From Stenotrophomonas tumulicola (lineage in GTDB: Bacteria > Pseudomonadota > Gammaproteobacteria > Xanthomonadales > Xanthomonadaceae), in the NCBI RefSeq assembly GCF_014117215.1, contig NZ_JACGXS010000002.1:460290-524289 (forward strand): a DNA stretch of 64,000 bases, in the 5' to 3' direction. How positions within the stretch are numbered: position 1 is the first letter of the stretch; every line of letters begins with the position of its first letter. This document shows positions 1-64,000 of this stretch, piece after piece. Below the pieces are notes generated by a model that worked only from the letters and a program-made list of their open reading frames with translations, searched no databases and was not told where the DNA came from. A program made the translations under genes and the position numbers.

Positions 1-686
1 CCGTTGGATTGCGTGCCGCGGGTGGTCAGCACCCATTCGGACGGCCGCTGTGGTTGGCGGGGCGGTGCCGCGTCCAGGCGTATGTCGTCGATCCAGCCGG
101 ATACGGGCGCACCTTCCGCGCTGGCCAGCTCCAGCTCCACTGCGACAACGCGGCGCCCACGCAGCGAAGGGTCGTCGCCCAGGCGCACGGCCTTGCGTGC
201 CCACTGCTGCGGATACAGGGTCTTCGAATCGCCCTGTGCACGGGCGCCCAGGGCGACGCCATGCTGGTCGCGCGCGGCACTGGTGGAGATCCGCTGTCCA
301 TCGTCCAGGCGCAGGTCCAGCGAGACATACGTGGAGGCCACGGTATCGCCGTGGACGATTTCCGGCAGGACCATCCACGACAGCGTGGTATCCGCATCGA
401 TCACCTGGTCGGCGTCCAGTACCACCTGCCGCGCGGCGCCACCGGCGCTGGCGTAGTGCAGCGCGTGCAGGCCGCTGTAGCCCATGTCGGCCTTGGCCGC
501 ATAGGGTGCGCTGGGGCCGGCGCCGACACGCAGTTGGATCGGTCCTTCGCTGCCGGTCGCCGGCGCCGGCTGCCCGGTTTCGAACGAGGTTGCCAGCGGG
601 GTCGCATGGGCAGCCGGGATCAGGGCCAGCGCCAATGCGATGGACAGTGGCGCACGGCGGGCACGGTAAGGCACGGACAGGGGCAT
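1..686 (-). CDS. Secreted GH92-type alpha-mannosidase, N-terminal part (runs off the left edge)
   Basis: Only the first 228 codons lie in the window; the frame is open to base 1. The start is the ATG at 684-686, preceded by a GGGAGGAG ribosome site. Residues 1-28 form a signal peptide (basic start, Ala/Leu-rich core, AHA end), so the product is exported. The following region (SFETGQP, then TYVSLDL, a DQHGVALG stretch and SKTLYPQQW) resembles the beta-sandwich domain that precedes the catalytic domain in GH92 exo-alpha-mannosidases. The catalytic domain is not visible, so enzyme activity is inferred. Two palindromes upstream suggest control by a sugar-responsive repressor. It could also be another secreted glycosidase with the same N-terminal module. 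Confidence 0.6.
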   Translation of the reverse strand, partial: MPLSVPYRARRAPLSIALALALIPAAHATPLATSFETGQPAPATGSEGPIQLRVGAGPSAPYAAKADMGYSGLHALHYASAGGAARQVVLDADQVIDADTTLSWMVLPEIVHGDTVASTYVSLDLRLDDGQRISTSAARDQHGVALGARAQGDSKTLYPQQWARKAVRLGDDPSLRGRRVVAVELELASAEGAPVSGWIDDIRLDAAPPRQPQRPSEWVLTTRGTQSN

Positions 687-748
687 TGCGTTCTCCTCCC
701 AGAGCAACATGAACCATCCTGCAACATGCACGTTGGCGCTGACAAGTG

Positions 749-768
749 AATTTGGTTCGATCCAAATT
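749..768. promoter_or_regulatory. Palindromic operator-like site upstream of the GH92-type gene
   Basis: AATTTGGTTCGATCCAAATT is symmetrical at 18 of 20 positions and lies 63 bp upstream of the mannosidase start. The central CG and dyad suit a LacI-type repressor, but no such gene is in the window. A related palindrome lies 40 bp further upstream. Confidence 0.5.
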
Positions 769-808
769 CGTGAAATGGCGGTTTTGCGATATTTCACGCC
801 CCTGGACA

Positions 809-820
809 TGGATCGATCCA
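809..820. promoter_or_regulatory. Second palindromic operator-like site (TGGATCGATCCA)
   Basis: A perfect 12-bp palindrome that shares the half-site GATCCAAA with the palindrome at 749-768; it continues as AAAT on the right. Two related dyads about 55 bp apart, centre to centre, would allow looping or cooperative binding. It also lies between the mannosidase gene and the divergent zinc-finger gene. Confidence 0.45.
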
Positions 821-923
821 AATCATGTCTGGCCCTCCACCAGCCCCTGCCGTGCCGCAAAGGCCCTGTGGCGGTGCAGATGCTAGAATCACAGGCCTCG
901 TACCTCCTTTCACGACGCCTGCC

Positions 924-1121
924 ATGAGCCATACCGCCACCGCTCCCGCCAACGCTGAAAAGCGTTACACCGTGCACCGCAGCGATCTTCCGCTGAGCTG
1001 CCCGACCCCGGAGATGGCGCTGTGGAACTCGCACCCGCGCGTCTACCTTCCGATCGAAGACGAGCCGAACGGCGAAGCCAAGTGCGCCTACTGCGGCGCC
1101 GTGTTCGTGCTGGCCGACTGA
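924..1121 (+). CDS. Small zinc-finger domain protein (zf-CHCC type)
   Basis: A 65-residue protein. The C-terminal half carries a CX2C pair (KCAYCGAVF) and an upstream Cys and His (LSCPTPEM, WNSHPRVYL), the pattern of the zf-CHCC family that also includes mitochondrial complex I subunit NDUFS6. Bacterial members are small, probably zinc-binding, and have no settled function. The ATG at 924 was chosen because homologous character begins there; longer readings add unrelated sequence. It is 16 bp upstream of the glycosyltransferase gene and probably cotranscribed with it and the O-antigen-ligase-like gene. Confidence 0.8.
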   Translation: MSHTATAPANAEKRYTVHRSDLPLSCPTPEMALWNSHPRVYLPIEDEPNGEAKCAYCGAVFVLAD

Positions 1122-1137
1122 CCGGAGCCCGCGCCCG

Positions 1138-2253
1138 ATGCGCCGATTGACCGTGGTGCAGCTGCTGCCGGCGCTGCATTCCGGTGGCGTCGAACGCTCG
1201 ACGCTGGAGATCGCCGCCGCGCTGGTTGCTGCCGGCCATCGCGCGCTGGTGGTGTCTGCCGGCGGCCGCTTGGTGGAGCCGTTGCTGGCCAGCGGTGCAG
1301 AGCACCTCACGCTGGATATCGGCCGCAAATCGCTGCTGACGCTGCGCCACATGCCAACGCTGCGGCGCTTGTTCGCCGAGGTCGGCGCGGACATCGTGCA
1401 CGCGCGCTCGCGGCTGCCCGCATGGCTGGGGCTGAAGGCGGTGAAAGCGCTGCCGGTGGCCGGACGCCCCCACTGGGTGACCACCGTGCATGGCCTGAAT
1501 TCGCCCGGTCGCTACAGCGCGGTGATGACCACTGGCGAGCGCGTCATCTGCGTGTCCGATACCGTACGCGACTACGTACGCCGGCATTACCCCGACGTGG
1601 CCGCCGAGCGCCTGCAGGTGATCCCGCGCGGGGTCGATACCGGCCAGTTCCCGCGCGTGGCGCGCAACGACCAGCGTCCCCGGCTTGCATTGGCCGACGA
1701 ACATCCCTGGTTGCTGGACGAAGCGGGGCCGCTGCTGCTGCTTCCCGGCCGCGGCACCCGGCTGAAAGGCCATATCCACGCGTTGCAACTGTTGGCCAGG
1801 GTGCGCGCGGCGGGAACCCCGGCACGCCTGTGGCTGCTGGGCACCGACGAGCCGGGCCGCGAATCCTACGTCAGCGAACTGCGCCAGCAGGCCCGCGTGC
1901 TGGGGGTCGATGCGGCGCTGCATATCAGCGTTCCCACCTCGCGCATCGCCCAGGCTTACGCGGCCAGTGACCTGGTACTGCAGTTGTCCGACAAGCCCGA
2001 GGCGTTCGGTCGCACCGTCGTTGAAGCGATCGCGGTCGGGCGTCCGGTGCTGGGCTGGGACCATGGCGGCGTGGGAGAACTGCTGCGGCAACTGCAGCCT
2101 TCCGGCGCGGTGCCGCTGGACGACATGGCGGCGCTGGGTGAACGCGCGCTGGCGCTGCTGGCCAATCCGCCTGCCTTGCCGTCCCGCATCCCGTTTACCC
2201 TGCAGGCCATGCAGCGCGACACGCTCCGCCTCTATGCCGACCTCACCAGCTGA
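1138..2253 (+). CDS. Glycosyltransferase family 4 (LPS/polysaccharide assembly)
   Basis: 371 residues, the usual GT4 (GT-B fold) size. The N-terminus has the glycine-rich acceptor-domain start (LLPALHSGGVERST), and the C-terminal half has the nucleotide-sugar region with the EX7E-like segment around KPEAFGRTVVEAIAVGRPV, typical of retaining GT4 enzymes. No membrane segment is seen, so it is likely a cytoplasmic or peripheral enzyme adding a sugar to LPS core or another glycolipid. The next gene, an O-antigen-ligase-like membrane protein, overlaps its 3' end by 20 bp, which supports a role in surface polysaccharide. Sugar specificity cannot be read from the sequence. Confidence 0.85.
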   Translation: MRRLTVVQLLPALHSGGVERSTLEIAAALVAAGHRALVVSAGGRLVEPLLASGAEHLTLDIGRKSLLTLRHMPTLRRLFAEVGADIVHARSRLPAWLGLKAVKALPVAGRPHWVTTVHGLNSPGRYSAVMTTGERVICVSDTVRDYVRRHYPDVAAERLQVIPRGVDTGQFPRVARNDQRPRLALADEHPWLLDEAGPLLLLPGRGTRLKGHIHALQLLARVRAAGTPARLWLLGTDEPGRESYVSELRQQARVLGVDAALHISVPTSRIAQAYAASDLVLQLSDKPEAFGRTVVEAIAVGRPVLGWDHGGVGELLRQLQPSGAVPLDDMAALGERALALLANPPALPSRIPFTLQAMQRDTLRLYADLTS

Positions 2254-3592
2254 CCATCACGGAGTGCCACCGGACGACCGTGCCGGTCGCTGGGCGCCAT
2301 GGTGGGTGCTGGCCTTCGTGGCACTGTGGCCACTGCCGGGCATTGCCGAAGGCGTGCTGGTGCTGGGGGCGCTATACGCTGCCACGCGCATGGTCACGCG
2401 CCGGTTGCAGGGGCATGCGCGCCTGCTGAGCCCGGCTGCATGGGCGCTGGCCAGCATCCTGTTCCTTGGCTATTGGCTGCCGCAGGCATTCTCCGCGCTG
2501 GATGCAGTGGACCCGTCCGCGGCATGGACCAAGACCGCCGCGGGCCTGCGCTATCTGCCCTTCATGTGGCTGGTGGCGATCGCGGTGGCTACGCCGCAAC
2601 GGCGCTCATTGACCTTGAACGGCCTGGCGTTGATCACCGCGGCCTGGACCGCAGATGCACTGGTGCAGGCAGTGGCCGGAACCAGCCCGTGGTTCTGGTC
2701 GTTGGACCAGCTGAAGCAGCTGACGGGTGGAGGTGCGCTGTGCAGCCCCGAAGAAACGGCGCTGGCTGATCGTCTCAGCGGGGCGCTGGGACCGTGCAAC
2801 CTCAAATTCGGCCAGGTCCTGGCAAGCCTGTCGCCGTTCCTGCTGCTGCCTGCAGCAGCGCGGCATGGGCGCATCGGCTGGCTGCTGGCGACGTTGGCGG
2901 TGGGCATCGTGCTGTTGCTGGCTGGCTCGCGCGCCTCCTGGATCACCTTCGCACTGGTGGTGGCCTATAGCGGCTGGCGCCTGCTGGGTGGTCGGCTGCT
3001 GCTGTTGCTGGCCTTGTTCGGCAGCCTGGTTGCGGCAGGATTGGCGGCCAGCGTGCCGCAGCTGCGCGAACGCGTGGCACGCACCGCGCAGGCCTGGGAG
3101 GGCAGCGACGACGGCATGGAACAGGCACTCTCGGGTCGTGGCCGCATCTGGGCAGCGGCCGGCTGCATGATCCAGGCGCACCCGATCAATGGAGTGGGCG
3201 CGCGTGGCTTCCGCGACGCCTACCCGGCGTGCGACGCGCAGGCCGGGCAGCAGGAGGTGTGGGGCGAGGGGCCAGCGTTGCACGCGCACCAGATCGTGCT
3301 GGAAATCCTCGCCGAGACCGGAGTGATCGGCCTGCTGCTGTGGCTGGCGGCTTTCGCCCAGGCATGGCGTGCATGGCGTTTCGCCCCGCCTGATGCCCGC
3401 GACCGTGCACGGCCGGCGATGCTGGCGCTGGCCGTCACGGTGTTCCCGTTGAACACCCATCTGGCGTTCCATTCCACGTTCTGGGGCGGGCTTACCGTGT
3501 TGCTGGCGGCGCTGTATGCCGGCAGCCTGTTCGCCCGGGACGGGGACAGTGCAGCGGGGCATGGCCCCGCTCTACCGAAACCACACGGATAA
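2234..3592 (+). CDS. O-antigen ligase family (Wzy_C/WaaL-like) membrane protein
   Basis: 452 residues with about ten to twelve hydrophobic segments, starting with WAPWWVLAFVALWPLPGIAE. A large loop at roughly residues 270-350 (after LLLAGSRASWITF) contains charged residues and a GVGARGFRDAYP element, followed by an H/E-rich stretch (HAHQIVLEILAETG) that is a hallmark of the Wzy_C ligase/polymerase family. These inner-membrane proteins transfer undecaprenyl-linked glycan to lipid A-core or polymerise repeat units. The start at 2234 overlaps the glycosyltransferase gene, suggesting translational coupling; initiation slightly downstream is possible. A REP-like hairpin lies inside the last codons (3552-3575). 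Ligase versus polymerase cannot be decided here. Confidence 0.75.
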   Translation: MPTSPADHHGVPPDDRAGRWAPWWVLAFVALWPLPGIAEGVLVLGALYAATRMVTRRLQGHARLLSPAAWALASILFLGYWLPQAFSALDAVDPSAAWTKTAAGLRYLPFMWLVAIAVATPQRRSLTLNGLALITAAWTADALVQAVAGTSPWFWSLDQLKQLTGGGALCSPEETALADRLSGALGPCNLKFGQVLASLSPFLLLPAAARHGRIGWLLATLAVGIVLLLAGSRASWITFALVVAYSGWRLLGGRLLLLLALFGSLVAAGLAASVPQLRERVARTAQAWEGSDDGMEQALSGRGRIWAAAGCMIQAHPINGVGARGFRDAYPACDAQAGQQEVWGEGPALHAHQIVLEILAETGVIGLLLWLAAFAQAWRAWRFAPPDARDRARPAMLALAVTVFPLNTHLAFHSTFWGGLTVLLAALYAGSLFARDGDSAAGHGPALPKPHG

Positions 3593-3618
3593 CTGGTAGT
3601 GACGGGCCATGCCCGTCA
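3552..3618. repeat. Head-to-head pair of GTAG-type REP hairpins
   Basis: The minus-strand copy (3552-3575) reads GTAGAGCGGGGCCATGCCCC and lies in the last codons of the ligase gene; the plus-strand copy (3596-3618) reads GTAGTGACGGGCCATGCCCG. Each is a GTAG head followed by a short GC stem around GCCATGC, matching the description of S. maltophilia SMAG elements. A decayed third copy lies at about 3678-3704. Confidence 0.7.
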
Positions 3619-3708
3619 ACCGCGCGCAGCGCGGCACATCGTCCGCAGCCGCATCCCCGCCGCCGCATGGACCCATCCGACGGAGGGGCCATGCCCGTCA
3701 ACCGCAGG

Positions 3709-4626
3709 TTACTGGTAGTAATCGCTGCGGCCACCGGGCTGGCGCTTGAAGCGCCGGTGGATCCACAGGTACTGGTCCGGCGCCTCGCGCACCATCTGTT
3801 CGATGGCCTGGTTCACCCGGGCCGTATCGGCTTCCACGTCCTGGCTGGGGAAATCCGCCAGTGGCTCGCCGATCTTCAGGTAGTAACTGCCGCCTTCGCG
3901 GCGATGGAAGTAGGGCACCACCGCGCACCCGGTCATGCGCGCCAGCTGGTGCGTCGCGGTGATGGTGGCGGCGGTGTGGCCGAAGAAGGGAACAAACACG
4001 GTGTCCTTGCCGCGCATGTCCTGGTCCGGCGCATACCACAGGAATCCGCCTTTCTTCAGGTGGCGTACCGTCGGGCGGATGTCTTCGTTGGCGTACATCG
4101 CCTTGGCATAGCGCAGCCGGCCGAATTTCACCGCCCATTCGTAGACCGGGTTGCGGTGCCTGCGGTACATGCCGGACAGCTCGACGTGGTCGCATAGCAG
4201 GCGCCCGCACATCTCCAGGGTCATGAAGTGCCCCGACACCAGCAACACGCCACGGCCCTCGGCCTTGAGCCGATGCAGGTGCTCCAGGCCTTCGACATGC
4301 ACCTTCGGTCGGATCGCATCGATGCTGCCCCACCAGGCGCGCGCGAACTCGAAGATGCCCACGCCCAGCGCATCGAAGCTGTCGCGCAACAGGCGCTTGC
4401 GCCAGGCATCATCCTTCTCCGGGAAGCACAGCCTGAGGTTGACCTCGGCAGCGCGCCGGCGGCTGCCGGCCATCCGCCATGCGACCGAGCCCACGCCGCG
4501 GCCGAGCGCACGCTGCAGCATCCAGGGCAGTCGTGCGACCGCGAACGCTCCCAGCATCACGACGAACATGGGCCAATGGCGCGGATCGCGCAGCGACGGA
4601 CGGGGGGCGGTAGTGGCATCGGACAT
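3709..4626 (-). CDS. lpxL: Lipid A lauroyl-type acyltransferase (LpxL/HtrB family)
   Basis: 305 residues, the normal length for late lipid A acyltransferases. A hydrophobic N-terminal anchor (FVVMLGAFAVARLPWML) is followed by the catalytic HX4E motif in SGHFMTLEM (around residue 137), then by conserved RHRNPVYEW and PDQDMRGKDTVFVPFFG segments seen in LpxL, LpxM and LpxP. The enzyme moves an acyl chain from acyl-ACP to Kdo2-lipid IVA at the inner membrane. It is divergent from waaA, which makes the Kdo-bearing substrate; the two starts are only 70 bp apart and probably share a control region. Whether it adds laurate or another acyl group, and whether lpxL or lpxM is the better name, is not settled by sequence. 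Confidence 0.85.
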   Translation of the reverse strand: MSDATTAPRPSLRDPRHWPMFVVMLGAFAVARLPWMLQRALGRGVGSVAWRMAGSRRRAAEVNLRLCFPEKDDAWRKRLLRDSFDALGVGIFEFARAWWGSIDAIRPKVHVEGLEHLHRLKAEGRGVLLVSGHFMTLEMCGRLLCDHVELSGMYRRHRNPVYEWAVKFGRLRYAKAMYANEDIRPTVRHLKKGGFLWYAPDQDMRGKDTVFVPFFGHTAATITATHQLARMTGCAVVPYFHRREGGSYYLKIGEPLADFPSQDVEADTARVNQAIEQMVREAPDQYLWIHRRFKRQPGGRSDYYQ

Positions 4627-4696
4627 GTTGTCATTCTAGCAATCCCCCGTGCCGGGGCCGCGTGTCTTTCCCGGGGGGCTCCCGTATCCTTCGGCT

Positions 4697-5998
4697 ATGC
4701 GCAAAGACCCCGTCGAATGGATCCTGCGCGGCCTGTACTCGGCCGTGCTCTACCTGTTGCTGCCGATCACGGTCTACCACCTGGTCTGGCGCGGCTTCCG
4801 GGTCCGCGAATACTTCCGGCGCTGGGACGAGCGCTATGCCTCCTATCCCGATTCCAGCTGCCAGCCGCGGGTATGGCTGCATGCGGTTTCGGTGGGGGAG
4901 GTCAATGCCGCTGCACCGCTGGTCAACGCGTTGCGCGCGCTGCGCCCGGACATCCGCTGGGTCATCACCACCATCACCCCGACCGGGTCGGAGCGGGTAC
5001 GCGCGCTGTGGGCTGATGCGGTGGACCATGTCTACCTGCCCTACGATGTCCCGGGCAGCGTGGGGCGCTTCCTCAACCACTTCCAGCCCAGCCTGGCGCT
5101 GATCCTGGAAACCGAGCTGTGGCCGAACATGCTGTTCGGTTGCCGCAGCCGGGGCATCCCGGTGTACATCCTCAACGCGCGGCTGTCGGCGCGCTCGTTG
5201 CGTGGTTACCGGCTGCTGGCACCCCTGATCCGCCGCGCGCTGCGCACCGTGACCTGCGTGGCGGCGCAATCGCAGGATGATGCGGCGCGCTTCATCCAGC
5301 TGGGTGCCACGCCGGCGCAGGTGCAGGCGCTGGGCAACCTGAAGTTCGACATCACCACGCCGGACGTGCAGCCGTTCGTCGACCAGTTCCACCAGCAGGT
5401 ACCGCCCGGTCGCCTGGCATGGATCGCAGCCAGCACCCACGAAGGGGAAGAACAAGCGGTGGTCGACCTGCATCGACGGTTGCGCCAACAGCATCCGGAA
5501 CTGCTGTTGTTGTGGGCGCCGCGCCATCCCGAACGCTTTCCGAAGGTGGAGGCACTGGCGCGCGAACAGGGCTGGAAGGTGGCTACGCGTCGCGCGCAAC
5601 AGTGGCCGCGGGCCGAAGACGATGTCTTCATCGTCGATACGCTGGGCGAGCTGATGTCTTTCTATGCCTGTGCGCAGGTGGCCTTCGTCGGCGGCAGCCT
5701 GCAGGCGATCGGCGGACACAACCTGCTGGAACCGGCGGCGGTGGGAACGGCTGCGGTCACTGGCCCCCACCTGCACAATTTCGCCGAGATATCGCGTCGC
5801 ATGCTGGAAGCCGGGGCCCTGCTGGTCGGGCAGGACGTGCAGTCGGTGGGCGAACATCTGCGGCACCTGCTGGCCGATGCGCAGGCGCGCAGGGACATGG
5901 CCCGTGCCGGCTGCGTACTGGTCAGCAATGGGCGCGGGGCGTTGAAGCGCACCCTTGCGCTGGTAGAACCCCATCTACCACCGGCGATCGGGTCGTGA
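4697..5998 (+). CDS. waaA: 3-deoxy-D-manno-octulosonic acid (Kdo) transferase
   Basis: 433 residues, typical for WaaA/KdtA (GT30). An N-terminal membrane anchor (LYSAVLYLLLPITVYHLVW) precedes the conserved VWLHAVSVGEVNAAAPLV segment, which holds the catalytic glutamate, then TTITPTGSERV and LPYDVPGSVGRFL. The C-terminal domain has VGGSLQAIGGHNLLEPAA, the CMP-Kdo binding signature. It attaches Kdo to lipid IVA at the cytoplasmic face of the inner membrane. The ATG at 4697 was chosen because the anchor starts there; upstream in-frame codons add residues without family character. Divergent lpxL acts on its product. One or two Kdo transfers cannot be told from sequence. Confidence 0.92.
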   Translation: MRKDPVEWILRGLYSAVLYLLLPITVYHLVWRGFRVREYFRRWDERYASYPDSSCQPRVWLHAVSVGEVNAAAPLVNALRALRPDIRWVITTITPTGSERVRALWADAVDHVYLPYDVPGSVGRFLNHFQPSLALILETELWPNMLFGCRSRGIPVYILNARLSARSLRGYRLLAPLIRRALRTVTCVAAQSQDDAARFIQLGATPAQVQALGNLKFDITTPDVQPFVDQFHQQVPPGRLAWIAASTHEGEEQAVVDLHRRLRQQHPELLLLWAPRHPERFPKVEALAREQGWKVATRRAQQWPRAEDDVFIVDTLGELMSFYACAQVAFVGGSLQAIGGHNLLEPAAVGTAAVTGPHLHNFAEISRRMLEAGALLVGQDVQSVGEHLRHLLADAQARRDMARAGCVLVSNGRGALKRTLALVEPHLPPAIGS

Positions 5999-6102
5999 TC
6001 AGCCCGGACTGCGCTTTTTAAGTCTTCTCCGATTCTCTGGATGACGCAGGCTCCCTAGCTTCAGGGGGGCAGCCGTTGGCTGCGTCCTCCACAGAGAAGC
6101 CG

Positions 6103-7065
6103 ATGCCTGTTTCCTACCTGGCGCCCGTCCGTAGCGGCGCGCTTGCTGCCCTGCTGCTGCCCATGTCCCTGATGGCCATGGAGCGTCCCGCCGACGCCGA
6201 TGCGCACCCGCGTTTCCTTGGCCCATTGGCCAGTGGCGGCCAACCGTTGCCGAAGGGCATGCTGAACGTCGAACCGTACCTGGTCACCACTCTCTCGACC
6301 AAGAGTTTCGACGGGGACGGCCATCGGCGCAGCAATGATGCGCCTGCGCAACTGGACGTGCTGGTGCCGATCAAATATGGCGTGACCGATCGCCTGACCC
6401 TGGGCACCACGCTGTCCGGACAGTACGACCGCGGGCCACGGGGTGGACGTGACGTCGTCCTGGGCGACACGTCCCTCAGCGCGCAGTACGCGCTGTACAG
6501 CGGTGGCGGGGCGCATCGCGCCGCGTGGGCGGCCACCGCACAACGCGGGCTGCCGACTGGACGCCATGACCGGCTGCAGTATGCGCGCCACGCTGGCAGT
6601 GGCAGCGGTGCACTGACCACCGGACTGTCGACCCAGGGCCAGGCCTATTTCCTCGATGGCATGCTGCGTGCGCGTGTCGATGCGGGGTGGCGGCTGCCGG
6701 CGAGCCATGCCGGGATCCACGGCAAGAGCGTCTACGGCACCGCAGCGGGGTTCACTGGCTGGGCGCGCCTGGGCAGCACGTTCAACTCCAGCGTGGCCGC
6801 CGAGTACAGCGTGCATCCGCAGTGGACCCTGGTTGCCGAGGCACTGTACGAGCGCGACCGTGGCGCCCGCGTTCGCGGCACGCTGGCCGACGGCACGGCG
6901 TTGGACCGGCAGGATCCCGCATCGTGGAGCCTGTCGGTGCTGCCTGCGGTGGAGTATCACTTCAACGACCAGGTCGGGATCATCGGCGGTATCCAGCTGG
7001 GCGTGGCCGGACGCAACACGGCGGCGATCATCGCGCCGCAGGTGGCAGTGAACGTTGCCTTCTGA
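6103..7065 (+). CDS. Outer-membrane beta-barrel protein (transporter-like), copy 1
   Basis: 320 residues with a signal peptide (residues 1-24, ending AMA or MAMERPADA) and a C-terminal Phe (NVAF), the usual end of an outer-membrane barrel. Motifs shared with the next gene include FLGPLASGG, LNVEPYL, DGDGHR, VPIKYGVTDRLTLGT and VAGRNTAAIIAPQVAVN. The overall pattern, an N-terminal NVEPY segment then alternating strands, suits the phenol-degradation meta-pathway (MetA-type) barrel family of unknown substrate. The ATG at 6103 has AGAGAAG just upstream. It is the first of a tandem duplicated pair; no neighbouring gene reveals a substrate. Confidence 0.65.
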   Translation: MPVSYLAPVRSGALAALLLPMSLMAMERPADADAHPRFLGPLASGGQPLPKGMLNVEPYLVTTLSTKSFDGDGHRRSNDAPAQLDVLVPIKYGVTDRLTLGTTLSGQYDRGPRGGRDVVLGDTSLSAQYALYSGGGAHRAAWAATAQRGLPTGRHDRLQYARHAGSGSGALTTGLSTQGQAYFLDGMLRARVDAGWRLPASHAGIHGKSVYGTAAGFTGWARLGSTFNSSVAAEYSVHPQWTLVAEALYERDRGARVRGTLADGTALDRQDPASWSLSVLPAVEYHFNDQVGIIGGIQLGVAGRNTAAIIAPQVAVNVAF

Positions 7066-7082
7066 CCCAGTGGCCACGCATC

Positions 7083-7109
7083 CGGTGGTGACGGGCCATG
7101 CCCGTCACC
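7083..7109 (+). repeat. REP-like hairpin between the two barrel genes
   Basis: TGACGGGCCATGCCCGTCA is a perfect stem around GCCATGC, preceded by GTGG instead of GTAG. It belongs to the same dispersed family as the other short GC hairpins in this window. Confidence 0.55.
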
Positions 7110-7307
7110 CAACGGTCCAGGCAGCCCCCCGGTGCGGTGAGGCGCGCGCATGCGTTGTGACCGGCTAGATAGCCACAGCATCTTGGTTCTCGCTCTTCCA
7201 TAAATCTTTTGATTGCTGTCTCCCCAACTTTCCGCATTCCGCTATGTGGGCGCCGCTCTTAGCGTCGATCAGGCAGGCAGATGCCTGCTGACTGGAGAGA
7301 AGACACC

Positions 7308-8276
7308 ATGCCGTATCACGCCATTGCATCGCGCCGAGCGGGCGCCAGGATGATCATGTTGCTGGGCGCCGCGATGGCCGCGCATACCGCTATCGCCGAA
7401 GAGGCGCCACGGTTTGCCGGTCCCCTGTTGAGCCCGGCGCCCCCACTGCCGGTAGGGGTGATCAACATCGAGCCCTACCTGATCCACAGCCAGGTACGTG
7501 GCATTTACGACGGTGATGGCAATCGAAAGGATGCCAGCGCTCCGGAGGGTTGGCACCTGGCGGTGCCGGTGCAGTACGGCGTGCATGAGCGACTCACGCT
7601 GGCGGCAAGTTTCAATGCGACCTACAACCGCGATGTCGAGGCGTCGCGCGCTTTCGACATCGGCGATACCACGCTTTCGGCCTTGATCGGCCTGTACAAG
7701 GGGCAGGGACCGGCGCGGCCTACACTGACGCTTGCGTTGCGGCAGAGCATTGCCACCGGCCACCATGATCGACTCGAGGATCGTCCCATTTCAGTTGCCA
7801 GCGGCACCGGCGTCGGCGCCACCAGCGTGGGCCTGCACGGCCAGGCGTACTTCATCGACGGCCGTCTGCGCATGCGTGCCAGCTCGTTGTGGCGCACGCC
7901 GGGGGCAAACGCCGGTGTGCACGGGCAGAGCGCATTCGGCACCCCGGCGGGCTTCGACGGACGGGTACGGCTGGGTGCGGCGATGACCAGCCTGATGGCG
8001 GCCGAGTACAGCCTGTCGCGCACCTGGGTGCTGGCTGGCGAGCTGTTGCATGAGCGCGAAGGCGAAAGCAGCGTGCATGGCACGCGCCCGGGTGATGCGG
8101 GGCGGGCGGAGTTCCATCGCCGTGATCCGTCCAGTTGGCGGTTCTCGGTGGTGCCGGCGGTGCAGTACCACTGGAACGACCATGTCGCGCTGGTAGCCGG
8201 TGCGCAGGTGTCGCTGGCCGGGCGCAACAGCACCGCAGTGTTCGTGCCGCAGGTAGCAGTGAACATGGCGTTCTGA
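7308..8276 (+). CDS. Outer-membrane beta-barrel protein (transporter-like), copy 2
   Basis: 322 residues, paralogue of the gene 240 bp upstream: signal peptide ending about AIAEEAP, then RFAGPLLSPAPPLPVG, INIEPYL, DGDGNRKDAS, VPVQYGVHERLTLAAS and a terminal AGRNSTAVFVPQVAVNMAF. The matching spacing along the full length shows a tandem duplication of an entire gene. The start at 7308 follows GGAGAGAAG. The last residue is Phe, as in barrel proteins. Expected location is the outer membrane; the substrate is unknown. The 242 bp between the copies hold one REP hairpin and an AT-richer stretch at 7190-7250 that could contain a separate promoter. Confidence 0.65.
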   Translation: MPYHAIASRRAGARMIMLLGAAMAAHTAIAEEAPRFAGPLLSPAPPLPVGVINIEPYLIHSQVRGIYDGDGNRKDASAPEGWHLAVPVQYGVHERLTLAASFNATYNRDVEASRAFDIGDTTLSALIGLYKGQGPARPTLTLALRQSIATGHHDRLEDRPISVASGTGVGATSVGLHGQAYFIDGRLRMRASSLWRTPGANAGVHGQSAFGTPAGFDGRVRLGAAMTSLMAAEYSLSRTWVLAGELLHEREGESSVHGTRPGDAGRAEFHRRDPSSWRFSVVPAVQYHWNDHVALVAGAQVSLAGRNSTAVFVPQVAVNMAF

Positions 8277-8448
8277 CGCCCACCCTTCGATGCAGATGAC
8301 ACGGGTAGAGCCGGGCCATGCCCGGCTGCCGTTGCAACGATCCAGTTTGAAGGCAGATGTCACGGCATCGCGACGGCTGGCTGGCAGCGTCGCCTGCTCC
8401 AGCTTCATCCGTTCCAGTGCCAGATGTACCGTGCCTGCCAGCACGCCC
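8277..8448. other. Intergenic stretch between convergent barrel and MFS genes, with one REP hairpin
   Basis: The segment holds a GTAG-headed hairpin (8305-8327, stem AGCCGGGC/GCCCGGCT). The rest shows no convincing gene or terminator. Confidence 0.5.
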
Positions 8449-9621
8449 TCAGTCCCAGCCTTTCCGGCCAGCGCGCAGGTACGGCAGCACGGACAACAGC
8501 GCCAGCACGGCCAGCACCATGCCGATCCACAATGCCGACCGCAGGCCGTAGCCGGCGGAGATCGCCATGCCACCCAGGTAGGAGCCGCCGCCCAGGCCGA
8601 TGTTGATCACCGAGGTGTGCACGGCATTCACCATCGGGCCGGGATGGGCGACGCTGACGATGCGCGCCATCATCGCCGGGTTCATCGGTACGCCGGACAG
8701 GCCGATCAGGACCACCGCCACGATCGCCACCCACTTGTACTGGGCGAATATCGCCATGCCGAACAGCGACACGGTGAGCACGCTCAGCCCGACGACCATG
8801 ATGGCCAGGCTGTGGCGGTAGGCCAGGCGACCGGTAATCACGTTGCCCACGATGTTGGACAGTCCATAGACCATCAGGATGAACGGCACGACGGTCATGC
8901 TGAAACCGGTGACGTCGACCAGCACCGGCACGAAGTAGCTGAAGGCCGCGAAGGCGGCACCGAGGATCAGGCAACTGGTGGCGCAGGCTTTCCAGTAGGC
9001 CGTGTTCCTGAAAGCCTTGAGCTCCTCTTCCATCTTCAGCGTGCCGCCACCTGCCAGTTGGGGCAGCAGGCGGACCAGGGCGAACAGGCAGGCCAGCACC
9101 AGCACGGCCACCAAGCCAAAGCTGACGCGCCAGCCCCAGTGCTGGTCGACGATGGTTGCCAGCGGAACGCCGAATACGTTGGAGACCATGAAGCCGCCAA
9201 TCACCACCGAGGCGGCGAGCGGGCGGTTTTCCACTGGAACCAGCGCCATGCTGGTGGCCAGGGAAAGGCTCAGGCAGCCTGCGCACAACACGCCGGTGAT
9301 GACACGGATGGCTACCAGCACGTGGTAGTCCGAGTTGAAGGCGCTCAGGCCCTGCGCCAGCACATACAGGGCCAGCAGCCACAGCAACGTGGACCGATAG
9401 GGCACTTTCAGTTTCAGGAACACATAGGTAAGCACCGGGCCGCCAAGCATGACGCCGAAAGCGTAGTACGAGATCAGGTGGCCGACCTCGCCCACGGTGA
9501 CGCCGAATGCTGCGGACAGGGTAGACATCATGCCGGCCACCATCAGTTCGGCGGTGCCGAGGGAAAATATGGCCAAGCCCAGCACGTAGACGGAAATCGG
9601 CAAGCTCTTCTTCGATGACAT
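8449..9621 (-). CDS. MFS transporter, DHA1-like drug or sugar efflux family
   Basis: 390 residues with twelve hydrophobic segments in two halves. The N-terminal region ISVYVLGLAIFSLGTAELMVAG and the following DxxxxGxLISYYAFGVMLGGPV motif match the AraJ/YdhP/NepI branch of DHA1 transporters, which export drugs, sugars or nucleosides. It sits in the inner membrane and is probably proton-coupled. A TetR-family gene lies 82 bp upstream on the same strand, and a 16-bp dyad in the gap matches one in the TetR gene's own promoter, so the TetR protein likely represses this transporter. The substrate is not evident. Confidence 0.85.
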   Translation of the reverse strand: MSSKKSLPISVYVLGLAIFSLGTAELMVAGMMSTLSAAFGVTVGEVGHLISYYAFGVMLGGPVLTYVFLKLKVPYRSTLLWLLALYVLAQGLSAFNSDYHVLVAIRVITGVLCAGCLSLSLATSMALVPVENRPLAASVVIGGFMVSNVFGVPLATIVDQHWGWRVSFGLVAVLVLACLFALVRLLPQLAGGGTLKMEEELKAFRNTAYWKACATSCLILGAAFAAFSYFVPVLVDVTGFSMTVVPFILMVYGLSNIVGNVITGRLAYRHSLAIMVVGLSVLTVSLFGMAIFAQYKWVAIVAVVLIGLSGVPMNPAMMARIVSVAHPGPMVNAVHTSVINIGLGGGSYLGGMAISAGYGLRSALWIGMVLAVLALLSVLPYLRAGRKGWD

Positions 9622-9644
9622 GCTTCTCGATCTTCTCCTTATAG

Positions 9645-9660
9645 TGGAATAAACGTTACA
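9645..9660. promoter_or_regulatory. Candidate TetR operator before the MFS gene
   Basis: TGGAATAAACGTTACA lies 24 bp upstream of the MFS start. Its reverse complement matches the dyad at 10340-10355 at 13 of 16 positions. The shared element in both promoters points to one repressor for both genes. Confidence 0.55.
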
Positions 9661-9703
9661 AAAATCGGCGGAAGGCGGCGGACAGAACGTCGGCCAGCGC
9701 GGC

Positions 9704-10306
9704 TTAGAGATTGATCAACAGGCCGGCCACGACATCTTCGAGGACCGCCCTGTCCGGGATGTTGCGGCTCAGCACCCGCAGGCCGTAGTAGCCCGCCAGG
9801 AAGCCTCGTGCCATCTGCATGGCCGATGCCTTGCCAGCCACTTCGCCGGTCCGTTGGCCTTCGGTGAACACCGCAACCAGGGTCTGTTCCAGTCGCTGCC
9901 GGTATTCCTGGTTCAGCGTGGCAACCGCTTCATCCTTGCTGCCACGTTCCAGTGCGGAGAACAGCACCATTGCATCGTGCTGTCCCGGCTGGCTGAGATC
10001 TTCGTCCATGCCCCACAGCAACAGGGTGTGCAGCCTGGCCTTCACCGGCCCGGGCTGCATGAGAATGGCCAGCTGCGCCGCCATCGTCTGTTCATGGCTG
10101 CGCAGCAACGCCTGCTCATACAGCCCCTGCTTGCTGCCGAAGGCGTTGTAGAGGCTGCCCCTGCCCAGCCCGGTGCCGTCGCAGAGATCCTGCGCCGAGG
10201 TGCCAGCGAAACCATTGACGCTGAACACTGCCACGGCAGCGTCGATGACGTCCTCGTCTTCGAACTGCCTGGGGCGACCCGGATAGGACGATTTTTCAGT
10301 GCTCAT
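9704..10306 (-). CDS. TetR/AcrR family transcriptional repressor
   Basis: 200 residues. The N-terminal helix-turn-helix is clear: VIDAAVAVFSVNGFAGTSAQ followed by LCDGTGLGRGSLYNAFGSK, the standard TetR recognition segment (residues 20-65). The C-terminal ligand domain is of the common AcrR type and names no ligand. The gene is 82 bp upstream of the MFS exporter on the same strand, and candidate operators precede both, so autoregulation plus control of the exporter is the likely scheme. Other regulators of this size control oxidised-thiol or electrophile efflux, but that is not shown here. Confidence 0.88.
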   Translation of the reverse strand: MSTEKSSYPGRPRQFEDEDVIDAAVAVFSVNGFAGTSAQDLCDGTGLGRGSLYNAFGSKQGLYEQALLRSHEQTMAAQLAILMQPGPVKARLHTLLLWGMDEDLSQPGQHDAMVLFSALERGSKDEAVATLNQEYRQRLEQTLVAVFTEGQRTGEVAGKASAMQMARGFLAGYYGLRVLSRNIPDRAVLEDVVAGLLINL

Positions 10307-10339
10307 GGCGGGGCGAGGAGGGCATCTGCCCGCTTCTTA

Positions 10340-10355
10340 TGGAATGTTTGTTCCA
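10340..10355. promoter_or_regulatory. Candidate TetR operator before the tetR gene
   Basis: TGGAATGTTTGTTCCA has 5-bp inverted arms (TGGAA/TTCCA) around a 6-bp centre and lies 33 bp upstream of the TetR start. It is nearly the same element as the one before the MFS gene. Confidence 0.55.
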
Positions 10356-10396
10356 ATATTCTAGCATGCGGATGGCGAGGCGAACCGGGCCCAATG

Positions 10397-10424
10397 AAAA
10401 AGCCACCCGCATGCGGGTGGCTTT
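10397..10424 (-). terminator. Intrinsic terminator of the pcm-tolC operon
   Basis: On the minus strand, an 11-bp perfect stem (AAGCCACCCGC/GCGGGTGGCTT) is followed by a run of T. It begins 23 bp past the tolC stop codon. Confidence 0.85.
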
Positions 10425-10447
10425 CCATTCCAGGCAACCTGCGCCGG

Positions 10448-11809
10448 TCAGTTGCCGACGGTGGTGCTCGGGTTGCCTGCATCGACGGTCAGCAGGCGGT
10501 TGATGTCCTGCAGTTCGGCGATGTCCAGGCTGCCCACGGCCTGGCTCAGCAGCAGGCGGTTCTGCAGGAAGGTGTAGCGCGCATTGGCGTAATCCAGCTG
10601 CGCCGAGAACAGGATGCGCTGGTTCTGGATCACGTCCAGCACGGTGCGGGTACCCACTTCCAGGCCAACCTGCGATGCGTCGTACGCGCTCTGCGCCGAC
10701 ACCACCGCCAGGCGACGCGCTTCCACTTCGCTGATGCCGGCGACCAGGGTCTGGTAGGCATTGCGGGTGTTGCGGTCCAGTGCACGCTTCTGCTGCTCGT
10801 AACCGTCCTGCGCGATGTCACGGTTGGCCAATGCCTGGCGGACCGCGGACTGGGTGGCGCCACCGGCGAAGATCGGTACGTTCAGGGTCAGGCCGATGCT
10901 GTTGGTGCGTGCATCCGGGCTCAGCGAACCGGCACCGGTGCTGTCACCCCAGGTAGCGGTCTTGCCCCAGCTGCCGCCCAGCGACAGCGTCGGCAGGTGG
11001 CCGCCACGCGCGGACTGCACGCTGGCTTCGGAAGCGCTCACCGCCAGCTCCTGTGCCTTCAGCGCCGGGTTCTGCGCGACGGCATCCTGCACCAGCTGGT
11101 CCACGTTGCCGCGGTTGGCCGGCACTTCCGGACGGAAGTCTTCCGGCAGGCCACGCAGGTTGGTCACCGGCTGGCCGGTCAGTTCGGTCAGTGCCTGGTA
11201 GGCGTCGGCCAGCGTGTTCTGCGACACGATGGTATTGGCGCGTGCCTGGTCGAACTGGGCGCGGGCTTCATGCACGTCGGTGATGGGGGCGAGGCCCACT
11301 TCCAGGCGCTTGTCAGCGAAGTCGAACTGCTTCTTGGCGGCTTCTTCGTTGGTCTTGGCGGCGTTCAGCGATTCGATCGCCACCAGCACGTTGAAATAGG
11401 CGGCAGACGTGCGGACGATCAGGTCGTCGTTGGCCGAATCGAGGGTGAAGTCGGCGGCCTTGCTCAGCTCGCGCTGCGCGCGCAGGGTGCTGAACTGGCT
11501 CCAGTTGAACAGGGTCTGGCTGCCGTCGAGGGTGTAGCTGCGGCGACGGCCGTCGATGGTGCCGCTGTTACGCGACGCATCGGCCTCGGTGCGCGTGCGG
11601 TTCAACGTGGCCACGCCGTTGATCTGCGGCAGCAGGGCGGCACGTGCCTGCACGGCGCCTTCCTTGTCGAACAACCGGGTGGATTCGGCTGCCGACAACT
11701 GCGGGTCGCCGTTGCGCGCCATTTCGTAGACCTGCAGCAGGTCGGCGGCGTGGGCGGACAGCGGCAGCAGGGCGGTGGCCAGCGCAATAGCGAGGGTTCG
11801 GCGGATCAT
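10448..11809 (-). CDS. tolC: TolC-type outer-membrane efflux channel
   Basis: 453 residues with a signal peptide (MIRRTLAIALATALLPLSAHA) and two repeats of the outer-membrane efflux protein fold, rich in Ala/Gln/Leu coiled-coil helices (for example around NIVSQNTLADAYQALTELTG and VEARRLAVVSAQSAYDASQVG). Conserved PTLSLGGSWG and NVPIFAGGATQSAVRQA segments match TolC. It would form the exit duct for RND, ABC or type I export. The start at 11809 follows AAGGAAG and fits the signal peptide. pcm lies 16 bp upstream; with smeRo and smeO-smeP the layout equals the S. maltophilia SmeOP-TolCSm locus, where this channel (TolCSm) serves SmeOP. A strong terminator follows. Confidence 0.9.
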   Translation of the reverse strand: MIRRTLAIALATALLPLSAHAADLLQVYEMARNGDPQLSAAESTRLFDKEGAVQARAALLPQINGVATLNRTRTEADASRNSGTIDGRRRSYTLDGSQTLFNWSQFSTLRAQRELSKAADFTLDSANDDLIVRTSAAYFNVLVAIESLNAAKTNEEAAKKQFDFADKRLEVGLAPITDVHEARAQFDQARANTIVSQNTLADAYQALTELTGQPVTNLRGLPEDFRPEVPANRGNVDQLVQDAVAQNPALKAQELAVSASEASVQSARGGHLPTLSLGGSWGKTATWGDSTGAGSLSPDARTNSIGLTLNVPIFAGGATQSAVRQALANRDIAQDGYEQQKRALDRNTRNAYQTLVAGISEVEARRLAVVSAQSAYDASQVGLEVGTRTVLDVIQNQRILFSAQLDYANARYTFLQNRLLLSQAVGSLDIAELQDINRLLTVDAGNPSTTVGN

Positions 11810-11825
11810 TGCGGCTTCCTTGGAC

Positions 11826-12473
11826 TCAGAGGTGGAACTGGGGGGCCGGCGCGGCGCCGCGCAGGTAATCGATATCGGTTTCGAACAGCGATTCGGTGCT
11901 GCCGTCGGCCTTGGACAGGATGGCTTCCATCGCCGGCGAACGGCCATGGATGACGAACAGGCGACCACCCGGACGCAGCCACGAGGCAAACTGTGACGGC
12001 ACAGTGTCGACTGCGCCAGTGACACAGATCACATCGAAGCGGCGTTCGGTCTGCCATGCCAGCGCGTCGGCCACTTCCACGCGCACGTTCGTGCCCAGGC
12101 CAGTGGTATCCAGGCGGGTGCGTGCGATGGCGGCCAGTTCCGGGTCGATTTCAAGGCTCAACACATCACGCGCCAAGGCGCCGATGCAGGCCGACAGGTA
12201 GCCGCTGCCGGTGCCGATCTCCAGCACTTCGTCGCCCGGCTGCAAGTCCAGCGCCTGCAGGGTGCGGCCTTCGACTACCGGCTTCATCATCTTCTGGTCG
12301 GCGTTGAGCGGCAGTTCGATGTCCGCATAGGCCAGCGCGCGGTGTGCTTCGGCCACGAAGGCTTCGCGCGGCAGGCGGGCAAGGACGTCGAGCACCTTGA
12401 TGTCCAGCACGTCCCAGGGACGGACCTGCTGTTCCACCATCAGTTCACGGGCGTGGGCGTAATCAATCGTCAT
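11826..12473 (-). CDS. pcm: Protein-L-isoaspartate O-methyltransferase family protein
   Basis: 215 residues. The SAM-binding motif I is VLEIGTGSGYLSACIGALA (about residues 84-102), with the post-I acidic residue in LSLEIDPELA, and the family's N-terminal MVEQQVRPW is present. True PIMT enzymes methylate damaged isoaspartyl residues for repair. This branch, found next to tolC in Xanthomonadaceae and pseudomonads, has weaker isoaspartate-binding features (KMMKPVVEG replaces the canonical QTIS-type segment), so its substrate is less certain. It is 16 bp upstream of tolC and cotranscribed with it. The link to efflux is positional only. Confidence 0.85.
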   Translation of the reverse strand: MTIDYAHARELMVEQQVRPWDVLDIKVLDVLARLPREAFVAEAHRALAYADIELPLNADQKMMKPVVEGRTLQALDLQPGDEVLEIGTGSGYLSACIGALARDVLSLEIDPELAAIARTRLDTTGLGTNVRVEVADALAWQTERRFDVICVTGAVDTVPSQFASWLRPGGRLFVIHGRSPAMEAILSKADGSTESLFETDIDYLRGAAPAPQFHL

Positions 12474-12612
12474 GAGGTTCCAATCCAGCGCAGTGGGCCG
12501 GCCATTTTACCGGTGCCGGAGGCCGGCGGCGCGCCCAGAGCATGTATTCCGGGGCGCCGGCAACGCAGTGCCGGAAGTCATCTCGACCTCCGGCTCGTTC
12601 AGGTTGGGGAAG

Positions 12613-13302
12613 TCATTTCCCATCTGCGGCCTTGGCCGCCGGCCGGGTGGCGTAGGCACGCAGGAAAAAATCGACGCTGGCGGCCACATGCTGGCGTGCG
12701 CCGCCAGCATCGGGTACCGGCTGCAGCCCGCACATCATATGCGTGTGCAGCTCGCCCTTGACCAGCGTCATCAGTTGCAGTGCTGCGGTCGGGAAGTCCT
12801 GGATGTCCAGTTCGCCGCGTTCCGCGCGGGCGCGCAGGAACTCGGCCAGCGCTTCGGTGGTGCGCCTGGGACCTGCCTGCCAGAACATTTCGCGCAGGCG
12901 ATCATCGGTTTCCGGCGCCATCATCACCCGCTGCACGGAGACGGCCGCATCGGAGGTGACCAGGTCGAAGAACGCATGCGCGATGCCCAGCAACTGGTCG
13001 CGCAGCGGGCCCTCCGAATCGGTGACGAACAGCGTATCGGGCAGCATTTCCACGCATTTTGACTTCACCGCTTCGGTGAACAGCGCTTCCTTGTCGCCGA
13101 AATGGCTATAGACGGTCAGCTTGGAGACATTGGCCTGGGCGGCGATTACATCCATGCTTACCCCGGTGTAACCCTGCTCTATGAACAATGCCTTGGCTGC
13201 TTCCAGGATGGCCGCACGCTTGCCCAGATCCTTCGGGCGACCGGGACCGGCAGCCTTCGTGGGCGGTTTGGCAGCCGATTTACGGGAGAAGGGACACATC
13301 AT
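12613..13302 (-). CDS. smeRo: TetR-family repressor of the smeO-smeP efflux operon
   Basis: 229 residues. A basic Ala/Pro/Lys N-terminal tail precedes the helix-turn-helix (ILEAAKALFIEQGYTGVSMD, then VSKLTVYSHFGDKEALF). The C-terminal domain resembles the AefR/TetR_C type. The gene is divergent from smeO with 113 bp between starts, and lies between pcm and smeO as smeRo does in S. maltophilia, so it is named by synteny. Its expected role is to repress smeOP. Two adjacent Met codons (13302 and 13299) could both serve as start. The inducer is unknown. Confidence 0.8.
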   Translation of the reverse strand: MMCPFSRKSAAKPPTKAAGPGRPKDLGKRAAILEAAKALFIEQGYTGVSMDVIAAQANVSKLTVYSHFGDKEALFTEAVKSKCVEMLPDTLFVTDSEGPLRDQLLGIAHAFFDLVTSDAAVSVQRVMMAPETDDRLREMFWQAGPRRTTEALAEFLRARAERGELDIQDFPTAALQLMTLVKGELHTHMMCGLQPVPDAGGARQHVAASVDFFLRAYATRPAAKAADGK

Positions 13303-13415
13303 CCCGCCAATACTAGACCAATCGGTTTGATATTTATACTATACCGGTCAGTTTAATAAACCGGGCTGCTGCGGCGCCCTGTCACTCTATGGCTGCGTTA
13401 TCAGGACGACAACCG
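13303..13415. promoter_or_regulatory. Divergent smeRo/smeO control region
   Basis: The 113 bp between the two starts are far more AT-rich than the flanks. They hold GACCAATCGGTTT (13315-13327), TACCGGTCAG (13342-13351) and the inverted repeat GTTTAATAAAC (13351-13361), all plausible TetR half-sites overlapping promoter-like AT tracts. Exact promoters are not resolved. Confidence 0.5.
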
Positions 13416-14555
13416 ATGAAGATCGTGCGCTGGATGGGAATTGCATTGGGGATGGCCGTGTTGTCGGCCTGTTCCGGCGACAAGGACGCGCCGGAGGCTG
13501 CCGTGCCGGTGCTGGTGGTCCATCCTGCCGGGGTGAGTGGGCAGGCACCCGGGGTGTATCCGGGTGAAATCCGTGCACGCCAGGAAAGCACGCTGTCGTT
13601 CCGCGTCGGCGGCGAGCTGGTCGCGCGCGCGGTCGATGCCGGCCAGCATGTGCGCCGGGGCCAACTGCTGGCCGAACTGGATGTCGCCGATTTCGCGCTG
13701 CAGGCGCGGGCATCAAAGGCACAGCTGGCTGCCGCGCAGGCCGACCTGGTGCGCGCCCGCGACGATCATCGGCGTTATGAAACCCTGGCGGCGCAGCAAC
13801 TGGTCAGTCGCTCGACGCTGGACCAGCAGACCGCCGCACTGAAGGCCGCGCAGGGGCAGGTGGATGCGGCGCGCGCCAACCTGGATGTGCTGGACAACCA
13901 GGCGGGCTACGCCCAGTTGCATGCGCCTGCCGACGGTGTGATCACCCACCGCGAGGCCGAAGTGGGGCAGGTGGTTTCCGCTGGCCAGGCGGTCTTCGAG
14001 CTTGCCGCCGATGGCGCGCGGGAAGTGTTGATCGCACTGCCTGAAGCCACGATCGGCGATCACGCGGTGGGCGAGGCGGTACAGGTGGAATTGTGGAACC
14101 GCGCCGGGCGGATGCTGCCGGGAACGCTGCGCGAGATCGCCGGTGCCGCCGACGCACAGACGCGGACCTACGCGGCGCGGGTGAGCCTGGACGATGCCGT
14201 GCCGGATGGCGTGGAACTCGGGCAGAGCGCCCGGGTCTACAGTCGCGCAGGCCGCAACGGGACCCTGCAGCTGCCATTGGCGGCAGTGCAGCGTGGTGAC
14301 GATGGCAGTGCCAGCGTGTGGGTGGTGGAGCCTGCTTCATCGCGCCTGAAGGCCGTGCCGGTAACCGTCGGGGCGTATGGCAGCGACGCGGTACCCGTAC
14401 ATACCGGTGTGTCCGTTACCGACTGGGTGGTGGCCGCGGGCGGCCATCTGCTGCGCTCCGGGCAGCCGGTGGTGGCGGTGGACCGGCAGAACCGGCCGGT
14501 GCTGAAGCCGGTCGCTGCCGCAGCCGGCTCGGCTGCTCCGAAGGGCGGGGAATAA
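13416..14555 (+). CDS. smeO: RND efflux periplasmic adaptor (membrane fusion) lipoprotein
   Basis: 379 residues. The signal peptide ends in a lipobox (LSAC, Cys near residue 21), so it is a lipoprotein anchored in the inner membrane and facing the periplasm. The HlyD/AcrA lipoyl half-motifs are VRRGQLLAELDVADF and APADGVITHREAEVGQVV; between them lies an Ala/Gln-rich coiled-coil hairpin (about 95-160). It bridges the SmeP pump and TolC. The ATG at 13416 was preferred over one at 13389 because it opens directly on the signal peptide. smeP follows after 4 bp. Name by synteny with SmeOP-TolCSm. Confidence 0.87.
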   Translation: MKIVRWMGIALGMAVLSACSGDKDAPEAAVPVLVVHPAGVSGQAPGVYPGEIRARQESTLSFRVGGELVARAVDAGQHVRRGQLLAELDVADFALQARASKAQLAAAQADLVRARDDHRRYETLAAQQLVSRSTLDQQTAALKAAQGQVDAARANLDVLDNQAGYAQLHAPADGVITHREAEVGQVVSAGQAVFELAADGAREVLIALPEATIGDHAVGEAVQVELWNRAGRMLPGTLREIAGAADAQTRTYAARVSLDDAVPDGVELGQSARVYSRAGRNGTLQLPLAAVQRGDDGSASVWVVEPASSRLKAVPVTVGAYGSDAVPVHTGVSVTDWVVAAGGHLLRSGQPVVAVDRQNRPVLKPVAAAAGSAAPKGGE

Positions 14556-14559
14556 GCCG

Positions 14560-17500
14560 GTGCGCCGCTTCAATCTTTCCGAATGGGCCCTGGCCAATCG
14601 CCCACTGGTGCTGTTTGCCATGCTGGCGTTCGCCTTGATCGGCATCTGGTCGTACAAGCACCTGGGCCAGTCCGAGGACCCGCCATTCACCTTCAAGGCG
14701 ATGGTGGTGCGCACGCTGTGGCCGGGTGCCACCGCCGAACAGGTCTCCAGGCAGGTAACCGAGCCGATCGAGAAGGCGCTGATGAATACCGGCGAGTTCG
14801 AGTTCATCCGCTCTTACTCACGCCCCGGCGAGTCGCAGGTGATCTTCATGGCGCGCGACGACCTGCGTTCGAAGCAGATCCCGGAGCTGTGGTACCAGGT
14901 GCGCAAACGCGTCGGCGACATCCAGGCCACGCTGCCACGTGAGATCGTCGGGCCGTTCTTCAACGACGAATTCGGCGACACCTTCGGCAACATCTACGCC
15001 CTCACCGGCGAGGGATTCGACTATGCGGTGATGCGCGACTATGCCGACCGTATCCAGCTGGAACTGCAGCGCGTGCCGGACGTGGGCAAGGTCGACCTGG
15101 TCGGCCTGCAGGACGAAAAGGTATGGGTTGAACTGTCCAATGCCAAGCTGGCCACGCTGGGGGTATCGATGCAGCAGGTGCAGCAGGCACTGGCTGACCA
15201 GAATGCGATCACCGGCACCAGCTTCTTTGAAACCGGCACCGACCGCGTGCAACTGCGGGTGAGTGGGCAGTTCGACAGCATCGATGCCATCGGCGCGTTT
15301 CCCATCCGCGCCGGCGAGCGCACCGTGCACCTGGGCGACATCGCCGAAGTGAAGCGTGGTTTCGCCGATCCGGCCTCGCCGAAGATGCGCTTCATGGGGG
15401 CCGACGCGATCGGGCTTGCGGTGGCGATGAAGGATGGTGGTGACATCCTCGCCCTCGGCACGCACCTGGACGCGGAGTTCGAACGCCTGCAGAAGACCCT
15501 GCCCGCCGGCATGCAGTTGCGCAAGGTGTCCGACCAACCCAAGGCGGTGGAAGAGTCGGTGGGTGAGTTCGTACAGGTACTGACCGAGGCAGTGGTGATC
15601 GTGCTGCTGGTCAGTTTCTTCTCGCTGGGGCTGCGCACCGGGCTGGTGGTCGGGGTGACCATCCCGCTGGTGCTGGCGATGACTTTCTTCGTCATGCACT
15701 ACTTCGGCATCGGCCTGCACAAGATCTCGCTGGGTGCGCTGGTGCTGGCACTGGGCCTGCTGGTGGACGATGCGATCATCGCGGTGGAGATGATGGCCAC
15801 CAAGATGGAGCAGGGCTACGATCGCCTGCGTGCGGCCAGTTTCGCGTGGGAATCCACCGCGTTCCCGATGCTGACCGGAACGTTGATCACCGCCGCCGGC
15901 TTCCTGCCCATCGCGACGGCTGCATCCAGTACCGGCGAGTACACCCGATCGTTGTTCCAGGTGGTCACCATCGCGCTGGTGGTGTCGTGGATTGCCGCAG
16001 TGCTGTTCATTCCGTACCTCGGTGACAAGATGCTGCCGGACCTGTTCAACCGGCAGCCGCCGAAGCCGACCAGCATCGCCGGACGCTGGCATGCGCAGCG
16101 CCAGCGCTGGGCCGATCGCTACCCGGCGCTGGCATACCTGGTCGCACCACCACTGCATGGCCATGACCATGACCCTTACCAGCGGCCGTTCTATGTGCGT
16201 TTCCGCCGGTTCCTGGATGCCTGCCTGCGCCATCGCTGGTGGGTGATCGCAGCGACGGTACTGTTGTTCGCGCTGTCGCTGGTGATGTTCCGCTTCGTGC
16301 CGCAGCAGTTCTTCCCTGATTCCACCCGCCCCGAGCTGATGGTGGATATCGAGCTTGCCGAAGGCGCATCGTTGAATGCCACCCGCGACCAGGTGGGCAA
16401 GCTGGAGAAGCTGCTGGCCGACCGCGCGGGCATCAGCAACTACGTCGCCTACGTCGGCACCGGATCGCCGCGTTTCTACCTGCCGTTGGACCAGCAGTTG
16501 CCGGCGACCAACTTCGCCCAGTTCGTGGTGCTGGCGCAGGACACCAAGGCACGCGAGACCACGCGCGACTGGCTGCTGCACGAGGTGGTGCCGAAATTCC
16601 CGGACGTGCAGATGCGCGTCACCCGGCTGGAGAATGGTCCGCCGGTGGGGTACCCGGTGCAGTTCCGGGTGTCCGGCGAACACATCGCGCAGGTGCAGGC
16701 GATCGCGCGCCAGGTGGAAGCCAAGGTACGTGCCAACCCGCACACCATCAACGTCAACCTGGACTGGAGCGAGCCGAGCAAGGTAGTGCGGCTGGTGATC
16801 GACCAGGATCGTGCACGCGCACTGGGCGTAAGCAGCGCCCAGGTCAGCCAGTTCCTGGCCAGTTCACTGGCCGGGCAGTCGGTGAGCGTATACCGGGAGG
16901 GCAACCGCCAGATTGAAATACTGCTGCGTGGCCCGGCCGACGAGCGGGCCAACCTGGACCTGTTGTCCAGCCTGTCGATGCCGGCCGCCAACGGGGGCAG
17001 CATCAGCCTGGCCCAGGTGGCGACGCTGGAACATGGCTTCGAGGACGGCATCATCTGGCACCGCGACCGCCTGCCGACGGTGACCGTGCGTGCCGACATC
17101 GGCGATGGCATGCAGCCACTGGACGTGGTCGGGCAGATCCTGCCTTCACTGGACGAGGTACGTGCCCAGTTGCCCAGCGGCTACCTGCTGGAAACCGGCG
17201 GCACGGTGGAGGATTCCGCCCGCGGCCAGGATTCGATCGCGGCGGGCATGCCGCTGTTCCTGGTGGTGGTGGCCACGCTGCTGATGTTGCAGCTGCGCAG
17301 CTTCTCGCGGGCGGCGATGGTGCTGGTCACCGCACCACTGGGGATCATCGGCGCGACGTTGTTCCTGCTCATCTTCCGCGTGCCATTCGGCTTCGTGGCG
17401 CTGCTGGGCACCATTGCGCTGGCGGGCATGATCATGCGCAATTCGGTGATCCTGATCGACCAGATCCAGCAGGATATCGATGCGGGGCATGATCGCTGGC

Positions 17501-17727
17501 ACGCGATCATCGATGCCACGGTGCGCCGCTTCCGGCCGATCGTACTGACGGCGCTGGCGGCGGTGCTGGCGATGATTCCGCTGTCGCGCAGTGCGTTCTA
17601 CGGTTCGATGGCGATCTCGATCATGGGCGGGCTGATCGTCGGCACGGTGTTGACCCTGGTGTTCCTGCCGGCGCTGTACGCGGCGTGGTTTCGGGTAAAG
17701 CCGGGTGAGGTGGGCCAGGCGAGCTGA
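14560..17727 (+). CDS. smeP: RND multidrug efflux permease (inner-membrane pump)
   Basis: 1055 residues, the standard RND size, with twelve membrane helices and two large periplasmic loops. Family marks include the N-terminal WALANRPLVLFAMLAFALIG, GATAEQVSRQVTEPIEKAL (porter domain) and helix 4 LALGLLVDDAIIAVEMM with the paired Asp residues of the proton relay. The second half repeats the pattern (GFVALLGTIALAGMIMRNSV). It uses proton motive force to drive drugs into the TolC duct. The start is GTG at 14560. In S. maltophilia SmeOP-TolCSm contributes to resistance to several antibiotics and dyes; the profile of this copy is inferred. The sequence is closer to the VexF/AcrB-like group that pairs with a two-gene operon. 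Confidence 0.88.
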   Translation: MRRFNLSEWALANRPLVLFAMLAFALIGIWSYKHLGQSEDPPFTFKAMVVRTLWPGATAEQVSRQVTEPIEKALMNTGEFEFIRSYSRPGESQVIFMARDDLRSKQIPELWYQVRKRVGDIQATLPREIVGPFFNDEFGDTFGNIYALTGEGFDYAVMRDYADRIQLELQRVPDVGKVDLVGLQDEKVWVELSNAKLATLGVSMQQVQQALADQNAITGTSFFETGTDRVQLRVSGQFDSIDAIGAFPIRAGERTVHLGDIAEVKRGFADPASPKMRFMGADAIGLAVAMKDGGDILALGTHLDAEFERLQKTLPAGMQLRKVSDQPKAVEESVGEFVQVLTEAVVIVLLVSFFSLGLRTGLVVGVTIPLVLAMTFFVMHYFGIGLHKISLGALVLALGLLVDDAIIAVEMMATKMEQGYDRLRAASFAWESTAFPMLTGTLITAAGFLPIATAASSTGEYTRSLFQVVTIALVVSWIAAVLFIPYLGDKMLPDLFNRQPPKPTSIAGRWHAQRQRWADRYPALAYLVAPPLHGHDHDPYQRPFYVRFRRFLDACLRHRWWVIAATVLLFALSLVMFRFVPQQFFPDSTRPELMVDIELAEGASLNATRDQVGKLEKLLADRAGISNYVAYVGTGSPRFYLPLDQQLPATNFAQFVVLAQDTKARETTRDWLLHEVVPKFPDVQMRVTRLENGPPVGYPVQFRVSGEHIAQVQAIARQVEAKVRANPHTINVNLDWSEPSKVVRLVIDQDRARALGVSSAQVSQFLASSLAGQSVSVYREGNRQIEILLRGPADERANLDLLSSLSMPAANGGSISLAQVATLEHGFEDGIIWHRDRLPTVTVRADIGDGMQPLDVVGQILPSLDEVRAQLPSGYLLETGGTVEDSARGQDSIAAGMPLFLVVVATLLMLQLRSFSRAAMVLVTAPLGIIGATLFLLIFRVPFGFVALLGTIALAGMIMRNSVILIDQIQQDIDAGHDRWHAIIDATVRRFRPIVLTALAAVLAMIPLSRSAFYGSMAISIMGGLIVGTVLTLVFLPALYAAWFRVKPGEVGQAS

Positions 17728-17772
17728 GCCCCGTCGCGGCTGGTGGCAGAAGTACTTTGCCAGTTTCCTGCG

Positions 17773-17848
17773 GTAGCGCCGAGCCATGCTCGGCGGAAAC
17801 CATCCGGATCCATCAACAGGGAGCCGCCGAGCATGGCCCGGCGCTACC
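17773..17848. repeat. Head-to-head REP pair between smeP and leuB
   Basis: GTAGCGCCGAGCCATGCTCG begins at 17773; an inverted copy ending in GGCGCTACC closes at 17848, with about 28 bp between. Both are GTAG-headed. The pair separates the convergent smeP and leuB genes and could fold into one long hairpin, so it may also limit read-through. Confidence 0.7.
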
Positions 17849-17885
17849 GATGCCGGCCCGGCCAACAACCGGGCCGACAATCCAT

Positions 17886-18950
17886 TCAGCAGAGCAGTCG
17901 TTCGACCACCGCCGCAGTCGCCTGCGCGGTGGATGCCGCTTCGCCCTTTGCAGCCAGGTCAGCAGTAAACACACCCGCATCCAGCGCCGCATGCACGGCC
18001 GCTTCAACGGCGGCTGCTTCTGTTTCCAGGCCCAACGAATGGCGCAGCAGCATGGCTGCGCTGAAGATCGTCGCGTAGGGATTGGCGATGCCCTTGCCCG
18101 CGATGTCCGGAGCCGAACCATGGATCGGTTCGTAGATGCCGACCGCACCCGGCTCCCCCAGCGAAGCAGATGGCAGCAGGCCCAGCGAGCCGGCCAGCAT
18201 CGACGCCTCATCGGTCAGGATGTCGCCGAACATGTTCTCGGTAACGATCACGTCGTATTCGCGCGGCTTGGCCAGCAGGTGCATGGCCATCGAATCCACC
18301 AACTGGTGTTCCAGCGCGATCTCCGGGAATTCCTCGCGGCCGACACGCGCGGCGACGTCACGCCACAGACGGGAGGTCTCCAGTACATTGGCTTTATCCA
18401 CCGAGGTGACCTTGCCGCGACGCTGCTGCGCCAGCCGGAATGCACTGCGCATCACCCGCTCGATCTCCATCACGCTGTAGCTGCACAGGTCGCTCGCGGT
18501 ATCGGCGGTGCGGGTCTTGTCGCCGAAGTAGATGCCGCCGGTCAGTTCGCGTACCACGACGAAATCCACGCCACGCAATAGCTCGGCCTTGATCGGCGAG
18601 GCGTCCAGTGCGGCCTCGTGGGTGCGCACCGGGCGCAGGTTGGCATACAGGCCAAGCGCGCGACGGATCGCCAGCAACCCTTGTTCCGGGCGTACCTTGG
18701 CATTGGGATCGGACCACTTCGGTCCCCCCACCGCACCCAGCAGTATCGCGTTGGCCGCCTGGCAGGCTGCCAGGGTCGATGCAGGCAGCGGTTCGCCATG
18801 GCGGTCGATGGCGATGCCGCCGATGTCGTGTTCGGCAAAGGTGAAGGTGTGGTTGAAGCGCCCGGCAACGGCTTCCAGTACGGCAACCGCGGCAGCGGCT
18901 ACTTCCGGACCGATGCCATCACCGGGGAGTACGACGATCTCAGCGTGCAT
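17886..18950 (-). CDS. leuB: 3-isopropylmalate dehydrogenase
   Basis: 354 residues, normal for LeuB. The N-terminal [13 protein letters not shown] and the family signature [20 protein letters not shown] (about residues 239-258) are intact, as is the substrate-binding RxxxxxxR region ([23 protein letters not shown], read in parts). It oxidises and decarboxylates 3-isopropylmalate to 2-oxoisocaproate with NAD, step three of leucine synthesis in the cytoplasm. The start is fixed by [10 protein letters not shown] at 18950, which overlaps the leuD stop by 11 bp. It is the last gene of the ilvC-leuB operon; a REP pair follows. Confidence 0.95.
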
Positions 18951-19518
18951 GTTCAGTCTCGTAACGTTCGATTTCAGGGGCGCGGCCCAACAGGTAGCCC
19001 AGCTGGTCGACACCTTCCAGCAGGCAGGTCTGCGAGAAGCCGTCCAGCGGGAAAGTGTAGATGCGGCCATCGGGCGTGCGCAGCTCGCGGCTGGCCACGT
19101 CGACGGTCAGCTCGTCGTCCGGGCGCTGCATCAGTTCCTGCACGTCGGCTTCGTCCAGCACGATCGGCAGCAGGCCGTTCTTCAGCGAATTGCCACGGAA
19201 GATATCGGCGATCTCGCTGCTGACGATGGCGCGCAGGCCCAAGTCGGTCAGTGCCCACGGCGCATGCTCGCGCGAGGACCCGCAGCCGAAGTTGCGACCG
19301 GCCAGCAGGATGCTGCGGCCTTCATTCTGTGGTTGGTTGAAGGCGAATTCGGGGTTCGGGGTGCCGTCGGCCTGCCAGCGCCAGTCATTGAAGGCATTGC
19401 GCCCCAGGCCGGCACGCTCGGTGGTGGAGAGGAAGCGGGCCGGGATGATCTGGTCGGTGTCGATGTTGGTCTGGTGCAGCACCACGCTGGCCGAGGTCAC
19501 GCTGCGGAAACCGCTCAT
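18940..19518 (-). CDS. leuD: 3-isopropylmalate dehydratase small subunit
   Basis: 192 residues. The swivel-domain motif [13 protein letters not shown] and the substrate-contacting [14 protein letters not shown] (around residues 75-92) identify LeuD. With LeuC it isomerises 2-isopropylmalate to 3-isopropylmalate. Its ATG shares one base with the leuC stop (TGATG), and its 3' end overlaps leuB by 11 bp, so the three genes are likely translationally coupled and made in matched amounts. Confidence 0.95.
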
Positions 19519-20936
19519 CAAGCCACCTCCTGTGCAAACAGTTCGCGGGTGTCGGCCACCTGGCCACGTACCGCCGACCACGCCGCACTCATCGGCGAGG
19601 CCAGCAGGGTGCGCGAACCCGGGCCCTGGCGGCCCTCGAAATTGCGGTTGCTGGTGCTGACCGCGAGTTGGCCCGGCGCCACCAGGTCGCCGTTCATGGC
19701 GATGCACATCGAGCACCCTGGCTCACGCCATTCTGCTCCGGCTGCGCGGACGATTGCATCGATGCCTTCGGCCTCGGCCTGGCGTTTGACGATTTCCGAG
19801 CCCGGCACCACCAGCATGCGCACGCCGCTGGCGACGTGCCGGCCGCGCAGCACCTGTGCGACTTCGCGCATGTCGCTCAGGCGTCCGTTGGTGCAGGAGC
19901 CGACGAACACCACGTCCACCGGCGTGCCAGCCAGGACCTGGCCTGCCTGCAGCTGCATGTAATCCAGGCCCTTGCGGGCGGCGGCATCATTGGCGTGCGG
20001 AATCGGTGCGTCCACGGCGATCGCGGTACCCGGATGCGTGCCCCAGGTCAGGGTCGGACGGATATCGACGGCATCGATGCGCACTTCCACGTCGAAACGC
20101 GCACCCTCGTCGCTGCGCAGCTGTTTCCATTCGGCGACGGCCGCATCGAAGTCCGCATCCTTGGGCCCACGTGGCGTGTTGGCGACCCAGTCGAAGGTGA
20201 CCTGGTCCGGTGCCACCATGCCGGCGCGTGCGCCGGCCTCGATCGACATGTTGCACAAGGTCATGCGCTGTTCCATGTCCATCGCTTCGATGGTGCTGCC
20301 ACGGAATTCCAGCACGTGGCCGGTTCCGCCATTGACGCCGATCACGCCGATCACGTGCAGCACCACGTCCTTGGCGCCAACACCCGGCGCCAGGGGACCA
20401 TCGACGGTGATCGACATGGTCTTCGCCTTGCGTTGCAGGAGGCACTGCGTTGCCAGCACATGGCCGACTTCGCTGGTGCCGATGCCGAAGGCCAATGCAC
20501 CGAACGCGCCGTGGGTCGAGGTGTGGCTGTCGCCGCAGACGATGGTCATGCCCGGCTGGGTGAAGCCCTGCTCTGGTGCGATCACGTGCACGATGCCACG
20601 GCTTTCGGAACTCATGTCGAACAGCTCGATGCCGTGCTCGGCGCAGTTGCGCGCCAGCATCGCCACCTGCGCTTCGGATGCGGCGCTGGCATAGGGCAGG
20701 GTGCCATCGGCAGCGGCCGGCAGGGTGGGCGTGGAATGGTCCATCGTTGCCTTGGTGCGGTCCGGGCGGCGTGGCGCCAGGCCGCGCTCGCGCAGCTCGG
20801 TGAACGCCTGCGGCGAGGTGACTTCGTGGATCAGGTGCAGGTCGATGTACAGCACGGCGGGCGCGCTGTCGGTTTCGGGAACGACCACGTGGGTGTCCCA
20901 CAGTTTGTCGTACAGGGTGCGGGGTGCGGGGATCAT
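19518..20936 (-). CDS. leuC: 3-isopropylmalate dehydratase large subunit
   Basis: 472 residues. The three cluster-binding cysteines lie in [10 protein letters not shown] and GCSMCIAMN, as in aconitase-family enzymes; the [20 protein letters not shown] segment and the DHSTP motif are also present. It carries a [4Fe-4S] cluster and pairs with LeuD. The gene follows a methyltransferase gene by 61 bp, the largest gap in the second half of the operon, so an internal ribosome or promoter site could exist there. Confidence 0.95.
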
Positions 20937-20997
20937 GCGATGGCCTGGCAGGAAGTTGCGTTATCAAACATCGGGTACGTGGGGAATGGGGTCAAGT

Positions 20998-21771
20998 TCA
21001 GCGGCGACGGGCGAGCACGCGCAGGCGCACGTAGTCGGCCAGCGGCTGGCCCGCGGCATCGCGGGGCAGGTCCGCAAGCAGGGCACCGACCGCCGAACGC
21101 ACGTCGCAGGCGGCTTCGGTGGACAGGTCGTCCAGCAGCGGTGAGGCGAACACGCGCAACCAGCCGGCTACACCGGTGGGCAGTGCCGTGGGGCGCTGCA
21201 CGGTTTCGATCAACTGCACGTGGAAGCCATGCTGGCGCAGCCGATCAGCGTAGCTGTCCGCGTCGGGGAAGTACCAAGCGAAGCGACTGGGTGCGTGTCC
21301 ATGGGCAACGCGCGCGGCCTGGATGGCGGCGATGATCTTCGCGACGTTGCCATGCCCGCCGAACTCGGCGACGAAGCGTCCGTCGGGCTTCAGTGCACGA
21401 CGCACGCCGGCCAGCACCCGGTCGGGCTGCTGCATCCAGTGCAGTGCGGCATTGCTGAACACGGCATCGAATTCACCGTCGAAGGCCAGTGCGTGTCCAT
21501 CCATCACGCGTGCATCGAGGCCGCGCGCACGCGCGGCGACCACCAGTTCAGGCGAGGCGTCCACGCCGGTCACCATCGCGCCGCTGAGCGCCAGCTCGGT
21601 GCCCAGCACGCCGTCGCCACAGCCGAGGTCCAGGATGCGTTCGCCGATACGGGGATCAAGCAGGCGCGCGACGGCACTGCCAAGTGCGGGAACGAATCCG
21701 GCATCGATGGCGTAATCCTGGGCATTCCAGCGTTGGCCGGCATCGACGGTGACGGGGGCGAAAGCGCTCAT
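20998..21771 (-). CDS. SAM-dependent methyltransferase embedded in the leu operon
   Basis: 257 residues. Motif I is ILDLGCGDGVLGTELAL (about residues 46-62), with the acidic residue in VTGVDASPELV and the FDAVFSNAALHWM motif typical of class I methyltransferases of the UbiE/Tam (trans-aconitate methyltransferase) branch. It lies between leuA (10 bp upstream) and leuC (61 bp downstream), in the same orientation. Trans-aconitate methyltransferases also act on isopropylmalate-like tricarboxylates, so an action on a by-product of the LeuC/D isomerase is a reasonable guess, but not shown. A general small-molecule methyltransferase is the safer call. Confidence 0.8.
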   Translation of the reverse strand: MSAFAPVTVDAGQRWNAQDYAIDAGFVPALGSAVARLLDPRIGERILDLGCGDGVLGTELALSGAMVTGVDASPELVVAARARGLDARVMDGHALAFDGEFDAVFSNAALHWMQQPDRVLAGVRRALKPDGRFVAEFGGHGNVAKIIAAIQAARVAHGHAPSRFAWYFPDADSYADRLRQHGFHVQLIETVQRPTALPTGVAGWLRVFASPLLDDLSTEAACDVRSAVGALLADLPRDAAGQPLADYVRLRVLARRR

Positions 21772-21781
21772 CGGGCGGTCC

Positions 21782-23371
21782 TCAGGCGGTGGCGGTGGCA
21801 GCGGTGGTGGCCGGCGAGCTGCTTTCGGCGGCGGCACGCTGGCGCAGCAGGCGATTGGCAACGTCCAGCCAGGCCAGGGCCGAGGCTTCGATGATGTCGC
21901 GGCTGGTTCCGGTACCCTCCAGCACCTCGTCCTGGCTGCGTACGCTCAGGTTGGCCTCGCCGCGGGCATCGGCACCGATGCCGACGCTGTGCACCTGGTA
22001 GCTGTCCAGCTGCAGGCTGACGCCGGTAGCCGCCGACAGGGCGCCGAACAGTGCGTCGACCGGGCCGTCTCCCTGCGCGGTCTCGGCCACGCGGTTGCCG
22101 TCCGGATCGGACAGTTCCACCAGCGCATTTGCGCGGCTGCCGACATCGCTGATGGTCATCGATGCCAGGCGATAACCCTGGTTGCTCGGGCCACCCTGCA
22201 TCAGCGTCTGCAGGTCCGGATCAGTGACCACGCGCTGCTGTTCGCACAGTGCCTTGAATTGTTCGAAGACCAGTTTCAGTTCTTCTTCTTCCAGCCAGAA
22301 CCCCAGCGCACGCAGGCGCTGCTCCACGGCGGCGCGCCCGCTGTGGCGGCCCAGCACCATCTGCGAATCTTCCCAGCCGACATCTTCCGGGCGCATGATT
22401 TCGTAGGTGCCGCGATGGCGCAGCATGCCATGCTGGTGGATGCCTGACTCATGGGCGAACGCATTGGCGCCGACGATGGCCTTGTTGCGTTGTACCGGCA
22501 TGCCAACCAGCCGCTGCAGCAACTGCGATGTGGCGACGATGCGCGGGGTATTGATCGCGGTGTCCTGTTCGTAGAAGGCCTGGCGGACCTTCAATGCCAT
22601 GGTGATCTCCTCCAGCGCGCAGTTGCCCGCACGCTCGCCGATGCCGTTGACAGTGCATTCGACCTGGCGTGCGCCGCCTTCGATCGCCGCCAGCGAATTG
22701 GCCACCGCCAGTCCCAGGTCGTTATGGCAGTGCGCACTGAACACCACGTTGGCGGCACCGCCCACGTCGGCCACGCCCGCGATGACCTGCTGGAACATCC
22801 TGCGGATCTCTTCGGGCGTGGTGAAGCCGACGGTATCCGGCAGGTTGATGGTGGTCGCGCCGGCGGCAATCGCCACGCGTGCCACTTCGATCAGGTAATC
22901 CAGTTCGGTACGGGTCGCATCTTCGGCCGAGAATTCGACATCGTCGATGTGCGAGCGTGCCAGCGACACATGCTTGTGCACGGATTCCAGCACCTGTTCG
23001 CGTGTCATCCGCAGCTTGTGCTCGCGGTGCAGGGGGCTGGTGGACAGGAATACGTGCAGGCGCGGATTGGCGGCCGCTTCCAGCGAGCGCAGCGAGGTCT
23101 CGATGTCACCGGCCAGGCAGCGCGACAGCACCGCCAGTACAGGCCGCCGGACTTCGTGGGCGATCATGGCCATCGCGTCGCGGTCGGATTGCGAGCTTGC
23201 AGGAAATCCGGTTTCGATGACATCCACGCCCAGCTCGTCCAGTGCGCGCGCCATCACCAGCTTCTGCTGTGGGCTCATGCTGCAGCCGGGGGACTGCTCG
23301 CCGTCGCGGAGGGTGGTGTCGAAGATGCGGATGCGGTGCGGGGTAATTCGTTCGTTGGTCGGCGTGGTCAT
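21782..23371 (-). CDS. leuA: 2-isopropylmalate synthase
   Basis: 529 residues. The N-terminal catalytic barrel shows [12 protein letters not shown] (metal and substrate residues), [16 protein letters not shown] (HxH metal ligands) and [14 protein letters not shown]. The C-terminal region (about 400-529) is the LeuA regulatory domain, which binds leucine for feedback inhibition. It condenses acetyl-CoA with 2-oxoisovalerate, the committed step of leucine synthesis. The ATG at 23371 overlaps the ilvA stop in an ATGA, which decides the start over a longer reading. The C-terminal tail ends in an unusual Ala/Thr-rich run. Confidence 0.95.
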
Positions 23372-24468
23372 GGGGAAGTCTCCTCGACAGCGGGTGCGGC
23401 TTCTTGCAGGTGGAAAGGGGAACAAGCAGGTTTCAAAGGCTTGGCGGTGGCCGCGGCGAGCGCAGGCCGGGGAAGTTCAGGGCGTCGTCGACGCGGTTTG
23501 CGCGGTGCGCGCGGGCGGACGTCGGTGAGCAGGCCGGCAAGCACCCCGGCATCGATGTTGCCGCCGGAAACCACCGCGAACTTGCGCCGGCCGGCCACGC
23601 GTCGGCCAGCGGCCAGGGCGAGCGCGCCAGCGCCTTCGGCGATCAGGTTCTCTTCCAGTGCCAGCCGCACCAGGGTTTCGCGCAGCTCGGCCTCGCGCAC
23701 GATGACCACGTCGTCCAGCAGCGCCGCGCACAGGCGGCGGGTCAGGAAACCCGGTATCTGGACCCGCACGCCGTCGGCCAGCGAGGCCACGGGTGCGATC
23801 GGACGGACATCGCCGCGTATCGCGCGGGCCATGGAGTCGACGCCCTCGACCTGCGCGCCGACAATGCGCACGCCCTGTGATTTCAGCGCAAGGGCGACGC
23901 CGGAGGCCAGCCCGCCGCCGCCGATCGGTACGATCACCACGTCAGGGCAGTGCGCGGCGAGCTCGATGCCAACCGTGCCCTGGCCGGCGATGACATCGGG
24001 ATCGTCGAAGGCGGACAGGAAGCGATAGCCATTGCGCTGCGCCAGGTCCATCGCGAACGCCCACGCTTCGTCATAGCTTTCGCCATGCTGGCGCACCGTG
24101 GCGCCCCAGTGGGCGACGCCGGCGACCTTGTTCGCCGGTGCACCGTGCGGCATCACGGTGATGGCCTGCACGCCCAGGCGGTGCGCTGCCCATGCGACGC
24201 CCTGTGCATGGTTGCCGGCAGAGGCGCAGATCACCGGCCGCAGGTCGCCGCGCTCGCGGCCGGCCAACAGCGCGTTCAGCGCGCCACGGACCTTGTACGA
24301 GCCGGTGCGCTGCAGGTTCTCCAGCTTCAGCCAGGTACCGAAACGTTCGGCATGGTGCAGGGGAGTGGGCGGCAGGAAGCGGCGCAGGCGCGCCTGCGCC
24401 GCCAGCACGTCGGCAACGGTTACGTCGCCTACGTCGGTTTCGCCGTTTGCATGGTCAGGCGCGGGCAT
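23368..24468 (-). CDS. ilvA: Threonine/serine dehydratase without ACT regulatory domain
   Basis: 366 residues, shorter than the roughly 500 of biosynthetic IlvA. The PLP lysine is K59 in TGSYKVRGA, and the glycine loop is [10 protein letters not shown] (181-190). It deaminates threonine to 2-oxobutyrate for isoleucine synthesis. The two C-terminal ACT-like domains that bind isoleucine are absent; instead residues from about 318 form a basic Pro/Arg/Ala tail ([18 protein letters not shown]). It overlaps leuA by 4 bp and follows ilvM by 87 bp, so its place is the branched-chain operon. Alternative: a TdcB-type catabolic enzyme recruited here. The tail could be a degraded ACT remnant. Confidence 0.88.
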
Positions 24469-24555
24469 GGTGATCCATGCGGTGCGCGAGCGTCGGCGGG
24501 CACGCGCGGCGAAGAAGACGCCTCCGTGCCGGCACCGCTTGCACGGTACGAGCGT

Positions 24556-24807
24556 TCATGCTGCCACTCCCTGCAGTTCGGTCACCTGTACCGAGATGCA
24601 GTCGTAGATCTTCTCGATCTGCCGGCACAGGGTTTCAGGCGGACGGGTGCCGTCCACCACCAGTTGCAGGTGCCACCGGCCCTGGTCATCGGCATCGGGT
24701 GCGCCGTTGATCGCGCGCGGCGCAAAGCCCCGGCGTTCGGCCATGCCGATCACGCGCAGCAGCGCGCCTTCGGCCGGGTACAGCACCAGGTCAAGCCGGT
24801 ATTGCAT
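24556..24807 (-). CDS. ilvM: Acetolactate synthase small (regulatory) subunit
   Basis: 83 residues, one ACT domain (YRLDLVLYPAEGALLRVIGM, then the second strand set HLQLVVDGT). This is the short IlvM-type subunit that activates the IlvG catalytic subunit and can bind branched-chain amino acids. The start at 24807 follows GGAGGCTCCCA, a strong ribosome site. It overlaps the ilvG 3' end by 17 bp, the usual arrangement for this pair. Confidence 0.9.
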   Translation of the reverse strand: MQYRLDLVLYPAEGALLRVIGMAERRGFAPRAINGAPDADDQGRWHLQLVVDGTRPPETLCRQIEKIYDCISVQVTELQGVAA

Positions 24808-26527
24808 TGGGAGCCTCCTGGCTGGCATGGGCCGGATTGGATTCCAGCATCGTGCTGTTGGCGGTATTGGGCGGGACCAGCGGCCACACGTTGGCACGTG
24901 CATCGATGGCCACGTGCAGCAGCGCCGGGCCCGGCTCGGCCAGCAGCGCGGCCAGCCCGCCCTCGACGTCATCGCGTACATCGATGCGGCTGGCGGAGAT
25001 GCCAAACACCTTGGCCAGGGCCACGAAGTCGGGGTTGTCCGACAGGTCGATCTCGCTGTAACGCTCGGCGAAGAACAGTTCCTGCCATTGCCGGACCATG
25101 CCCAGCGAACTGTTGTCCAGCAGCACGATCTTCACCGGCAGGCGGCAGCGGGCAATGGTCGCCAGCTCCTGCACGTTCATCATGAAGCTGCCATCGCCGG
25201 AAACCAGCACCACGGTACGATCGGGGCAGGCGAACTGTGCACCCATCGCGGCCGGCAGGCCGAAGCCCATGGTGCCCAGCGCGCCGCTGGTCAGGTGGTT
25301 GCGCGGGTGGTTGAAACGACAATGCTGGGCGACCCACATCTGATGCTGGCCAACGTCGCAGGCGATCACCGCATCGGCCGGTGCCAGTTCGCTCAGTCGC
25401 TTCAGCAGCGCCGGCGCATAGATATGGTTGCCAGGGGCGTCGTAGCGGGCAGCGAACTTCTCGCGGTGCTGCGCACAGCGCTTGCGCCACGCGTCCTGGT
25501 GGGCCCTGGGGGAGGGGAAGGCCGCAGCCAGTGCGCGGATTGCCTGCGCGATGTTGCCGGGCACGGCCACGTCGGCGGTACGCAGCTTGGAGATCTCGTA
25601 GGCATCGGCATCGACGTGCACGACGCGTGCGAACGGCGCGAACTCGGCCAGTTTGCCGGTGGCACGGTCATCGAAGCGCGCGCCCAGCACCAGCAGCACA
25701 TCGCAGTCCTGCACCGCCATGTTCGCGGCGCGGGTGCCATGCATGCCCAGCATGCCCAGCGACTGCGGGTGCCCGACCGGCAATGCGCCCAGGCCACGCA
25801 GGGTCAGTACGGTCGGGATGCCGCTGGACTCGGCGAACGCGCGCAGGTCCTGCACCGCGTCGCCCAGGGCAATACCGCCACCGGCGTAGATCACCGGTTT
25901 CTCGGCGGCGGCGATCGCCGCGATGGCCTCGGCGATGGCCTCGGCGGCAGGTGCCGGCGGTGCCTCCACGTTGGCCGGCACGTGGACAGGCAAGTGGCTG
26001 GCATCAGCTACCTGCACGTCCTTGGGCAGGTCGATCAGCACCGGGCCGGGCCTGCCTTCGCGGGCAATGCGGAAGGCGTCGGCGACAATGCGCGGCAGGT
26101 CGTCGACGCTGCGCACCAGCCAGCTGTGCTTGACGATCGGCAGGGTCAGGCCGAACACGTCCAGTTCCTGGAACGCATCGGTACCCAGCAGGGGCGTGGC
26201 CACCTGTCCGGTGATGCAGACCATCGGCACCGAATCCAGCATGGCGTCGGCGATGCCGGTGACCAGGTTGGATGCGCCCGGGCCGGAGGTGGCGATGCAC
26301 ACGCCGACGCGGCCGCTGGCGCGCGCGAAGCCGTTGGCGGCCAGTGCCGCGCCCTGTTCGTGGCGCACCAGTACATGCTTCAGCCGCGAATCCACCAGCG
26401 CATCGTAGAAGGGCATGATGGTGCCGCCCGGATAGCCGAACAGCGTCTGCACGCCTTCGGCCTCCAGGGCCTGGGTCAGCCAGCGCGCGCCGTTGGGCGG
26501 CGCGCTGCGTTGTGCGGGGTTGTTCAT
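24791..26527 (-). CDS. ilvG: Acetolactate synthase catalytic subunit
   Basis: 578 residues. The ThDP-dependent fold is clear: the activating glutamate in VRHEQGAALAANGFARA, the FAD/oxidase-like central domain, and the ThDP-Mg motif GDGSFMMNVQELATI with NSSLGMVRQWQ. It joins two pyruvates to acetolactate, or pyruvate and 2-oxobutyrate to acetohydroxybutyrate, for valine/leucine and isoleucine. ilvM overlaps its end and ilvC is 40 bp upstream. Feedback control probably goes through IlvM. Confidence 0.95.
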   Translation of the reverse strand: MNNPAQRSAPPNGARWLTQALEAEGVQTLFGYPGGTIMPFYDALVDSRLKHVLVRHEQGAALAANGFARASGRVGVCIATSGPGASNLVTGIADAMLDSVPMVCITGQVATPLLGTDAFQELDVFGLTLPIVKHSWLVRSVDDLPRIVADAFRIAREGRPGPVLIDLPKDVQVADASHLPVHVPANVEAPPAPAAEAIAEAIAAIAAAEKPVIYAGGGIALGDAVQDLRAFAESSGIPTVLTLRGLGALPVGHPQSLGMLGMHGTRAANMAVQDCDVLLVLGARFDDRATGKLAEFAPFARVVHVDADAYEISKLRTADVAVPGNIAQAIRALAAAFPSPRAHQDAWRKRCAQHREKFAARYDAPGNHIYAPALLKRLSELAPADAVIACDVGQHQMWVAQHCRFNHPRNHLTSGALGTMGFGLPAAMGAQFACPDRTVVLVSGDGSFMMNVQELATIARCRLPVKIVLLDNSSLGMVRQWQELFFAERYSEIDLSDNPDFVALAKVFGISASRIDVRDDVEGGLAALLAEPGPALLHVAIDARANVWPLVPPNTANSTMLESNPAHASQEAPNAIPA

Positions 26528-26567
26528 GGGGAACCTTGCAAAGCGGGTGGGGGGTAGGCCGCGCGGT

Positions 26568-27542
<975 letters not shown>

Positions 27543-27597
27543 CGTGGTGGTTCCTTGCAGAGAGAGTGGGTGAGGGGTGTCACTGGGTCTTGAAACG

Positions 27598-27628
27598 AAA
27601 AAACCCGCGCCGGGGACCGGTGCGGGTT
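27598..27628 (-). terminator. Attenuator terminator of the ilv-leu operon
   Basis: On the minus strand AACCCGCACC pairs with the later GGCGCGGGTT around GGTCCCC, followed by a run of T. It sits 29 bp past the leader peptide stop and before ilvC. An alternative pairing with upstream leader sequence would form the antiterminator. Confidence 0.85.
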
Positions 27629-27657
27629 CTGATCGAGTTCCTGTGTGTGTCTGCTGC

Positions 27658-27786
27658 TTACACGCTGGCTCGTCCCGCTCCTGTGGGCTGGCTAATAAGT
27701 ACGAGCACGAGAAGCGAACGCAGCGAGGCGGCGCCGATGGCGGCGGGCTCGAAGTTCGGCAGCGGGGGCGTGTGGCGTTGCAACAT
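27658..27786 (-). CDS. ilvL: Branched-chain amino acid leader peptide
   Basis: A 42-residue peptide whose middle is LLVLVLI (codons CTT CTC GTG CTC GTA CTT ATT), a run of leucine, valine and isoleucine codons as expected of an attenuation leader. It then reads [11 protein letters not shown] and stops with TAA. A terminator hairpin follows 29 bp later, just before ilvC. Ribosome stalling at the LLVLVLI run when branched-chain amino acyl-tRNAs are short would favour the antiterminator and expression of the nine-gene operon. No ribosome site lies before its ATG; the putative promoter places transcription start near the ATG itself, so it may be leaderless. Confidence 0.9.
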
Positions 27787-27793
27787 GGGTCCG

Positions 27794-27822
27794 AGGAAAC
27801 CACGTGCGCACGGGTGTGTCAA
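27794..27822 (-). promoter_or_regulatory. Putative promoter of the ilvL-ilvC-leuB operon
   Basis: TTGACA (27822-27817, minus strand) is followed after 17 bp by a weak -10 (TTTCCT, 27799-27794). The predicted start falls within a base or two of the ilvL ATG at 27786. Confidence 0.5.
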
Positions 27823-27954
27823 CCCTTTGCGCCGGCTTCGGATTGGTTGCCGGTGCATCCACATGAAAGCCTTGCAGGACGGGCTTCGTTGCGACTGAAA
27901 CCACTGTCCCATTGGCCCAGCCAGCCGGCCATCCACGCCATTCGCGCGGCTTTG

Positions 27955-28034
27955 AAAAAAGGGGACGGAGGGGATTAAGTCGCAATTGGCCACGACCAGC
28001 TGATTGCGACTTAATCCCCTCCGTCCCCTTTTTT
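27955..28034. repeat. Perfect 32-bp inverted repeat (GGGGACGGAGGGGATTAAG family)
   Basis: The left arm 27955-27986 and right arm 28003-28034 are exact inverted copies around a 16-bp loop, with A6 and T6 at the outer ends. The same core recurs at 59756-59808. As RNA it would be a very strong hairpin with a U tail in either direction, so a bidirectional terminator is possible. Similar sequences are common in gammaproteobacteria as non-autonomous REP-like elements, from memory. Confidence 0.85.
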
Positions 28035-28111
28035 CATGACCTATGCCGGATAGGCAGGGCGGCAAAGACCGGCGACCATCGGGGGAACCCAATTCCTGAA
28101 GAAGCCACTCC

Positions 28112-29833
28112 GTGACCCGACACCTTGTCCGTTGCCTGCTTGCCGCTGGTTTGCTGGCTGCTCTTCCGACTGTATCCCCCGCCGCCGACCGCATCACCGG
28201 CCACGGATTCGCTACCCGTTCGGAAGTCATCGCGCCACATGCGATGGCCGCCACCTCGCAGCCGCTGGCGACCCAGATCGCGCTGGACGTGATGAAAGAC
28301 GGTGGCAGTGCCGTCGATGCCGCGGTTGCCGCCAATGCGGCGCTCGGCCTGATGGAGCCGACCGGCAACGGCGTCGGTGGCGATCTGTTTGCCATCGTAT
28401 GGGACCCGAAGACGCAGAAACTGTACGGCTACAACGGCTCAGGCCGTTCGCCGAAGTCGCTCACCCTGGCCGAATTCCAGCGCCGTGGCCTGAAGGAGAT
28501 TCCCGCCACCGGTCCGTTGCCGGTATCGGTGCCCGGCGCGGTCGATGGCTGGTTTGCTTTGCACGAGCGGTTCGGCCGCAAACCGATGGCCGACAACCTG
28601 GCGCCCGCCATCCGCTATGCGCGGCAGGGACATCCGGTGGCGGAGGTGATTGCGTATTACTGGGACCGCTCGGTACCCCGTCTGTCGCAGTATCCAGGCT
28701 TCAAGGAGCAGTTCACCATCGATGGGCATGCCCCGCGCAAGGGTGAGATGTGGAAGAACCCGAACCTGGCCGACACCCTGCAGAAGATCGCCGATGGCGG
28801 ACGCGATGCGTTCTACAAGGGCGACATCGCCCGTACGATCGGCACCTATTTCAAGGCCAATGGCGGCTACCTGAGCTACGACGACATGGCCAGCCACCAT
28901 GGTGAGTGGGTCGACCCGGTCAGCAGCAATTATCGTGGCTATGACGTGTGGGAGTTGCCGCCCAACAGCCAGGGCATTGCCGCGCTGCAGATCCTCAACG
29001 TACTGGAAGGTTACGATTTCTCGAAGATTCCGTTCGGTTCGCCCGAGCACGTGCACTTGTTCGTGGAAGCCAAGAAGCTGGCATTCGCCGACCGTGCCCG
29101 CTTCTACGCCGACATGGCGTTCCAGCCTGCAGCGCCGGTGCAGAAGCTGATCTCCAAGGAATATGCCGCCGAGCGACGTGCATTGATTTCGATGGACAAG
29201 GCGTTGAAGGAAGTGCAGCCGGGGACGCCGAAGCAGTTGGAGGAAGGCGATACGATCTACATGACGGTGGCCGATGCCGACGGCATGATGGTCTCGCTGA
29301 TCCAGTCCAACTACCGGGGCATGGGTAGCGGCATGGCTCCTCCGGGCCTGGGCTTCATCCTGCAGGATCGCGGCGAGATGTTCGTGCTGCAGAAGGATCA
29401 TCCCAACGGTTATGCACCCGGCAAGCGGCCGTTCCAGACCATCATCCCCGGCTTCATCACCAAGGGCGGCAAACCGTATGCCAGCTTCGGCGTGATGGGT
29501 GGGGCGATGCAGCCGCAGGGCCACGCGCAGATCGTGATGAACCTGGTCGACTTCGGCATGAACCTGCAGGAGGCCGGTGATGCGCCGCGTATCCAGCATG
29601 ATGGCTCCACCGAACCCACCGGGCAGGCCACGGCGATGAGCGACGGTGGCGAGGTCAACCTGGAAACTGGATTTCCGTATGAAACAATCCGCGCGTTGAT
29701 GCGCAAGGGCCACCGGGTGGTATTTGCCGACGGCCCATACGGCGGTTACCAGGCGATCCTGCGTGATCCGGACACCGGTGTGTATTACGGCGCCTCGGAG
29801 AGCCGCAAGGATGGGCAGGCGGCGGGGTACTGA
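28112..29833 (+). CDS. ggt: Gamma-glutamyltransferase family protein
   Basis: 573 residues with a signal peptide (about 1-25, ending SPAAD), so periplasmic. The autocleavage point is EEGDTIYMTV, placing the catalytic nucleophile at Thr381; the following residues split the protein into the large and small subunits. The conserved small-subunit end includes GGAMQPQGHAQIVMNLVDFG. GGTs transfer or hydrolyse the gamma-glutamyl group of glutathione. The nucleophile context is TIYMTV rather than the THLSVVD-type seen in E. coli, and the region after it (SLIQSNYRGMGSGM) fits a divergent branch that may prefer hydrolysis or a different substrate. The start is GTG at 28112, just after the inverted repeat. 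Confidence 0.82.
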   Translation: MTRHLVRCLLAAGLLAALPTVSPAADRITGHGFATRSEVIAPHAMAATSQPLATQIALDVMKDGGSAVDAAVAANAALGLMEPTGNGVGGDLFAIVWDPKTQKLYGYNGSGRSPKSLTLAEFQRRGLKEIPATGPLPVSVPGAVDGWFALHERFGRKPMADNLAPAIRYARQGHPVAEVIAYYWDRSVPRLSQYPGFKEQFTIDGHAPRKGEMWKNPNLADTLQKIADGGRDAFYKGDIARTIGTYFKANGGYLSYDDMASHHGEWVDPVSSNYRGYDVWELPPNSQGIAALQILNVLEGYDFSKIPFGSPEHVHLFVEAKKLAFADRARFYADMAFQPAAPVQKLISKEYAAERRALISMDKALKEVQPGTPKQLEEGDTIYMTVADADGMMVSLIQSNYRGMGSGMAPPGLGFILQDRGEMFVLQKDHPNGYAPGKRPFQTIIPGFITKGGKPYASFGVMGGAMQPQGHAQIVMNLVDFGMNLQEAGDAPRIQHDGSTEPTGQATAMSDGGEVNLETGFPYETIRALMRKGHRVVFADGPYGGYQAILRDPDTGVYYGASESRKDGQAAGY

Positions 29834-29887
29834 TCGAACGGGTGTGTAACCCCCGCCCGGCCATCGACAGGCCATGCACACGTCGAC

Positions 29888-29911
29888 GTAGCGCCGGGCC
29901 ATGCCCGGCGG
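29888..29911 (+). repeat. REP-like hairpin after ggt
   Basis: GTAGCGCCGGGCCATGCCCG, the canonical GTAG-headed form. The region to the next gene contains only further short GC-rich inverted segments (around 29934-30000). Confidence 0.65.
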
Positions 29912-30025
29912 AATGGGGGGATGGGCAGGGCGGGTCCATGGCCCGCTGCCGTTCGCGCAACGCCGGAAGCAGGAGCGGCGGGTCACGGACCCGCCCTGTA
30001 CCGGCGCCCCGTTATCCCGCCACCC

Positions 30026-31603
30026 TCAGTCGCGATCCTGCGCGGCGGCTGATTCGATGCGGGTTTCTTCCTGGGCCGCCATCTCCCGCTCTATCCAGGA
30101 TTCGATCATGTGCCGCGCGCGTTGTGCCTGGCGACGCTCCCGTGTGTACTCGAAATCCAGCACCCTGTAGAGCGAGACCATCACCAGCACCATCAACAGC
30201 GCGAAGGGCAGGGCCGCGATGGTGATCATGCCCTGCAGCGCGTCCAGCCCACCGGCAAGCAGCAACGCCGCAGCGATCAGCGCCACGGCCACGCCCCACG
30301 CCATCTTGCGTTTCAGCGGTGGATCGCCTGCTTCTTCGGTGGACATGCTGGCCAGCACCAGCACCGCCGAGTCGGCGGAAGTGACAAAGAAGATCATCAG
30401 CAACACCAGCGCCACGCTGGCCAGCACCACCGGCATGGGCAGGCTGTCGAACATGGTGAACAGCACGGTTTCGTAACCATTGCCCAGCGCCTGGACCAGA
30501 TCCACGTGGCCGAACAATTGCGACCACAACGCGGTGCCGCCGAATACCGAGAACCACAGGAAGCCGAGCACGGTCGGTGCCACCACCACGCCGATCACGA
30601 ACTCGCGCACGGTACGCCCACGGGAAACCCGGGCGATGAACGAGCCGACGAACGGAGCCCAGCTGATCCACCATGCCCAGTAGAAGATGGTCCAGTCCGC
30701 CACCCAGGTGCTGCCGGAGAACGGGGACATGCGCAGGCTCATCGTCACCAGTGAGTTGAGATAGGAGCCGAGCGTGGTGGTGAAGGTATCGAAGATGAAG
30801 CCGGTGGGGCCAAGCACCAGCAGCGCGGCCAGCAGCAACGCGGCCAGGCCGAGGTTGAAGTTCGACAGCCACTTGATGCCGCGGTCCACGCCGCTGCTGG
30901 TGGACAACATGTAGAGCACGAACGCCACGGCGATGATGGTCATCTGCACCGGGACGCTGGCGGTGATGCCGAACACCCGCTGCAGGCCCGCGGCTATCTG
31001 CACCGTGCCGAAGCCCAGCGTGGTGGCTACCCCGATCGCAGTGGACACCACGGCGGCGATGTTCACGGTGTGCCCGATCCAGCCACGATGGTGGCGACCG
31101 ATCACTGGCTGCAGCATGTCGCTGACCAGTCCGCGGCCATTGCGGTTGTACTGGAACCATGCCATTGCCAGGCCGATCAACGCATAGATGGCCCACGGGT
31201 GCAGGCCCCAATGGAAGAACGAATAGCGCATCGAGGCCCGCGCTGCCTCCATGCTCAGCGGGGCCAGCCCCTCGGGTGGCTTGACGAAGTGCGAGACCGG
31301 CTCGGCTGCGCCCCAGAACACCAGCCCGATGCCCATGCCGGCGGCGAACAGCATCGACAGCCAACTGGGGTTGGAGAACTCCGGTTCGGCGTCCTCGCCG
31401 CCGATGCGCAGGTTGCCGAGGCGACCGAACGCCAGGTACATCAGGAACGTGAGGGCCATGAACACGACCAGCAGGTACAGCCAGCCGACACCCCGGATGA
31501 CCTCGGCCAGAGCGACCTGGACCACGGCGTTGAAGGGGCCGGGCAACAAGCCGGCAAGCAGCACCAGTACGGTGACCAGCGCGATGGAAATTCGAAACAC
31601 CAT
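30026..31603 (-). CDS. BCCT-family betaine/choline/carnitine transporter
   Basis: 525 residues with twelve hydrophobic segments. The glycine motif MGIGLVFWGAAEP and the signature WWISWAPFVGSFIARVSR, which holds the aromatic binding box, identify the BCCT family (Trp-rich, sodium- or proton-coupled uptake of quaternary ammonium osmolytes). The basic/acidic C-terminal tail (about 490-525) is long enough to act as an osmosensing segment, as in BetP, but is not diagnostic. The start at 31603 precedes the first helix (VFRISIALVTVLVLLAG); an earlier in-frame Met would add a non-hydrophobic leader. No betaine biosynthesis gene is adjacent. Confidence 0.88.
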   Translation of the reverse strand: MVFRISIALVTVLVLLAGLLPGPFNAVVQVALAEVIRGVGWLYLLVVFMALTFLMYLAFGRLGNLRIGGEDAEPEFSNPSWLSMLFAAGMGIGLVFWGAAEPVSHFVKPPEGLAPLSMEAARASMRYSFFHWGLHPWAIYALIGLAMAWFQYNRNGRGLVSDMLQPVIGRHHRGWIGHTVNIAAVVSTAIGVATTLGFGTVQIAAGLQRVFGITASVPVQMTIIAVAFVLYMLSTSSGVDRGIKWLSNFNLGLAALLLAALLVLGPTGFIFDTFTTTLGSYLNSLVTMSLRMSPFSGSTWVADWTIFYWAWWISWAPFVGSFIARVSRGRTVREFVIGVVVAPTVLGFLWFSVFGGTALWSQLFGHVDLVQALGNGYETVLFTMFDSLPMPVVLASVALVLLMIFFVTSADSAVLVLASMSTEEAGDPPLKRKMAWGVAVALIAAALLLAGGLDALQGMITIAALPFALLMVLVMVSLYRVLDFEYTRERRQAQRARHMIESWIEREMAAQEETRIESAAAQDRD

Positions 31604-31888
31604 GAAGGAGCTTCTCCGATCAGCGAATGAGGGGAGCGAGCAGCAGCTTGCACCATGCGACGGTGCCATGGGCACGGCCGTGGACGACAGCCGCATCGGG
31701 CGGCACGCACTCCAGGCAGGGAATGTGCCGGCGCAGTGTAACTCCCTGCGTCGTCATGACCGCGTCAGTCCAGCACGCGCATCCGATGGTCCCATGACGC
31801 TGCAGGAACCATCGCTGGCAGCATGCGACGGCGCGTGCCCACGGCGTACCATGTCATCGCGATACGCATTCTGTGGTTTAATCCCGGC
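31604..31888. other. Intergenic segment upstream of the thi riboswitch
   Basis: The 285 bp between the transporter start and the riboswitch show no convincing gene. A GTGGTTTAAT stretch (31873-31882) could be part of the thiC promoter. Confidence 0.5.
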
Positions 31889-31975
31889 CGAAGCGGGGGT
31901 ACCGAGGCTGCAAGGCCACGGTTGAGATAGTCCCTTGGAACCTGATCCGGCTGATACCGGCGTAGGGAAGCTTCG
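31889..31975 (+). promoter_or_regulatory. TPP (THI-box) riboswitch controlling thiC
   Basis: The conserved blocks GGTTGAGA, CCTTGGAACCTGATCCGG, CTGATACCGG and CGTAGGGAAGC are present in order, and CGAAGC at 31889 pairs with GCTTCG at 31970-31975 to close P1. These are the aptamer features that bind thiamin pyrophosphate. It begins 182 bp upstream of thiC, so TPP would shut off thiamin pyrimidine synthesis. The segment from 31976 to the gene could hold the expression platform. Confidence 0.93.
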
Positions 31976-32052
31976 CAATGATGGAGGTGCGTGGAACCCC
32001 GCCCAGGGGAGGTCCGCGCGCATGCATCAGTGCGCCGCCGCTTCGTCCCTGA

Positions 32053-33858
<1,806 letters not shown>

Positions 33859-33951
33859 AGATCGTTGACGGGGGCGCCGTCGCGCCGGTGGAGCATGGCC
33901 CGGATCCATCCCGGGCGGTATCCTCCGGCCATCGTCCAACGGTGCCCTGCG

Positions 33952-34629
33952 ATGTCGACCCCGTTTGCCCTCCGTTGGCTGGCCCTTGCCCGGCGCCATC
34001 CTTCAGCCTGGTTGCTCGGCGTGCAGCTGCTCGGGGTGCTGCTGTACCCGGCGATGGACGAAACAGCGGCAGGCCGCGCCGTGTTCGGTACGTTCGGCAT
34101 CGCGGTGCTCGGCCTGGCGCTGTGGGTGGTCCAGCGCAGCCCACTGGGTACCTGGCTGGCACTGCTGTTGGCCATTCCTTCGGTGGTGTTCTCCATCGCT
34201 GCCGTCATGCTGGGCAGGAGCAGCCTGGGCACCGCCGCACAGTTGCTGGAGTGCCTGCTGTACTTCTATACCGCCGGCGCGCTGATCGCCTACATGCTGC
34301 AGGACCACAAGGTCACCCGCGACGAACTGTTCGCGGTGGGCGCGACTTTCACCCTGCTGGCGTGGGCATTCGCTTTCGCATTCTCGGTCTGCCAGCAGTG
34401 GTATCCGGGCAGTTTCCTCGCCGCCACGACGACCGGGACACGCACGTGGATGGAGTTGCTTTATCTAAGCTTCAGTTTACTGAGCGGCGTGGGCCTCAGC
34501 GATGTCATTCCAGTACATCCGCAAGCGCGCGCATTGGTAATGCTGGCGCAGTTTTCAGGGGTAATGTACGTGGCGCTGGTGGTGTCGCGGCTGGTCGGAT
34601 TGACCATGCTGCAGGGTCCACGAAAATGA
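33952..34629 (+). CDS. Two-TM potassium-channel-like membrane protein with degenerate filter
   Basis: 225 residues with about five or six hydrophobic segments. The C-terminal pair (YLSFSLLSGVGLSDVIPVHP, then MLAQFSGVMYVALVVSRLVG) has the layout of the helix-pore-helix module of bacterial ion channels (Ion_trans_2), where TTVGYGD would be expected. Here the filter reads SGVGLSD, so the tyrosine/glycine pair is lost. Similar degenerate proteins occur in Xanthomonadaceae, so it may conduct other ions or act as a membrane sensor. The start at 33952 has a weak upstream ribosome site. No functional partner is evident. Confidence 0.6.
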   Translation: MSTPFALRWLALARRHPSAWLLGVQLLGVLLYPAMDETAAGRAVFGTFGIAVLGLALWVVQRSPLGTWLALLLAIPSVVFSIAAVMLGRSSLGTAAQLLECLLYFYTAGALIAYMLQDHKVTRDELFAVGATFTLLAWAFAFAFSVCQQWYPGSFLAATTTGTRTWMELLYLSFSLLSGVGLSDVIPVHPQARALVMLAQFSGVMYVALVVSRLVGLTMLQGPRK

Positions 34630-34639
34630 ATGCCAGATA

Positions 34640-34665
34640 AAAAAATCGCGCCCAGAGGGGCGCGA
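34640..34665 (-). terminator. Minus-strand intrinsic terminator
   Basis: On the minus strand TCGCGCCCC and GGGCGCGA form an 8-bp stem, then T7. On the plus strand the U tail is missing, so it is oriented to stop a minus-strand transcript, yet no annotated minus-strand gene precedes it. Confidence 0.7.
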
Positions 34666-34790
34666 ATAGTAAAACTGATTATCTGAATACGTAGGCGAGA
34701 GAGTGCCTGATGTCCGCCGCAGCATGTGCGGTTAACGCGCATAGGCTAGTATTCGCGCGCTTCAGTTGTTTTGCGATATGGGTCCATGCT
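34666..34790 (-). ncRNA. Candidate minus-strand small RNA or small mRNA ending at the terminator
   Basis: The terminator at 34640-34665 must serve some minus-strand transcript. The stretch upstream on that strand has no RNA family I recognise. It contains the last part of a 69-codon open frame (34679-34888, starting MVIILVRGWQ), whose codon use is less GC-biased than neighbours. The 5' end is not resolved, so these coordinates are approximate. Confidence 0.3.
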
Positions 34791-34877
34791 GTTTGCAGAG
34801 TCTGGCTGTTCGTGTGTTCCGCGTAATGGAATCCTCGCGCGCCTGGCTGGCACGACACCTGCCACCCGCGTACGAGA

Positions 34878-37256
34878 ATGATGACCATCAGTAGCAGCCC
34901 TTCCCACGACGCTGACATCCTGCGCATCGGCGAATGCACCGTGACTCTTTCGTCACGTGAAGTGCAGGTTCCTGGGGTACGTCGCCTGCGCCGACTGACC
35001 CCCAAGGCAGTGGGCGTGCTGCGCGTGCTGGCGCGCAGCAATGGGCGCGTAGTGACGCGCGATGAGCTGTTCGCCGAGGTATGGCCGGATACCTTGCCGA
35101 CCAATGACGTGCTCACCCAGGCAATCACCCAGTTGCGCAAGGCCTTTGCGGGCGACAGCGACGGCGGGACGGCCTATATCGAAACCATCGCCAAGACCGG
35201 CTATCGCCTGCTGGTCCCGGTATGCGTGGACGACGTGCCTGCGCTGCCAAGGCAATCCGCACGGGTGGACGAAAAGGGCGACGAGGCAGGACCGGATCCG
35301 CTCCCCGTGGGTTCCCTGACCGATACCGGTGCTGCGGCCGACGACGAAGCGACGCCGGCACTGGAGCTGGACGGAGCAGCCACATCGGCTGTGGTACCGC
35401 AGCACAGCCGAAGTTCCTGGCGTCGGACCCGACGATGGATGTTGCTGGGTGTCGGTATCGTGATGCTGGTTGCGCTGGCGGTAATGGCATGGCTGCTGCA
35501 GCGCAGCTCTGGGCCAACACCGCTGGACGCGGCCGTGGAAAACGGCACACGGGTCATCGGCAGTCCGCAGCGGCCTTACCGGCTGATCACGGCCGGCACG
35601 GGCTTCGAGACCTACCCGACGATGTCGCCCGATGGATCGCAGGTTGCCTATGAGGCCAGCGGCGACGATGGCCAGGGCGGACAGATCAAGCTGCAGACCT
35701 CCGGCAACGCGCCCGCGCGCAACCTGGTGGAACGACCGCCGGGTGCGATGGACCGGTTCCCCAACTGGTCGCCCGACGGTCGTGAGATCGCATTTGCGCG
35801 CTTCTTCGACGATGGCCGCTGCCAGGTGCTGATCGCCAGCGCGACCGGTGGCAACCTGCGCCAGGCCACGCGCTGTGACGGGACCGAACTGCTCAGTTTC
35901 GATTGGATGCCCGATGGCCGTGAACTGGTGTTCGGCAGCATGGTCGGTGCGTTCGCTCACCGGGGAATCCGGGTGCTGGAGCTGGGCAGCGGCAAATGGC
36001 GCGCTCTGGACTATCCGGCACAGGATGATGATTTCGACTATGCACCGCGTGTGTCCCCGGATGGGCGATGGCTGGTGTTCGTGCGTAACCCGCAGGTCGG
36101 TGACCTGTGGCGCATGCCGGCCGAAGGCGGTCCATTGGAGCCGCTTACCGATGATGCGGCGGAAATCCGCGGATGGGCATGGCTGAGCGACAGCCGTCAT
36201 ATCGTGTTCGGGCGCCGGGTCGACAGCGAGGTACGCCTGTACCAGTTGGACACCGGCACCCGGACCCTGCGCGACGTGGGCCTGGACGATGCCCAGTGGC
36301 CGGCCGTCGCACGCAACAGCAACATGCTGGCTTTCGTCCATCGCAAGGCGCAGTTCGGCCTGTTCAAAGTGCCGGTGCACGAGCCTGCCAAGGCTGAGCG
36401 ACTGTTTCCCTCCAGCGGCCGTGACAGCCAGCCGATGCTGGCCCCTGACGGCCAGCAGTTGGTATTCGCGTCCGACCGCTCCGGCAGCTATGCCTTGTGG
36501 TGGGCCGATCTGCAGTCGCCGCAGTCGTTGCGGCCGATCCAGGGCCTGCGGCCGGATACCCGGCAGTCGCCGGACTGGTCGCCCGACAGCCGCCACCTGC
36601 TGATGGTAGGCCGCGATGACCACGGTGAATCGCTGGTATACGAAATCACCCCGCGCGACGAGCAACTGTCCGTGCTGCCGGTTCCCGCGACGCGGCCACT
36701 GCAGGCGCTGTATACCGCCGACCCGACGCAGTTGCTGGTGATCGAACGCGATGACGACCAGCGCACCAGGCTCAGCCTGTACGATAGGCGGACGGTGCCG
36801 TGGCAGCGGCTTGCCACCCTGGAAGGTGTCTCCCAGGCTCGCTTCGACGCGGGTCGCCAGCATGTGTTGTTCGCCCGATTCGGTTCGGGCGGGCTGTGGA
36901 TGGCCGATTCCACGCTGGCTGCAGCGAGCGTGCAGCAGGTCAGCACGGACAGGCCTTCGCGCTGGCGCTATCGGAACTGGGCGGTGGCGTCGGGTGGCAG
37001 GATCGACTACGTCGATGACTGGGCCGGTTGCAGCACCGGGTTGTTGCGGATCGGTGCGTCCTCCCCACCGCAATCGCACTGCGTGGACGCGAAACGGCTG
37101 AGCGCCGGCAACGGATTCAGCGTCAGTGCCGATGGGAATGACCTGTACGTATCGATCGCAGTCACCGACGGTGCGGATATCGGGGTGATGCCGTTGCCCG
37201 ATGCATCTGTGGACATCTTTCCGGCCTTTATCAAGCCATTGATGCTGAAGGAATAA
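34878..37256 (+). CDS. CadC/ToxR-like membrane regulator with C-terminal TolB-like propeller
   Basis: 792 residues. Residues 15-110 form an OmpR-type winged helix (LRRLTPKAVGVLRVLA, VVTRDELFAEVWPD, TKTGYRLL-like AKTGYRLLVPV). A linker rich in Ala/Glu/Asp precedes one membrane helix at about 188-209 (MLLGVGIVMLVALAVMAWLL). The periplasmic part (about 225-792) contains repeated SPDG-type strands such as PTMSPDGSQVAYEASG, FPNWSPDGREIAFARF and QPMLAPDGQQLVFASDR, a TolB/WD40-like propeller. It could sense a periplasmic ligand or envelope state and act on DNA from the membrane, as CadC does. AraC and TonB-receptor genes follow on the same strand. The target genes are unknown. Confidence 0.85.
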   Translation: MMTISSSPSHDADILRIGECTVTLSSREVQVPGVRRLRRLTPKAVGVLRVLARSNGRVVTRDELFAEVWPDTLPTNDVLTQAITQLRKAFAGDSDGGTAYIETIAKTGYRLLVPVCVDDVPALPRQSARVDEKGDEAGPDPLPVGSLTDTGAAADDEATPALELDGAATSAVVPQHSRSSWRRTRRWMLLGVGIVMLVALAVMAWLLQRSSGPTPLDAAVENGTRVIGSPQRPYRLITAGTGFETYPTMSPDGSQVAYEASGDDGQGGQIKLQTSGNAPARNLVERPPGAMDRFPNWSPDGREIAFARFFDDGRCQVLIASATGGNLRQATRCDGTELLSFDWMPDGRELVFGSMVGAFAHRGIRVLELGSGKWRALDYPAQDDDFDYAPRVSPDGRWLVFVRNPQVGDLWRMPAEGGPLEPLTDDAAEIRGWAWLSDSRHIVFGRRVDSEVRLYQLDTGTRTLRDVGLDDAQWPAVARNSNMLAFVHRKAQFGLFKVPVHEPAKAERLFPSSGRDSQPMLAPDGQQLVFASDRSGSYALWWADLQSPQSLRPIQGLRPDTRQSPDWSPDSRHLLMVGRDDHGESLVYEITPRDEQLSVLPVPATRPLQALYTADPTQLLVIERDDDQRTRLSLYDRRTVPWQRLATLEGVSQARFDAGRQHVLFARFGSGGLWMADSTLAAASVQQVSTDRPSRWRYRNWAVASGGRIDYVDDWAGCSTGLLRIGASSPPQSHCVDAKRLSAGNGFSVSADGNDLYVSIAVTDGADIGVMPLPDASVDIFPAFIKPLMLKE

Positions 37257-37338
37257 ATTCCTTCACAAGTCTTTCGTATTGCCATCGTGTCGATTTCGTC
37301 GCGAAGTCGTGTCGACGTCCTGACGGCCGCCACCTGAT

Positions 37339-37372
37339 TTGGCAAAACGGATGCCCTGTATTGGCAAATCCG
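37339..37372 (+). promoter_or_regulatory. Direct repeats upstream of the AraC gene
   Basis: TTGGCAAAACGG (37339-37350) and TTGGCAAATCCG (37361-37372) are direct repeats with starts 22 bp apart, about two helical turns, the usual footprint of an AraC dimer. The second ends 10 bp before the araC start. The same spacing of GCAAA recurs before the TonB-receptor gene. Confidence 0.5.
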
Positions 37373-37381
37373 TGGTGCCCC

Positions 37382-38281
37382 ATGCGTCAGCTTTCCTTGG
37401 CCGATCGCGGTCAAACGATTTCACTGGACAAGTCGCCGGACGACGTCACTCCCATCTGCCTGGGCGTGGCCCGGCTGGGCAGCCTGCAGACCGCGGGCAG
37501 TTGCTTCACTGTCTGGATCCAGATCCGCGGCAGTGCATGGGTGGAGGCGAAGGAAGGCCGGTTCCGCTTGCGGCAGGGGGAGTGGATCGCTTTCGAAAAG
37601 GAATCCCGTCCGCTGGTGCAGGCCGGTCGCAATGGGTTGTGCATTGGCCTGGCATTGAACTCCGATGCCATGCGCATGCTGGCCGAACTGGCCGACTGCG
37701 GCCTGTACGCCGGCCGCGGGTTGATGAAGCGCCCGGAGCTTCGAGTGGCCCTGCGCCTGTGGCGCGATGCGCTCGATAGCGGCTTGCCCGCACAGGCCCT
37801 GCGTCCCTTGCTGCTGCATCTGGCATCGCTGCAGCGCACGCTGGCCGGAACCGTGCAGCGTTGCCCGGGACGGTCGCGTAGCCGCAAGCGCCAGGTGTTC
37901 GGTCGCATGCAGCGCGCACGCCTGTACCTGGAAGGCAACAGCCACCGCGTGGTGCGCATCGGGGAACTGGCGGAACTGACCAACTTCTCCAGCTGGTACC
38001 TGTCCAAGACGTTCCAGAGCCTGTACGAAGAAAGCCCGCAGGCGCTGTCGGCACGGCTGCGGCTGGAGCGCGCCGCAGACCTGCTGCGCGACACCGACAT
38101 GATGATCGGCGAAGTCGCCGCGGCCAGTGGTTTCGACAACTGCTGCAGCTTCGCGCGGGCGTTCCGTGCCCGCTTCGGCCAATCCGCATCACACTTCCGT
38201 GAAGGCATCGCAAAGCTGCCGCCACATTCGGCAAAGTCTCTGGCTGTGTCGCGCAAACCAAGGGTCGCAACACAATCGTAA
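37382..38281 (+). CDS. AraC-family transcriptional regulator
   Basis: 299 residues. The C-terminal 100 residues form the double helix-turn-helix: VVRIGELAELTNFSSWYLSK with the first recognition helix, then RAADLLRDTDMMIGEVAAAS and FDNCCSFARAFRARFGQSAS for the second. The N-terminal 180 residues are a cupin-like effector domain without a clear ligand motif. The ATG at 37382 was preferred over a TTG 21 bp upstream. It is 126 bp after the CadC-like gene and 47 bp before the TonB receptor, so it probably controls the receptor gene. Candidate direct-repeat sites precede both. Confidence 0.85.
   Translation: MRQLSLADRGQTISLDKSPDDVTPICLGVARLGSLQTAGSCFTVWIQIRGSAWVEAKEGRFRLRQGEWIAFEKESRPLVQAGRNGLCIGLALNSDAMRMLAELADCGLYAGRGLMKRPELRVALRLWRDALDSGLPAQALRPLLLHLASLQRTLAGTVQRCPGRSRSRKRQVFGRMQRARLYLEGNSHRVVRIGELAELTNFSSWYLSKTFQSLYEESPQALSARLRLERAADLLRDTDMMIGEVAAASGFDNCCSFARAFRARFGQSASHFREGIAKLPPHSAKSLAVSRKPRVATQS
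38227..38260 (+). promoter_or_regulatory. Second GCAAA direct-repeat pair, before the TonB receptor
   Basis: TTCGGCAAAGTC (38227-38238) and TCGCGCAAACCA (38249-38260) have GCAAA cores 22 bp apart, as in the araC promoter. They overlap the last araC codons and lie about 70 bp before the receptor start. Confidence 0.45.
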
Positions 38282-38328
38282 CGTTTGGGGGCGTTTTAAC
38301 ACGCCACTAACGTACCTTGGAGAGATAC

Positions 38329-41199
38329 ATGAATTTCCGTAACCCCGCCGTTCGGCTGGGCATGCTGCCTGCCGGCATCGCGCTGGCGCTGAGCCCGAGC
38401 TTCGCCTCGGCGCAGGAAGCTGCAGCATCCGGCACTACCGATCTGGACCGTATTTCGGTCACCGGCTCGCGCATCCGCCAAGCAAGCATGGAAACCGCCC
38501 AGCCGGTGATTGCATTGCAGCGCGCCGACATCGAGAAGCAGGGCTTCACCAGCGTGGCCGATATCGTGCAGAACCTGGCCGCGACCGGTTCCCCTGCAAT
38601 CAGCCGCAATGACGCATTGACCTCCGGTGAAGAAGTGGGCGGTCAGTACGTTGACCTGCGCAACCTTGGCCCGGAGCGTACCCTGGTGCTGCTGGATGGC
38701 AAGCGCATGGGCACCAGCACCGGTGGTTACACCGATCTGGCTGCGATCCCGACGTCGGTCGTCGAGCGTATTGAAGTACTGACCGACGGCGCGTCGGCCA
38801 TCTACGGTTCAGATGCAATTGCCGGTGTGATCAACATCATCACCCGCAAGAACTTCGACGGCCTGGAAGCCAGCGTCTACCGTGGCCAGTACGGCCAAGG
38901 CGATGGTGACAAGGAAACCTACAACTTTGTGTACGGGCAGACCGGTGATCGCGGGTCGATCACCTTCGGTGCCGAGTACAGCAAGGAAAAGCCGGTTTTC
39001 GCCAAGAACCGCCGCTACAGCCGATATCCGAACGGCCAGTGGCACCAGTCGCCGAACGAGACGGAAGGCGCCAATGGCTGGTCGGCTGCGTCCAACAAGG
39101 GCGTTCTGATCGATGGCGACGACAACTGGTATGTGCTCAACCCGGGTGCGTCCGGTTCCAGCCTGTCCGATTTCCACGAGTTCGGCTTGGATGACTACAC
39201 CAATGCCAGCGAGGAAATGTGGCTGCAGAACAAGCTGGAGCGTCGTTCGGTGTTCGCCAACGGCAACTTCGACCTGACCGACAACGTGCGCGCAACCGCG
39301 AACGTGCTTTACACCAAGCGCACTGCGACGTCCCAGATCGCAGGCTACCCGTACCAGTCGGAAGTCTATGAGACCCCGCTGTCGGCCGATAGCGCGTTCA
39401 ACCCGCTGGGCGAAGATGCGAACTTCATCCGCCGTGGTTCCGAAGTGCCGCGCCAGACCGAATCGGAGCAGGAAACCTTCCGCTTCAGTGCTGGCCTGGA
39501 AGGTTCGTTCCAGTTCGCCGACAAGTACTGGGACTGGGACGTGGGCTACGTCTACAACCAGAACAAGGGCGTCAAGACCGGTACTGGTGACCTCTTCATT
39601 CCGAACGTGCAGAACGCGGTCGGCCCTTCGTTCATTGATGCCGGTGGCGTTGCCCGCTGTGGTACCGAAGGCGCCGTGATCTCGGGCTGCACCCCGTGGA
39701 ACCCGTTGCTGCCCTACGGCGCCACCGGCGCTGGTGCGCTGGCAGGCAACGAGGCGCTGCAGAACTACCTGTTCCTGCCGAGCCACGATACCTACACCAA
39801 CACCACCAAGGTCTACAGCGCCAACATCGCCGGTTCGCTGTTCACCTTGCCGGCTGGCGATCTGGCCATTGCCGCCGGTTACGAGCACCGCGAAGAAAGT
39901 GGCGAGTACAACCCGGATGCGCTGTTGCAGTCCGGTTTGAGCACCAGCCTCGCCGGTGCCCCGACCCGCGGTGATTACGACCTTGACGAGTTCTATCTGG
40001 AACTGAACGTGCCGATCCTGGCCGATCTGCCGTTCGCCAAGGAACTGTCGCTGGACATGGCGGGTCGCTATTCGGATTACAGCACCTTCGGCGACACGGT
40101 GAACTCGAAGTTCGGCCTGAAGTGGAAGCCGATCGATGACTTGCTGATCCGTGGCACCTACGCCACAGGTTTCCGTGCACCGAACATCTCGAACCTGTAC
40201 GGCGGCGTTTCGCAGACCTTCGACAGCTACACCGATCCGTGCGACACCAGCTTTGGCTCGGCTTCGCGCAATCCGTCGGTTGCTGCGGCCTGTGGTGCAG
40301 CCGGCCTGCCGGCTGACTTCCGCCAGATCACGTCGGGTGGCGCAGTTTCCACCGGCCCGGGTACGCAGTCGTACAGCGCTTTCGAGTCGGGTTCCAACGC
40401 AGAGCTGAAGCCGGAGACGTCCAAGACCTGGACGGCCGGATTCGTATATAGCCCGAACTTCGTGCAGGGTCTGGACGTCAGCCTGGATTGGTGGAAGATC
40501 CGCATTGACAACGTGATCGCCGCTGAATCGGTGACCTCGATCCTGAACCAGTGCTATGTGCTGGGCATCGACTCGGCATGTGACCGCTTCGACCGTGGTA
40601 CCGAAGGCCGTACCACTGGCCAGGTGGTCGATGTGACTCGTACGCTGATCAATGGTGGTTACCAGGAAACCTCGGGTTACGACCTGGGCGTGAAGTACCG
40701 TCTGCCGGAGTTGGCAATCGGCAACTTCACCATCGATTGGAAGACCACCTACGTCGATTACCTGGAATACAAGCGGGATAACGAAGCTGAAACCCCGGTC
40801 GAGCAGTCCACCGGTTGGGAAGGCAACTTCCGCGTGCGTTCAAACCTGAACGTCGATTGGAGCTATGGCAACTTCGGTGTCAACTGGGGTGTCCGTTACT
40901 TCTCCGGCATGAAGGAAGCGTGCTCCTATGACATGGATGGTGGCCGCGAGTGCAACCAGCCGGACTTCAGCTCGCCGTACACCCTGGCCCAGCCGACCCG
41001 GAAGGTTGGTTCCAACACCTTCCACGACCTGCAGATCCGTTACAACGCTCCATGGGATGCCACCATCTCGCTGGGCGCCAACAACGTGTTCAATCATGAA
41101 GGTCCGGTCATGTACAGCCAGCCGAACTCGAGCTTCTCGTATTACGGTGGCTTTGACATCGGTCGTTTCTACTACATGAAGTACACCCAGCGCTTCTGA
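38329..41199 (+). CDS. TonB-dependent outer-membrane receptor
   Basis: 956 residues. Signal peptide about 1-28 (ending SFASAQEA), then a TonB-box-like TDLDRISVTGSRI (residues ~37-49). The plug domain (about 50-165) holds GASAIYGSDAIAGVINI, and the remainder is a 22-strand barrel ending in an aromatic residue (TQRF). It imports a ligand across the outer membrane using TonB/ExbB/ExbD energy. Two Cys-containing loops (for example CGTEGAVISGC and DPCDTSFGSASRNPSVAAAC) hint at structured extracellular parts. The start follows TTGGAGAG at 38318. The ligand is unknown; the AraC gene upstream suggests regulated uptake. A strong terminator follows. Confidence 0.92.
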   Translation: MNFRNPAVRLGMLPAGIALALSPSFASAQEAAASGTTDLDRISVTGSRIRQASMETAQPVIALQRADIEKQGFTSVADIVQNLAATGSPAISRNDALTSGEEVGGQYVDLRNLGPERTLVLLDGKRMGTSTGGYTDLAAIPTSVVERIEVLTDGASAIYGSDAIAGVINIITRKNFDGLEASVYRGQYGQGDGDKETYNFVYGQTGDRGSITFGAEYSKEKPVFAKNRRYSRYPNGQWHQSPNETEGANGWSAASNKGVLIDGDDNWYVLNPGASGSSLSDFHEFGLDDYTNASEEMWLQNKLERRSVFANGNFDLTDNVRATANVLYTKRTATSQIAGYPYQSEVYETPLSADSAFNPLGEDANFIRRGSEVPRQTESEQETFRFSAGLEGSFQFADKYWDWDVGYVYNQNKGVKTGTGDLFIPNVQNAVGPSFIDAGGVARCGTEGAVISGCTPWNPLLPYGATGAGALAGNEALQNYLFLPSHDTYTNTTKVYSANIAGSLFTLPAGDLAIAAGYEHREESGEYNPDALLQSGLSTSLAGAPTRGDYDLDEFYLELNVPILADLPFAKELSLDMAGRYSDYSTFGDTVNSKFGLKWKPIDDLLIRGTYATGFRAPNISNLYGGVSQTFDSYTDPCDTSFGSASRNPSVAAACGAAGLPADFRQITSGGAVSTGPGTQSYSAFESGSNAELKPETSKTWTAGFVYSPNFVQGLDVSLDWWKIRIDNVIAAESVTSILNQCYVLGIDSACDRFDRGTEGRTTGQVVDVTRTLINGGYQETSGYDLGVKYRLPELAIGNFTIDWKTTYVDYLEYKRDNEAETPVEQSTGWEGNFRVRSNLNVDWSYGNFGVNWGVRYFSGMKEACSYDMDGGRECNQPDFSSPYTLAQPTRKVGSNTFHDLQIRYNAPWDATISLGANNVFNHEGPVMYSQPNSSFSYYGGFDIGRFYYMKYTQRF

Positions 41200-41228
41200 T
41201 CCATCGAAGCATTGGTGCATGAAAGGAA

Positions 41229-41256
41229 GGGCGGGCCGCAAGGCCCGCCCTTTTTT
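41229..41256 (+). terminator. Intrinsic terminator after the TonB receptor
   Basis: A 9-bp perfect stem (GGGCGGGCC/GGCCCGCCC) with a GCAA loop is followed by T6. It stops transcription 30 bp past the receptor stop codon. Confidence 0.92.
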
Positions 41257-41361
41257 CTTCTTCCATGGGCTGCGCTGGATGTTCGCGCGCGCATTTGACG
41301 GGCATGGCCCGTCACTGCCAGGCCCCACGATCAGAGGGCGGGGGGCATCCGCGCTGGACGT

Positions 41362-42483
41362 TCAGGCCTCTGGCGAGGCCAGCCCCATCAGTGCATTGGC
41401 GTGCTCGCGCCATTCGGGCAGCTTGTGCAGCACGCCCGCGCGCTGCAGATAGGCCTCGTCCACCGGGTCGCCATTCACCAGTGCCAGCGCAACGTGTACC
41501 GCGCCGGTCACCCAGAAGCTGCGGGTGTTTGCGCGCTGGGGCTGCAGATGGAAGCCGACGGCTTCCACGATCGGCATCGGCAGGCCCCACAGGCCGAGCA
41601 GGTAGGCGCCTGCTTCGGCATGGCCCGGTCGTGCATCGTCGGCCGGTATCGATGTGTCGCGTTCATTGCGTACGCCCGGCAACAACAGGCCGATGTCGGC
41701 CAGCAGGGCGGCGGTGGCGCCCAGTTCTGCACTGGACGTGGGCAACAGGCGTGCGGCCAGGCGCGAAGAGAGCAGGGCGCGCTGCTGCAGCGAATTGCGT
41801 TCGGCGGCGGACAGGGTCGGCGCCGAAAATACTTCGCTGGCCAGCACCAGGTCGCGCAGCGTCGACAGGCCCAGGCGGGTGACGGCGGTGCGCAGGTCGG
41901 AAATGGTGCGGCCGCTGCTGAAGAACGCCGAATTGGACAACTGCAGCACTTTTGCGGCGATCGCCGGGTCGGCCGCGACCAGCCTGGCGACGTCGGCGCT
42001 GTCGGCATCGTCATCGTGCTCCAGCGCCTGGGTCAGGCTCAGGTAGACGTGGGGCGGCGACGGCAGCTTCTCGATGCGGCCGATGGCCTCGCGCAGCCGC
42101 GGGTTGTCCAGCAGTTCACGCAGCTCTTCCAGGCTGCCCAGGGCTTCCAGCAACATTTCCGGTGCCAGCGGCAGTGGAAGGAACCGATGGGCGACACCGA
42201 TAAGGCGGGCCGGTGGTGGGCGATTGCCCTGCTGGGCATCGATCAGCGCGATGCGGATGGTTCCTGGCCGCAGCGTGCGGACCTGTCCAAGCAGCGTGGT
42301 CGCATCCATATCGCCCAGATACGGGCTGACCACCACGGCATCCACCGCCGAGGCGGCAACCGCTGCCATCGCAGCGTGGCCGCCTGGCAGTGTCGTGGTA
42401 AGCCATTCTTCCCCAAGATCGGCAATGAAACCTGTCAGCTCAGCCGGAAGGCTGGCTTCGTCCCCAACAAACAGAATGCGCAC
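41362..42483 (-). CDS. HDOD-domain protein with receiver-like N-terminus lacking the phospho-Asp
   Basis: 373 residues. Residues 1-120 look like a receiver domain (VRILFVGDEASLPAELTGF, then AAMAAVAASAVDAVVVSPY), but the phosphorylated Asp position reads SPYLGD, so the acceptor is replaced by Pro; a nearby acidic pair (GDE) is kept. Residues about 135-340 form the HDOD fold (KLPSPPHVYLSLTQALE, VAADPAIAAKVLQLSNSAFF), an HD-like domain usually without catalytic residues. HDOD proteins relay signals in motility, biofilm and stress. The start is GTG at 42483. No kinase is adjacent. A pseudo-receiver signalling scaffold is the best reading. Confidence 0.8.
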   Translation of the reverse strand: MRILFVGDEASLPAELTGFIADLGEEWLTTTLPGGHAAMAAVAASAVDAVVVSPYLGDMDATTLLGQVRTLRPGTIRIALIDAQQGNRPPPARLIGVAHRFLPLPLAPEMLLEALGSLEELRELLDNPRLREAIGRIEKLPSPPHVYLSLTQALEHDDDADSADVARLVAADPAIAAKVLQLSNSAFFSSGRTISDLRTAVTRLGLSTLRDLVLASEVFSAPTLSAAERNSLQQRALLSSRLAARLLPTSSAELGATAALLADIGLLLPGVRNERDTSIPADDARPGHAEAGAYLLGLWGLPMPIVEAVGFHLQPQRANTRSFWVTGAVHVALALVNGDPVDEAYLQRAGVLHKLPEWREHANALMGLASPEA

Positions 42484-42658
42484 GACGCGTTCCCCTGGCG
42501 GACCACGCACGGCGTCGTGGTCGAAGTGAAGTGCCGCAATTTAACCGATTCGGCCCGGTGGCGGATGTGCCACAAGGCCGAACGGTGAACTGCCTGGCAG
42601 GCCGCGAACGGGCGGCTGCCAAGCTGCGCAGCCGATGCCACGTGCGTGGCCGGAGCGA

Positions 42659-43195
42659 TCAGGCCTTGCCGTCGAGATAACGCTGGTGGGCCTCGACCAG
42701 GATCTGCTTGGCCTCGGCGGCGCCGGCCCAACCATCCAGCTTGACCCACTTGCCCTTCTCCAGGTCCTTGTAGTGCTCGAAGAAGTGGCCGATGCGCTCC
42801 AGCCAGTGGCTGGACACCTGCCCGATGTCTTCCACGTGGGCGTAACCACTGAACACCTTGGCGATCGGCACGGCCAGGATCTTCTCGTCGCTGCCCGCCT
42901 CGTCGCTCATCTTCAGCACGCCCACCGGACGGCAGCGCACCACCGAGCCCGGAATCAGCGGCAGCGGCAGGACGACCAGTACGTCGGCCGGGTCGCCGTC
43001 GCCGCACAGGGTGCTCGGCACATAGCCGTAATTGCACGGATAGCGCATCGGAGTCGAAAGGATGCGGTCGACGAAGATCGCGCCGGTGTCCTTGTCCACT
43101 TCGTACTTGACCGGCTCGGAATCCTTCGGGATCTCGATGATGACGTTGATTTCGTCCGGCGGGTTCTTGCCGGGGGAGACGAGTTCCAGACCCAT
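42659..43195 (-). CDS. ppa: Soluble inorganic pyrophosphatase (family I)
   Basis: 178 residues, the family norm. The signature DGDPADVLVV (metal-binding Asp residues) and the MRYPCNYGYVPST active-site strand are intact. It splits PPi to two phosphates in the cytoplasm, pulling biosynthetic reactions. Nearby genes hppA and pfp also use PPi, making a local pyrophosphate cluster. Confidence 0.95.
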   Translation of the reverse strand: MGLELVSPGKNPPDEINVIIEIPKDSEPVKYEVDKDTGAIFVDRILSTPMRYPCNYGYVPSTLCGDGDPADVLVVLPLPLIPGSVVRCRPVGVLKMSDEAGSDEKILAVPIAKVFSGYAHVEDIGQVSSHWLERIGHFFEHYKDLEKGKWVKLDGWAGAAEAKQILVEAHQRYLDGKA

Positions 43196-43373
43196 TGATG
43201 TGCTCCGGTAGCGGGGGGCGAAAAGAGGACCATTTTATGCGTTTGCCGATCTGTGTGCAGGTGGGATTCCTGCAGCCTGCCGGGAAGAACCTCCAGCGCG
43301 GGCCGCGGACTCCCCCGATGCCCCAGGGCCGGGCATCGCTGGATGCTGGGGACGAGCCCCACAGAGCTTGACC

Positions 43374-43922
43374 ATGTTTCCCTTCACCATGCTGCCAAAG
43401 CGTTACATGGACCTTGCACGTCTGGTCCTTATCCACATGTTGACCGTTTCTGCCCCCCTGCTGGCAGGCCCGGCACATGCCCACCCGGGTGTCGATGGCC
43501 GGAACCGGTTCGTGGATCTGGTTGACCATCCGGCGCCTGAGGCGAACTGGGATCGCTTCTATGACCTGGAAGACCGTCTGGCCGCCGGATTCCAGGCCGC
43601 CTGCGCGAACGAGGCCTGCGTACCGCGGCGCTTCCTGTGGCCGATGCAGCTGCGATGCTCGGTCCAGGCGCAGGATGGCAGCATGGCAGCATGCATCTGG
43701 GTGGTGGCCGGCAGTGACCTGCGCGTGCGCGCGGCAGGCAGCATCGAGCCTGACGTCGTGGTATGGCGCTGCGTGTTGCCGATACCTCCAGGCCTGGGGG
43801 TAGACGCCTTCCATGCCGCACTTGATGTGGCCGAGCCGTTGCGGGTGCGCCTGCCGGGGGCATCGGCCAGCCTGCTGCAAGGGCTGCGCCGCTGCCTGGC
43901 CAAGCCGGGGACCGCGTCATGA
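43374..43922 (+). CDS. Small secreted cysteine-rich protein, paralogue A
   Basis: 182 residues with a signal peptide or hydrophobic start (LARLVLIHMLTVSAPLLAG, cleavage near HAH). It carries CANEAC (CX4C), PMQLRCSVQ, AACIWVVAGS and WRCVLPIP, all matched in the next gene. Not recognised as a named family. The start was set at ATG 43374 because no stronger ribosome site precedes other ATGs (43389, 43407); the real start may be later. Its stop overlaps the next start (ATGA). The likely location is the periplasm or outside the cell. Confidence 0.55.
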   Translation: MFPFTMLPKRYMDLARLVLIHMLTVSAPLLAGPAHAHPGVDGRNRFVDLVDHPAPEANWDRFYDLEDRLAAGFQAACANEACVPRRFLWPMQLRCSVQAQDGSMAACIWVVAGSDLRVRAAGSIEPDVVVWRCVLPIPPGLGVDAFHAALDVAEPLRVRLPGASASLLQGLRRCLAKPGTAS

Positions 43923-44383
43923 CCGGACTCCTGCTGCTATTGCTGGTCGCTGGATCGATGCCCGCGGACATCCATGTCGATGCGCGCGACCATCCCAGGC
44001 CCGGGGAGGGCGAGGCGGCCTTCGCTGCGATGGAGCGTGCGCTGGTACGTGGATTTGATGACATCTGCGGCGACACGTTCTGCGAAGGCGACTACGGCAA
44101 CCTGCGTGCGCTGCAGTTGCGGTGTGCCGTCACCCGGAACACGGGGGCAGTGGCAGAGTGCCTGTGGAGCTTTGCAGGCAGCTATGCCTGGGTCAACGAG
44201 CGCGACGCACTGCCCAGTGTCGATTCCCGGACCTGGGCGTGCCGGTTGCCGGTGGTGCCGGGAACCCGTTTGTCGGTGCTGCTGCCGTTGCTCAGCGGTC
44301 CGGGCGCGCTGGATACCGCATTGCCCTGCAGCGACCCCATTACTTGCCCGAGTACCTACGATGCATTGACCGACTGCCTCTGA
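43919..44383 (+). CDS. Small secreted cysteine-rich protein, paralogue B
   Basis: 154 residues. Signal peptide MTGLLLLLLVAGSMPADI, then CGDTFC (CX4C), ALQLRCAVT, AECLWSFAGS and WACRLPVV, matching the upstream protein in order and spacing. A further C-terminal cysteine cluster (PCSDPITCPSTYDALTDC) is unique to it. ATGA overlap with the gene before suggests translational coupling. No known family recognised; an inhibitor, a partner pair or a toxin-immunity pair are all open. Downstream is the convergent hppA gene. Confidence 0.55.
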   Translation: MTGLLLLLLVAGSMPADIHVDARDHPRPGEGEAAFAAMERALVRGFDDICGDTFCEGDYGNLRALQLRCAVTRNTGAVAECLWSFAGSYAWVNERDALPSVDSRTWACRLPVVPGTRLSVLLPLLSGPGALDTALPCSDPITCPSTYDALTDCL

Positions 44384-44477
44384 TGGCAGCGAGTTGAAAT
44401 GAGCAAAGGGGACGGGACTGGGGCGGCGCCGCGATGTGATGGACCTCCCATCCATCCTGCGGGGCCGCCCCTACCTG

Positions 44478-46505
<2,028 letters not shown>

Positions 46506-46783
46506 GACCCCTCCCGAGTTGGATGATTGGCATCCAGCGGTGGTGAACGGCACCACGAGGGGGACGATGGGCTGCAACTCTGGAACCAGCCCGTGCCGAC
46601 CTTGGCGGTCGTCCTACGTATGGCGGTGTTCAGCAATCCCTGGTGACCGCAGTATGCGGTGCGTTGCGTGAGGGTGCCAGCGGCGTGCCGCGTGGGGCCG
46701 TGGCGCTGCGTCATCCCGGCATCTTTGCGCGCCGTTAAGCCGGGCTCTGCGACCGTGCGCCGAACCTGTCGTGGAGAATGCCG

Positions 46784-47287
46784 ATGCGCCTGCCTGTCCT
46801 GATCCTCTCCATGTCGATGTCGGCGGTGCCGGCGTTGGCTGCCGAAACCCCGGAACTGCAGCGTGCCGTTGGCGCCGCGCAGGCTGTGGGTGCCGTGCAT
46901 ACGTTGCGGCAGATCCCGGAGGCCTGTGCCCGGCTCGAGGGTGCGTTTACCGGCGACGCCGCACAGCCTTATCGCTTCGCACCGGTGCGCACCAGCGAGC
47001 AATGCCAGCCCCGCGCGCGCTTCGTCGATTACGCCAAGGCGCAGCCAACCGCTGAGAAAGGCTGGAAGCTCAATGACGTGATCCGTGTTCCAGAAGCCGC
47101 GTGTCCAGCGCGACAGGCGGTGGTGCGTGTCTGGCGCCTGCCCGTTGCACCCAATGCCGAACGCGACGGCCAAGGCCAGTCGCGCATCTATCTGGAGGAT
47201 GCGAAGAAGCAGGCGGCGTCGGGAAAAATACCGCAGGTGACGATGTTCGCCGCGCAGTTGCAGATGGAAGGCAACGCCTGCAATTGA
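46784..47287 (+). CDS. Secreted small protein of unknown function
   Basis: 167 residues with a signal peptide (MRLPVLILSMSMSAVPALAAE, cleavage near residue 20). The rest is mostly helical with four cysteines (EACARLEG, SEQCQPRARF, EAACPARQ and a terminal GNACN), likely two disulfides. Not recognised as a known family. The ATG at 46784 follows GGAGA; another ATG is 6 bp upstream. It lies between the hppA promoter region and pfp on the opposite strand, with a REP hairpin after its end. Confidence 0.55.
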   Translation: MRLPVLILSMSMSAVPALAAETPELQRAVGAAQAVGAVHTLRQIPEACARLEGAFTGDAAQPYRFAPVRTSEQCQPRARFVDYAKAQPTAEKGWKLNDVIRVPEAACPARQAVVRVWRLPVAPNAERDGQGQSRIYLEDAKKQAASGKIPQVTMFAAQLQMEGNACN

Positions 47288-47335
47288 CGGTGACGGGCAT
47301 GGCCCGTCACTGCCGGGGCTGGCCGGGGCCGCCGC

Positions 47336-48592
47336 TCAGGCTTCGAAGGCTTCCAGTTTCTTCTTTACCGCCGTGTTCTTCAGCGTGACGTATTTCGGCA
47401 GGCCGTCCGGCCCATAGGGCAGGGGGGCCTCGCCCTTGATCAACGGCTGCAGATAGGCACGTGCCTTCTCGGTGATGCCGAAGCCGTCCTTGCGGATGAA
47501 GCCGGCCGGCATCTTCTTTTCGTGGTTGGCGATCTTCGCCAGCGGTGCAGCGTCGATCTTCCAGCGATACGGCTTGTCGCTGCTGCGCACGATGACCGGC
47601 ATGACCCCGTTGTGTCCGGCCAGCGCCAGCCGGACGGCAGCCTTGCCCACCGCCTGCGCCTGCTCCCAGTCGGTCTTCGAGGCGATATGGCGGGCCGAGC
47701 GCTGCAGATAGTCGGGCACGGTCCAGTGCACCTTGTAACCAAGCTGGTCCTTCACCCGTGCCGCCAGGTGCGCGGCGACCCCACCCAACTGGGTATGGCC
47801 AAACGAATCCTTGCTGCCGCCGGCATCGGCCACAAAACGGCCGTCAGCACTGGCGATGCCTTCCGAAGCGACCACCACGCAGTAGCCGACGCGTTCGACC
47901 ACCGCGTGCACCTTGGCCAGGAAAGCCGCCTCGTCGTAGGCGCGCTCGGGCAGCAGGATCACGTGCGGTGCCTCATCGGCGCCATTGCCAGCCAGGCCGG
48001 CGGCGGCGGCCAGCCAGCCGGCGTGGCGGCCCATTGCCTCGTAGACGAAGACACGGGTGGAGGTCTCGGCCATGGCGGCCACGTCGAGGGCCGCCTCGCG
48101 TACCGACACGGCGGTGTATTTGGCGGCCGAACCGAAGCCGGGGCAGGTGTCGGTCACGGCCAGGTCGTTGTCGATGGTCTTGGGCACGCCGATACAGGCC
48201 AGGTCATAGCCGAAGGCCTTGGCAAGCTCGGACACCTTCAATGCGGTGTCGGCGGAATCATTGCCGCCGTTGTACAGGAACCAGCGCACGTCGTGGGCCT
48301 GCAGCACCTGCAGCAGCCGCTCATAGCGGGGCCGATCGTGCTCCAGTGATTTCAGCTTGTAGCGGCACGAGCCAAAGGCGCCACCCGGCGTGTGGGCCAG
48401 CGCGCGGATGGCGGCGATGGACTCGCGTGAGGTGTCGATCAGGTCCTCGCGCAGGGCGCCGAGGATGCCATTGCGCGCGGCCAGCACCTTCACCCCGCGT
48501 GCGCGGGCTTCCTGGATCACCGCCGAAGCGGTCGCGTTGATGACGGCGGTGACGCCGCCTGACTGGGCATAGAGCAGGGTGCCTTGGCGCAT
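47336..48592 (-). CDS. pfp: PPi-dependent 6-phosphofructokinase
   Basis: 418 residues, the length of Xanthomonadaceae Pfp. The motifs YNGGNDSADTALK, PKTIDNDLAVTDTCPGFGSA and MGRHAGWLA are those of the PFK fold. The second acidic residue in GGND, in place of the ATP-type GGDGS, is what blocks ATP in PPi-type enzymes. It interconverts fructose-6-phosphate and fructose-1,6-bisphosphate with PPi, reversibly. The ATG at 48592 has GGAG before it; a Met 27 bp upstream is less likely. With ppa and hppA close by, PPi use is a local theme. Confidence 0.9.
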   Translation of the reverse strand: MRQGTLLYAQSGGVTAVINATASAVIQEARARGVKVLAARNGILGALREDLIDTSRESIAAIRALAHTPGGAFGSCRYKLKSLEHDRPRYERLLQVLQAHDVRWFLYNGGNDSADTALKVSELAKAFGYDLACIGVPKTIDNDLAVTDTCPGFGSAAKYTAVSVREAALDVAAMAETSTRVFVYEAMGRHAGWLAAAAGLAGNGADEAPHVILLPERAYDEAAFLAKVHAVVERVGYCVVVASEGIASADGRFVADAGGSKDSFGHTQLGGVAAHLAARVKDQLGYKVHWTVPDYLQRSARHIASKTDWEQAQAVGKAAVRLALAGHNGVMPVIVRSSDKPYRWKIDAAPLAKIANHEKKMPAGFIRKDGFGITEKARAYLQPLIKGEAPLPYGPDGLPKYVTLKNTAVKKKLEAFEA

Positions 48593-48727
48593 GGAGACTC
48601 CGGTCTGGGGGAAGGACATTGCAGGGACATTACCCGGATGCGGTAAAGTGCGGGTATTGCGGTGCAGCGATACCGGTCCGTCCGGGCGCGGCATCTCCCG
48701 GAATTTCAACACGTTGGAGTCAGCTAG

Positions 48728-49294
48728 ATGCGATTGGTTCTGTTGGGGCCGCCCGGTTCGGGCAAAGGAACGCAGGCTACCCGCCTGAAGGAAGATCTCG
48801 GCATCGCCCACATTTCCACCGGAGACCTGCTGCGCGCCGAAGTGGCTGCGGGCACGGAGCTGGGCAAGCAGGCCAAGGCGGTGATGGATGCCGGCAACCT
48901 GGTATCCGACGAGATCCTGCTGGGCATGCTGGAAGCACGCCTGGGCCAGCCTGATGTCGCCAAAGGTTTCATCCTCGACGGCTATCCGCGTAACGTGGCG
49001 CAGGCCAACGCGCTGGACGGACTGCTGGCCAAGATCAGCCAGCCGCTGGACGCGGTGGTGCAGTTGGACGTGGCCACCGAGCTGCTGGTCGAACGCATTG
49101 CCGGCCGCGCTGCGGAACAGGGGCGCGCCGATGACAATCCCGAATCGGTACGCCAACGCCTGCAGGTCTATAACGAGCAGACCGCCCCGGTGGTCGATTT
49201 CTACGCGGGTCGTGGCACGCTGGCACGCGTGGACGGTGTCGGCGAGCTGGACGAGGTGGAAGGCCGCATCACCGCCGCATTGCCGAAGCACTGA
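48728..49294 (+). CDS. adk: Adenylate kinase, short form
   Basis: 188 residues; the P-loop is GPPGSGKGTQ and the AMP-binding TGDLLRAEVAAG and DGYPRNVAQA are intact. It interconverts ATP + AMP and two ADP. The lid between the two nucleotide domains is shortened compared with E. coli (214 residues), the short-form type. The gene is divergent from pfp with 135 bp between. Confidence 0.93.
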   Translation: MRLVLLGPPGSGKGTQATRLKEDLGIAHISTGDLLRAEVAAGTELGKQAKAVMDAGNLVSDEILLGMLEARLGQPDVAKGFILDGYPRNVAQANALDGLLAKISQPLDAVVQLDVATELLVERIAGRAAEQGRADDNPESVRQRLQVYNEQTAPVVDFYAGRGTLARVDGVGELDEVEGRITAALPKH

Positions 49295-49302
49295 TCAGGC
49301 AG

Positions 49303-49335
49303 TGGCGGCATTGCCGGGCCATGCCCGGCAATGCC
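49303..49335. repeat. REP-like hairpin after adk
   Basis: GGCATTGCCGGGCCATGCCC is a stem around GGGCCATGCCC; a GTAG head is replaced by GGCA. It precedes the long hairpin at 49343-49383. Confidence 0.55.
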
Positions 49336-49342
49336 GGGTTGG

Positions 49343-49383
49343 CGCATGAAAAAACACAGGCCTGGTCCATTGCGGACCAGGCC
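49343..49383 (-). terminator. Very strong minus-strand terminator
   Basis: On the minus strand the stem ACACAGGCCTGGTCC pairs with GGACCAGGCCTGTGT around a 5-nt loop, followed by T6. It is oriented to end a minus-strand transcript, although adk and mpl on either side are plus-strand genes. Confidence 0.88.
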
Positions 49384-49503
49384 TGTGTCGTTCAGAACGC
49401 CAGCGGTAGGGCTTGCTCAGGGCCCCGCAGCTTGAGCTCCCATGGGGATGGCCACTTGGGGAGTAGGACCGGTTGGGAACTGCGGCTGGCGACGTAAATT
49501 GTG
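49384..49503 (-). ncRNA. Candidate structured small RNA between adk and mpl
   Basis: Minus-strand reading. A -10-like TATGAT (49515-49510) would start a transcript near 49503; the strong terminator at 49343-49383 ends it, giving about 160 nt. CGCCAGCCGCAG near the 5' end pairs with GCTGGCG (and CTGCGG) near the 3' end, closing a long domain. Single-stranded runs such as CTCCCC and ATCCCC could pair with G-rich mRNA sites. I do not recognise the family. No gene is on that strand. Confidence 0.5.
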
Positions 49504-49639
49504 TCCGTGATCATACTTTTACGCTATCAGGATTTCCCCTACATTGCGTTGGAGTTTTCTCATAGGCGTTGTAGGACTTTTCTGACTTGAATCGACGGCC
49601 TCTGCCCATGGAGCAGGGCGATCGGTAACAATGTCCGTC

Positions 49640-51004
49640 ATGAGCAACATACACATTCTTGGAATTGCCGGTACTTTCATGGGCGGCGTCGCGGCGTTGG
49701 CACGCGAACGCGGCCACGCCGTCACTGGCAGCGACCAGGCGATCTATCCGCCGATGTCGACCCAGCTGGAAACGCTCGGCATCGGACTGGACCAGGGCTA
49801 TCGCGCCGACAGCGTGCCGGCCGGCACCGACCAGGTGGTGGTCGGCAACGCGCTGTCGCGCGGCAATGCTGCCGTTGAAGCGGTGCTCGACGCGGGCCAG
49901 TCCTATGTTTCGGGCGCGCAGTGGCTCAGCGAGCAGGTGCTGCCGGGGCGTGACACGCTGGCGGTCGCCGGCACGCACGGCAAGACCACCACCACCTCCA
50001 TCCTGGCCTGGCTGCTGGAAGCGGCAGGCCGTTCGCCGGGATTCCTGATCGGCGGCGTGGCCGAGGACTTTGGTGTTTCGGCGCGGTTGGGACAGGGACG
50101 CGAATTCGTGGTCGAAGCCGATGAATATGACACGGCGTTCTTCGACAAGCGCAGCAAATTCGTCCACTACCGTCCGCTGGTGGCCATCCTCAACAACCTG
50201 GAATACGACCATGCCGACATCTTCCCCGACGTGGCGGCGATCCAGCGCCAGTTCCACCACCTGGTGCGTACCGTGCCGGCCCGGGGACGCCTGATCGTCA
50301 ACGGCGGGGATGCCCACCTGGCGGAGGTGCTGGCGATGGGGTGCTGGACACCCGTTGAGCGTTTCGGGTTCGACGCATCGCTGGAATGGCACGCTGAGCT
50401 GGTGCAGGCCGATGGCAGCGCATTCAGGGTCCATCACCGCGGCCAGGCCATTGGCCTGGTGCAGTGGTCGCTGCTGGGTCGGCACAACGTGCTCAATGCC
50501 CTGGCGGCGTTGGCGGCGGTGCATGCCGTCGGCGTGGAACCGGCCAGCGTGATGCCGGCGTTGTCGCGTTTCCATAGCGTGAAACGTCGCCTGGAGATCA
50601 TCGGCCAGGCCGCTGGCGTCACCGTATACGACGATTTTGCCCATCATCCCACTGCGATCGCCACCACGCTGGAGGGTCTGCGGGCGAAGGTCGGTGATGC
50701 GCGCATCGTGGTGGCGATGGAGCCGCGCAGCAATTCGATGCGGCTCGGTGCCCATGCCGATGCGCTGGCGCCTTCATTGGCATTGGCGGATGAGGTCGTG
50801 TTCCTGCACCGGCCGGAGCTGGCCTGGGATGCTGCTGCCGTTATTGCTGCCGTGCGTGGCAACGCGCATGCCGTGACCGGCCCGGACGCGCTGCTGGCGC
50901 GATTGCAGGCCATCGCGCGCGCGGGCGACCATGTGGTGTTCATGTCCAACGGTGGCTTCGACGGCGCGCCGCGCAGATTCTTCGCCGGGCTGCAGGAACG
51001 ATGA
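49640..51004 (+). CDS. mpl: Muropeptide ligase (UDP-MurNAc:L-Ala-gamma-D-Glu-mDAP ligase)
   Basis: 454 residues. Mur-ligase marks: N-terminal GIAGTFMGGVAALARERGH, ATP-binding GTHGKTTTTSILAW and the later VEADEYDTAFFDKRSKFVHY, the Mpl signature. It recycles the tripeptide of old peptidoglycan by coupling it to UDP-MurNAc in the cytoplasm. An ATG at 49631 is an alternative start; MSNIHILGIAG at 49640 was preferred. The 3' end overlaps the next gene in an ATGA. Confidence 0.94.
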   Translation: MSNIHILGIAGTFMGGVAALARERGHAVTGSDQAIYPPMSTQLETLGIGLDQGYRADSVPAGTDQVVVGNALSRGNAAVEAVLDAGQSYVSGAQWLSEQVLPGRDTLAVAGTHGKTTTTSILAWLLEAAGRSPGFLIGGVAEDFGVSARLGQGREFVVEADEYDTAFFDKRSKFVHYRPLVAILNNLEYDHADIFPDVAAIQRQFHHLVRTVPARGRLIVNGGDAHLAEVLAMGCWTPVERFGFDASLEWHAELVQADGSAFRVHHRGQAIGLVQWSLLGRHNVLNALAALAAVHAVGVEPASVMPALSRFHSVKRRLEIIGQAAGVTVYDDFAHHPTAIATTLEGLRAKVGDARIVVAMEPRSNSMRLGAHADALAPSLALADEVVFLHRPELAWDAAAVIAAVRGNAHAVTGPDALLARLQAIARAGDHVVFMSNGGFDGAPRRFFAGLQER

Positions 51005-51579
51005 GCGATACCGGTACGCTGCCACTGTTCCCATTGCATTCGGTGCTGCTTCCCGGTGCGGCCATCGGCCTGCGGGTATTCGAACGCCGTTACCTGGACA
51101 TGCTGCGCGGGAACAGCCGCGACGGCACCGGCTTTGGGGTCTGCCTGATCCTGCAGGGCGAAGAGGTCGGCGCTGCGGCGGTACCCGCAGCGTTCGGCGT
51201 GGATGTGCGGGTGGAAGATTTCGACATGGGTGCCGACGGGGTGCTGCAGTTGCGCCTGCGCGGGATGCGGCGCTTCCACGTCGAACGTACGCGCGTGCGC
51301 GACAACGGGCTGGTGGTGGCCGATGTCAGCTGGTGCCTGCCGGACAGTGATGATGAGCTGCGTCCGCAGCACGCCCTGCTGGGCACGCTGCTGCAGCACA
51401 TCATCGAACAGGCTGGCAGCGAATACGCGCCGGCGTCCCCGGTGCAGCTGGACCAGGCGGCCTGGGTAGGCTGGCAACTGGCCCAGTTGTTGCCGCTGGA
51501 AGAGAGCCAGCGGCTGCAATTGCTGCAGCTGGATGATCCGCACGAACGGCTGCAGCGGCTGCTGGGCTGGATGCCCTGA
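51001..51579 (+). CDS. LON-substrate-binding-domain protein
   Basis: 192 residues, nearly all one domain matching the N-terminal substrate-binding module of Lon proteases (LPLFPLHSVLLPGAAIGLRVFERRY, read in parts, then FGVCLI and LRLRGMRRFHVE). No ATPase or protease part. Its job is unknown; related stand-alone proteins may bind protein or act in stress. Overlaps mpl by 4 bp, so coupled with a cell-wall recycling gene. Confidence 0.85.
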   Translation: MSDTGTLPLFPLHSVLLPGAAIGLRVFERRYLDMLRGNSRDGTGFGVCLILQGEEVGAAAVPAAFGVDVRVEDFDMGADGVLQLRLRGMRRFHVERTRVRDNGLVVADVSWCLPDSDDELRPQHALLGTLLQHIIEQAGSEYAPASPVQLDQAAWVGWQLAQLLPLEESQRLQLLQLDDPHERLQRLLGWMP

Positions 51580-51584
51580 GGTTG

Positions 51585-51606
51585 CCTTGCCGGGCATGCC
51601 CGGCAA
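51585..51606. repeat. Short GC hairpin between convergent genes
   Basis: TTGCCGGGCATGCCCGGCAA (near-perfect palindrome) lies at the end of the LON-domain gene and before the DedA fusion stop. Same family as the other GC hairpins. Confidence 0.5.
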
Positions 51607-51614
51607 CGCTGGCA

Positions 51615-53609
51615 TCACTGCCCGGTGCGGATGCGAAGCACCGGCAGGCCGGTGGCAGGATGCACGTCTTCCTGCACCGGCAGGCCATCCAGGGATTGCT
51701 TCACCGCAGCCATTGCCGGGTCCACGCCCCGCATCGGATGCCACATGCCGATCCAGTTGAAGTGACGGGTGAAGCGCAACGTCTGTGCACTTCCCAGCCA
51801 CAGGGGAACCTCGCCAGGCTGCAGCATCGCTTGTGCCGGCCACAGGCGCAGCACGTGGCGCTCATCGGCGTGTTCGCCATCGCGCACCAGCAGCAGGCTT
51901 TCCACCTGGGTATCCAGCGTGGCCGGCATCACCGGCAGCTCCTGTGCCCCGGTGTCCTGGTCCAGCATCAGCAGTGCCTGTTCCCAACCAGCCTGCGGCT
52001 GTACCTTCCAGCCGCGTGCCTCCATCCGTGCCTGCAGTGGCGCCAGCGGTCCGGCTACCTGCACATCCAGTGGCCAGCGCTGGTCATCGTCGAATTCGTT
52101 GCGGCGCGATGGCAACTGCTGCCATCCCTGCTGCCACCATTGCGTCGCCTGCAGCGCGGTGGGGACCGCCGGGCGTGGCTCGAAGCGCTCAAGCTTGATC
52201 GGGATGTTGCGTGGCGCATAGCAGACCGCGGCCGCTGCGAAGGTGCCGTAGAACAGCCAGGCAGCCGGTTTGACCCAGAACGAACGGTTGAAGCGGCGAC
52301 GGTAGGCGATGCCGAGCACCAACAGCCAGAACGTCCCGAACAACATGCCGCCGACCACGTCGCTCAGCCAGTGGGCGCCGAGGTAGATGCGCGAGAAGCC
52401 GATCAGGCTGACCACGATGCCCGACACCAGGTATGGCCAGACGCGGGTGCGTCCTGGCAGCTCGCGCGCGATCAGCACGGCGAAGAAGCCGAAGGTGATG
52501 GTGGCCATGGTCACCGATACCGACGGGAAGCCGAAACCACTGCTGGCATCCGGCGGACGCACCACGTCCACGGTCGTGCCGAGCAGCATGGTCAGGGCCA
52601 GCCCGAAGGCCAGTGCCGCCAGCCAGTGTGCGGCGGCCATCCAGCGCCTGCGCCAGACCAGGTAGCCCATGCCGGCCGCGATGGCCGGCAGCAGCACCGG
52701 CCAGGCGCCCAGCGACGCCAGCGCGGCCATCGGATGGTCGGCCAGCGGATTGCGCAGCGCCAGCATGGCCTGGTGCACGGCAAGGTCCACGCTGAGCGGT
52801 TCCCCGTGCGCCACTACCACCATCAACAGTGCGAACCAGCCCCAGCCGAGCATCAGCAGCATCAGCGCCAGCATGGCCAGGGGCACCGATTCGCGGCGTT
52901 GCGGATCGAAGACGGATACCGAGTAGCGGCCGAGGGCGGGATGGCGTTGCGACCAGGCCAGCAGCCGTGCCAGCCAGTTGTCCATGCGCGCCGCCGACCA
53001 GCGGTAGCCGTACAGCACGATGGCCCAGACCAGGCCGAGCAGCACGCCCAGCAGCCCCAGTACCACCACCAGCCGGCCTGCCACGGCAGCTACCGCATCG
53101 TAGGCTTCGCCCAGCACCCAGCCTGGCAGCAGGAACAGCACCGCCCAGGACAGGCTGGCGATGCCGCTGGCCTGCACGTAGCGGCTGGCATTCATCTTCA
53201 GCATGCCGGCGATGGCCGGCACGAAGGGCCGGATGGCGCCAACGTAGCGTGCCACCAGGATGCTTTTGAAGGCGTTGCGCCGGAACATCGTCTCGCCGCG
53301 CTCCAGCAGTTGCGGGTGGCGGCTGAAGGGCCAGACACCGCGCAGGCGGTCACCCCAGCGGCGACCGATCCAGTAACTGATGCCATCGCCAGCGAACGCC
53401 CCCAGCGCCGCGCATGCCACCGCGTACGGGCCGGAGATCTGGCCCAGGCCGATGAACACACCGACGGCGAACAGCAGCGGCAGCGCTGGCACGATGGCGC
53501 CGAGGATGATCACCGCGTCGCAGAATGCAATGAGGAAGATGACCGCGCCGGCGAGCACGGGATGAGCGGCTATCCACGCGAGGGTGGCGTCGATCCATGA
53601 AGAGTCCAT
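51615..53609 (-). CDS. DedA - PAP2 phosphatase-like - LssY C-terminal fusion membrane protein
   Basis: 664 residues. Residues 1-200 are a DedA domain (GDGISYWIGRRWGDRLRG, then ARYVGAIRPFVPAIAGM), which handles lipid carriers or membrane homeostasis. Residues about 230-460 are a PAP2-like phosphatase fold: the third motif SRIYLGAHWLSD is intact, but the first motif's Lys is lost (TTVDVVRPP) and the second motif reads PSVSVTM instead of PSGH, losing the catalytic His. The rest (about 470-664) matches the LssY C-terminal domain. Phosphatase activity is therefore doubtful; a binding or transport role is possible. Such fusions are found in Legionella (LssY) and Xanthomonadaceae. Confidence 0.82.
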   Translation of the reverse strand: MDSSWIDATLAWIAAHPVLAGAVIFLIAFCDAVIILGAIVPALPLLFAVGVFIGLGQISGPYAVACAALGAFAGDGISYWIGRRWGDRLRGVWPFSRHPQLLERGETMFRRNAFKSILVARYVGAIRPFVPAIAGMLKMNASRYVQASGIASLSWAVLFLLPGWVLGEAYDAVAAVAGRLVVVLGLLGVLLGLVWAIVLYGYRWSAARMDNWLARLLAWSQRHPALGRYSVSVFDPQRRESVPLAMLALMLLMLGWGWFALLMVVVAHGEPLSVDLAVHQAMLALRNPLADHPMAALASLGAWPVLLPAIAAGMGYLVWRRRWMAAAHWLAALAFGLALTMLLGTTVDVVRPPDASSGFGFPSVSVTMATITFGFFAVLIARELPGRTRVWPYLVSGIVVSLIGFSRIYLGAHWLSDVVGGMLFGTFWLLVLGIAYRRRFNRSFWVKPAAWLFYGTFAAAAVCYAPRNIPIKLERFEPRPAVPTALQATQWWQQGWQQLPSRRNEFDDDQRWPLDVQVAGPLAPLQARMEARGWKVQPQAGWEQALLMLDQDTGAQELPVMPATLDTQVESLLLVRDGEHADERHVLRLWPAQAMLQPGEVPLWLGSAQTLRFTRHFNWIGMWHPMRGVDPAMAAVKQSLDGLPVQEDVHPATGLPVLRIRTGQ

Positions 53610-53693
53610 CGCGCGATTATAGGGGCCTGAACTTGACTGGATGCCTGCTCGTTGCGGGCTGATGGTGGCCCATCCGATCGCCTAGAATGGCGC

Positions 53694-54359
53694 ATGGCAC
53701 ATCATGCTCCGCCGCCGGGCCAGCAGGCGCTCAAATCAGACAGCTTTGGCCGCATCCTGCTGGTCGAGGACGCGGGCCGGCGTTTCGTGCGGCGCGACCT
53801 CGGGGCAACACCCTGGTGGCTGCGGTTGCCGGCATGGTGGCTGGCGCGCCGCGAAGCACGCGCCCTGCGTCACCTGCAGGGCATGGCCGACGTGCCGCAA
53901 CTGCTGGCGTGGGACGGGCATTGGCTTGACCGCAGCTTCATGGCGGGTGACGCGATGTACCAGCGACCGCCACGCGGCGACGTGGCCTGGTTCCATTCGG
54001 CGCGACGGTTGCTGCAGCAGCTGCACCGGCGTGGCGTCGCGCACAACGACCTGGCCAAGGAGGCCAACTGGCTGGTCACCGACGATGGCCGGCCGGCGTT
54101 GATCGATTTCCAGTTGGCGGTGATCGGCCATCCACGTTCGCGTTGGATGCGGTTATTGGCGCGCGAAGACCTGCGCCACCTGCTCAAGCACAAGCGCATG
54201 TACTGCCGTGCGGCGCTGACGCCGGTGGAAAAGCGCGTGCTGAAGCGCACCTCGTGGGTTCGCGAGGTGTGGTTTGCCACCGGCAAGCCGGTCTACCGCT
54301 TCGTCACCCGGCGCATCCTGCATTGGGAAGACAACGAGGGGCAGGGGCCAAAACCATAG
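53694..54359 (+). CDS. RIO/WaaP-like small kinase
   Basis: 221 residues. The catalytic-loop motif VAHNDLAKEANWLV (HxD...N) is followed by LIDFQLA, where DFG is DFQ; these match RIO- or LPS-kinase-like folds. The N-lobe is short and the canonical Lys is not clear (FVRRDLG region). It may phosphorylate an envelope sugar or a protein. The start at 53694 (MAHHAPPPG) is supported by position only. It is divergent from the DedA fusion and upstream of a convergent lipoprotein gene; no LPS gene is adjacent. Confidence 0.7.
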   Translation: MAHHAPPPGQQALKSDSFGRILLVEDAGRRFVRRDLGATPWWLRLPAWWLARREARALRHLQGMADVPQLLAWDGHWLDRSFMAGDAMYQRPPRGDVAWFHSARRLLQQLHRRGVAHNDLAKEANWLVTDDGRPALIDFQLAVIGHPRSRWMRLLAREDLRHLLKHKRMYCRAALTPVEKRVLKRTSWVREVWFATGKPVYRFVTRRILHWEDNEGQGPKP

Positions 54360-54401
54360 GACGGCGCCGGCGGTGGTTGCGCCAGGGGGCCGGGTTGGCC
54401 G

Positions 54402-55106
54402 TCAGCCCTCCGGGACTACCTGCTGGCCGATGAAGCGTCGTTGCGCATCGAAGTCATAGGCCACTGGCAACTGCCCGACATCCACGCAGGCGTGGCATTG
54501 GCGAAGCGGCGTGCGGTACAGCAGCCGGATGCCGCCATTTTCCAGTGGCGCGCTGCCTGCTGCCTGGGCCGGGGCGAACGGTGTCGCATCGGGATGCGCC
54601 TGCAGCAGCACCTGCAGGTTCGGATCGGTGCTGGCACCGTCGGCAGCCGGAGCGGCATCGACATCGATGCGCTTGCCCTGGGCGTCGACCAGCCGGGTTC
54701 CTTCATTGGTATTGGCGCGGAACGGATAGGTCACCGTGGCCACGCCGATGCCTTCGTGTTCGTGCCATGCCGAGACGTAAGCCAGCTCGCCGCCGCTGGA
54801 CAACTGGGTGGCGGCAGTGAGCGCCGCGGCACTTGCGCCGCTGTTTCGCATGGCATCAAGCAGGCATGCACGGGTGGTAGCGCTGTCCCCTTGACGGCAT
54901 GCATTGAGGTCTCCCTCCCAGACCACCGACGCGTCCCAGGCAAGCGCGTTGGCTGCCGCCGCGTCCGCAGCTGAAGCCGATGCGGGAGCCGCCGCTGGGT
55001 CCGCAGCGGGGGAGGCATCGTTGGATCCGGGGCCGGCAGGCGGGTTTCCGCAGCCGCCCAACAGCGCAGCAAGGGATAATGACAACAGCAGGGCGTTACG
55101 TGGCAT
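54402..55106 (-). CDS. Lipoprotein of unknown function
   Basis: 234 residues with a clear lipobox (AALLGGC, Cys about residue 19), then an Ala/Pro/Ser/Asp-rich linker (about 20-60) and a folded part with LNACRQG, TRACLLDAMR and QCHACVDVG, cysteines that could form disulfides. The ribosome site AGGAGA precedes the start at 55106. No family was recognised. It is expected to sit in the periplasm or outer membrane. Confidence 0.65.
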   Translation of the reverse strand: MPRNALLLSLSLAALLGGCGNPPAGPGSNDASPAADPAAAPASASAADAAAANALAWDASVVWEGDLNACRQGDSATTRACLLDAMRNSGASAAALTAATQLSSGGELAYVSAWHEHEGIGVATVTYPFRANTNEGTRLVDAQGKRIDVDAAPAADGASTDPNLQVLLQAHPDATPFAPAQAAGSAPLENGGIRLLYRTPLRQCHACVDVGQLPVAYDFDAQRRFIGQQVVPEG

Positions 55107-55219
55107 GACAGTCTCCTGTGTGCGACGAAGCGGTAGGTCGAGTATCGACAACCGCGGTTAAACCTGCGTGGTCAGGGGCATAATGCAGGCCCGATCCCGG
55201 GCTGGCGAGGAGAAGCGTA

Positions 55220-56038
55220 GTGGCGAACCTGCAGGGAAAAACCCTCTTCATCACCGGGGCTTCGCGGGGGATCGGGCTGGCGATCGCACTGCGCGCCGCA
55301 CGTGATGGCGCCAACGTGGCCATCGCGGCCAAGTCCGCAGTGGCCAATCCAAAGCTGCCAGGGACCATCCATTCAGCCGCCGAGGCGGTCACCGCAGCGG
55401 GCGGCCAGGCGCTGGCGTTGAAGTGCGACATCCGTGAAGAGGACCAGGTGCGCGCAGCCGTTGCCGCCACTGTCGATACTTTCGGGGGCATCGATATCCT
55501 GGTCAACAATGCCAGCGCGATCTGGCTGCGCGGTACGCTGGATACGCCGATGAAGCGCTTTGACCTGATGCAGCAGGTCAACGCGCGCGGCAGCTTCCTG
55601 TGCGCGCAGGCCTGCCTGCCCCACCTGCTGGAAGCGCCCAATCCGCATATCCTCTCGCTGGCTCCGCCGCCCAGCCTGGATGCGAAGTGGTGGGGCCCCC
55701 ATACGGGTTACACGCTGGCCAAGATGGGCATGAGCCTGGTCACCCTGGGCCTTGCTGCGGAGTTCGGTCCGCGTGGCGTGGCGGTCAACGCCCTGTGGCC
55801 GCGTACGGTCATCGCCACCGATGCGATCAACATGATTCCCGGCGTGGACGTGGCGGGTTGCCGTTCGCCGCAGATCGTCGCCGATGCTGCACATGCGGTG
55901 CTGGTGCGCGAGGCGCGGGGCTTCCATGGGCAGTTCCTGCTGGACGATGAGGTACTGGCTGCTGCCGGGGTGACCGACCTGTCAGGTTATGCGGTGGATC
56001 CGGCCCAACCGTTGCTGCCGGACCTGTTCCTGGACTGA
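55220..56038 (+). CDS. Short-chain dehydrogenase/reductase (HSDL2-like)
   Basis: 272 residues. The NAD(P) motif is TGASRGIGLAIALRAARDG, with DILVNNASAIWL, and the active site YTLAKMGMSL (Tyr/Lys of YxxxK, about residues 165-169). The C-terminal part fits the hydroxysteroid dehydrogenase-like 2 branch, often annotated as acting on lipids or hydroxy compounds. The start is GTG at 55220, after a GGAGAAGC ribosome site. Substrate unknown; the lipoprotein upstream is on the other strand. Confidence 0.87.
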   Translation: MANLQGKTLFITGASRGIGLAIALRAARDGANVAIAAKSAVANPKLPGTIHSAAEAVTAAGGQALALKCDIREEDQVRAAVAATVDTFGGIDILVNNASAIWLRGTLDTPMKRFDLMQQVNARGSFLCAQACLPHLLEAPNPHILSLAPPPSLDAKWWGPHTGYTLAKMGMSLVTLGLAAEFGPRGVAVNALWPRTVIATDAINMIPGVDVAGCRSPQIVADAAHAVLVREARGFHGQFLLDDEVLAAAGVTDLSGYAVDPAQPLLPDLFLD

Positions 56039-56108
56039 TGCGGTTCATGGGTGATGGCATCTGGTAAGGTGCGCGATCTGAAATCGTTTCCAACAAGGAT
56101 GTGATCGA

Positions 56109-57092
56109 ATGTTTTCGACTTTTCGCATGACGGCATTGGCCGTATCTGTTGCAATCTGTGCCGCTGCATGCGGTACCAGCACCAATGACCCATCGGCCGA
56201 TCCGACAGCCGACACCGGGGGCGCCGATCCGGCGTCTGACGCGCAGCAGGCGCTGACCGTCAAGCTCAACGCCTACATTGAATGCTTCAACGAGGTGGAT
56301 TCCAAGGTGCACGCTGGTGCGGAGCACTACACGAGCTGGATCAAGGATCCCGAGGCGGGTCCAACCGGGCGCGAGTCCACCGTCTACCCGCCCTACGACA
56401 TCAGTGCGTACAACATGAGGGATTGCAAGCCAATGGCAGATGCCATCGCGACCCCGCCCTCATTGCCGCAGCTCGACGCGGCCGCGCGCCGCTATGATGA
56501 TGCGCTCAAGGCGCTGCAGCCGGTCAGCCATGAGGTGCATGACTACTACGAGCGCCTGGACCATGAGGACGACCAGTTCGCCAAGGGCAAGCAGCTGCAT
56601 GCGCCGCTGATGAGCGCGCTGTCCGAGTTCGTGGATGCCAGCGCCGCCTTCAGCAGCGAACTGGATGCCCAGAACGATGCCGCCCAGCGCGAGCACCTCA
56701 TCGCATTGGAGCAGGCGGAGGGTCGTACCCGCGAGTATTACCGCTTGGCCATGATGCTGGACGCGAAGGAGATCATCGGCCTGCTGCAGGAAGACGCCTT
56801 CGACGTCAGCCGTGCCAACACGCTGCTCGAAGGCTTCAACCGTATCTCAGATGAAGCGCATGCCAAGGTTGCCGACATCGAGCCTGGCAGGATGGACTGG
56901 AACAGCTTCGAGACCGCGGCAGAAGCATTCCGTCGGGAAGGCAAGGCGCGGGTCAAGCGCGTGGCCAACAAGACGCCTTACAGCCAGATGGAAAAGGGCT
57001 GGCTCGACAACCCGACGCTGGCGCCGGAAGGCTCGCCCGGTCGGCTGATGAATCTCTACAACAAGCTGGTCTTCCAGAGCAACCGGCAGTAG
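56109..57092 (+). CDS. YiiG-like lipoprotein (DUF3829)
   Basis: 327 residues. A lipobox (AICAAAC, Cys about 21) is followed by an acidic Thr/Asp/Pro linker and a helical domain with YIECFNEVDSKVHAGA, matching the YiiG/DUF3829 family of unknown function. Expected periplasmic or outer-membrane lipoprotein. A 15-bp stem hairpin without a T tail lies after its stop (57110-57144). Confidence 0.75.
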   Translation: MFSTFRMTALAVSVAICAAACGTSTNDPSADPTADTGGADPASDAQQALTVKLNAYIECFNEVDSKVHAGAEHYTSWIKDPEAGPTGRESTVYPPYDISAYNMRDCKPMADAIATPPSLPQLDAAARRYDDALKALQPVSHEVHDYYERLDHEDDQFAKGKQLHAPLMSALSEFVDASAAFSSELDAQNDAAQREHLIALEQAEGRTREYYRLAMMLDAKEIIGLLQEDAFDVSRANTLLEGFNRISDEAHAKVADIEPGRMDWNSFETAAEAFRREGKARVKRVANKTPYSQMEKGWLDNPTLAPEGSPGRLMNLYNKLVFQSNRQ

Positions 57093-57109
57093 CGCCTGGC
57101 GTGCCAGCG

Positions 57110-57144
57110 CCGAGCTTGCTTCCATGATGCATGGAAGCAAGCTC
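57110..57144. repeat. Perfect 15-bp stem hairpin after the DUF3829 gene
   Basis: GAGCTTGCTTCCATG and CATGGAAGCAAGCTC are exact inverted copies around ATG; the outer C/G add one more pair. No T run follows, so intrinsic termination is doubtful. It may be a lone palindromic element or a processing site. Confidence 0.7.
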
Positions 57145-57293
57145 GCCCGGGGCGACATGAGTAACCGGAGGGCGCGCAGAGGGAAGAGTATCCGGGCGGC
57201 GACGTCACCGGCTGGCAGGCGTCTGCGCGGATGCATTGTGCGCTGGGAGTTCCGGCGCGAGAATGGACGCTTTCCGAAGCCAGCCGGACCGTC

Positions 57294-58520
57294 ATGACCG
57301 CCGCCACCGACCCGTTGATTTCCCTTTCGCACTATTACCTGCCGGTGTACAAGCCGCGCCAGGTGGTGCTCGAACGTGGCCAGGGCGCGCGCGTGTGGGA
57401 TTCGCAGGGGCGCGAGTTCATCGACCTGGCGGCTGGCATTGCCGTATGCGGGTTGGGCCATAACGATCCGGACCTGACCGCCGCTCTGCTGGAGCAGGCC
57501 GGCAAGCTGTGGCACACCAGCAACGTGTTCTACAGTGCACCTCCCTTGCACCTGGCCGAGGAACTGGTCAAGGCCAGCCGCTTCGCCGAGCGCGTGTTCC
57601 TGTGCAACTCCGGCGCCGAAGCCAATGAAGTGGCGATCAAGATGGTGCGCAAGTGGGCCTCCACCCAGGGGCGCCCCGCCGATAAGCGGGTGATCGTCAC
57701 CTTCCGCGGCAGCTTCCATGGCCGCACGTTGGCGGCAGTGACCGCCACCGCGCAGCCGAAGTACCAGCAAGGCTACGAGCCGCTGCCGCAGGGTTTCCGC
57801 TACGTTGATTTCAATGACGAGGTGCAGCTGGAAACGGCGATGGCCGCCGGTGACGTCGCTGCCGTGATGCTCGAGCCGGTGCAGGGCGAGGGCGGCGTGA
57901 TGCCGGCCAAGGCCGGGTTCCTGCAGCGTGTGCGCGAACTGTGCGACCAGCACGGTGCGCTGATGGTGCTCGATGAGATCCAGGCGGGCATGGGCCGTAC
58001 CGGTACACTGTTCGCGCACTGGCAGGACGGCGTGGTACCGGACATGGTCACGCTGGCCAAGGCGCTGGGCGGCGGCTTCCCGATCGGCGCGATGCTGGCC
58101 GGGCCGAAGGTGGCCGAGACGATGCAGTTCGGTGCCCATGGCACCACCTTTGGCGGCAATCCGTTGGCTGCAGCGGTGGCGCGTGTGGCGCTGCGCAAGC
58201 TGTCTTCGGACGAGATCGCGGCCAACGTGAGCCGGCAGTCGCGCGCGTTGCGCGATGGGTTCGACCGGATCAACGCAGAGTTCGACGTCTTCAGCCAGGT
58301 GCGTGGTCGCGGGCTGATGCTGGGTGCGGTGCTGTCCAAGGCGCATGAGGGGCAGGCGGGCATGATACTTGACCATGCTGCAGAGCATGGGTTGCTGAGC
58401 CTTCAGGCCGGGCCGGACGTGCTGCGTTTCGTGCCGTCGCTGAACATCACCGATGAGGAAGTTGCCGAGGGTCTCAAGCGCCTGCGTGCTGCGGTCGCAT
58501 CCTATGTCGCCGCGCGCTGA
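57294..58520 (+). CDS. argD: Acetylornithine/succinyldiaminopimelate aminotransferase family
   Basis: 408 residues. PLP aminotransferase class III: the PLP-lysine region is TLAKALGGGFPIGAML, and LCNSGAEANEVAIKMVRKWA is typical. Of this class, ArgD (acetylornithine) is the closest by overall layout, although AstC and other ornithine-type members look alike. It would act in arginine (and perhaps lysine) synthesis. The ATG at 57294 starts MTAATDPLISLSHYYLP; the earlier codons are not family-like. No arg gene is adjacent. Confidence 0.8.
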   Translation: MTAATDPLISLSHYYLPVYKPRQVVLERGQGARVWDSQGREFIDLAAGIAVCGLGHNDPDLTAALLEQAGKLWHTSNVFYSAPPLHLAEELVKASRFAERVFLCNSGAEANEVAIKMVRKWASTQGRPADKRVIVTFRGSFHGRTLAAVTATAQPKYQQGYEPLPQGFRYVDFNDEVQLETAMAAGDVAAVMLEPVQGEGGVMPAKAGFLQRVRELCDQHGALMVLDEIQAGMGRTGTLFAHWQDGVVPDMVTLAKALGGGFPIGAMLAGPKVAETMQFGAHGTTFGGNPLAAAVARVALRKLSSDEIAANVSRQSRALRDGFDRINAEFDVFSQVRGRGLMLGAVLSKAHEGQAGMILDHAAEHGLLSLQAGPDVLRFVPSLNITDEEVAEGLKRLRAAVASYVAAR

Positions 58521-58583
58521 CCGGCGGAGGTACCGGTGCTGGCCTGCATCCGCCGTGTTGTTCCAGGTGACGGCAGGTAGCCG

Positions 58584-59198
58584 TCACCCCAGGCGATAAC
58601 GCTTCAGGACCCTGCCCAGGCCGCGCCCATCGCGCACGGTCTCCGCATGCAGTCCTGCCTGCCGCGCGCCGCGCACGTTGGTGAACAGGTCATCGACGAA
58701 CAACGTACGCTGTGGCGTCGCCTGCAGGTGCTGCAGCGCCTGCAGGAATACAGCCGGCGCAGGCTTGCGTCCCCCCAGCATGCCGCTGCACAGGACGCGT
58801 CCCTGCAGTCGTCCGTGCAGGTCGGGCAGCAGCTGTTCGATTACTTCGGCCATCAGCGGCCCGTTGTTGGTCAACAGCCCCAATCGCAACGTTGCCGGCA
58901 AGGCGAGCAGGCGCTGGATGACACTTGCTTGCGCGCGCGAAGCCGCCATGCGCGCGGCGACCCACAACGCCGGATCCACCTGCGCATCCAGGTCATCACC
59001 GAGCTGCTTCAGGTAGCCTGGGGTATCGATGATGCCCGCATCGTAGTCGGCCTCCAGGCCGCTTTCGTACAGTGCCTGGTGCACCTGTTCGGTCGGAACC
59101 TGAAGTGCGCAGGCCAGGTGCAGCACGCGACGGGTGCGCTGGTAATGCAGCAGCACGCCATCCACGTCGAGCAGCAGCAATTCGATCTGCGGTTTCAT
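58584..59198 (-). CDS. HAD-superfamily hydrolase
   Basis: 204 residues. Motif I is LLLDVDGVLL (Asp nucleophile), motif II LLTNNG, and motif III K plus IV acidic pair GRKPAP and LFVDDLFTNV. It is a small HAD of the phosphoglycolate phosphatase-like type; a small-molecule phosphatase is the safest call. ATG 59198 (MKPQIELLLLD) was preferred over one 18 bp upstream. Confidence 0.85.
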   Translation of the reverse strand: MKPQIELLLLDVDGVLLHYQRTRRVLHLACALQVPTEQVHQALYESGLEADYDAGIIDTPGYLKQLGDDLDAQVDPALWVAARMAASRAQASVIQRLLALPATLRLGLLTNNGPLMAEVIEQLLPDLHGRLQGRVLCSGMLGGRKPAPAVFLQALQHLQATPQRTLFVDDLFTNVRGARQAGLHAETVRDGRGLGRVLKRYRLG

Positions 59199-59301
59199 GC
59201 CAGCAGCATGCCGCATTTCATTGCACGGGTGCGACAGCCGGTCGCAACCGCGGGCGCCATGGGCTTCCTACAATGGCGATATCGGTTGAACGGAGTGGGA
59301 C

Positions 59302-59754
59302 ATGGCGAAGACGCGGGCGTGGGTAATGGGGCTGGGGATGATGGTGCTTGCGCCCTCGGCGATGGCGCGGGTGTGTGCCGTGAGCATCGACAGCACCGAC
59401 CAGATGACCTTCAGCAGCAAGCAGATCACCCTGGCGGCTGATTGCAGCGAGGTCGAGCTGACATTGCGGCATGCCGGCAAACTGGCCGTCACGGCGATGG
59501 GCCACAACTGGGTGCTGACGCGCACGGCGGACTACCAGCCGGTGGCGATGGCGGGCATGCGCGGCAGCCTGGCCGACAGCTACCTGCCCCGCAACGACGC
59601 ACGCGTGCTGGCCCATACCAAGGTGATCGGCGGCGGGCAGAGCACCCGCGTGCGCTTTTCCACCCGGCAACTGGAGAAGGGCGGCGACTACACCTTCTTC
59701 TGCTCGTTCCCCGGCCACTTCGCCATGATGAAGGGCAAGCTGGTCTTCGGTTGA
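59302..59754 (+). CDS. azu: Azurin (blue copper electron carrier)
   Basis: 150 residues, signal peptide about 1-22 (ending AMA). Copper ligands are visible: His in MGHNWVL, then Cys/His/Met in CSFPGHFAMMKG. A disulfide pair is likely between VCAVS and ADCSEV. It moves electrons in the periplasm, for example to denitrification or peroxidase enzymes, or in stress. The start ATG 59302 follows GGAGTGG. Its stop codon touches a hairpin that also ends the convergent hemL gene. Confidence 0.95.
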   Translation: MAKTRAWVMGLGMMVLAPSAMARVCAVSIDSTDQMTFSSKQITLAADCSEVELTLRHAGKLAVTAMGHNWVLTRTADYQPVAMAGMRGSLADSYLPRNDARVLAHTKVIGGGQSTRVRFSTRQLEKGGDYTFFCSFPGHFAMMKGKLVFG

Positions 59755-59755
59755 A

Positions 59756-59808
59756 AAAAAAGGGGACGGAGGGGATTAAGGCGGCTTAATTCCCTCCGTC
59801 CCCTTTTT
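59756..59808. terminator. Bidirectional terminator between azu and hemL
   Basis: AAAAAAGGGGACGGAGGGG with ATTAAG on the left pairs with the right arm (one mismatch) around a GCGG loop, giving A6 and T5 at its ends. The left arm overlaps the azu stop and the right arm touches the hemL stop. The core is the same as the repeat at 27955-28034. Confidence 0.85.
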
Positions 59809-61088
59809 CAGGCGCGGAAGGCGATGCGGGCGGCGGCCAGCGTGGCTTCGATCACTGTGTCGTCGTGTGCGCTGGACAGGAAGCCGGCCTCGTAGGCGGA
59901 CGGTGCCAGGAACACGCCCTGCCCGAGCATGGCATGGAAGAAGCGGTTGAACGCCGGGATGTCACAGGCCGTGGCCTGGGCGTAGGTTTCCACCTTCTGG
60001 TCGGTGAAGAACAGGCCGAACATCGCGCCCACCTGGGTGGTGGTGACCGTTACGCCGGCGTCGGCTGCTGCCTGCTCCAGGCCTGCGCACAGACGCGCGG
60101 CGCGCGCGGACAGGTCGGCGTGGAAACCCGGTTGCTGGACCAGTTCCAGCATGGCCAGTCCTGCGGCCATCGCCACCGGGTTGCCGCTCAGCGTGCCCGC
60201 CTGGTAGATCGGCCCGGCCGGGGAGATCTGCTGCATCAGCTCGCGCTTGCCGCCGTAGGCACCCACGGGCATGCCGCCGCCGATGATCTTGCCGAAGGTG
60301 GTCAGGTCCGGGGTGACACCGTAGTGCGCCTGCGCACCACCAAGGGCGACGCGGAAACCGGTCATCACTTCGTCGAAGATCAGTACCGTGCCAAAGCGCG
60401 TGCACAGCGCGCGCAGGTGCTGCAGGTAGCCCTCGCGCGGTGGGATGCAGTTGGCGTTGCCGACCACCGGCTCGATGATCAGTCCGGCGATCTGCTCGCC
60501 CTGTGCTTCGAACAGCGCGGTGGCTGCATCGAAATCGTTGTAGGGCAGGGTCAGGGTCAGCTCGCTCAGGCCGGCCGGGACACCGGGCGAGGTGGGTACA
60601 CCCAGGGTCAGCATGCCGCTTCCGGCCTTTACCAGGAACGAGTCGCCATGGCCGTGGTAGCAGCCTTCGAACTTGACGATGCGGCTGCGGCCGGTGGCGC
60701 CGCGGGCCAGCCGGATGGCCGACAGCGTGGCTTCGGTACCCGAGTTGACCATCCGGACCATCTCGCACGATGGAACCAGCCGGGTGAGGGTTTCGGCCAT
60801 GGTGACCTCGGCCGCGCACGGTGCACCGAAGGACAGCCCGCTGTCGGCCGCCTGCTTCACGGCCTGGCGCACGGCGGGGTGGTTGTGGCCCACGATCATC
60901 GGGCCCCAGGAGCCGACATAGTCGATGTAGCGGTTGCCGTCGACGTCATACAGATACGCACCATCGGCGCGTTCGACGAAGAACGGCTCGCCGCCTACCG
61001 ACTTGAATGCACGCACCGGCGAGTTGACGCCGCCGGGCAGCAGCTTCTGCGCACGGGTGAACAGGGCGTGGGATTGGTCGTGGTTCAT
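59808..61088 (-). CDS. hemL: Glutamate-1-semialdehyde 2,1-aminomutase
   Basis: 426 residues. Aminotransferase class III with the PLP-lysine region [18 protein letters not shown]; the opening [21 protein letters not shown] and [17 protein letters not shown] are typical of HemL. It makes 5-aminolevulinate for heme in the C5 pathway. Its ATG overlaps the thiE stop (ATGA), so thiE and hemL are coupled. The order thiE-hemL with rubredoxin divergent is also seen in pseudomonads. Confidence 0.95.
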
Positions 61089-61723
61089 GCGGAAGCATCC
61101 TGGAAGCAAGCGAGGTAGGCGCGCAGCATGGCGACCGGATCGTCGGCCGCGAACACGCTGCTGATGACCGCCACCAGGTCGGCGCCGGCGGCGATGATGG
61201 GACCGACATTGTCCGGGGTCAGCCCGCCGATCGCCACCCGTGGCACCTGCAGTGCGGCGCTTTGACGCAGCAGGTCCGGATGGGCACGGCGGGTGGTGGC
61301 CTTGCTGCGGCTGGGGAAGAAAGCACCGAATGCCACATAGCTGGCGCCGGCAGCTACTGCGCGTTCGGCCAGGCCCAGTTCGTCGTAGCAGGAGGCGCCG
61401 ACGATGGCCCGGGGGCCCAGAAGGGCGCGCGCCGCGGCGATTTCACCGTCGTCTTCGCCCAGGTGCACCCCGGCTGCGCCGATGGCATGGGCCAGCGCGG
61501 CGTCGTCATTGACGATCAACGGGACGCCATGGTCGGCACACAGGCCCTGCAGGGCTGCCGCTTGTTCGAATCGCAGCGTGGCGTCGGCGGCCTTGTTGCG
61601 GTACTGCAGCCAGCTTGGCCCGGCAGCCAGCAGTGGCTGCACACGGGCCAACAGGCGTGCGGTATCGGGCTCGTCAGGGGTGATCAGGTACACACCGCGT
61701 GGTGCGTGAAGTGCTTGGGGCAT
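61085..61723 (-). CDS. thiE: Thiamin-phosphate synthase
   Basis: 212 residues. The TIM-barrel marks are [10 protein letters not shown] (phosphate and Mg region), [22 protein letters not shown] and [11 protein letters not shown]. It joins the pyrimidine and thiazole units of thiamin. Upstream of hemL by ATGA overlap, downstream of divergent rubredoxin. No riboswitch is seen before it, unlike thiC. Confidence 0.94.
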
Positions 61724-61804
61724 GGATGGCTACCGGTTGCGCGGCCGCGATGGGACAATGGCCGCAGGATGCATGTGATGGCTTGTTTTGAAGGGTAACG
61801 TCCG

Positions 61805-61996
61805 ATGAGCGACACCAGCAGTACCCCCCTGAGGACCTGGATGTGCGTGGTCTGTGGATTCCTGTATTCCGAGGCCGATGGCCTGCCGGAGGAGGGAATC
61901 GCGCCGGGCACGCGCTGGGAGGACATTCCCGATAGCTGGACCTGTCCGGACTGCGGCGTGACCAAGGACGATTTCGAGATGGTCGAGCTGGACTGA
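61805..61996 (+). CDS. Rubredoxin
   Basis: 63 residues with two iron-binding cysteine pairs, CVVCG and CPDCG, and the usual rubredoxin loop between. A small Fe(Cys)4 electron carrier in the cytoplasm. Divergent from thiE, 81 bp apart; the same trio occurs in pseudomonads. The N-terminal MSDTSSTPLR is a short soluble extension. Confidence 0.95.
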   Translation: MSDTSSTPLRTWMCVVCGFLYSEADGLPEEGIAPGTRWEDIPDSWTCPDCGVTKDDFEMVELD

Positions 61997-62009
61997 TCGT
62001 TCGATCCGA

Positions 62010-62068
62010 TACGGCGGGGCCGTGCCCCGCTGCCGTACGAGGAAACAGGGGCATGGCCCCGCTACCTG
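62010..62068. repeat. Pair of GC hairpins between convergent genes
   Basis: TACGGCGGGGCCGTGCCCCG starts at 62010; a second hairpin with CAGGGGCATGGCCCCG and a minus-strand GTAG head closes at 62068. They separate the convergent rubredoxin and SirB1 genes. Confidence 0.6.
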
Positions 62069-62076
62069 TTGCATGG

Positions 62077-62910
62077 TCAATGCAGGCGCGTCCGCGGGCC
62101 GCCGAGATCGACCAGTTTCTCGCGCAGCGCCTGGGTGTCGCTGGCACCAGGGTTGCGCTGGACATAGCGGCCGAGGTCACGACGCGCACCTGCGAGGTAT
62201 TCCAGGTGCAGGTAGGCCAGGCCGCGGTCGCGCAGCGCATCGTCGCTTTCCGGGGCCAGCTTGAGCACGCGGTCGGCGCTGCGCGCGGCGCGGTCCCACT
62301 GCTTGTTTTCCGCGTAGACCCCATGCAGGTTGCGTAGCATGCGCATCAGGATCGCCCGGCTGGGGGCCGGGTCGAGGATCTGCGCCAGCACCTGGTCGTC
62401 AGGCGCCAGCCCGCCCAGGTGCGAGCTGGCCCGTTCGCGCAGTTCGTCCACGCCGAGCGGACGTCCGCCGTTGAACGGGTCCATGACCAGCACGCCTTCA
62501 TCCATCGGCAGGCGCACCAGGAAATGACCGGGGAAGGACACGCCATCAAGGGGGATGCCCAGCCGGCGCGCGACTTCCATCTGTACCAGGGCCAGTGAAA
62601 TCGGATTGCCGAGGCGACGCTCGAACACCTGGTTGAGGTAGCTGTTGCGCGGATCGTAGTACTCGTCATGGTCGCCGCTGTAACCCAGTTCGTCGAACAG
62701 GTGACGGTTGATGGCGGCCATCTTCAGCGGCGCGGAAGGGATGGTGTCCACTTCCGCGCGCAGGTGCTCCACGTGTGCCTGCACGGTGGCGTCATACACT
62801 CCCGGATCCAGCGCGGGATACTCATCGCGTGCGATGAGCAGGGCGGTGGGCAGCAGTGGCAGCGACTCGTCGTCGAGTTCGGCCAGGCTTTCCCAGTCGG
62901 GCAATGTCAT
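62077..62910 (-). CDS. SirB1-family protein with transglutaminase-like and TPR parts
   Basis: 277 residues. The N-terminal two thirds match the transglutaminase-like core 2 region of SirB1 proteins (NSYLNQVFERRLGNPISLAL, then FPGHFLVRL), and the C-terminal third has a TPR-like helix set (KQWDRAARSADRVLKLAPES). The catalytic Cys of true transglutaminases is not evident. Function unknown; family members are often near peptide release genes. The start at 62910 has AGGA before it; 62922 and 62964 are alternatives. Confidence 0.78.
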   Translation of the reverse strand: MTLPDWESLAELDDESLPLLPTALLIARDEYPALDPGVYDATVQAHVEHLRAEVDTIPSAPLKMAAINRHLFDELGYSGDHDEYYDPRNSYLNQVFERRLGNPISLALVQMEVARRLGIPLDGVSFPGHFLVRLPMDEGVLVMDPFNGGRPLGVDELRERASSHLGGLAPDDQVLAQILDPAPSRAILMRMLRNLHGVYAENKQWDRAARSADRVLKLAPESDDALRDRGLAYLHLEYLAGARRDLGRYVQRNPGASDTQALREKLVDLGGPRTRLH

Positions 62911-63016
62911 CCGATCCTGCATGGACACAGACTGGCGGCAATCCGGCAAGGATTCAAGATGCACGGCGTGAAATCCGCTGGGTGACGACCCCTGATCGTC
63001 ACCCGGCCGCAGTGGA

Positions 63017-63469
63017 TCAGTTGGTCGGGATGCCCGGGCCGAACTTCAGTTCGGCGCCATCCTTGAGCTGGATCTTCTCGGCCTGGCCGGCATTGAGTTC
63101 CAGTACGTAACGTGCCGGACCGCTGCTGGGATAGGGCGGGCACCTGTCGCCGGCAGAGCATGGCGGCACATCCCGCTGCTGGCTGACCAGGCGGCGTGCA
63201 TTGTCGAAGTAGAGGATGTCCAGGCCGAGCCTGGTGTTCTTCATCCAGTATGCGAGCGGTTCCTCGCGATCATGGATGAAGAGCATGCCGTGGTCTTCGG
63301 GCATGCTGTCGCGGAACATCAGGCCGCGTGCACGGGTCTCATCGTTCTGGGCCAGTTCGACCCTGTAACGGGCACCGTCCAGTTCCACCCAGTGCTGGGC
63401 GGCACCGGTGGCACACCCGGCCAGCGCAAGCAGTGGCAACAGGATCAGGGAGCGGATCGACATCGGCAT
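63017..63469 (-). CDS. DUF192 lipoprotein
   Basis: 150 residues. Lipobox LALAGC (Cys about 19), then the DUF192 core with ETRARGLMFRDSMPEDHGML and AYWMKNTRLGLDILY. Function of the family is unknown. A GCATGG region with CysGly pair (PPCSAGDRCPP) is seen near residue 107. The ATG at 63469 and one 6 bp downstream are both possible. Confidence 0.82.
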   Translation of the reverse strand: MPMSIRSLILLPLLALAGCATGAAQHWVELDGARYRVELAQNDETRARGLMFRDSMPEDHGMLFIHDREEPLAYWMKNTRLGLDILYFDNARRLVSQQRDVPPCSAGDRCPPYPSSGPARYVLELNAGQAEKIQLKDGAELKFGPGIPTN

Positions 63470-63518
63470 ATCCTCGCAAGTCAGTCAGTGCGGCAGGAGA
63501 CCTGCCGGGCCGGGAATT

Positions 63519-64000
63519 TCAGAGCACAACGGGCGGTTCGCCGCCGATGATCACCACGTCGGCACGCCGGCGCGCGAACAGGCCCACGCAGACCACGCCC
63601 GGCAACTGGTTGAGCTCGCGCTCCAGCCTTTCCGGATCGGTGATCTGCAGGTGGTGGATGTCCAGGATCTGGTTGCCGTTGTCGGTCACCACGCCCTCGC
63701 GCCAGGTGGGCTGGCCACCGGTCATGTCGCGGATCTGCCGGGCGACCAGGCTGCGCGCCATGGGGATGACCTCCACCGGCAGCGGGAAGTTGCCCAGCAC
63801 GGGAACCTGCTTGCTGGGATCGACGATGCAGATGAAGCGCTCGCTGGCCTCGGCGATGATCTTCTCGCGGGTCAGCGCCGCGCCGCCGCCCTTGATCAGG
63901 CATTTGCCCGGATCGCATTCGTCGGCGCCGTCCACGTACAAGGACAGCGCGCCGGTATGGTTCAGCTCCATTACCTCGATGCCATGTTGCTTCAGCCGCG
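63519..64000 (-). CDS. rpiA: Ribose-5-phosphate isomerase A, C-terminal part (runs off the right edge)
   Basis: The last 160 codons are in the window; the N-terminus lies beyond 64000. Visible motifs: [11 protein letters not shown] and [14 protein letters not shown] (active-site Asp/Lys regions), then the C-terminal [14 protein letters not shown]. It interconverts ribose-5-phosphate and ribulose-5-phosphate in the pentose phosphate path. The DUF192 gene follows 49 bp downstream on the same strand. Confidence 0.95.

Follow-up and report, generated by a model that had tools for sequence, protein, structure and literature searches.

In Xanthomonas, the C-rich loops of the small RNA sX13 repress mRNAs with G-rich motifs without the help of Hfq, and loss of sX13 raises the mRNAs of type IV pili, according to the part of PMC3771888 available to us. 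The same genus has sX11, entered in Rfam as 'Proteobacterial sRNA sX11' (RF02230). In the accessible part of PMC4652430, sX11 is reported to depend on hrpG in X. euvesicatoria 85-10 and to be independent of hrpG in X. campestris pv. raphani. We found no functional study of sX11 in the open-licence PubMed Central literature. Csr/Rsm decoys carry many GGA motifs in their loops, and an 18-bp TGTAAGN6CTTACA-like palindrome lies upstream of RsmX/Y/Z and CsrB/C. Translational riboswitch leaders can be compact junctions with a kissing interaction, placed directly before the ribosome-binding site.

We compare these systems with an RNA encoded in the window, by which we mean the whole 64-kb stretch of DNA analysed. 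Its copy of sX11 agrees with the Rfam entry in whole-length match, gene neighbours, terminator position and C-rich loops. The structure line of RF02230 leaves GCUC and the P5 loop both unpaired, whereas we propose that they form a pseudoknot, which is therefore new to the Rfam structure. Also new beyond that entry are a set of 63-nt relatives, here termed mini-motifs, and a promoter layout shared by both. Like sX13, sX11 has hairpins with CCCC loops, and its target class would, as for sX13, be G-rich sites near the start codon, with Hfq dispensable; in contrast, the available part of the sX13 report (PMC3771888) describes no pseudoknot scaffold, and the sX13 locus lies beside polA. sX11 may resemble RsmX/Y/Z and CsrB/C in the upstream palindrome but has few GGA motifs, and its palindromes start at about -72 and -51 from the fold, compared to UvrY crosslinks at about -222 to -142 for E. 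coli csrB/csrC (PMC4682653, in the part available). Some mini-motifs, like riboswitch leaders, sit directly before the ribosome-binding site, and the mini-motif fold is likewise a compact junction with a kissing interaction; however, no ligand or shared pathway was found for these elements, and the seven loci scanned have no above-threshold Rfam match.

The sX11 locus between adk and mpl

The feature between adk and mpl is, near certainly, sX11. cmscan (Rfam 15) aligns the minus strand at 49345-49492 to the whole RF02230 model (1-138) with 101.9 bits (E 4.7e-18; gathering score 70 bits), other families scoring only below threshold at this place, and the gap holds sX11 in 30/30 loci (L005-L034, the window's own and 29 relatives). 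A first-pass annotation, made from the sequence alone, had proposed a structured minus-strand RNA here and pointed to the Xanthomonas sX RNAs. The RNA is real and the hint was correct: the Rfam covariance search that it asked for gives sX11 above the gathering score, with no 6S match at the locus. The 173-nt stretch folds at -72.9 kcal/mol, compared to -54.72 +/- 4.35 for shuffles (z = -4.18; 0/200 as good). The plus strand is stable too (z = -3.42, 0/200 shuffles), so that folding energy cannot by itself decide between the two strands; what sets it as minus is the Rfam match together with the T-run. The features, with palindromes scored out of 12 against a search consensus of TGTARGN6CYTACA, are as follows.

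49345-49492, minus: sX11 small RNA (Rfam match)
49349-49388, minus: intrinsic terminator, 15-bp stem and T6 (sequence and folding)
49398-49404, minus: P1 closing helix, 3' strand (folding and covariation)
49409-49425, minus: P5 hairpin, 49425-49422 with 49412-49409 (two-sided change in 3/4 pairs; 100% of cells paired)
49415-49419, minus: predicted pseudoknot strand 2, UGAGC, in the P5 loop (pairing in sX11 and mini-motif alignments)
49427-49432, minus: P2 helix, 3' strand (covariation)
49433-49437, minus: predicted pseudoknot strand 1, GCUCA (pairs with the P5 loop in 24/24 sequences)
49438-49448, minus: P4, small hairpin with the second CCCC motif (CCCC in 24/25 sequences)
49450-49470, minus: P3 hairpin with C-rich loop UACUCCCCAA (loop CCCC in 24/25 sequences)
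49478-49483, minus: P2 helix, 5' strand, partner 49427-49432 (two-sided change in 3/6 pairs)
49485-49491, minus: P1 closing helix, 5' strand, partner 49398-49404 (folding and covariation, 4/7 pairs two-sided)
49498-49503, minus: conserved -10-like block CACAAT (CACAAT in 8/9 same-genus loci)
49526-49543, minus: proximal palindrome TGTAGGGGAAATCCTGAT (9/12)
49547-49564, minus: distal, weaker palindrome TATGAGAAAACTCCAACG, start -72 (8/12 in the window's genome)
49571-49586, either strand: further palindrome-like site GTAGGACTTTTCTGAC in the sX11-mpl gap (one mismatch; both strands match)

Across 24 distinct sX11 sequences, the named structure including the pseudoknot is paired in 96.3% of cells. 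Two-sided changes occur in 10 of its 29 pairs, a number that 0/500 shuffles reach, so covariation in homologous gaps, on which the first-pass annotation had staked its proposal, is present. The nested helices are recovered by RNAalifold from the alignment alone. In the same 24 sequences, the P3 stem shows one-sided changes only and P4 no two-sided change. The closing helix was read correctly at first sight (CGCCAGC, 49491-49485, with GCTGGCG, 49404-49398), as was the terminator, whose 15-bp stem pairs 49388-49374 with 49368-49354 ahead of T6 and is longer than that of the RF02230 model. The C-rich runs are likewise real, but they had been taken for free single strand, and they sit in two hairpin loops of the conserved fold.

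GCUCA (49437-49433) can pair with UGAGC in the P5 loop (49419-49415) in 24/24 sX11 sequences; because four of the five pairs never vary, sX11 alone does not prove the pseudoknot. In three diverged Xanthomonas copies (L080-L082), ACUCA faces UGAGC, with one pair lost and four kept. We consider it very probable that sX11 carries this pseudoknot, of which we found no description in the titles and abstract openings of the open-licence PubMed Central literature. By comparison, P1, P2 and P5 make up a three-way junction that bears the C-rich hairpins P3 and P4, and the predicted contact between the P5 loop and GCUCA, which lies 3' in the P2 arm, would close it into a compact pseudoknotted scaffold.

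The -10-like TATGAT noted in the first-pass annotation is present at 49515-49510 but is not the conserved -10: when loci are aligned by distance from the fold, its place reads tgtgaa in same-genus L012-L015, L017 and L025. The conserved -10-like block is CACAAT (49503-49498), found also in L019-L021 and L023, and its position reads TATGCT in 5/8 Xanthomonas loci (g18). Given the position of this block, the transcript probably starts at about 49492, giving a length of about 144 nt rather than the ∼160 nt first estimated.

At E <= 0.001, RF02230 matches 35 of 198 family genomes (30 above cut-off) and 0/14 control genomes. We also built a core sX11 covariance model from 24 sequences and applied it to genomes of the family and order. 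It matches 91/395 family genomes, 32 of them of the same genus (two same-genus genomes listed have no match), and, in a draw of 299 genomes from the order, 34 genomes, every one in the window's family. An exact 16-mer scan of named genomes gave at least 117 stretches in at least 80 loci; among the matches listed, 48/80 match the core model at E <= 0.001 and the other 32 do not. These 48 include X. euvesicatoria, X. arboricola, X. hortorum, S. maltophilia and S. rhizophila, and their names are Xanthomonas, Stenotrophomonas, [Pseudomonas] boreopolis, [Pseudomonas] hibiscicola and Lysobacteraceae, with one exception. The exception (L252, JAHREJ010000052.1) is labelled Bacillus subtilis SK7B5 and has an sX11 of 112.6 bits; the label presumably reflects assembly contamination. 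Counting against a family limit, a figure legend in the available part of PMC6337395 names sX11 as one of the RNAs predicted for Herbaspirillum seropedicae, a betaproteobacterium.

For 28 genomes without a core-model match, 30 loci beside mpl were collected, and 27 of these were searched with default filters, one per genome, leaving out G004. One convincing decayed sX11 was found, at L115 of a 3.0-Mb same-genus genome (G338; E 0.011); L103 and L112 are not convincing. The L115 copy (2968-3056) keeps the P5 loop and both C-rich runs, while P2 is replaced and GCUCA lost.

The only other above-threshold Rfam match in the window is a TPP riboswitch (RF00059) at 31885-31986 on the plus strand (63.4 bits, cut-off 54.3). 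Just 3' of adk lies a hairpin, part of which (49307-49330) has a 96% identical copy at G000:C23:89205-89228 in the window's genome (G000) and may be a small dispersed repeat.

Mini-motifs with a predicted pseudoknot in related genomes

A second core-model hit in the Xanthomonas genome G342, away from adk (L083, 39.9 bits), is a 63-nt version of the RNA that has P1, P2, P5 and the GCUCA joint but lacks the C-rich hairpins, and it lies ∼20 nt ahead of a gene whose small product looks secreted. When L083 and its downstream bases served as a DNA query, 27/35 genomes of G342's genus gave matches, the match in at least one (G207) being sX11 rather than a mini-motif. We then used a covariance model of 27 mini-motifs, which does not include the pseudoknot. 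At E <= 0.01 it hits 42 of 247 family genomes, with 58 places of at least 50 bits and up to eight per genome, and the weakest of all these hits may be chance; with strict filters, it finds none at this threshold in the window's genome. A class-wide search hits 2/360 genomes, one of the same genus and one in another family at E 4.6e-4. Scanned against Rfam, six mini-motif loci gave nothing at E <= 0.1 and L083 only a sub-threshold match to sX11 (29.9 of 70 bits), and titles and abstract openings in the open-licence PubMed Central literature yielded no description of the element. One query of the set termed type B found no match in phage records. One L083 query against plasmids found a mini-motif on the mobilizable X. 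hortorum plasmid NZ_LR828258.1 (106092-106155, 83.3 bits). A 74-aa hypothetical protein follows 72 nt after it, and an XVIPCD-domain gene ∼2.5 kb further on.

Aligned to this model, 35 of 37 mini-motifs form all four core pseudoknot pairs, while L162 and the first of the L141 copies do not. Of the 35 rows, 21 pair as GCUC:GAGC and 13 as ACUC:GAGU; the remaining row, L200, reads GUCC:GGAC, with its loop taken from the row itself because the alignment is shifted there. When the loops were reshuffled among the elements, 35 was never reached in 10,000 trials (mean 25.2, maximum 31). A separate alignment of 36 mini-motif loci, with near-duplicates left out and L200 treated as a gap, shows two-sided changes in 14/23 pairs (0/500 shuffles). 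Kinship inflates these counts, yet ACUC:GAGU is found beyond the type B gene set as well, at L178. The pseudoknot thus covaries in the mini-motifs and hardly varies in sX11.

Core letters of the mini-motif are highly conserved, and its gene contexts fall into a few sets. Type B elements account for 32 of 61 positions and 27 distinct places (duplicates fetched twice were removed by hand) in two genus-level groups, and share a downstream ORF cluster holding one small conserved protein. Elements of the other sets stand before either a 74-aa protein starting MDRAEL or small secreted-looking proteins; in the three loci with a gene of the latter kind, the element ends ∼20 nt before the start codon. 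No match above the Pfam cut-off was found for eight downstream proteins (four cut to their first 90 residues). Judged by eye, an anti-ribosome-binding-site pairing may occur in type A leaders; six leaders folded with nested pairs only showed no consistent pattern.

Local clusters of the element occur in the Xanthomonas genome G017, with three copies within 4 kb (C12:528583, 530787, 532156) and two within ∼530 bp (697373 and 697837, both in L141). In L178, L186 and L197, a second short hairpin (GTCTC...GAGAC) lies between the mini-motif and the next reading frame.

Promoter layout and probable kinship

We compared 78 distinct upstream stretches, 27 from sX11 and 51 from mini-motifs; in 62 of them the best palindrome starts between -74 and -71 relative to the fold. 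Scores of at least 10/12 are seen in 33/78, compared to 11/2000 shuffles, and a CCGAYR box lies at -46 to -34 in 20/27 sX11 and 31/51 mini-motif promoters (<2% in shuffles); because the promoter sequences are related, the shuffles overstate significance. These counts exclude five mini-motif hits: L198 (G245), which sits in apparent coding sequence, L200 and L201, which show no such palindrome by eye and were retained in the pseudoknot count, L202, and the second L141 copy. Palindrome scores reach 12/12 in mini-motifs, the best being TGTAGGAAAATTCCTACA (L180, L185), 10/12 in several Xanthomonas-type sX11 loci and 7-9/12 in same-genus loci. In Stenotrophomonas, the genus of the window's genome, the palindrome at -72 is weak, scoring 8/12 where that site is found.

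A genome-wide search of the window's genome gave 39 palindromes versus 29 in a backward control, barely above it, and the ORFs flanking 12 of the sites show no clear theme. The palindrome-like site GTAGGACTTTTCTGAC is centred ∼23 nt from the nearest similar site and might also serve mpl.

How closely are sX11 and the mini-motif related? Run unfiltered on 26 mini-motif loci, the core sX11 model recovers 26/27 places at E <= 1, including 20 at E < 0.05, and gives four further hits outside these places. The mini-motif model on 14 sX11 loci is weak, its best hit of 18.4 bits lying amid chance hits of like score. Both groups have the same promoter layout, with a palindrome starting at about -72 and the CCGAYR box near -40, and this agreement is independent of fold similarity. 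We judge it probable that sX11 and the mini-motif form a common family; common descent is likely, not certain.

Evenly balanced, in our view, is the fuller proposal that sX11 is the free-standing branch of an undescribed Lysobacteraceae family of pseudoknotted RNAs characterized by the junction, a GCUC:GAGC kissing helix and a GacA/UvrY-like promoter. Most members would be 5' leaders of small accessory-protein genes, and sX11 would have gained two C-rich hairpins and become trans-acting. If this is true, an sRNA conserved in Xanthomonas and Stenotrophomonas derives from, or is ancestral to, a multi-copy mRNA leader, the two belong to one two-component regulon, and one scaffold serves both a structured mRNA leader and a trans-acting sRNA. 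The palindromic promoter ties sX11 to the leader-bearing genes of relatives. With a defined pseudoknot, this promoter and a plausible regulator in the window's genome, the role of sX11 becomes testable.

Proposed mechanism, rival readings and candidate partners

We lean slightly towards sX11 as a stand-alone, trans-acting RNA that is activated by a regulator and whose pseudoknotted scaffold shows two CCCC loops to G-rich sites; the mechanism as a whole is moderately supported. Transcription would begin just upstream of P1 (minus strand, ∼49492), as the conserved block suggests, and end at the terminator (49388-49349). A GacA/UvrY-type response regulator of the NarL/FixJ family may bind at least two upstream palindromes and turn sX11 on, and, in relatives with leader-bearing genes, the same protein could switch those on too. 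The scaffold would keep sX11 stable and display both CCCC loops, a display that the sequence comparison supports. By analogy with sX13, the loops would pair with G-rich ribosome-binding sites and block translation, an antisense action to which we give slightly better than even chances. Control by a GacA-type regulator is a tentative part of the scheme, on the lower side of even.

A different reading would assign the function to the pseudoknotted core, as the binding site of a protein or small molecule. On this view the mini-motifs are cis-regulatory leaders, either riboswitch-like or bound by protein, sX11 is a free copy titrating the same factor, and the C-rich loops are secondary. The core is common to sX11 and to elements before many small genes, with very conserved letters, and the type B elements (27 distinct places, two genus-level groups) share their downstream ORF cluster; moreover, an element ending ∼20 nt before the start codon, as in the three secreted-protein loci, could govern translation. 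However, the eight downstream proteins (four as first 90 residues) match no Pfam family and suggest no ligand, and the near-invariant CCCC loops are left unexplained by the core alone. The window's genome has sX11 but no mini-motif at E <= 0.01 (strict filters), and for that reason titration of leaders is unlikely there. We regard this reading as unlikely overall.

Much less probable is a Csr/Rsm-type decoy that, like RsmX/Y/Z, sequesters RsmA/CsrA under GacA control. The GacA-box-like palindromes fit such a decoy, yet 30 sX11 matches contain only one to four GGA each (one in 19/30) and zero to two ANGGA, and the conserved GGA of the consensus fold belongs to the 3' side of P4 rather than to a loop; we rejected the decoy on these counts. 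Least probable of all, and already contradicted, is that the locus encodes 6S RNA or an antisense or terminator by-product of adk or mpl, as its long hairpin shape and place beside adk might suggest. 6S RNA (RF00013) has no match here, and the genome's own copy (G000:C12:525637-525822, 84.8 bits) lies outside the window, ∼1.3 kb past its end. Conservation of structure and loops extends well past the terminator. In L030-L034 the core is retained although the Rfam match there does not include the terminator and is ∼250 to 1100 bases away from adk.

Returning to sX11 as a regulator-activated antisense RNA, we infer NarL/FixJ-type activation from the upstream palindromes. Among seven GerE proteins scanned, of 14 found in the window's genome, the one nearest to GacA/UvrY is L229, which scores 219.9 bits to NF007018, below the NCBIfam cut-off of 280. 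The gacA gene is linked to uvrC, whereas the 3' neighbour of L229 is a KDPG-aldolase gene; L229 as the regulator of sX11 is a guess. Among the open-licence PubMed Central papers listed, we found no title or abstract opening that connects GacA with sX11. The consensus site of UvrY is TGTAAGN6CTTACA (PMC4682653, in the part available).

On the target side, a complement of the P3 loop, the 10-mer TTGGGGAGTA, has four copies in the window's genome (one in sX11 and three at other places), compared to one for the backward control. One of the three (L361, G000:C3:96211-96220, minus strand) stops 7 nt short of the start codon of a gene in the PilT/PilU family (520.7 bits, cut-off 319.1). In both G064 and G111, the orthologue of this gene has behind it a second relative with 39% identity, and on this ground we read the gene as pilT. 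The pilT ribosome-binding site and the P3 loop region of sX11 are complementary over 11 nt. The exact match is not conserved: in G064 (Xanthomonas) there is an 8-nt GGGGAGTA further upstream in the leader, in G111 only AGGGGA is left, and pilT is absent from the 400 kb examined in G179. We therefore treat pilT as a candidate target, a lead for further work. Apart from this, the pilT leader UUGGGGAGUAGCCGCUCAUGG contains GCUCA, which is complementary to the P5 loop, in addition to its stretch complementary to the P3 loop region.
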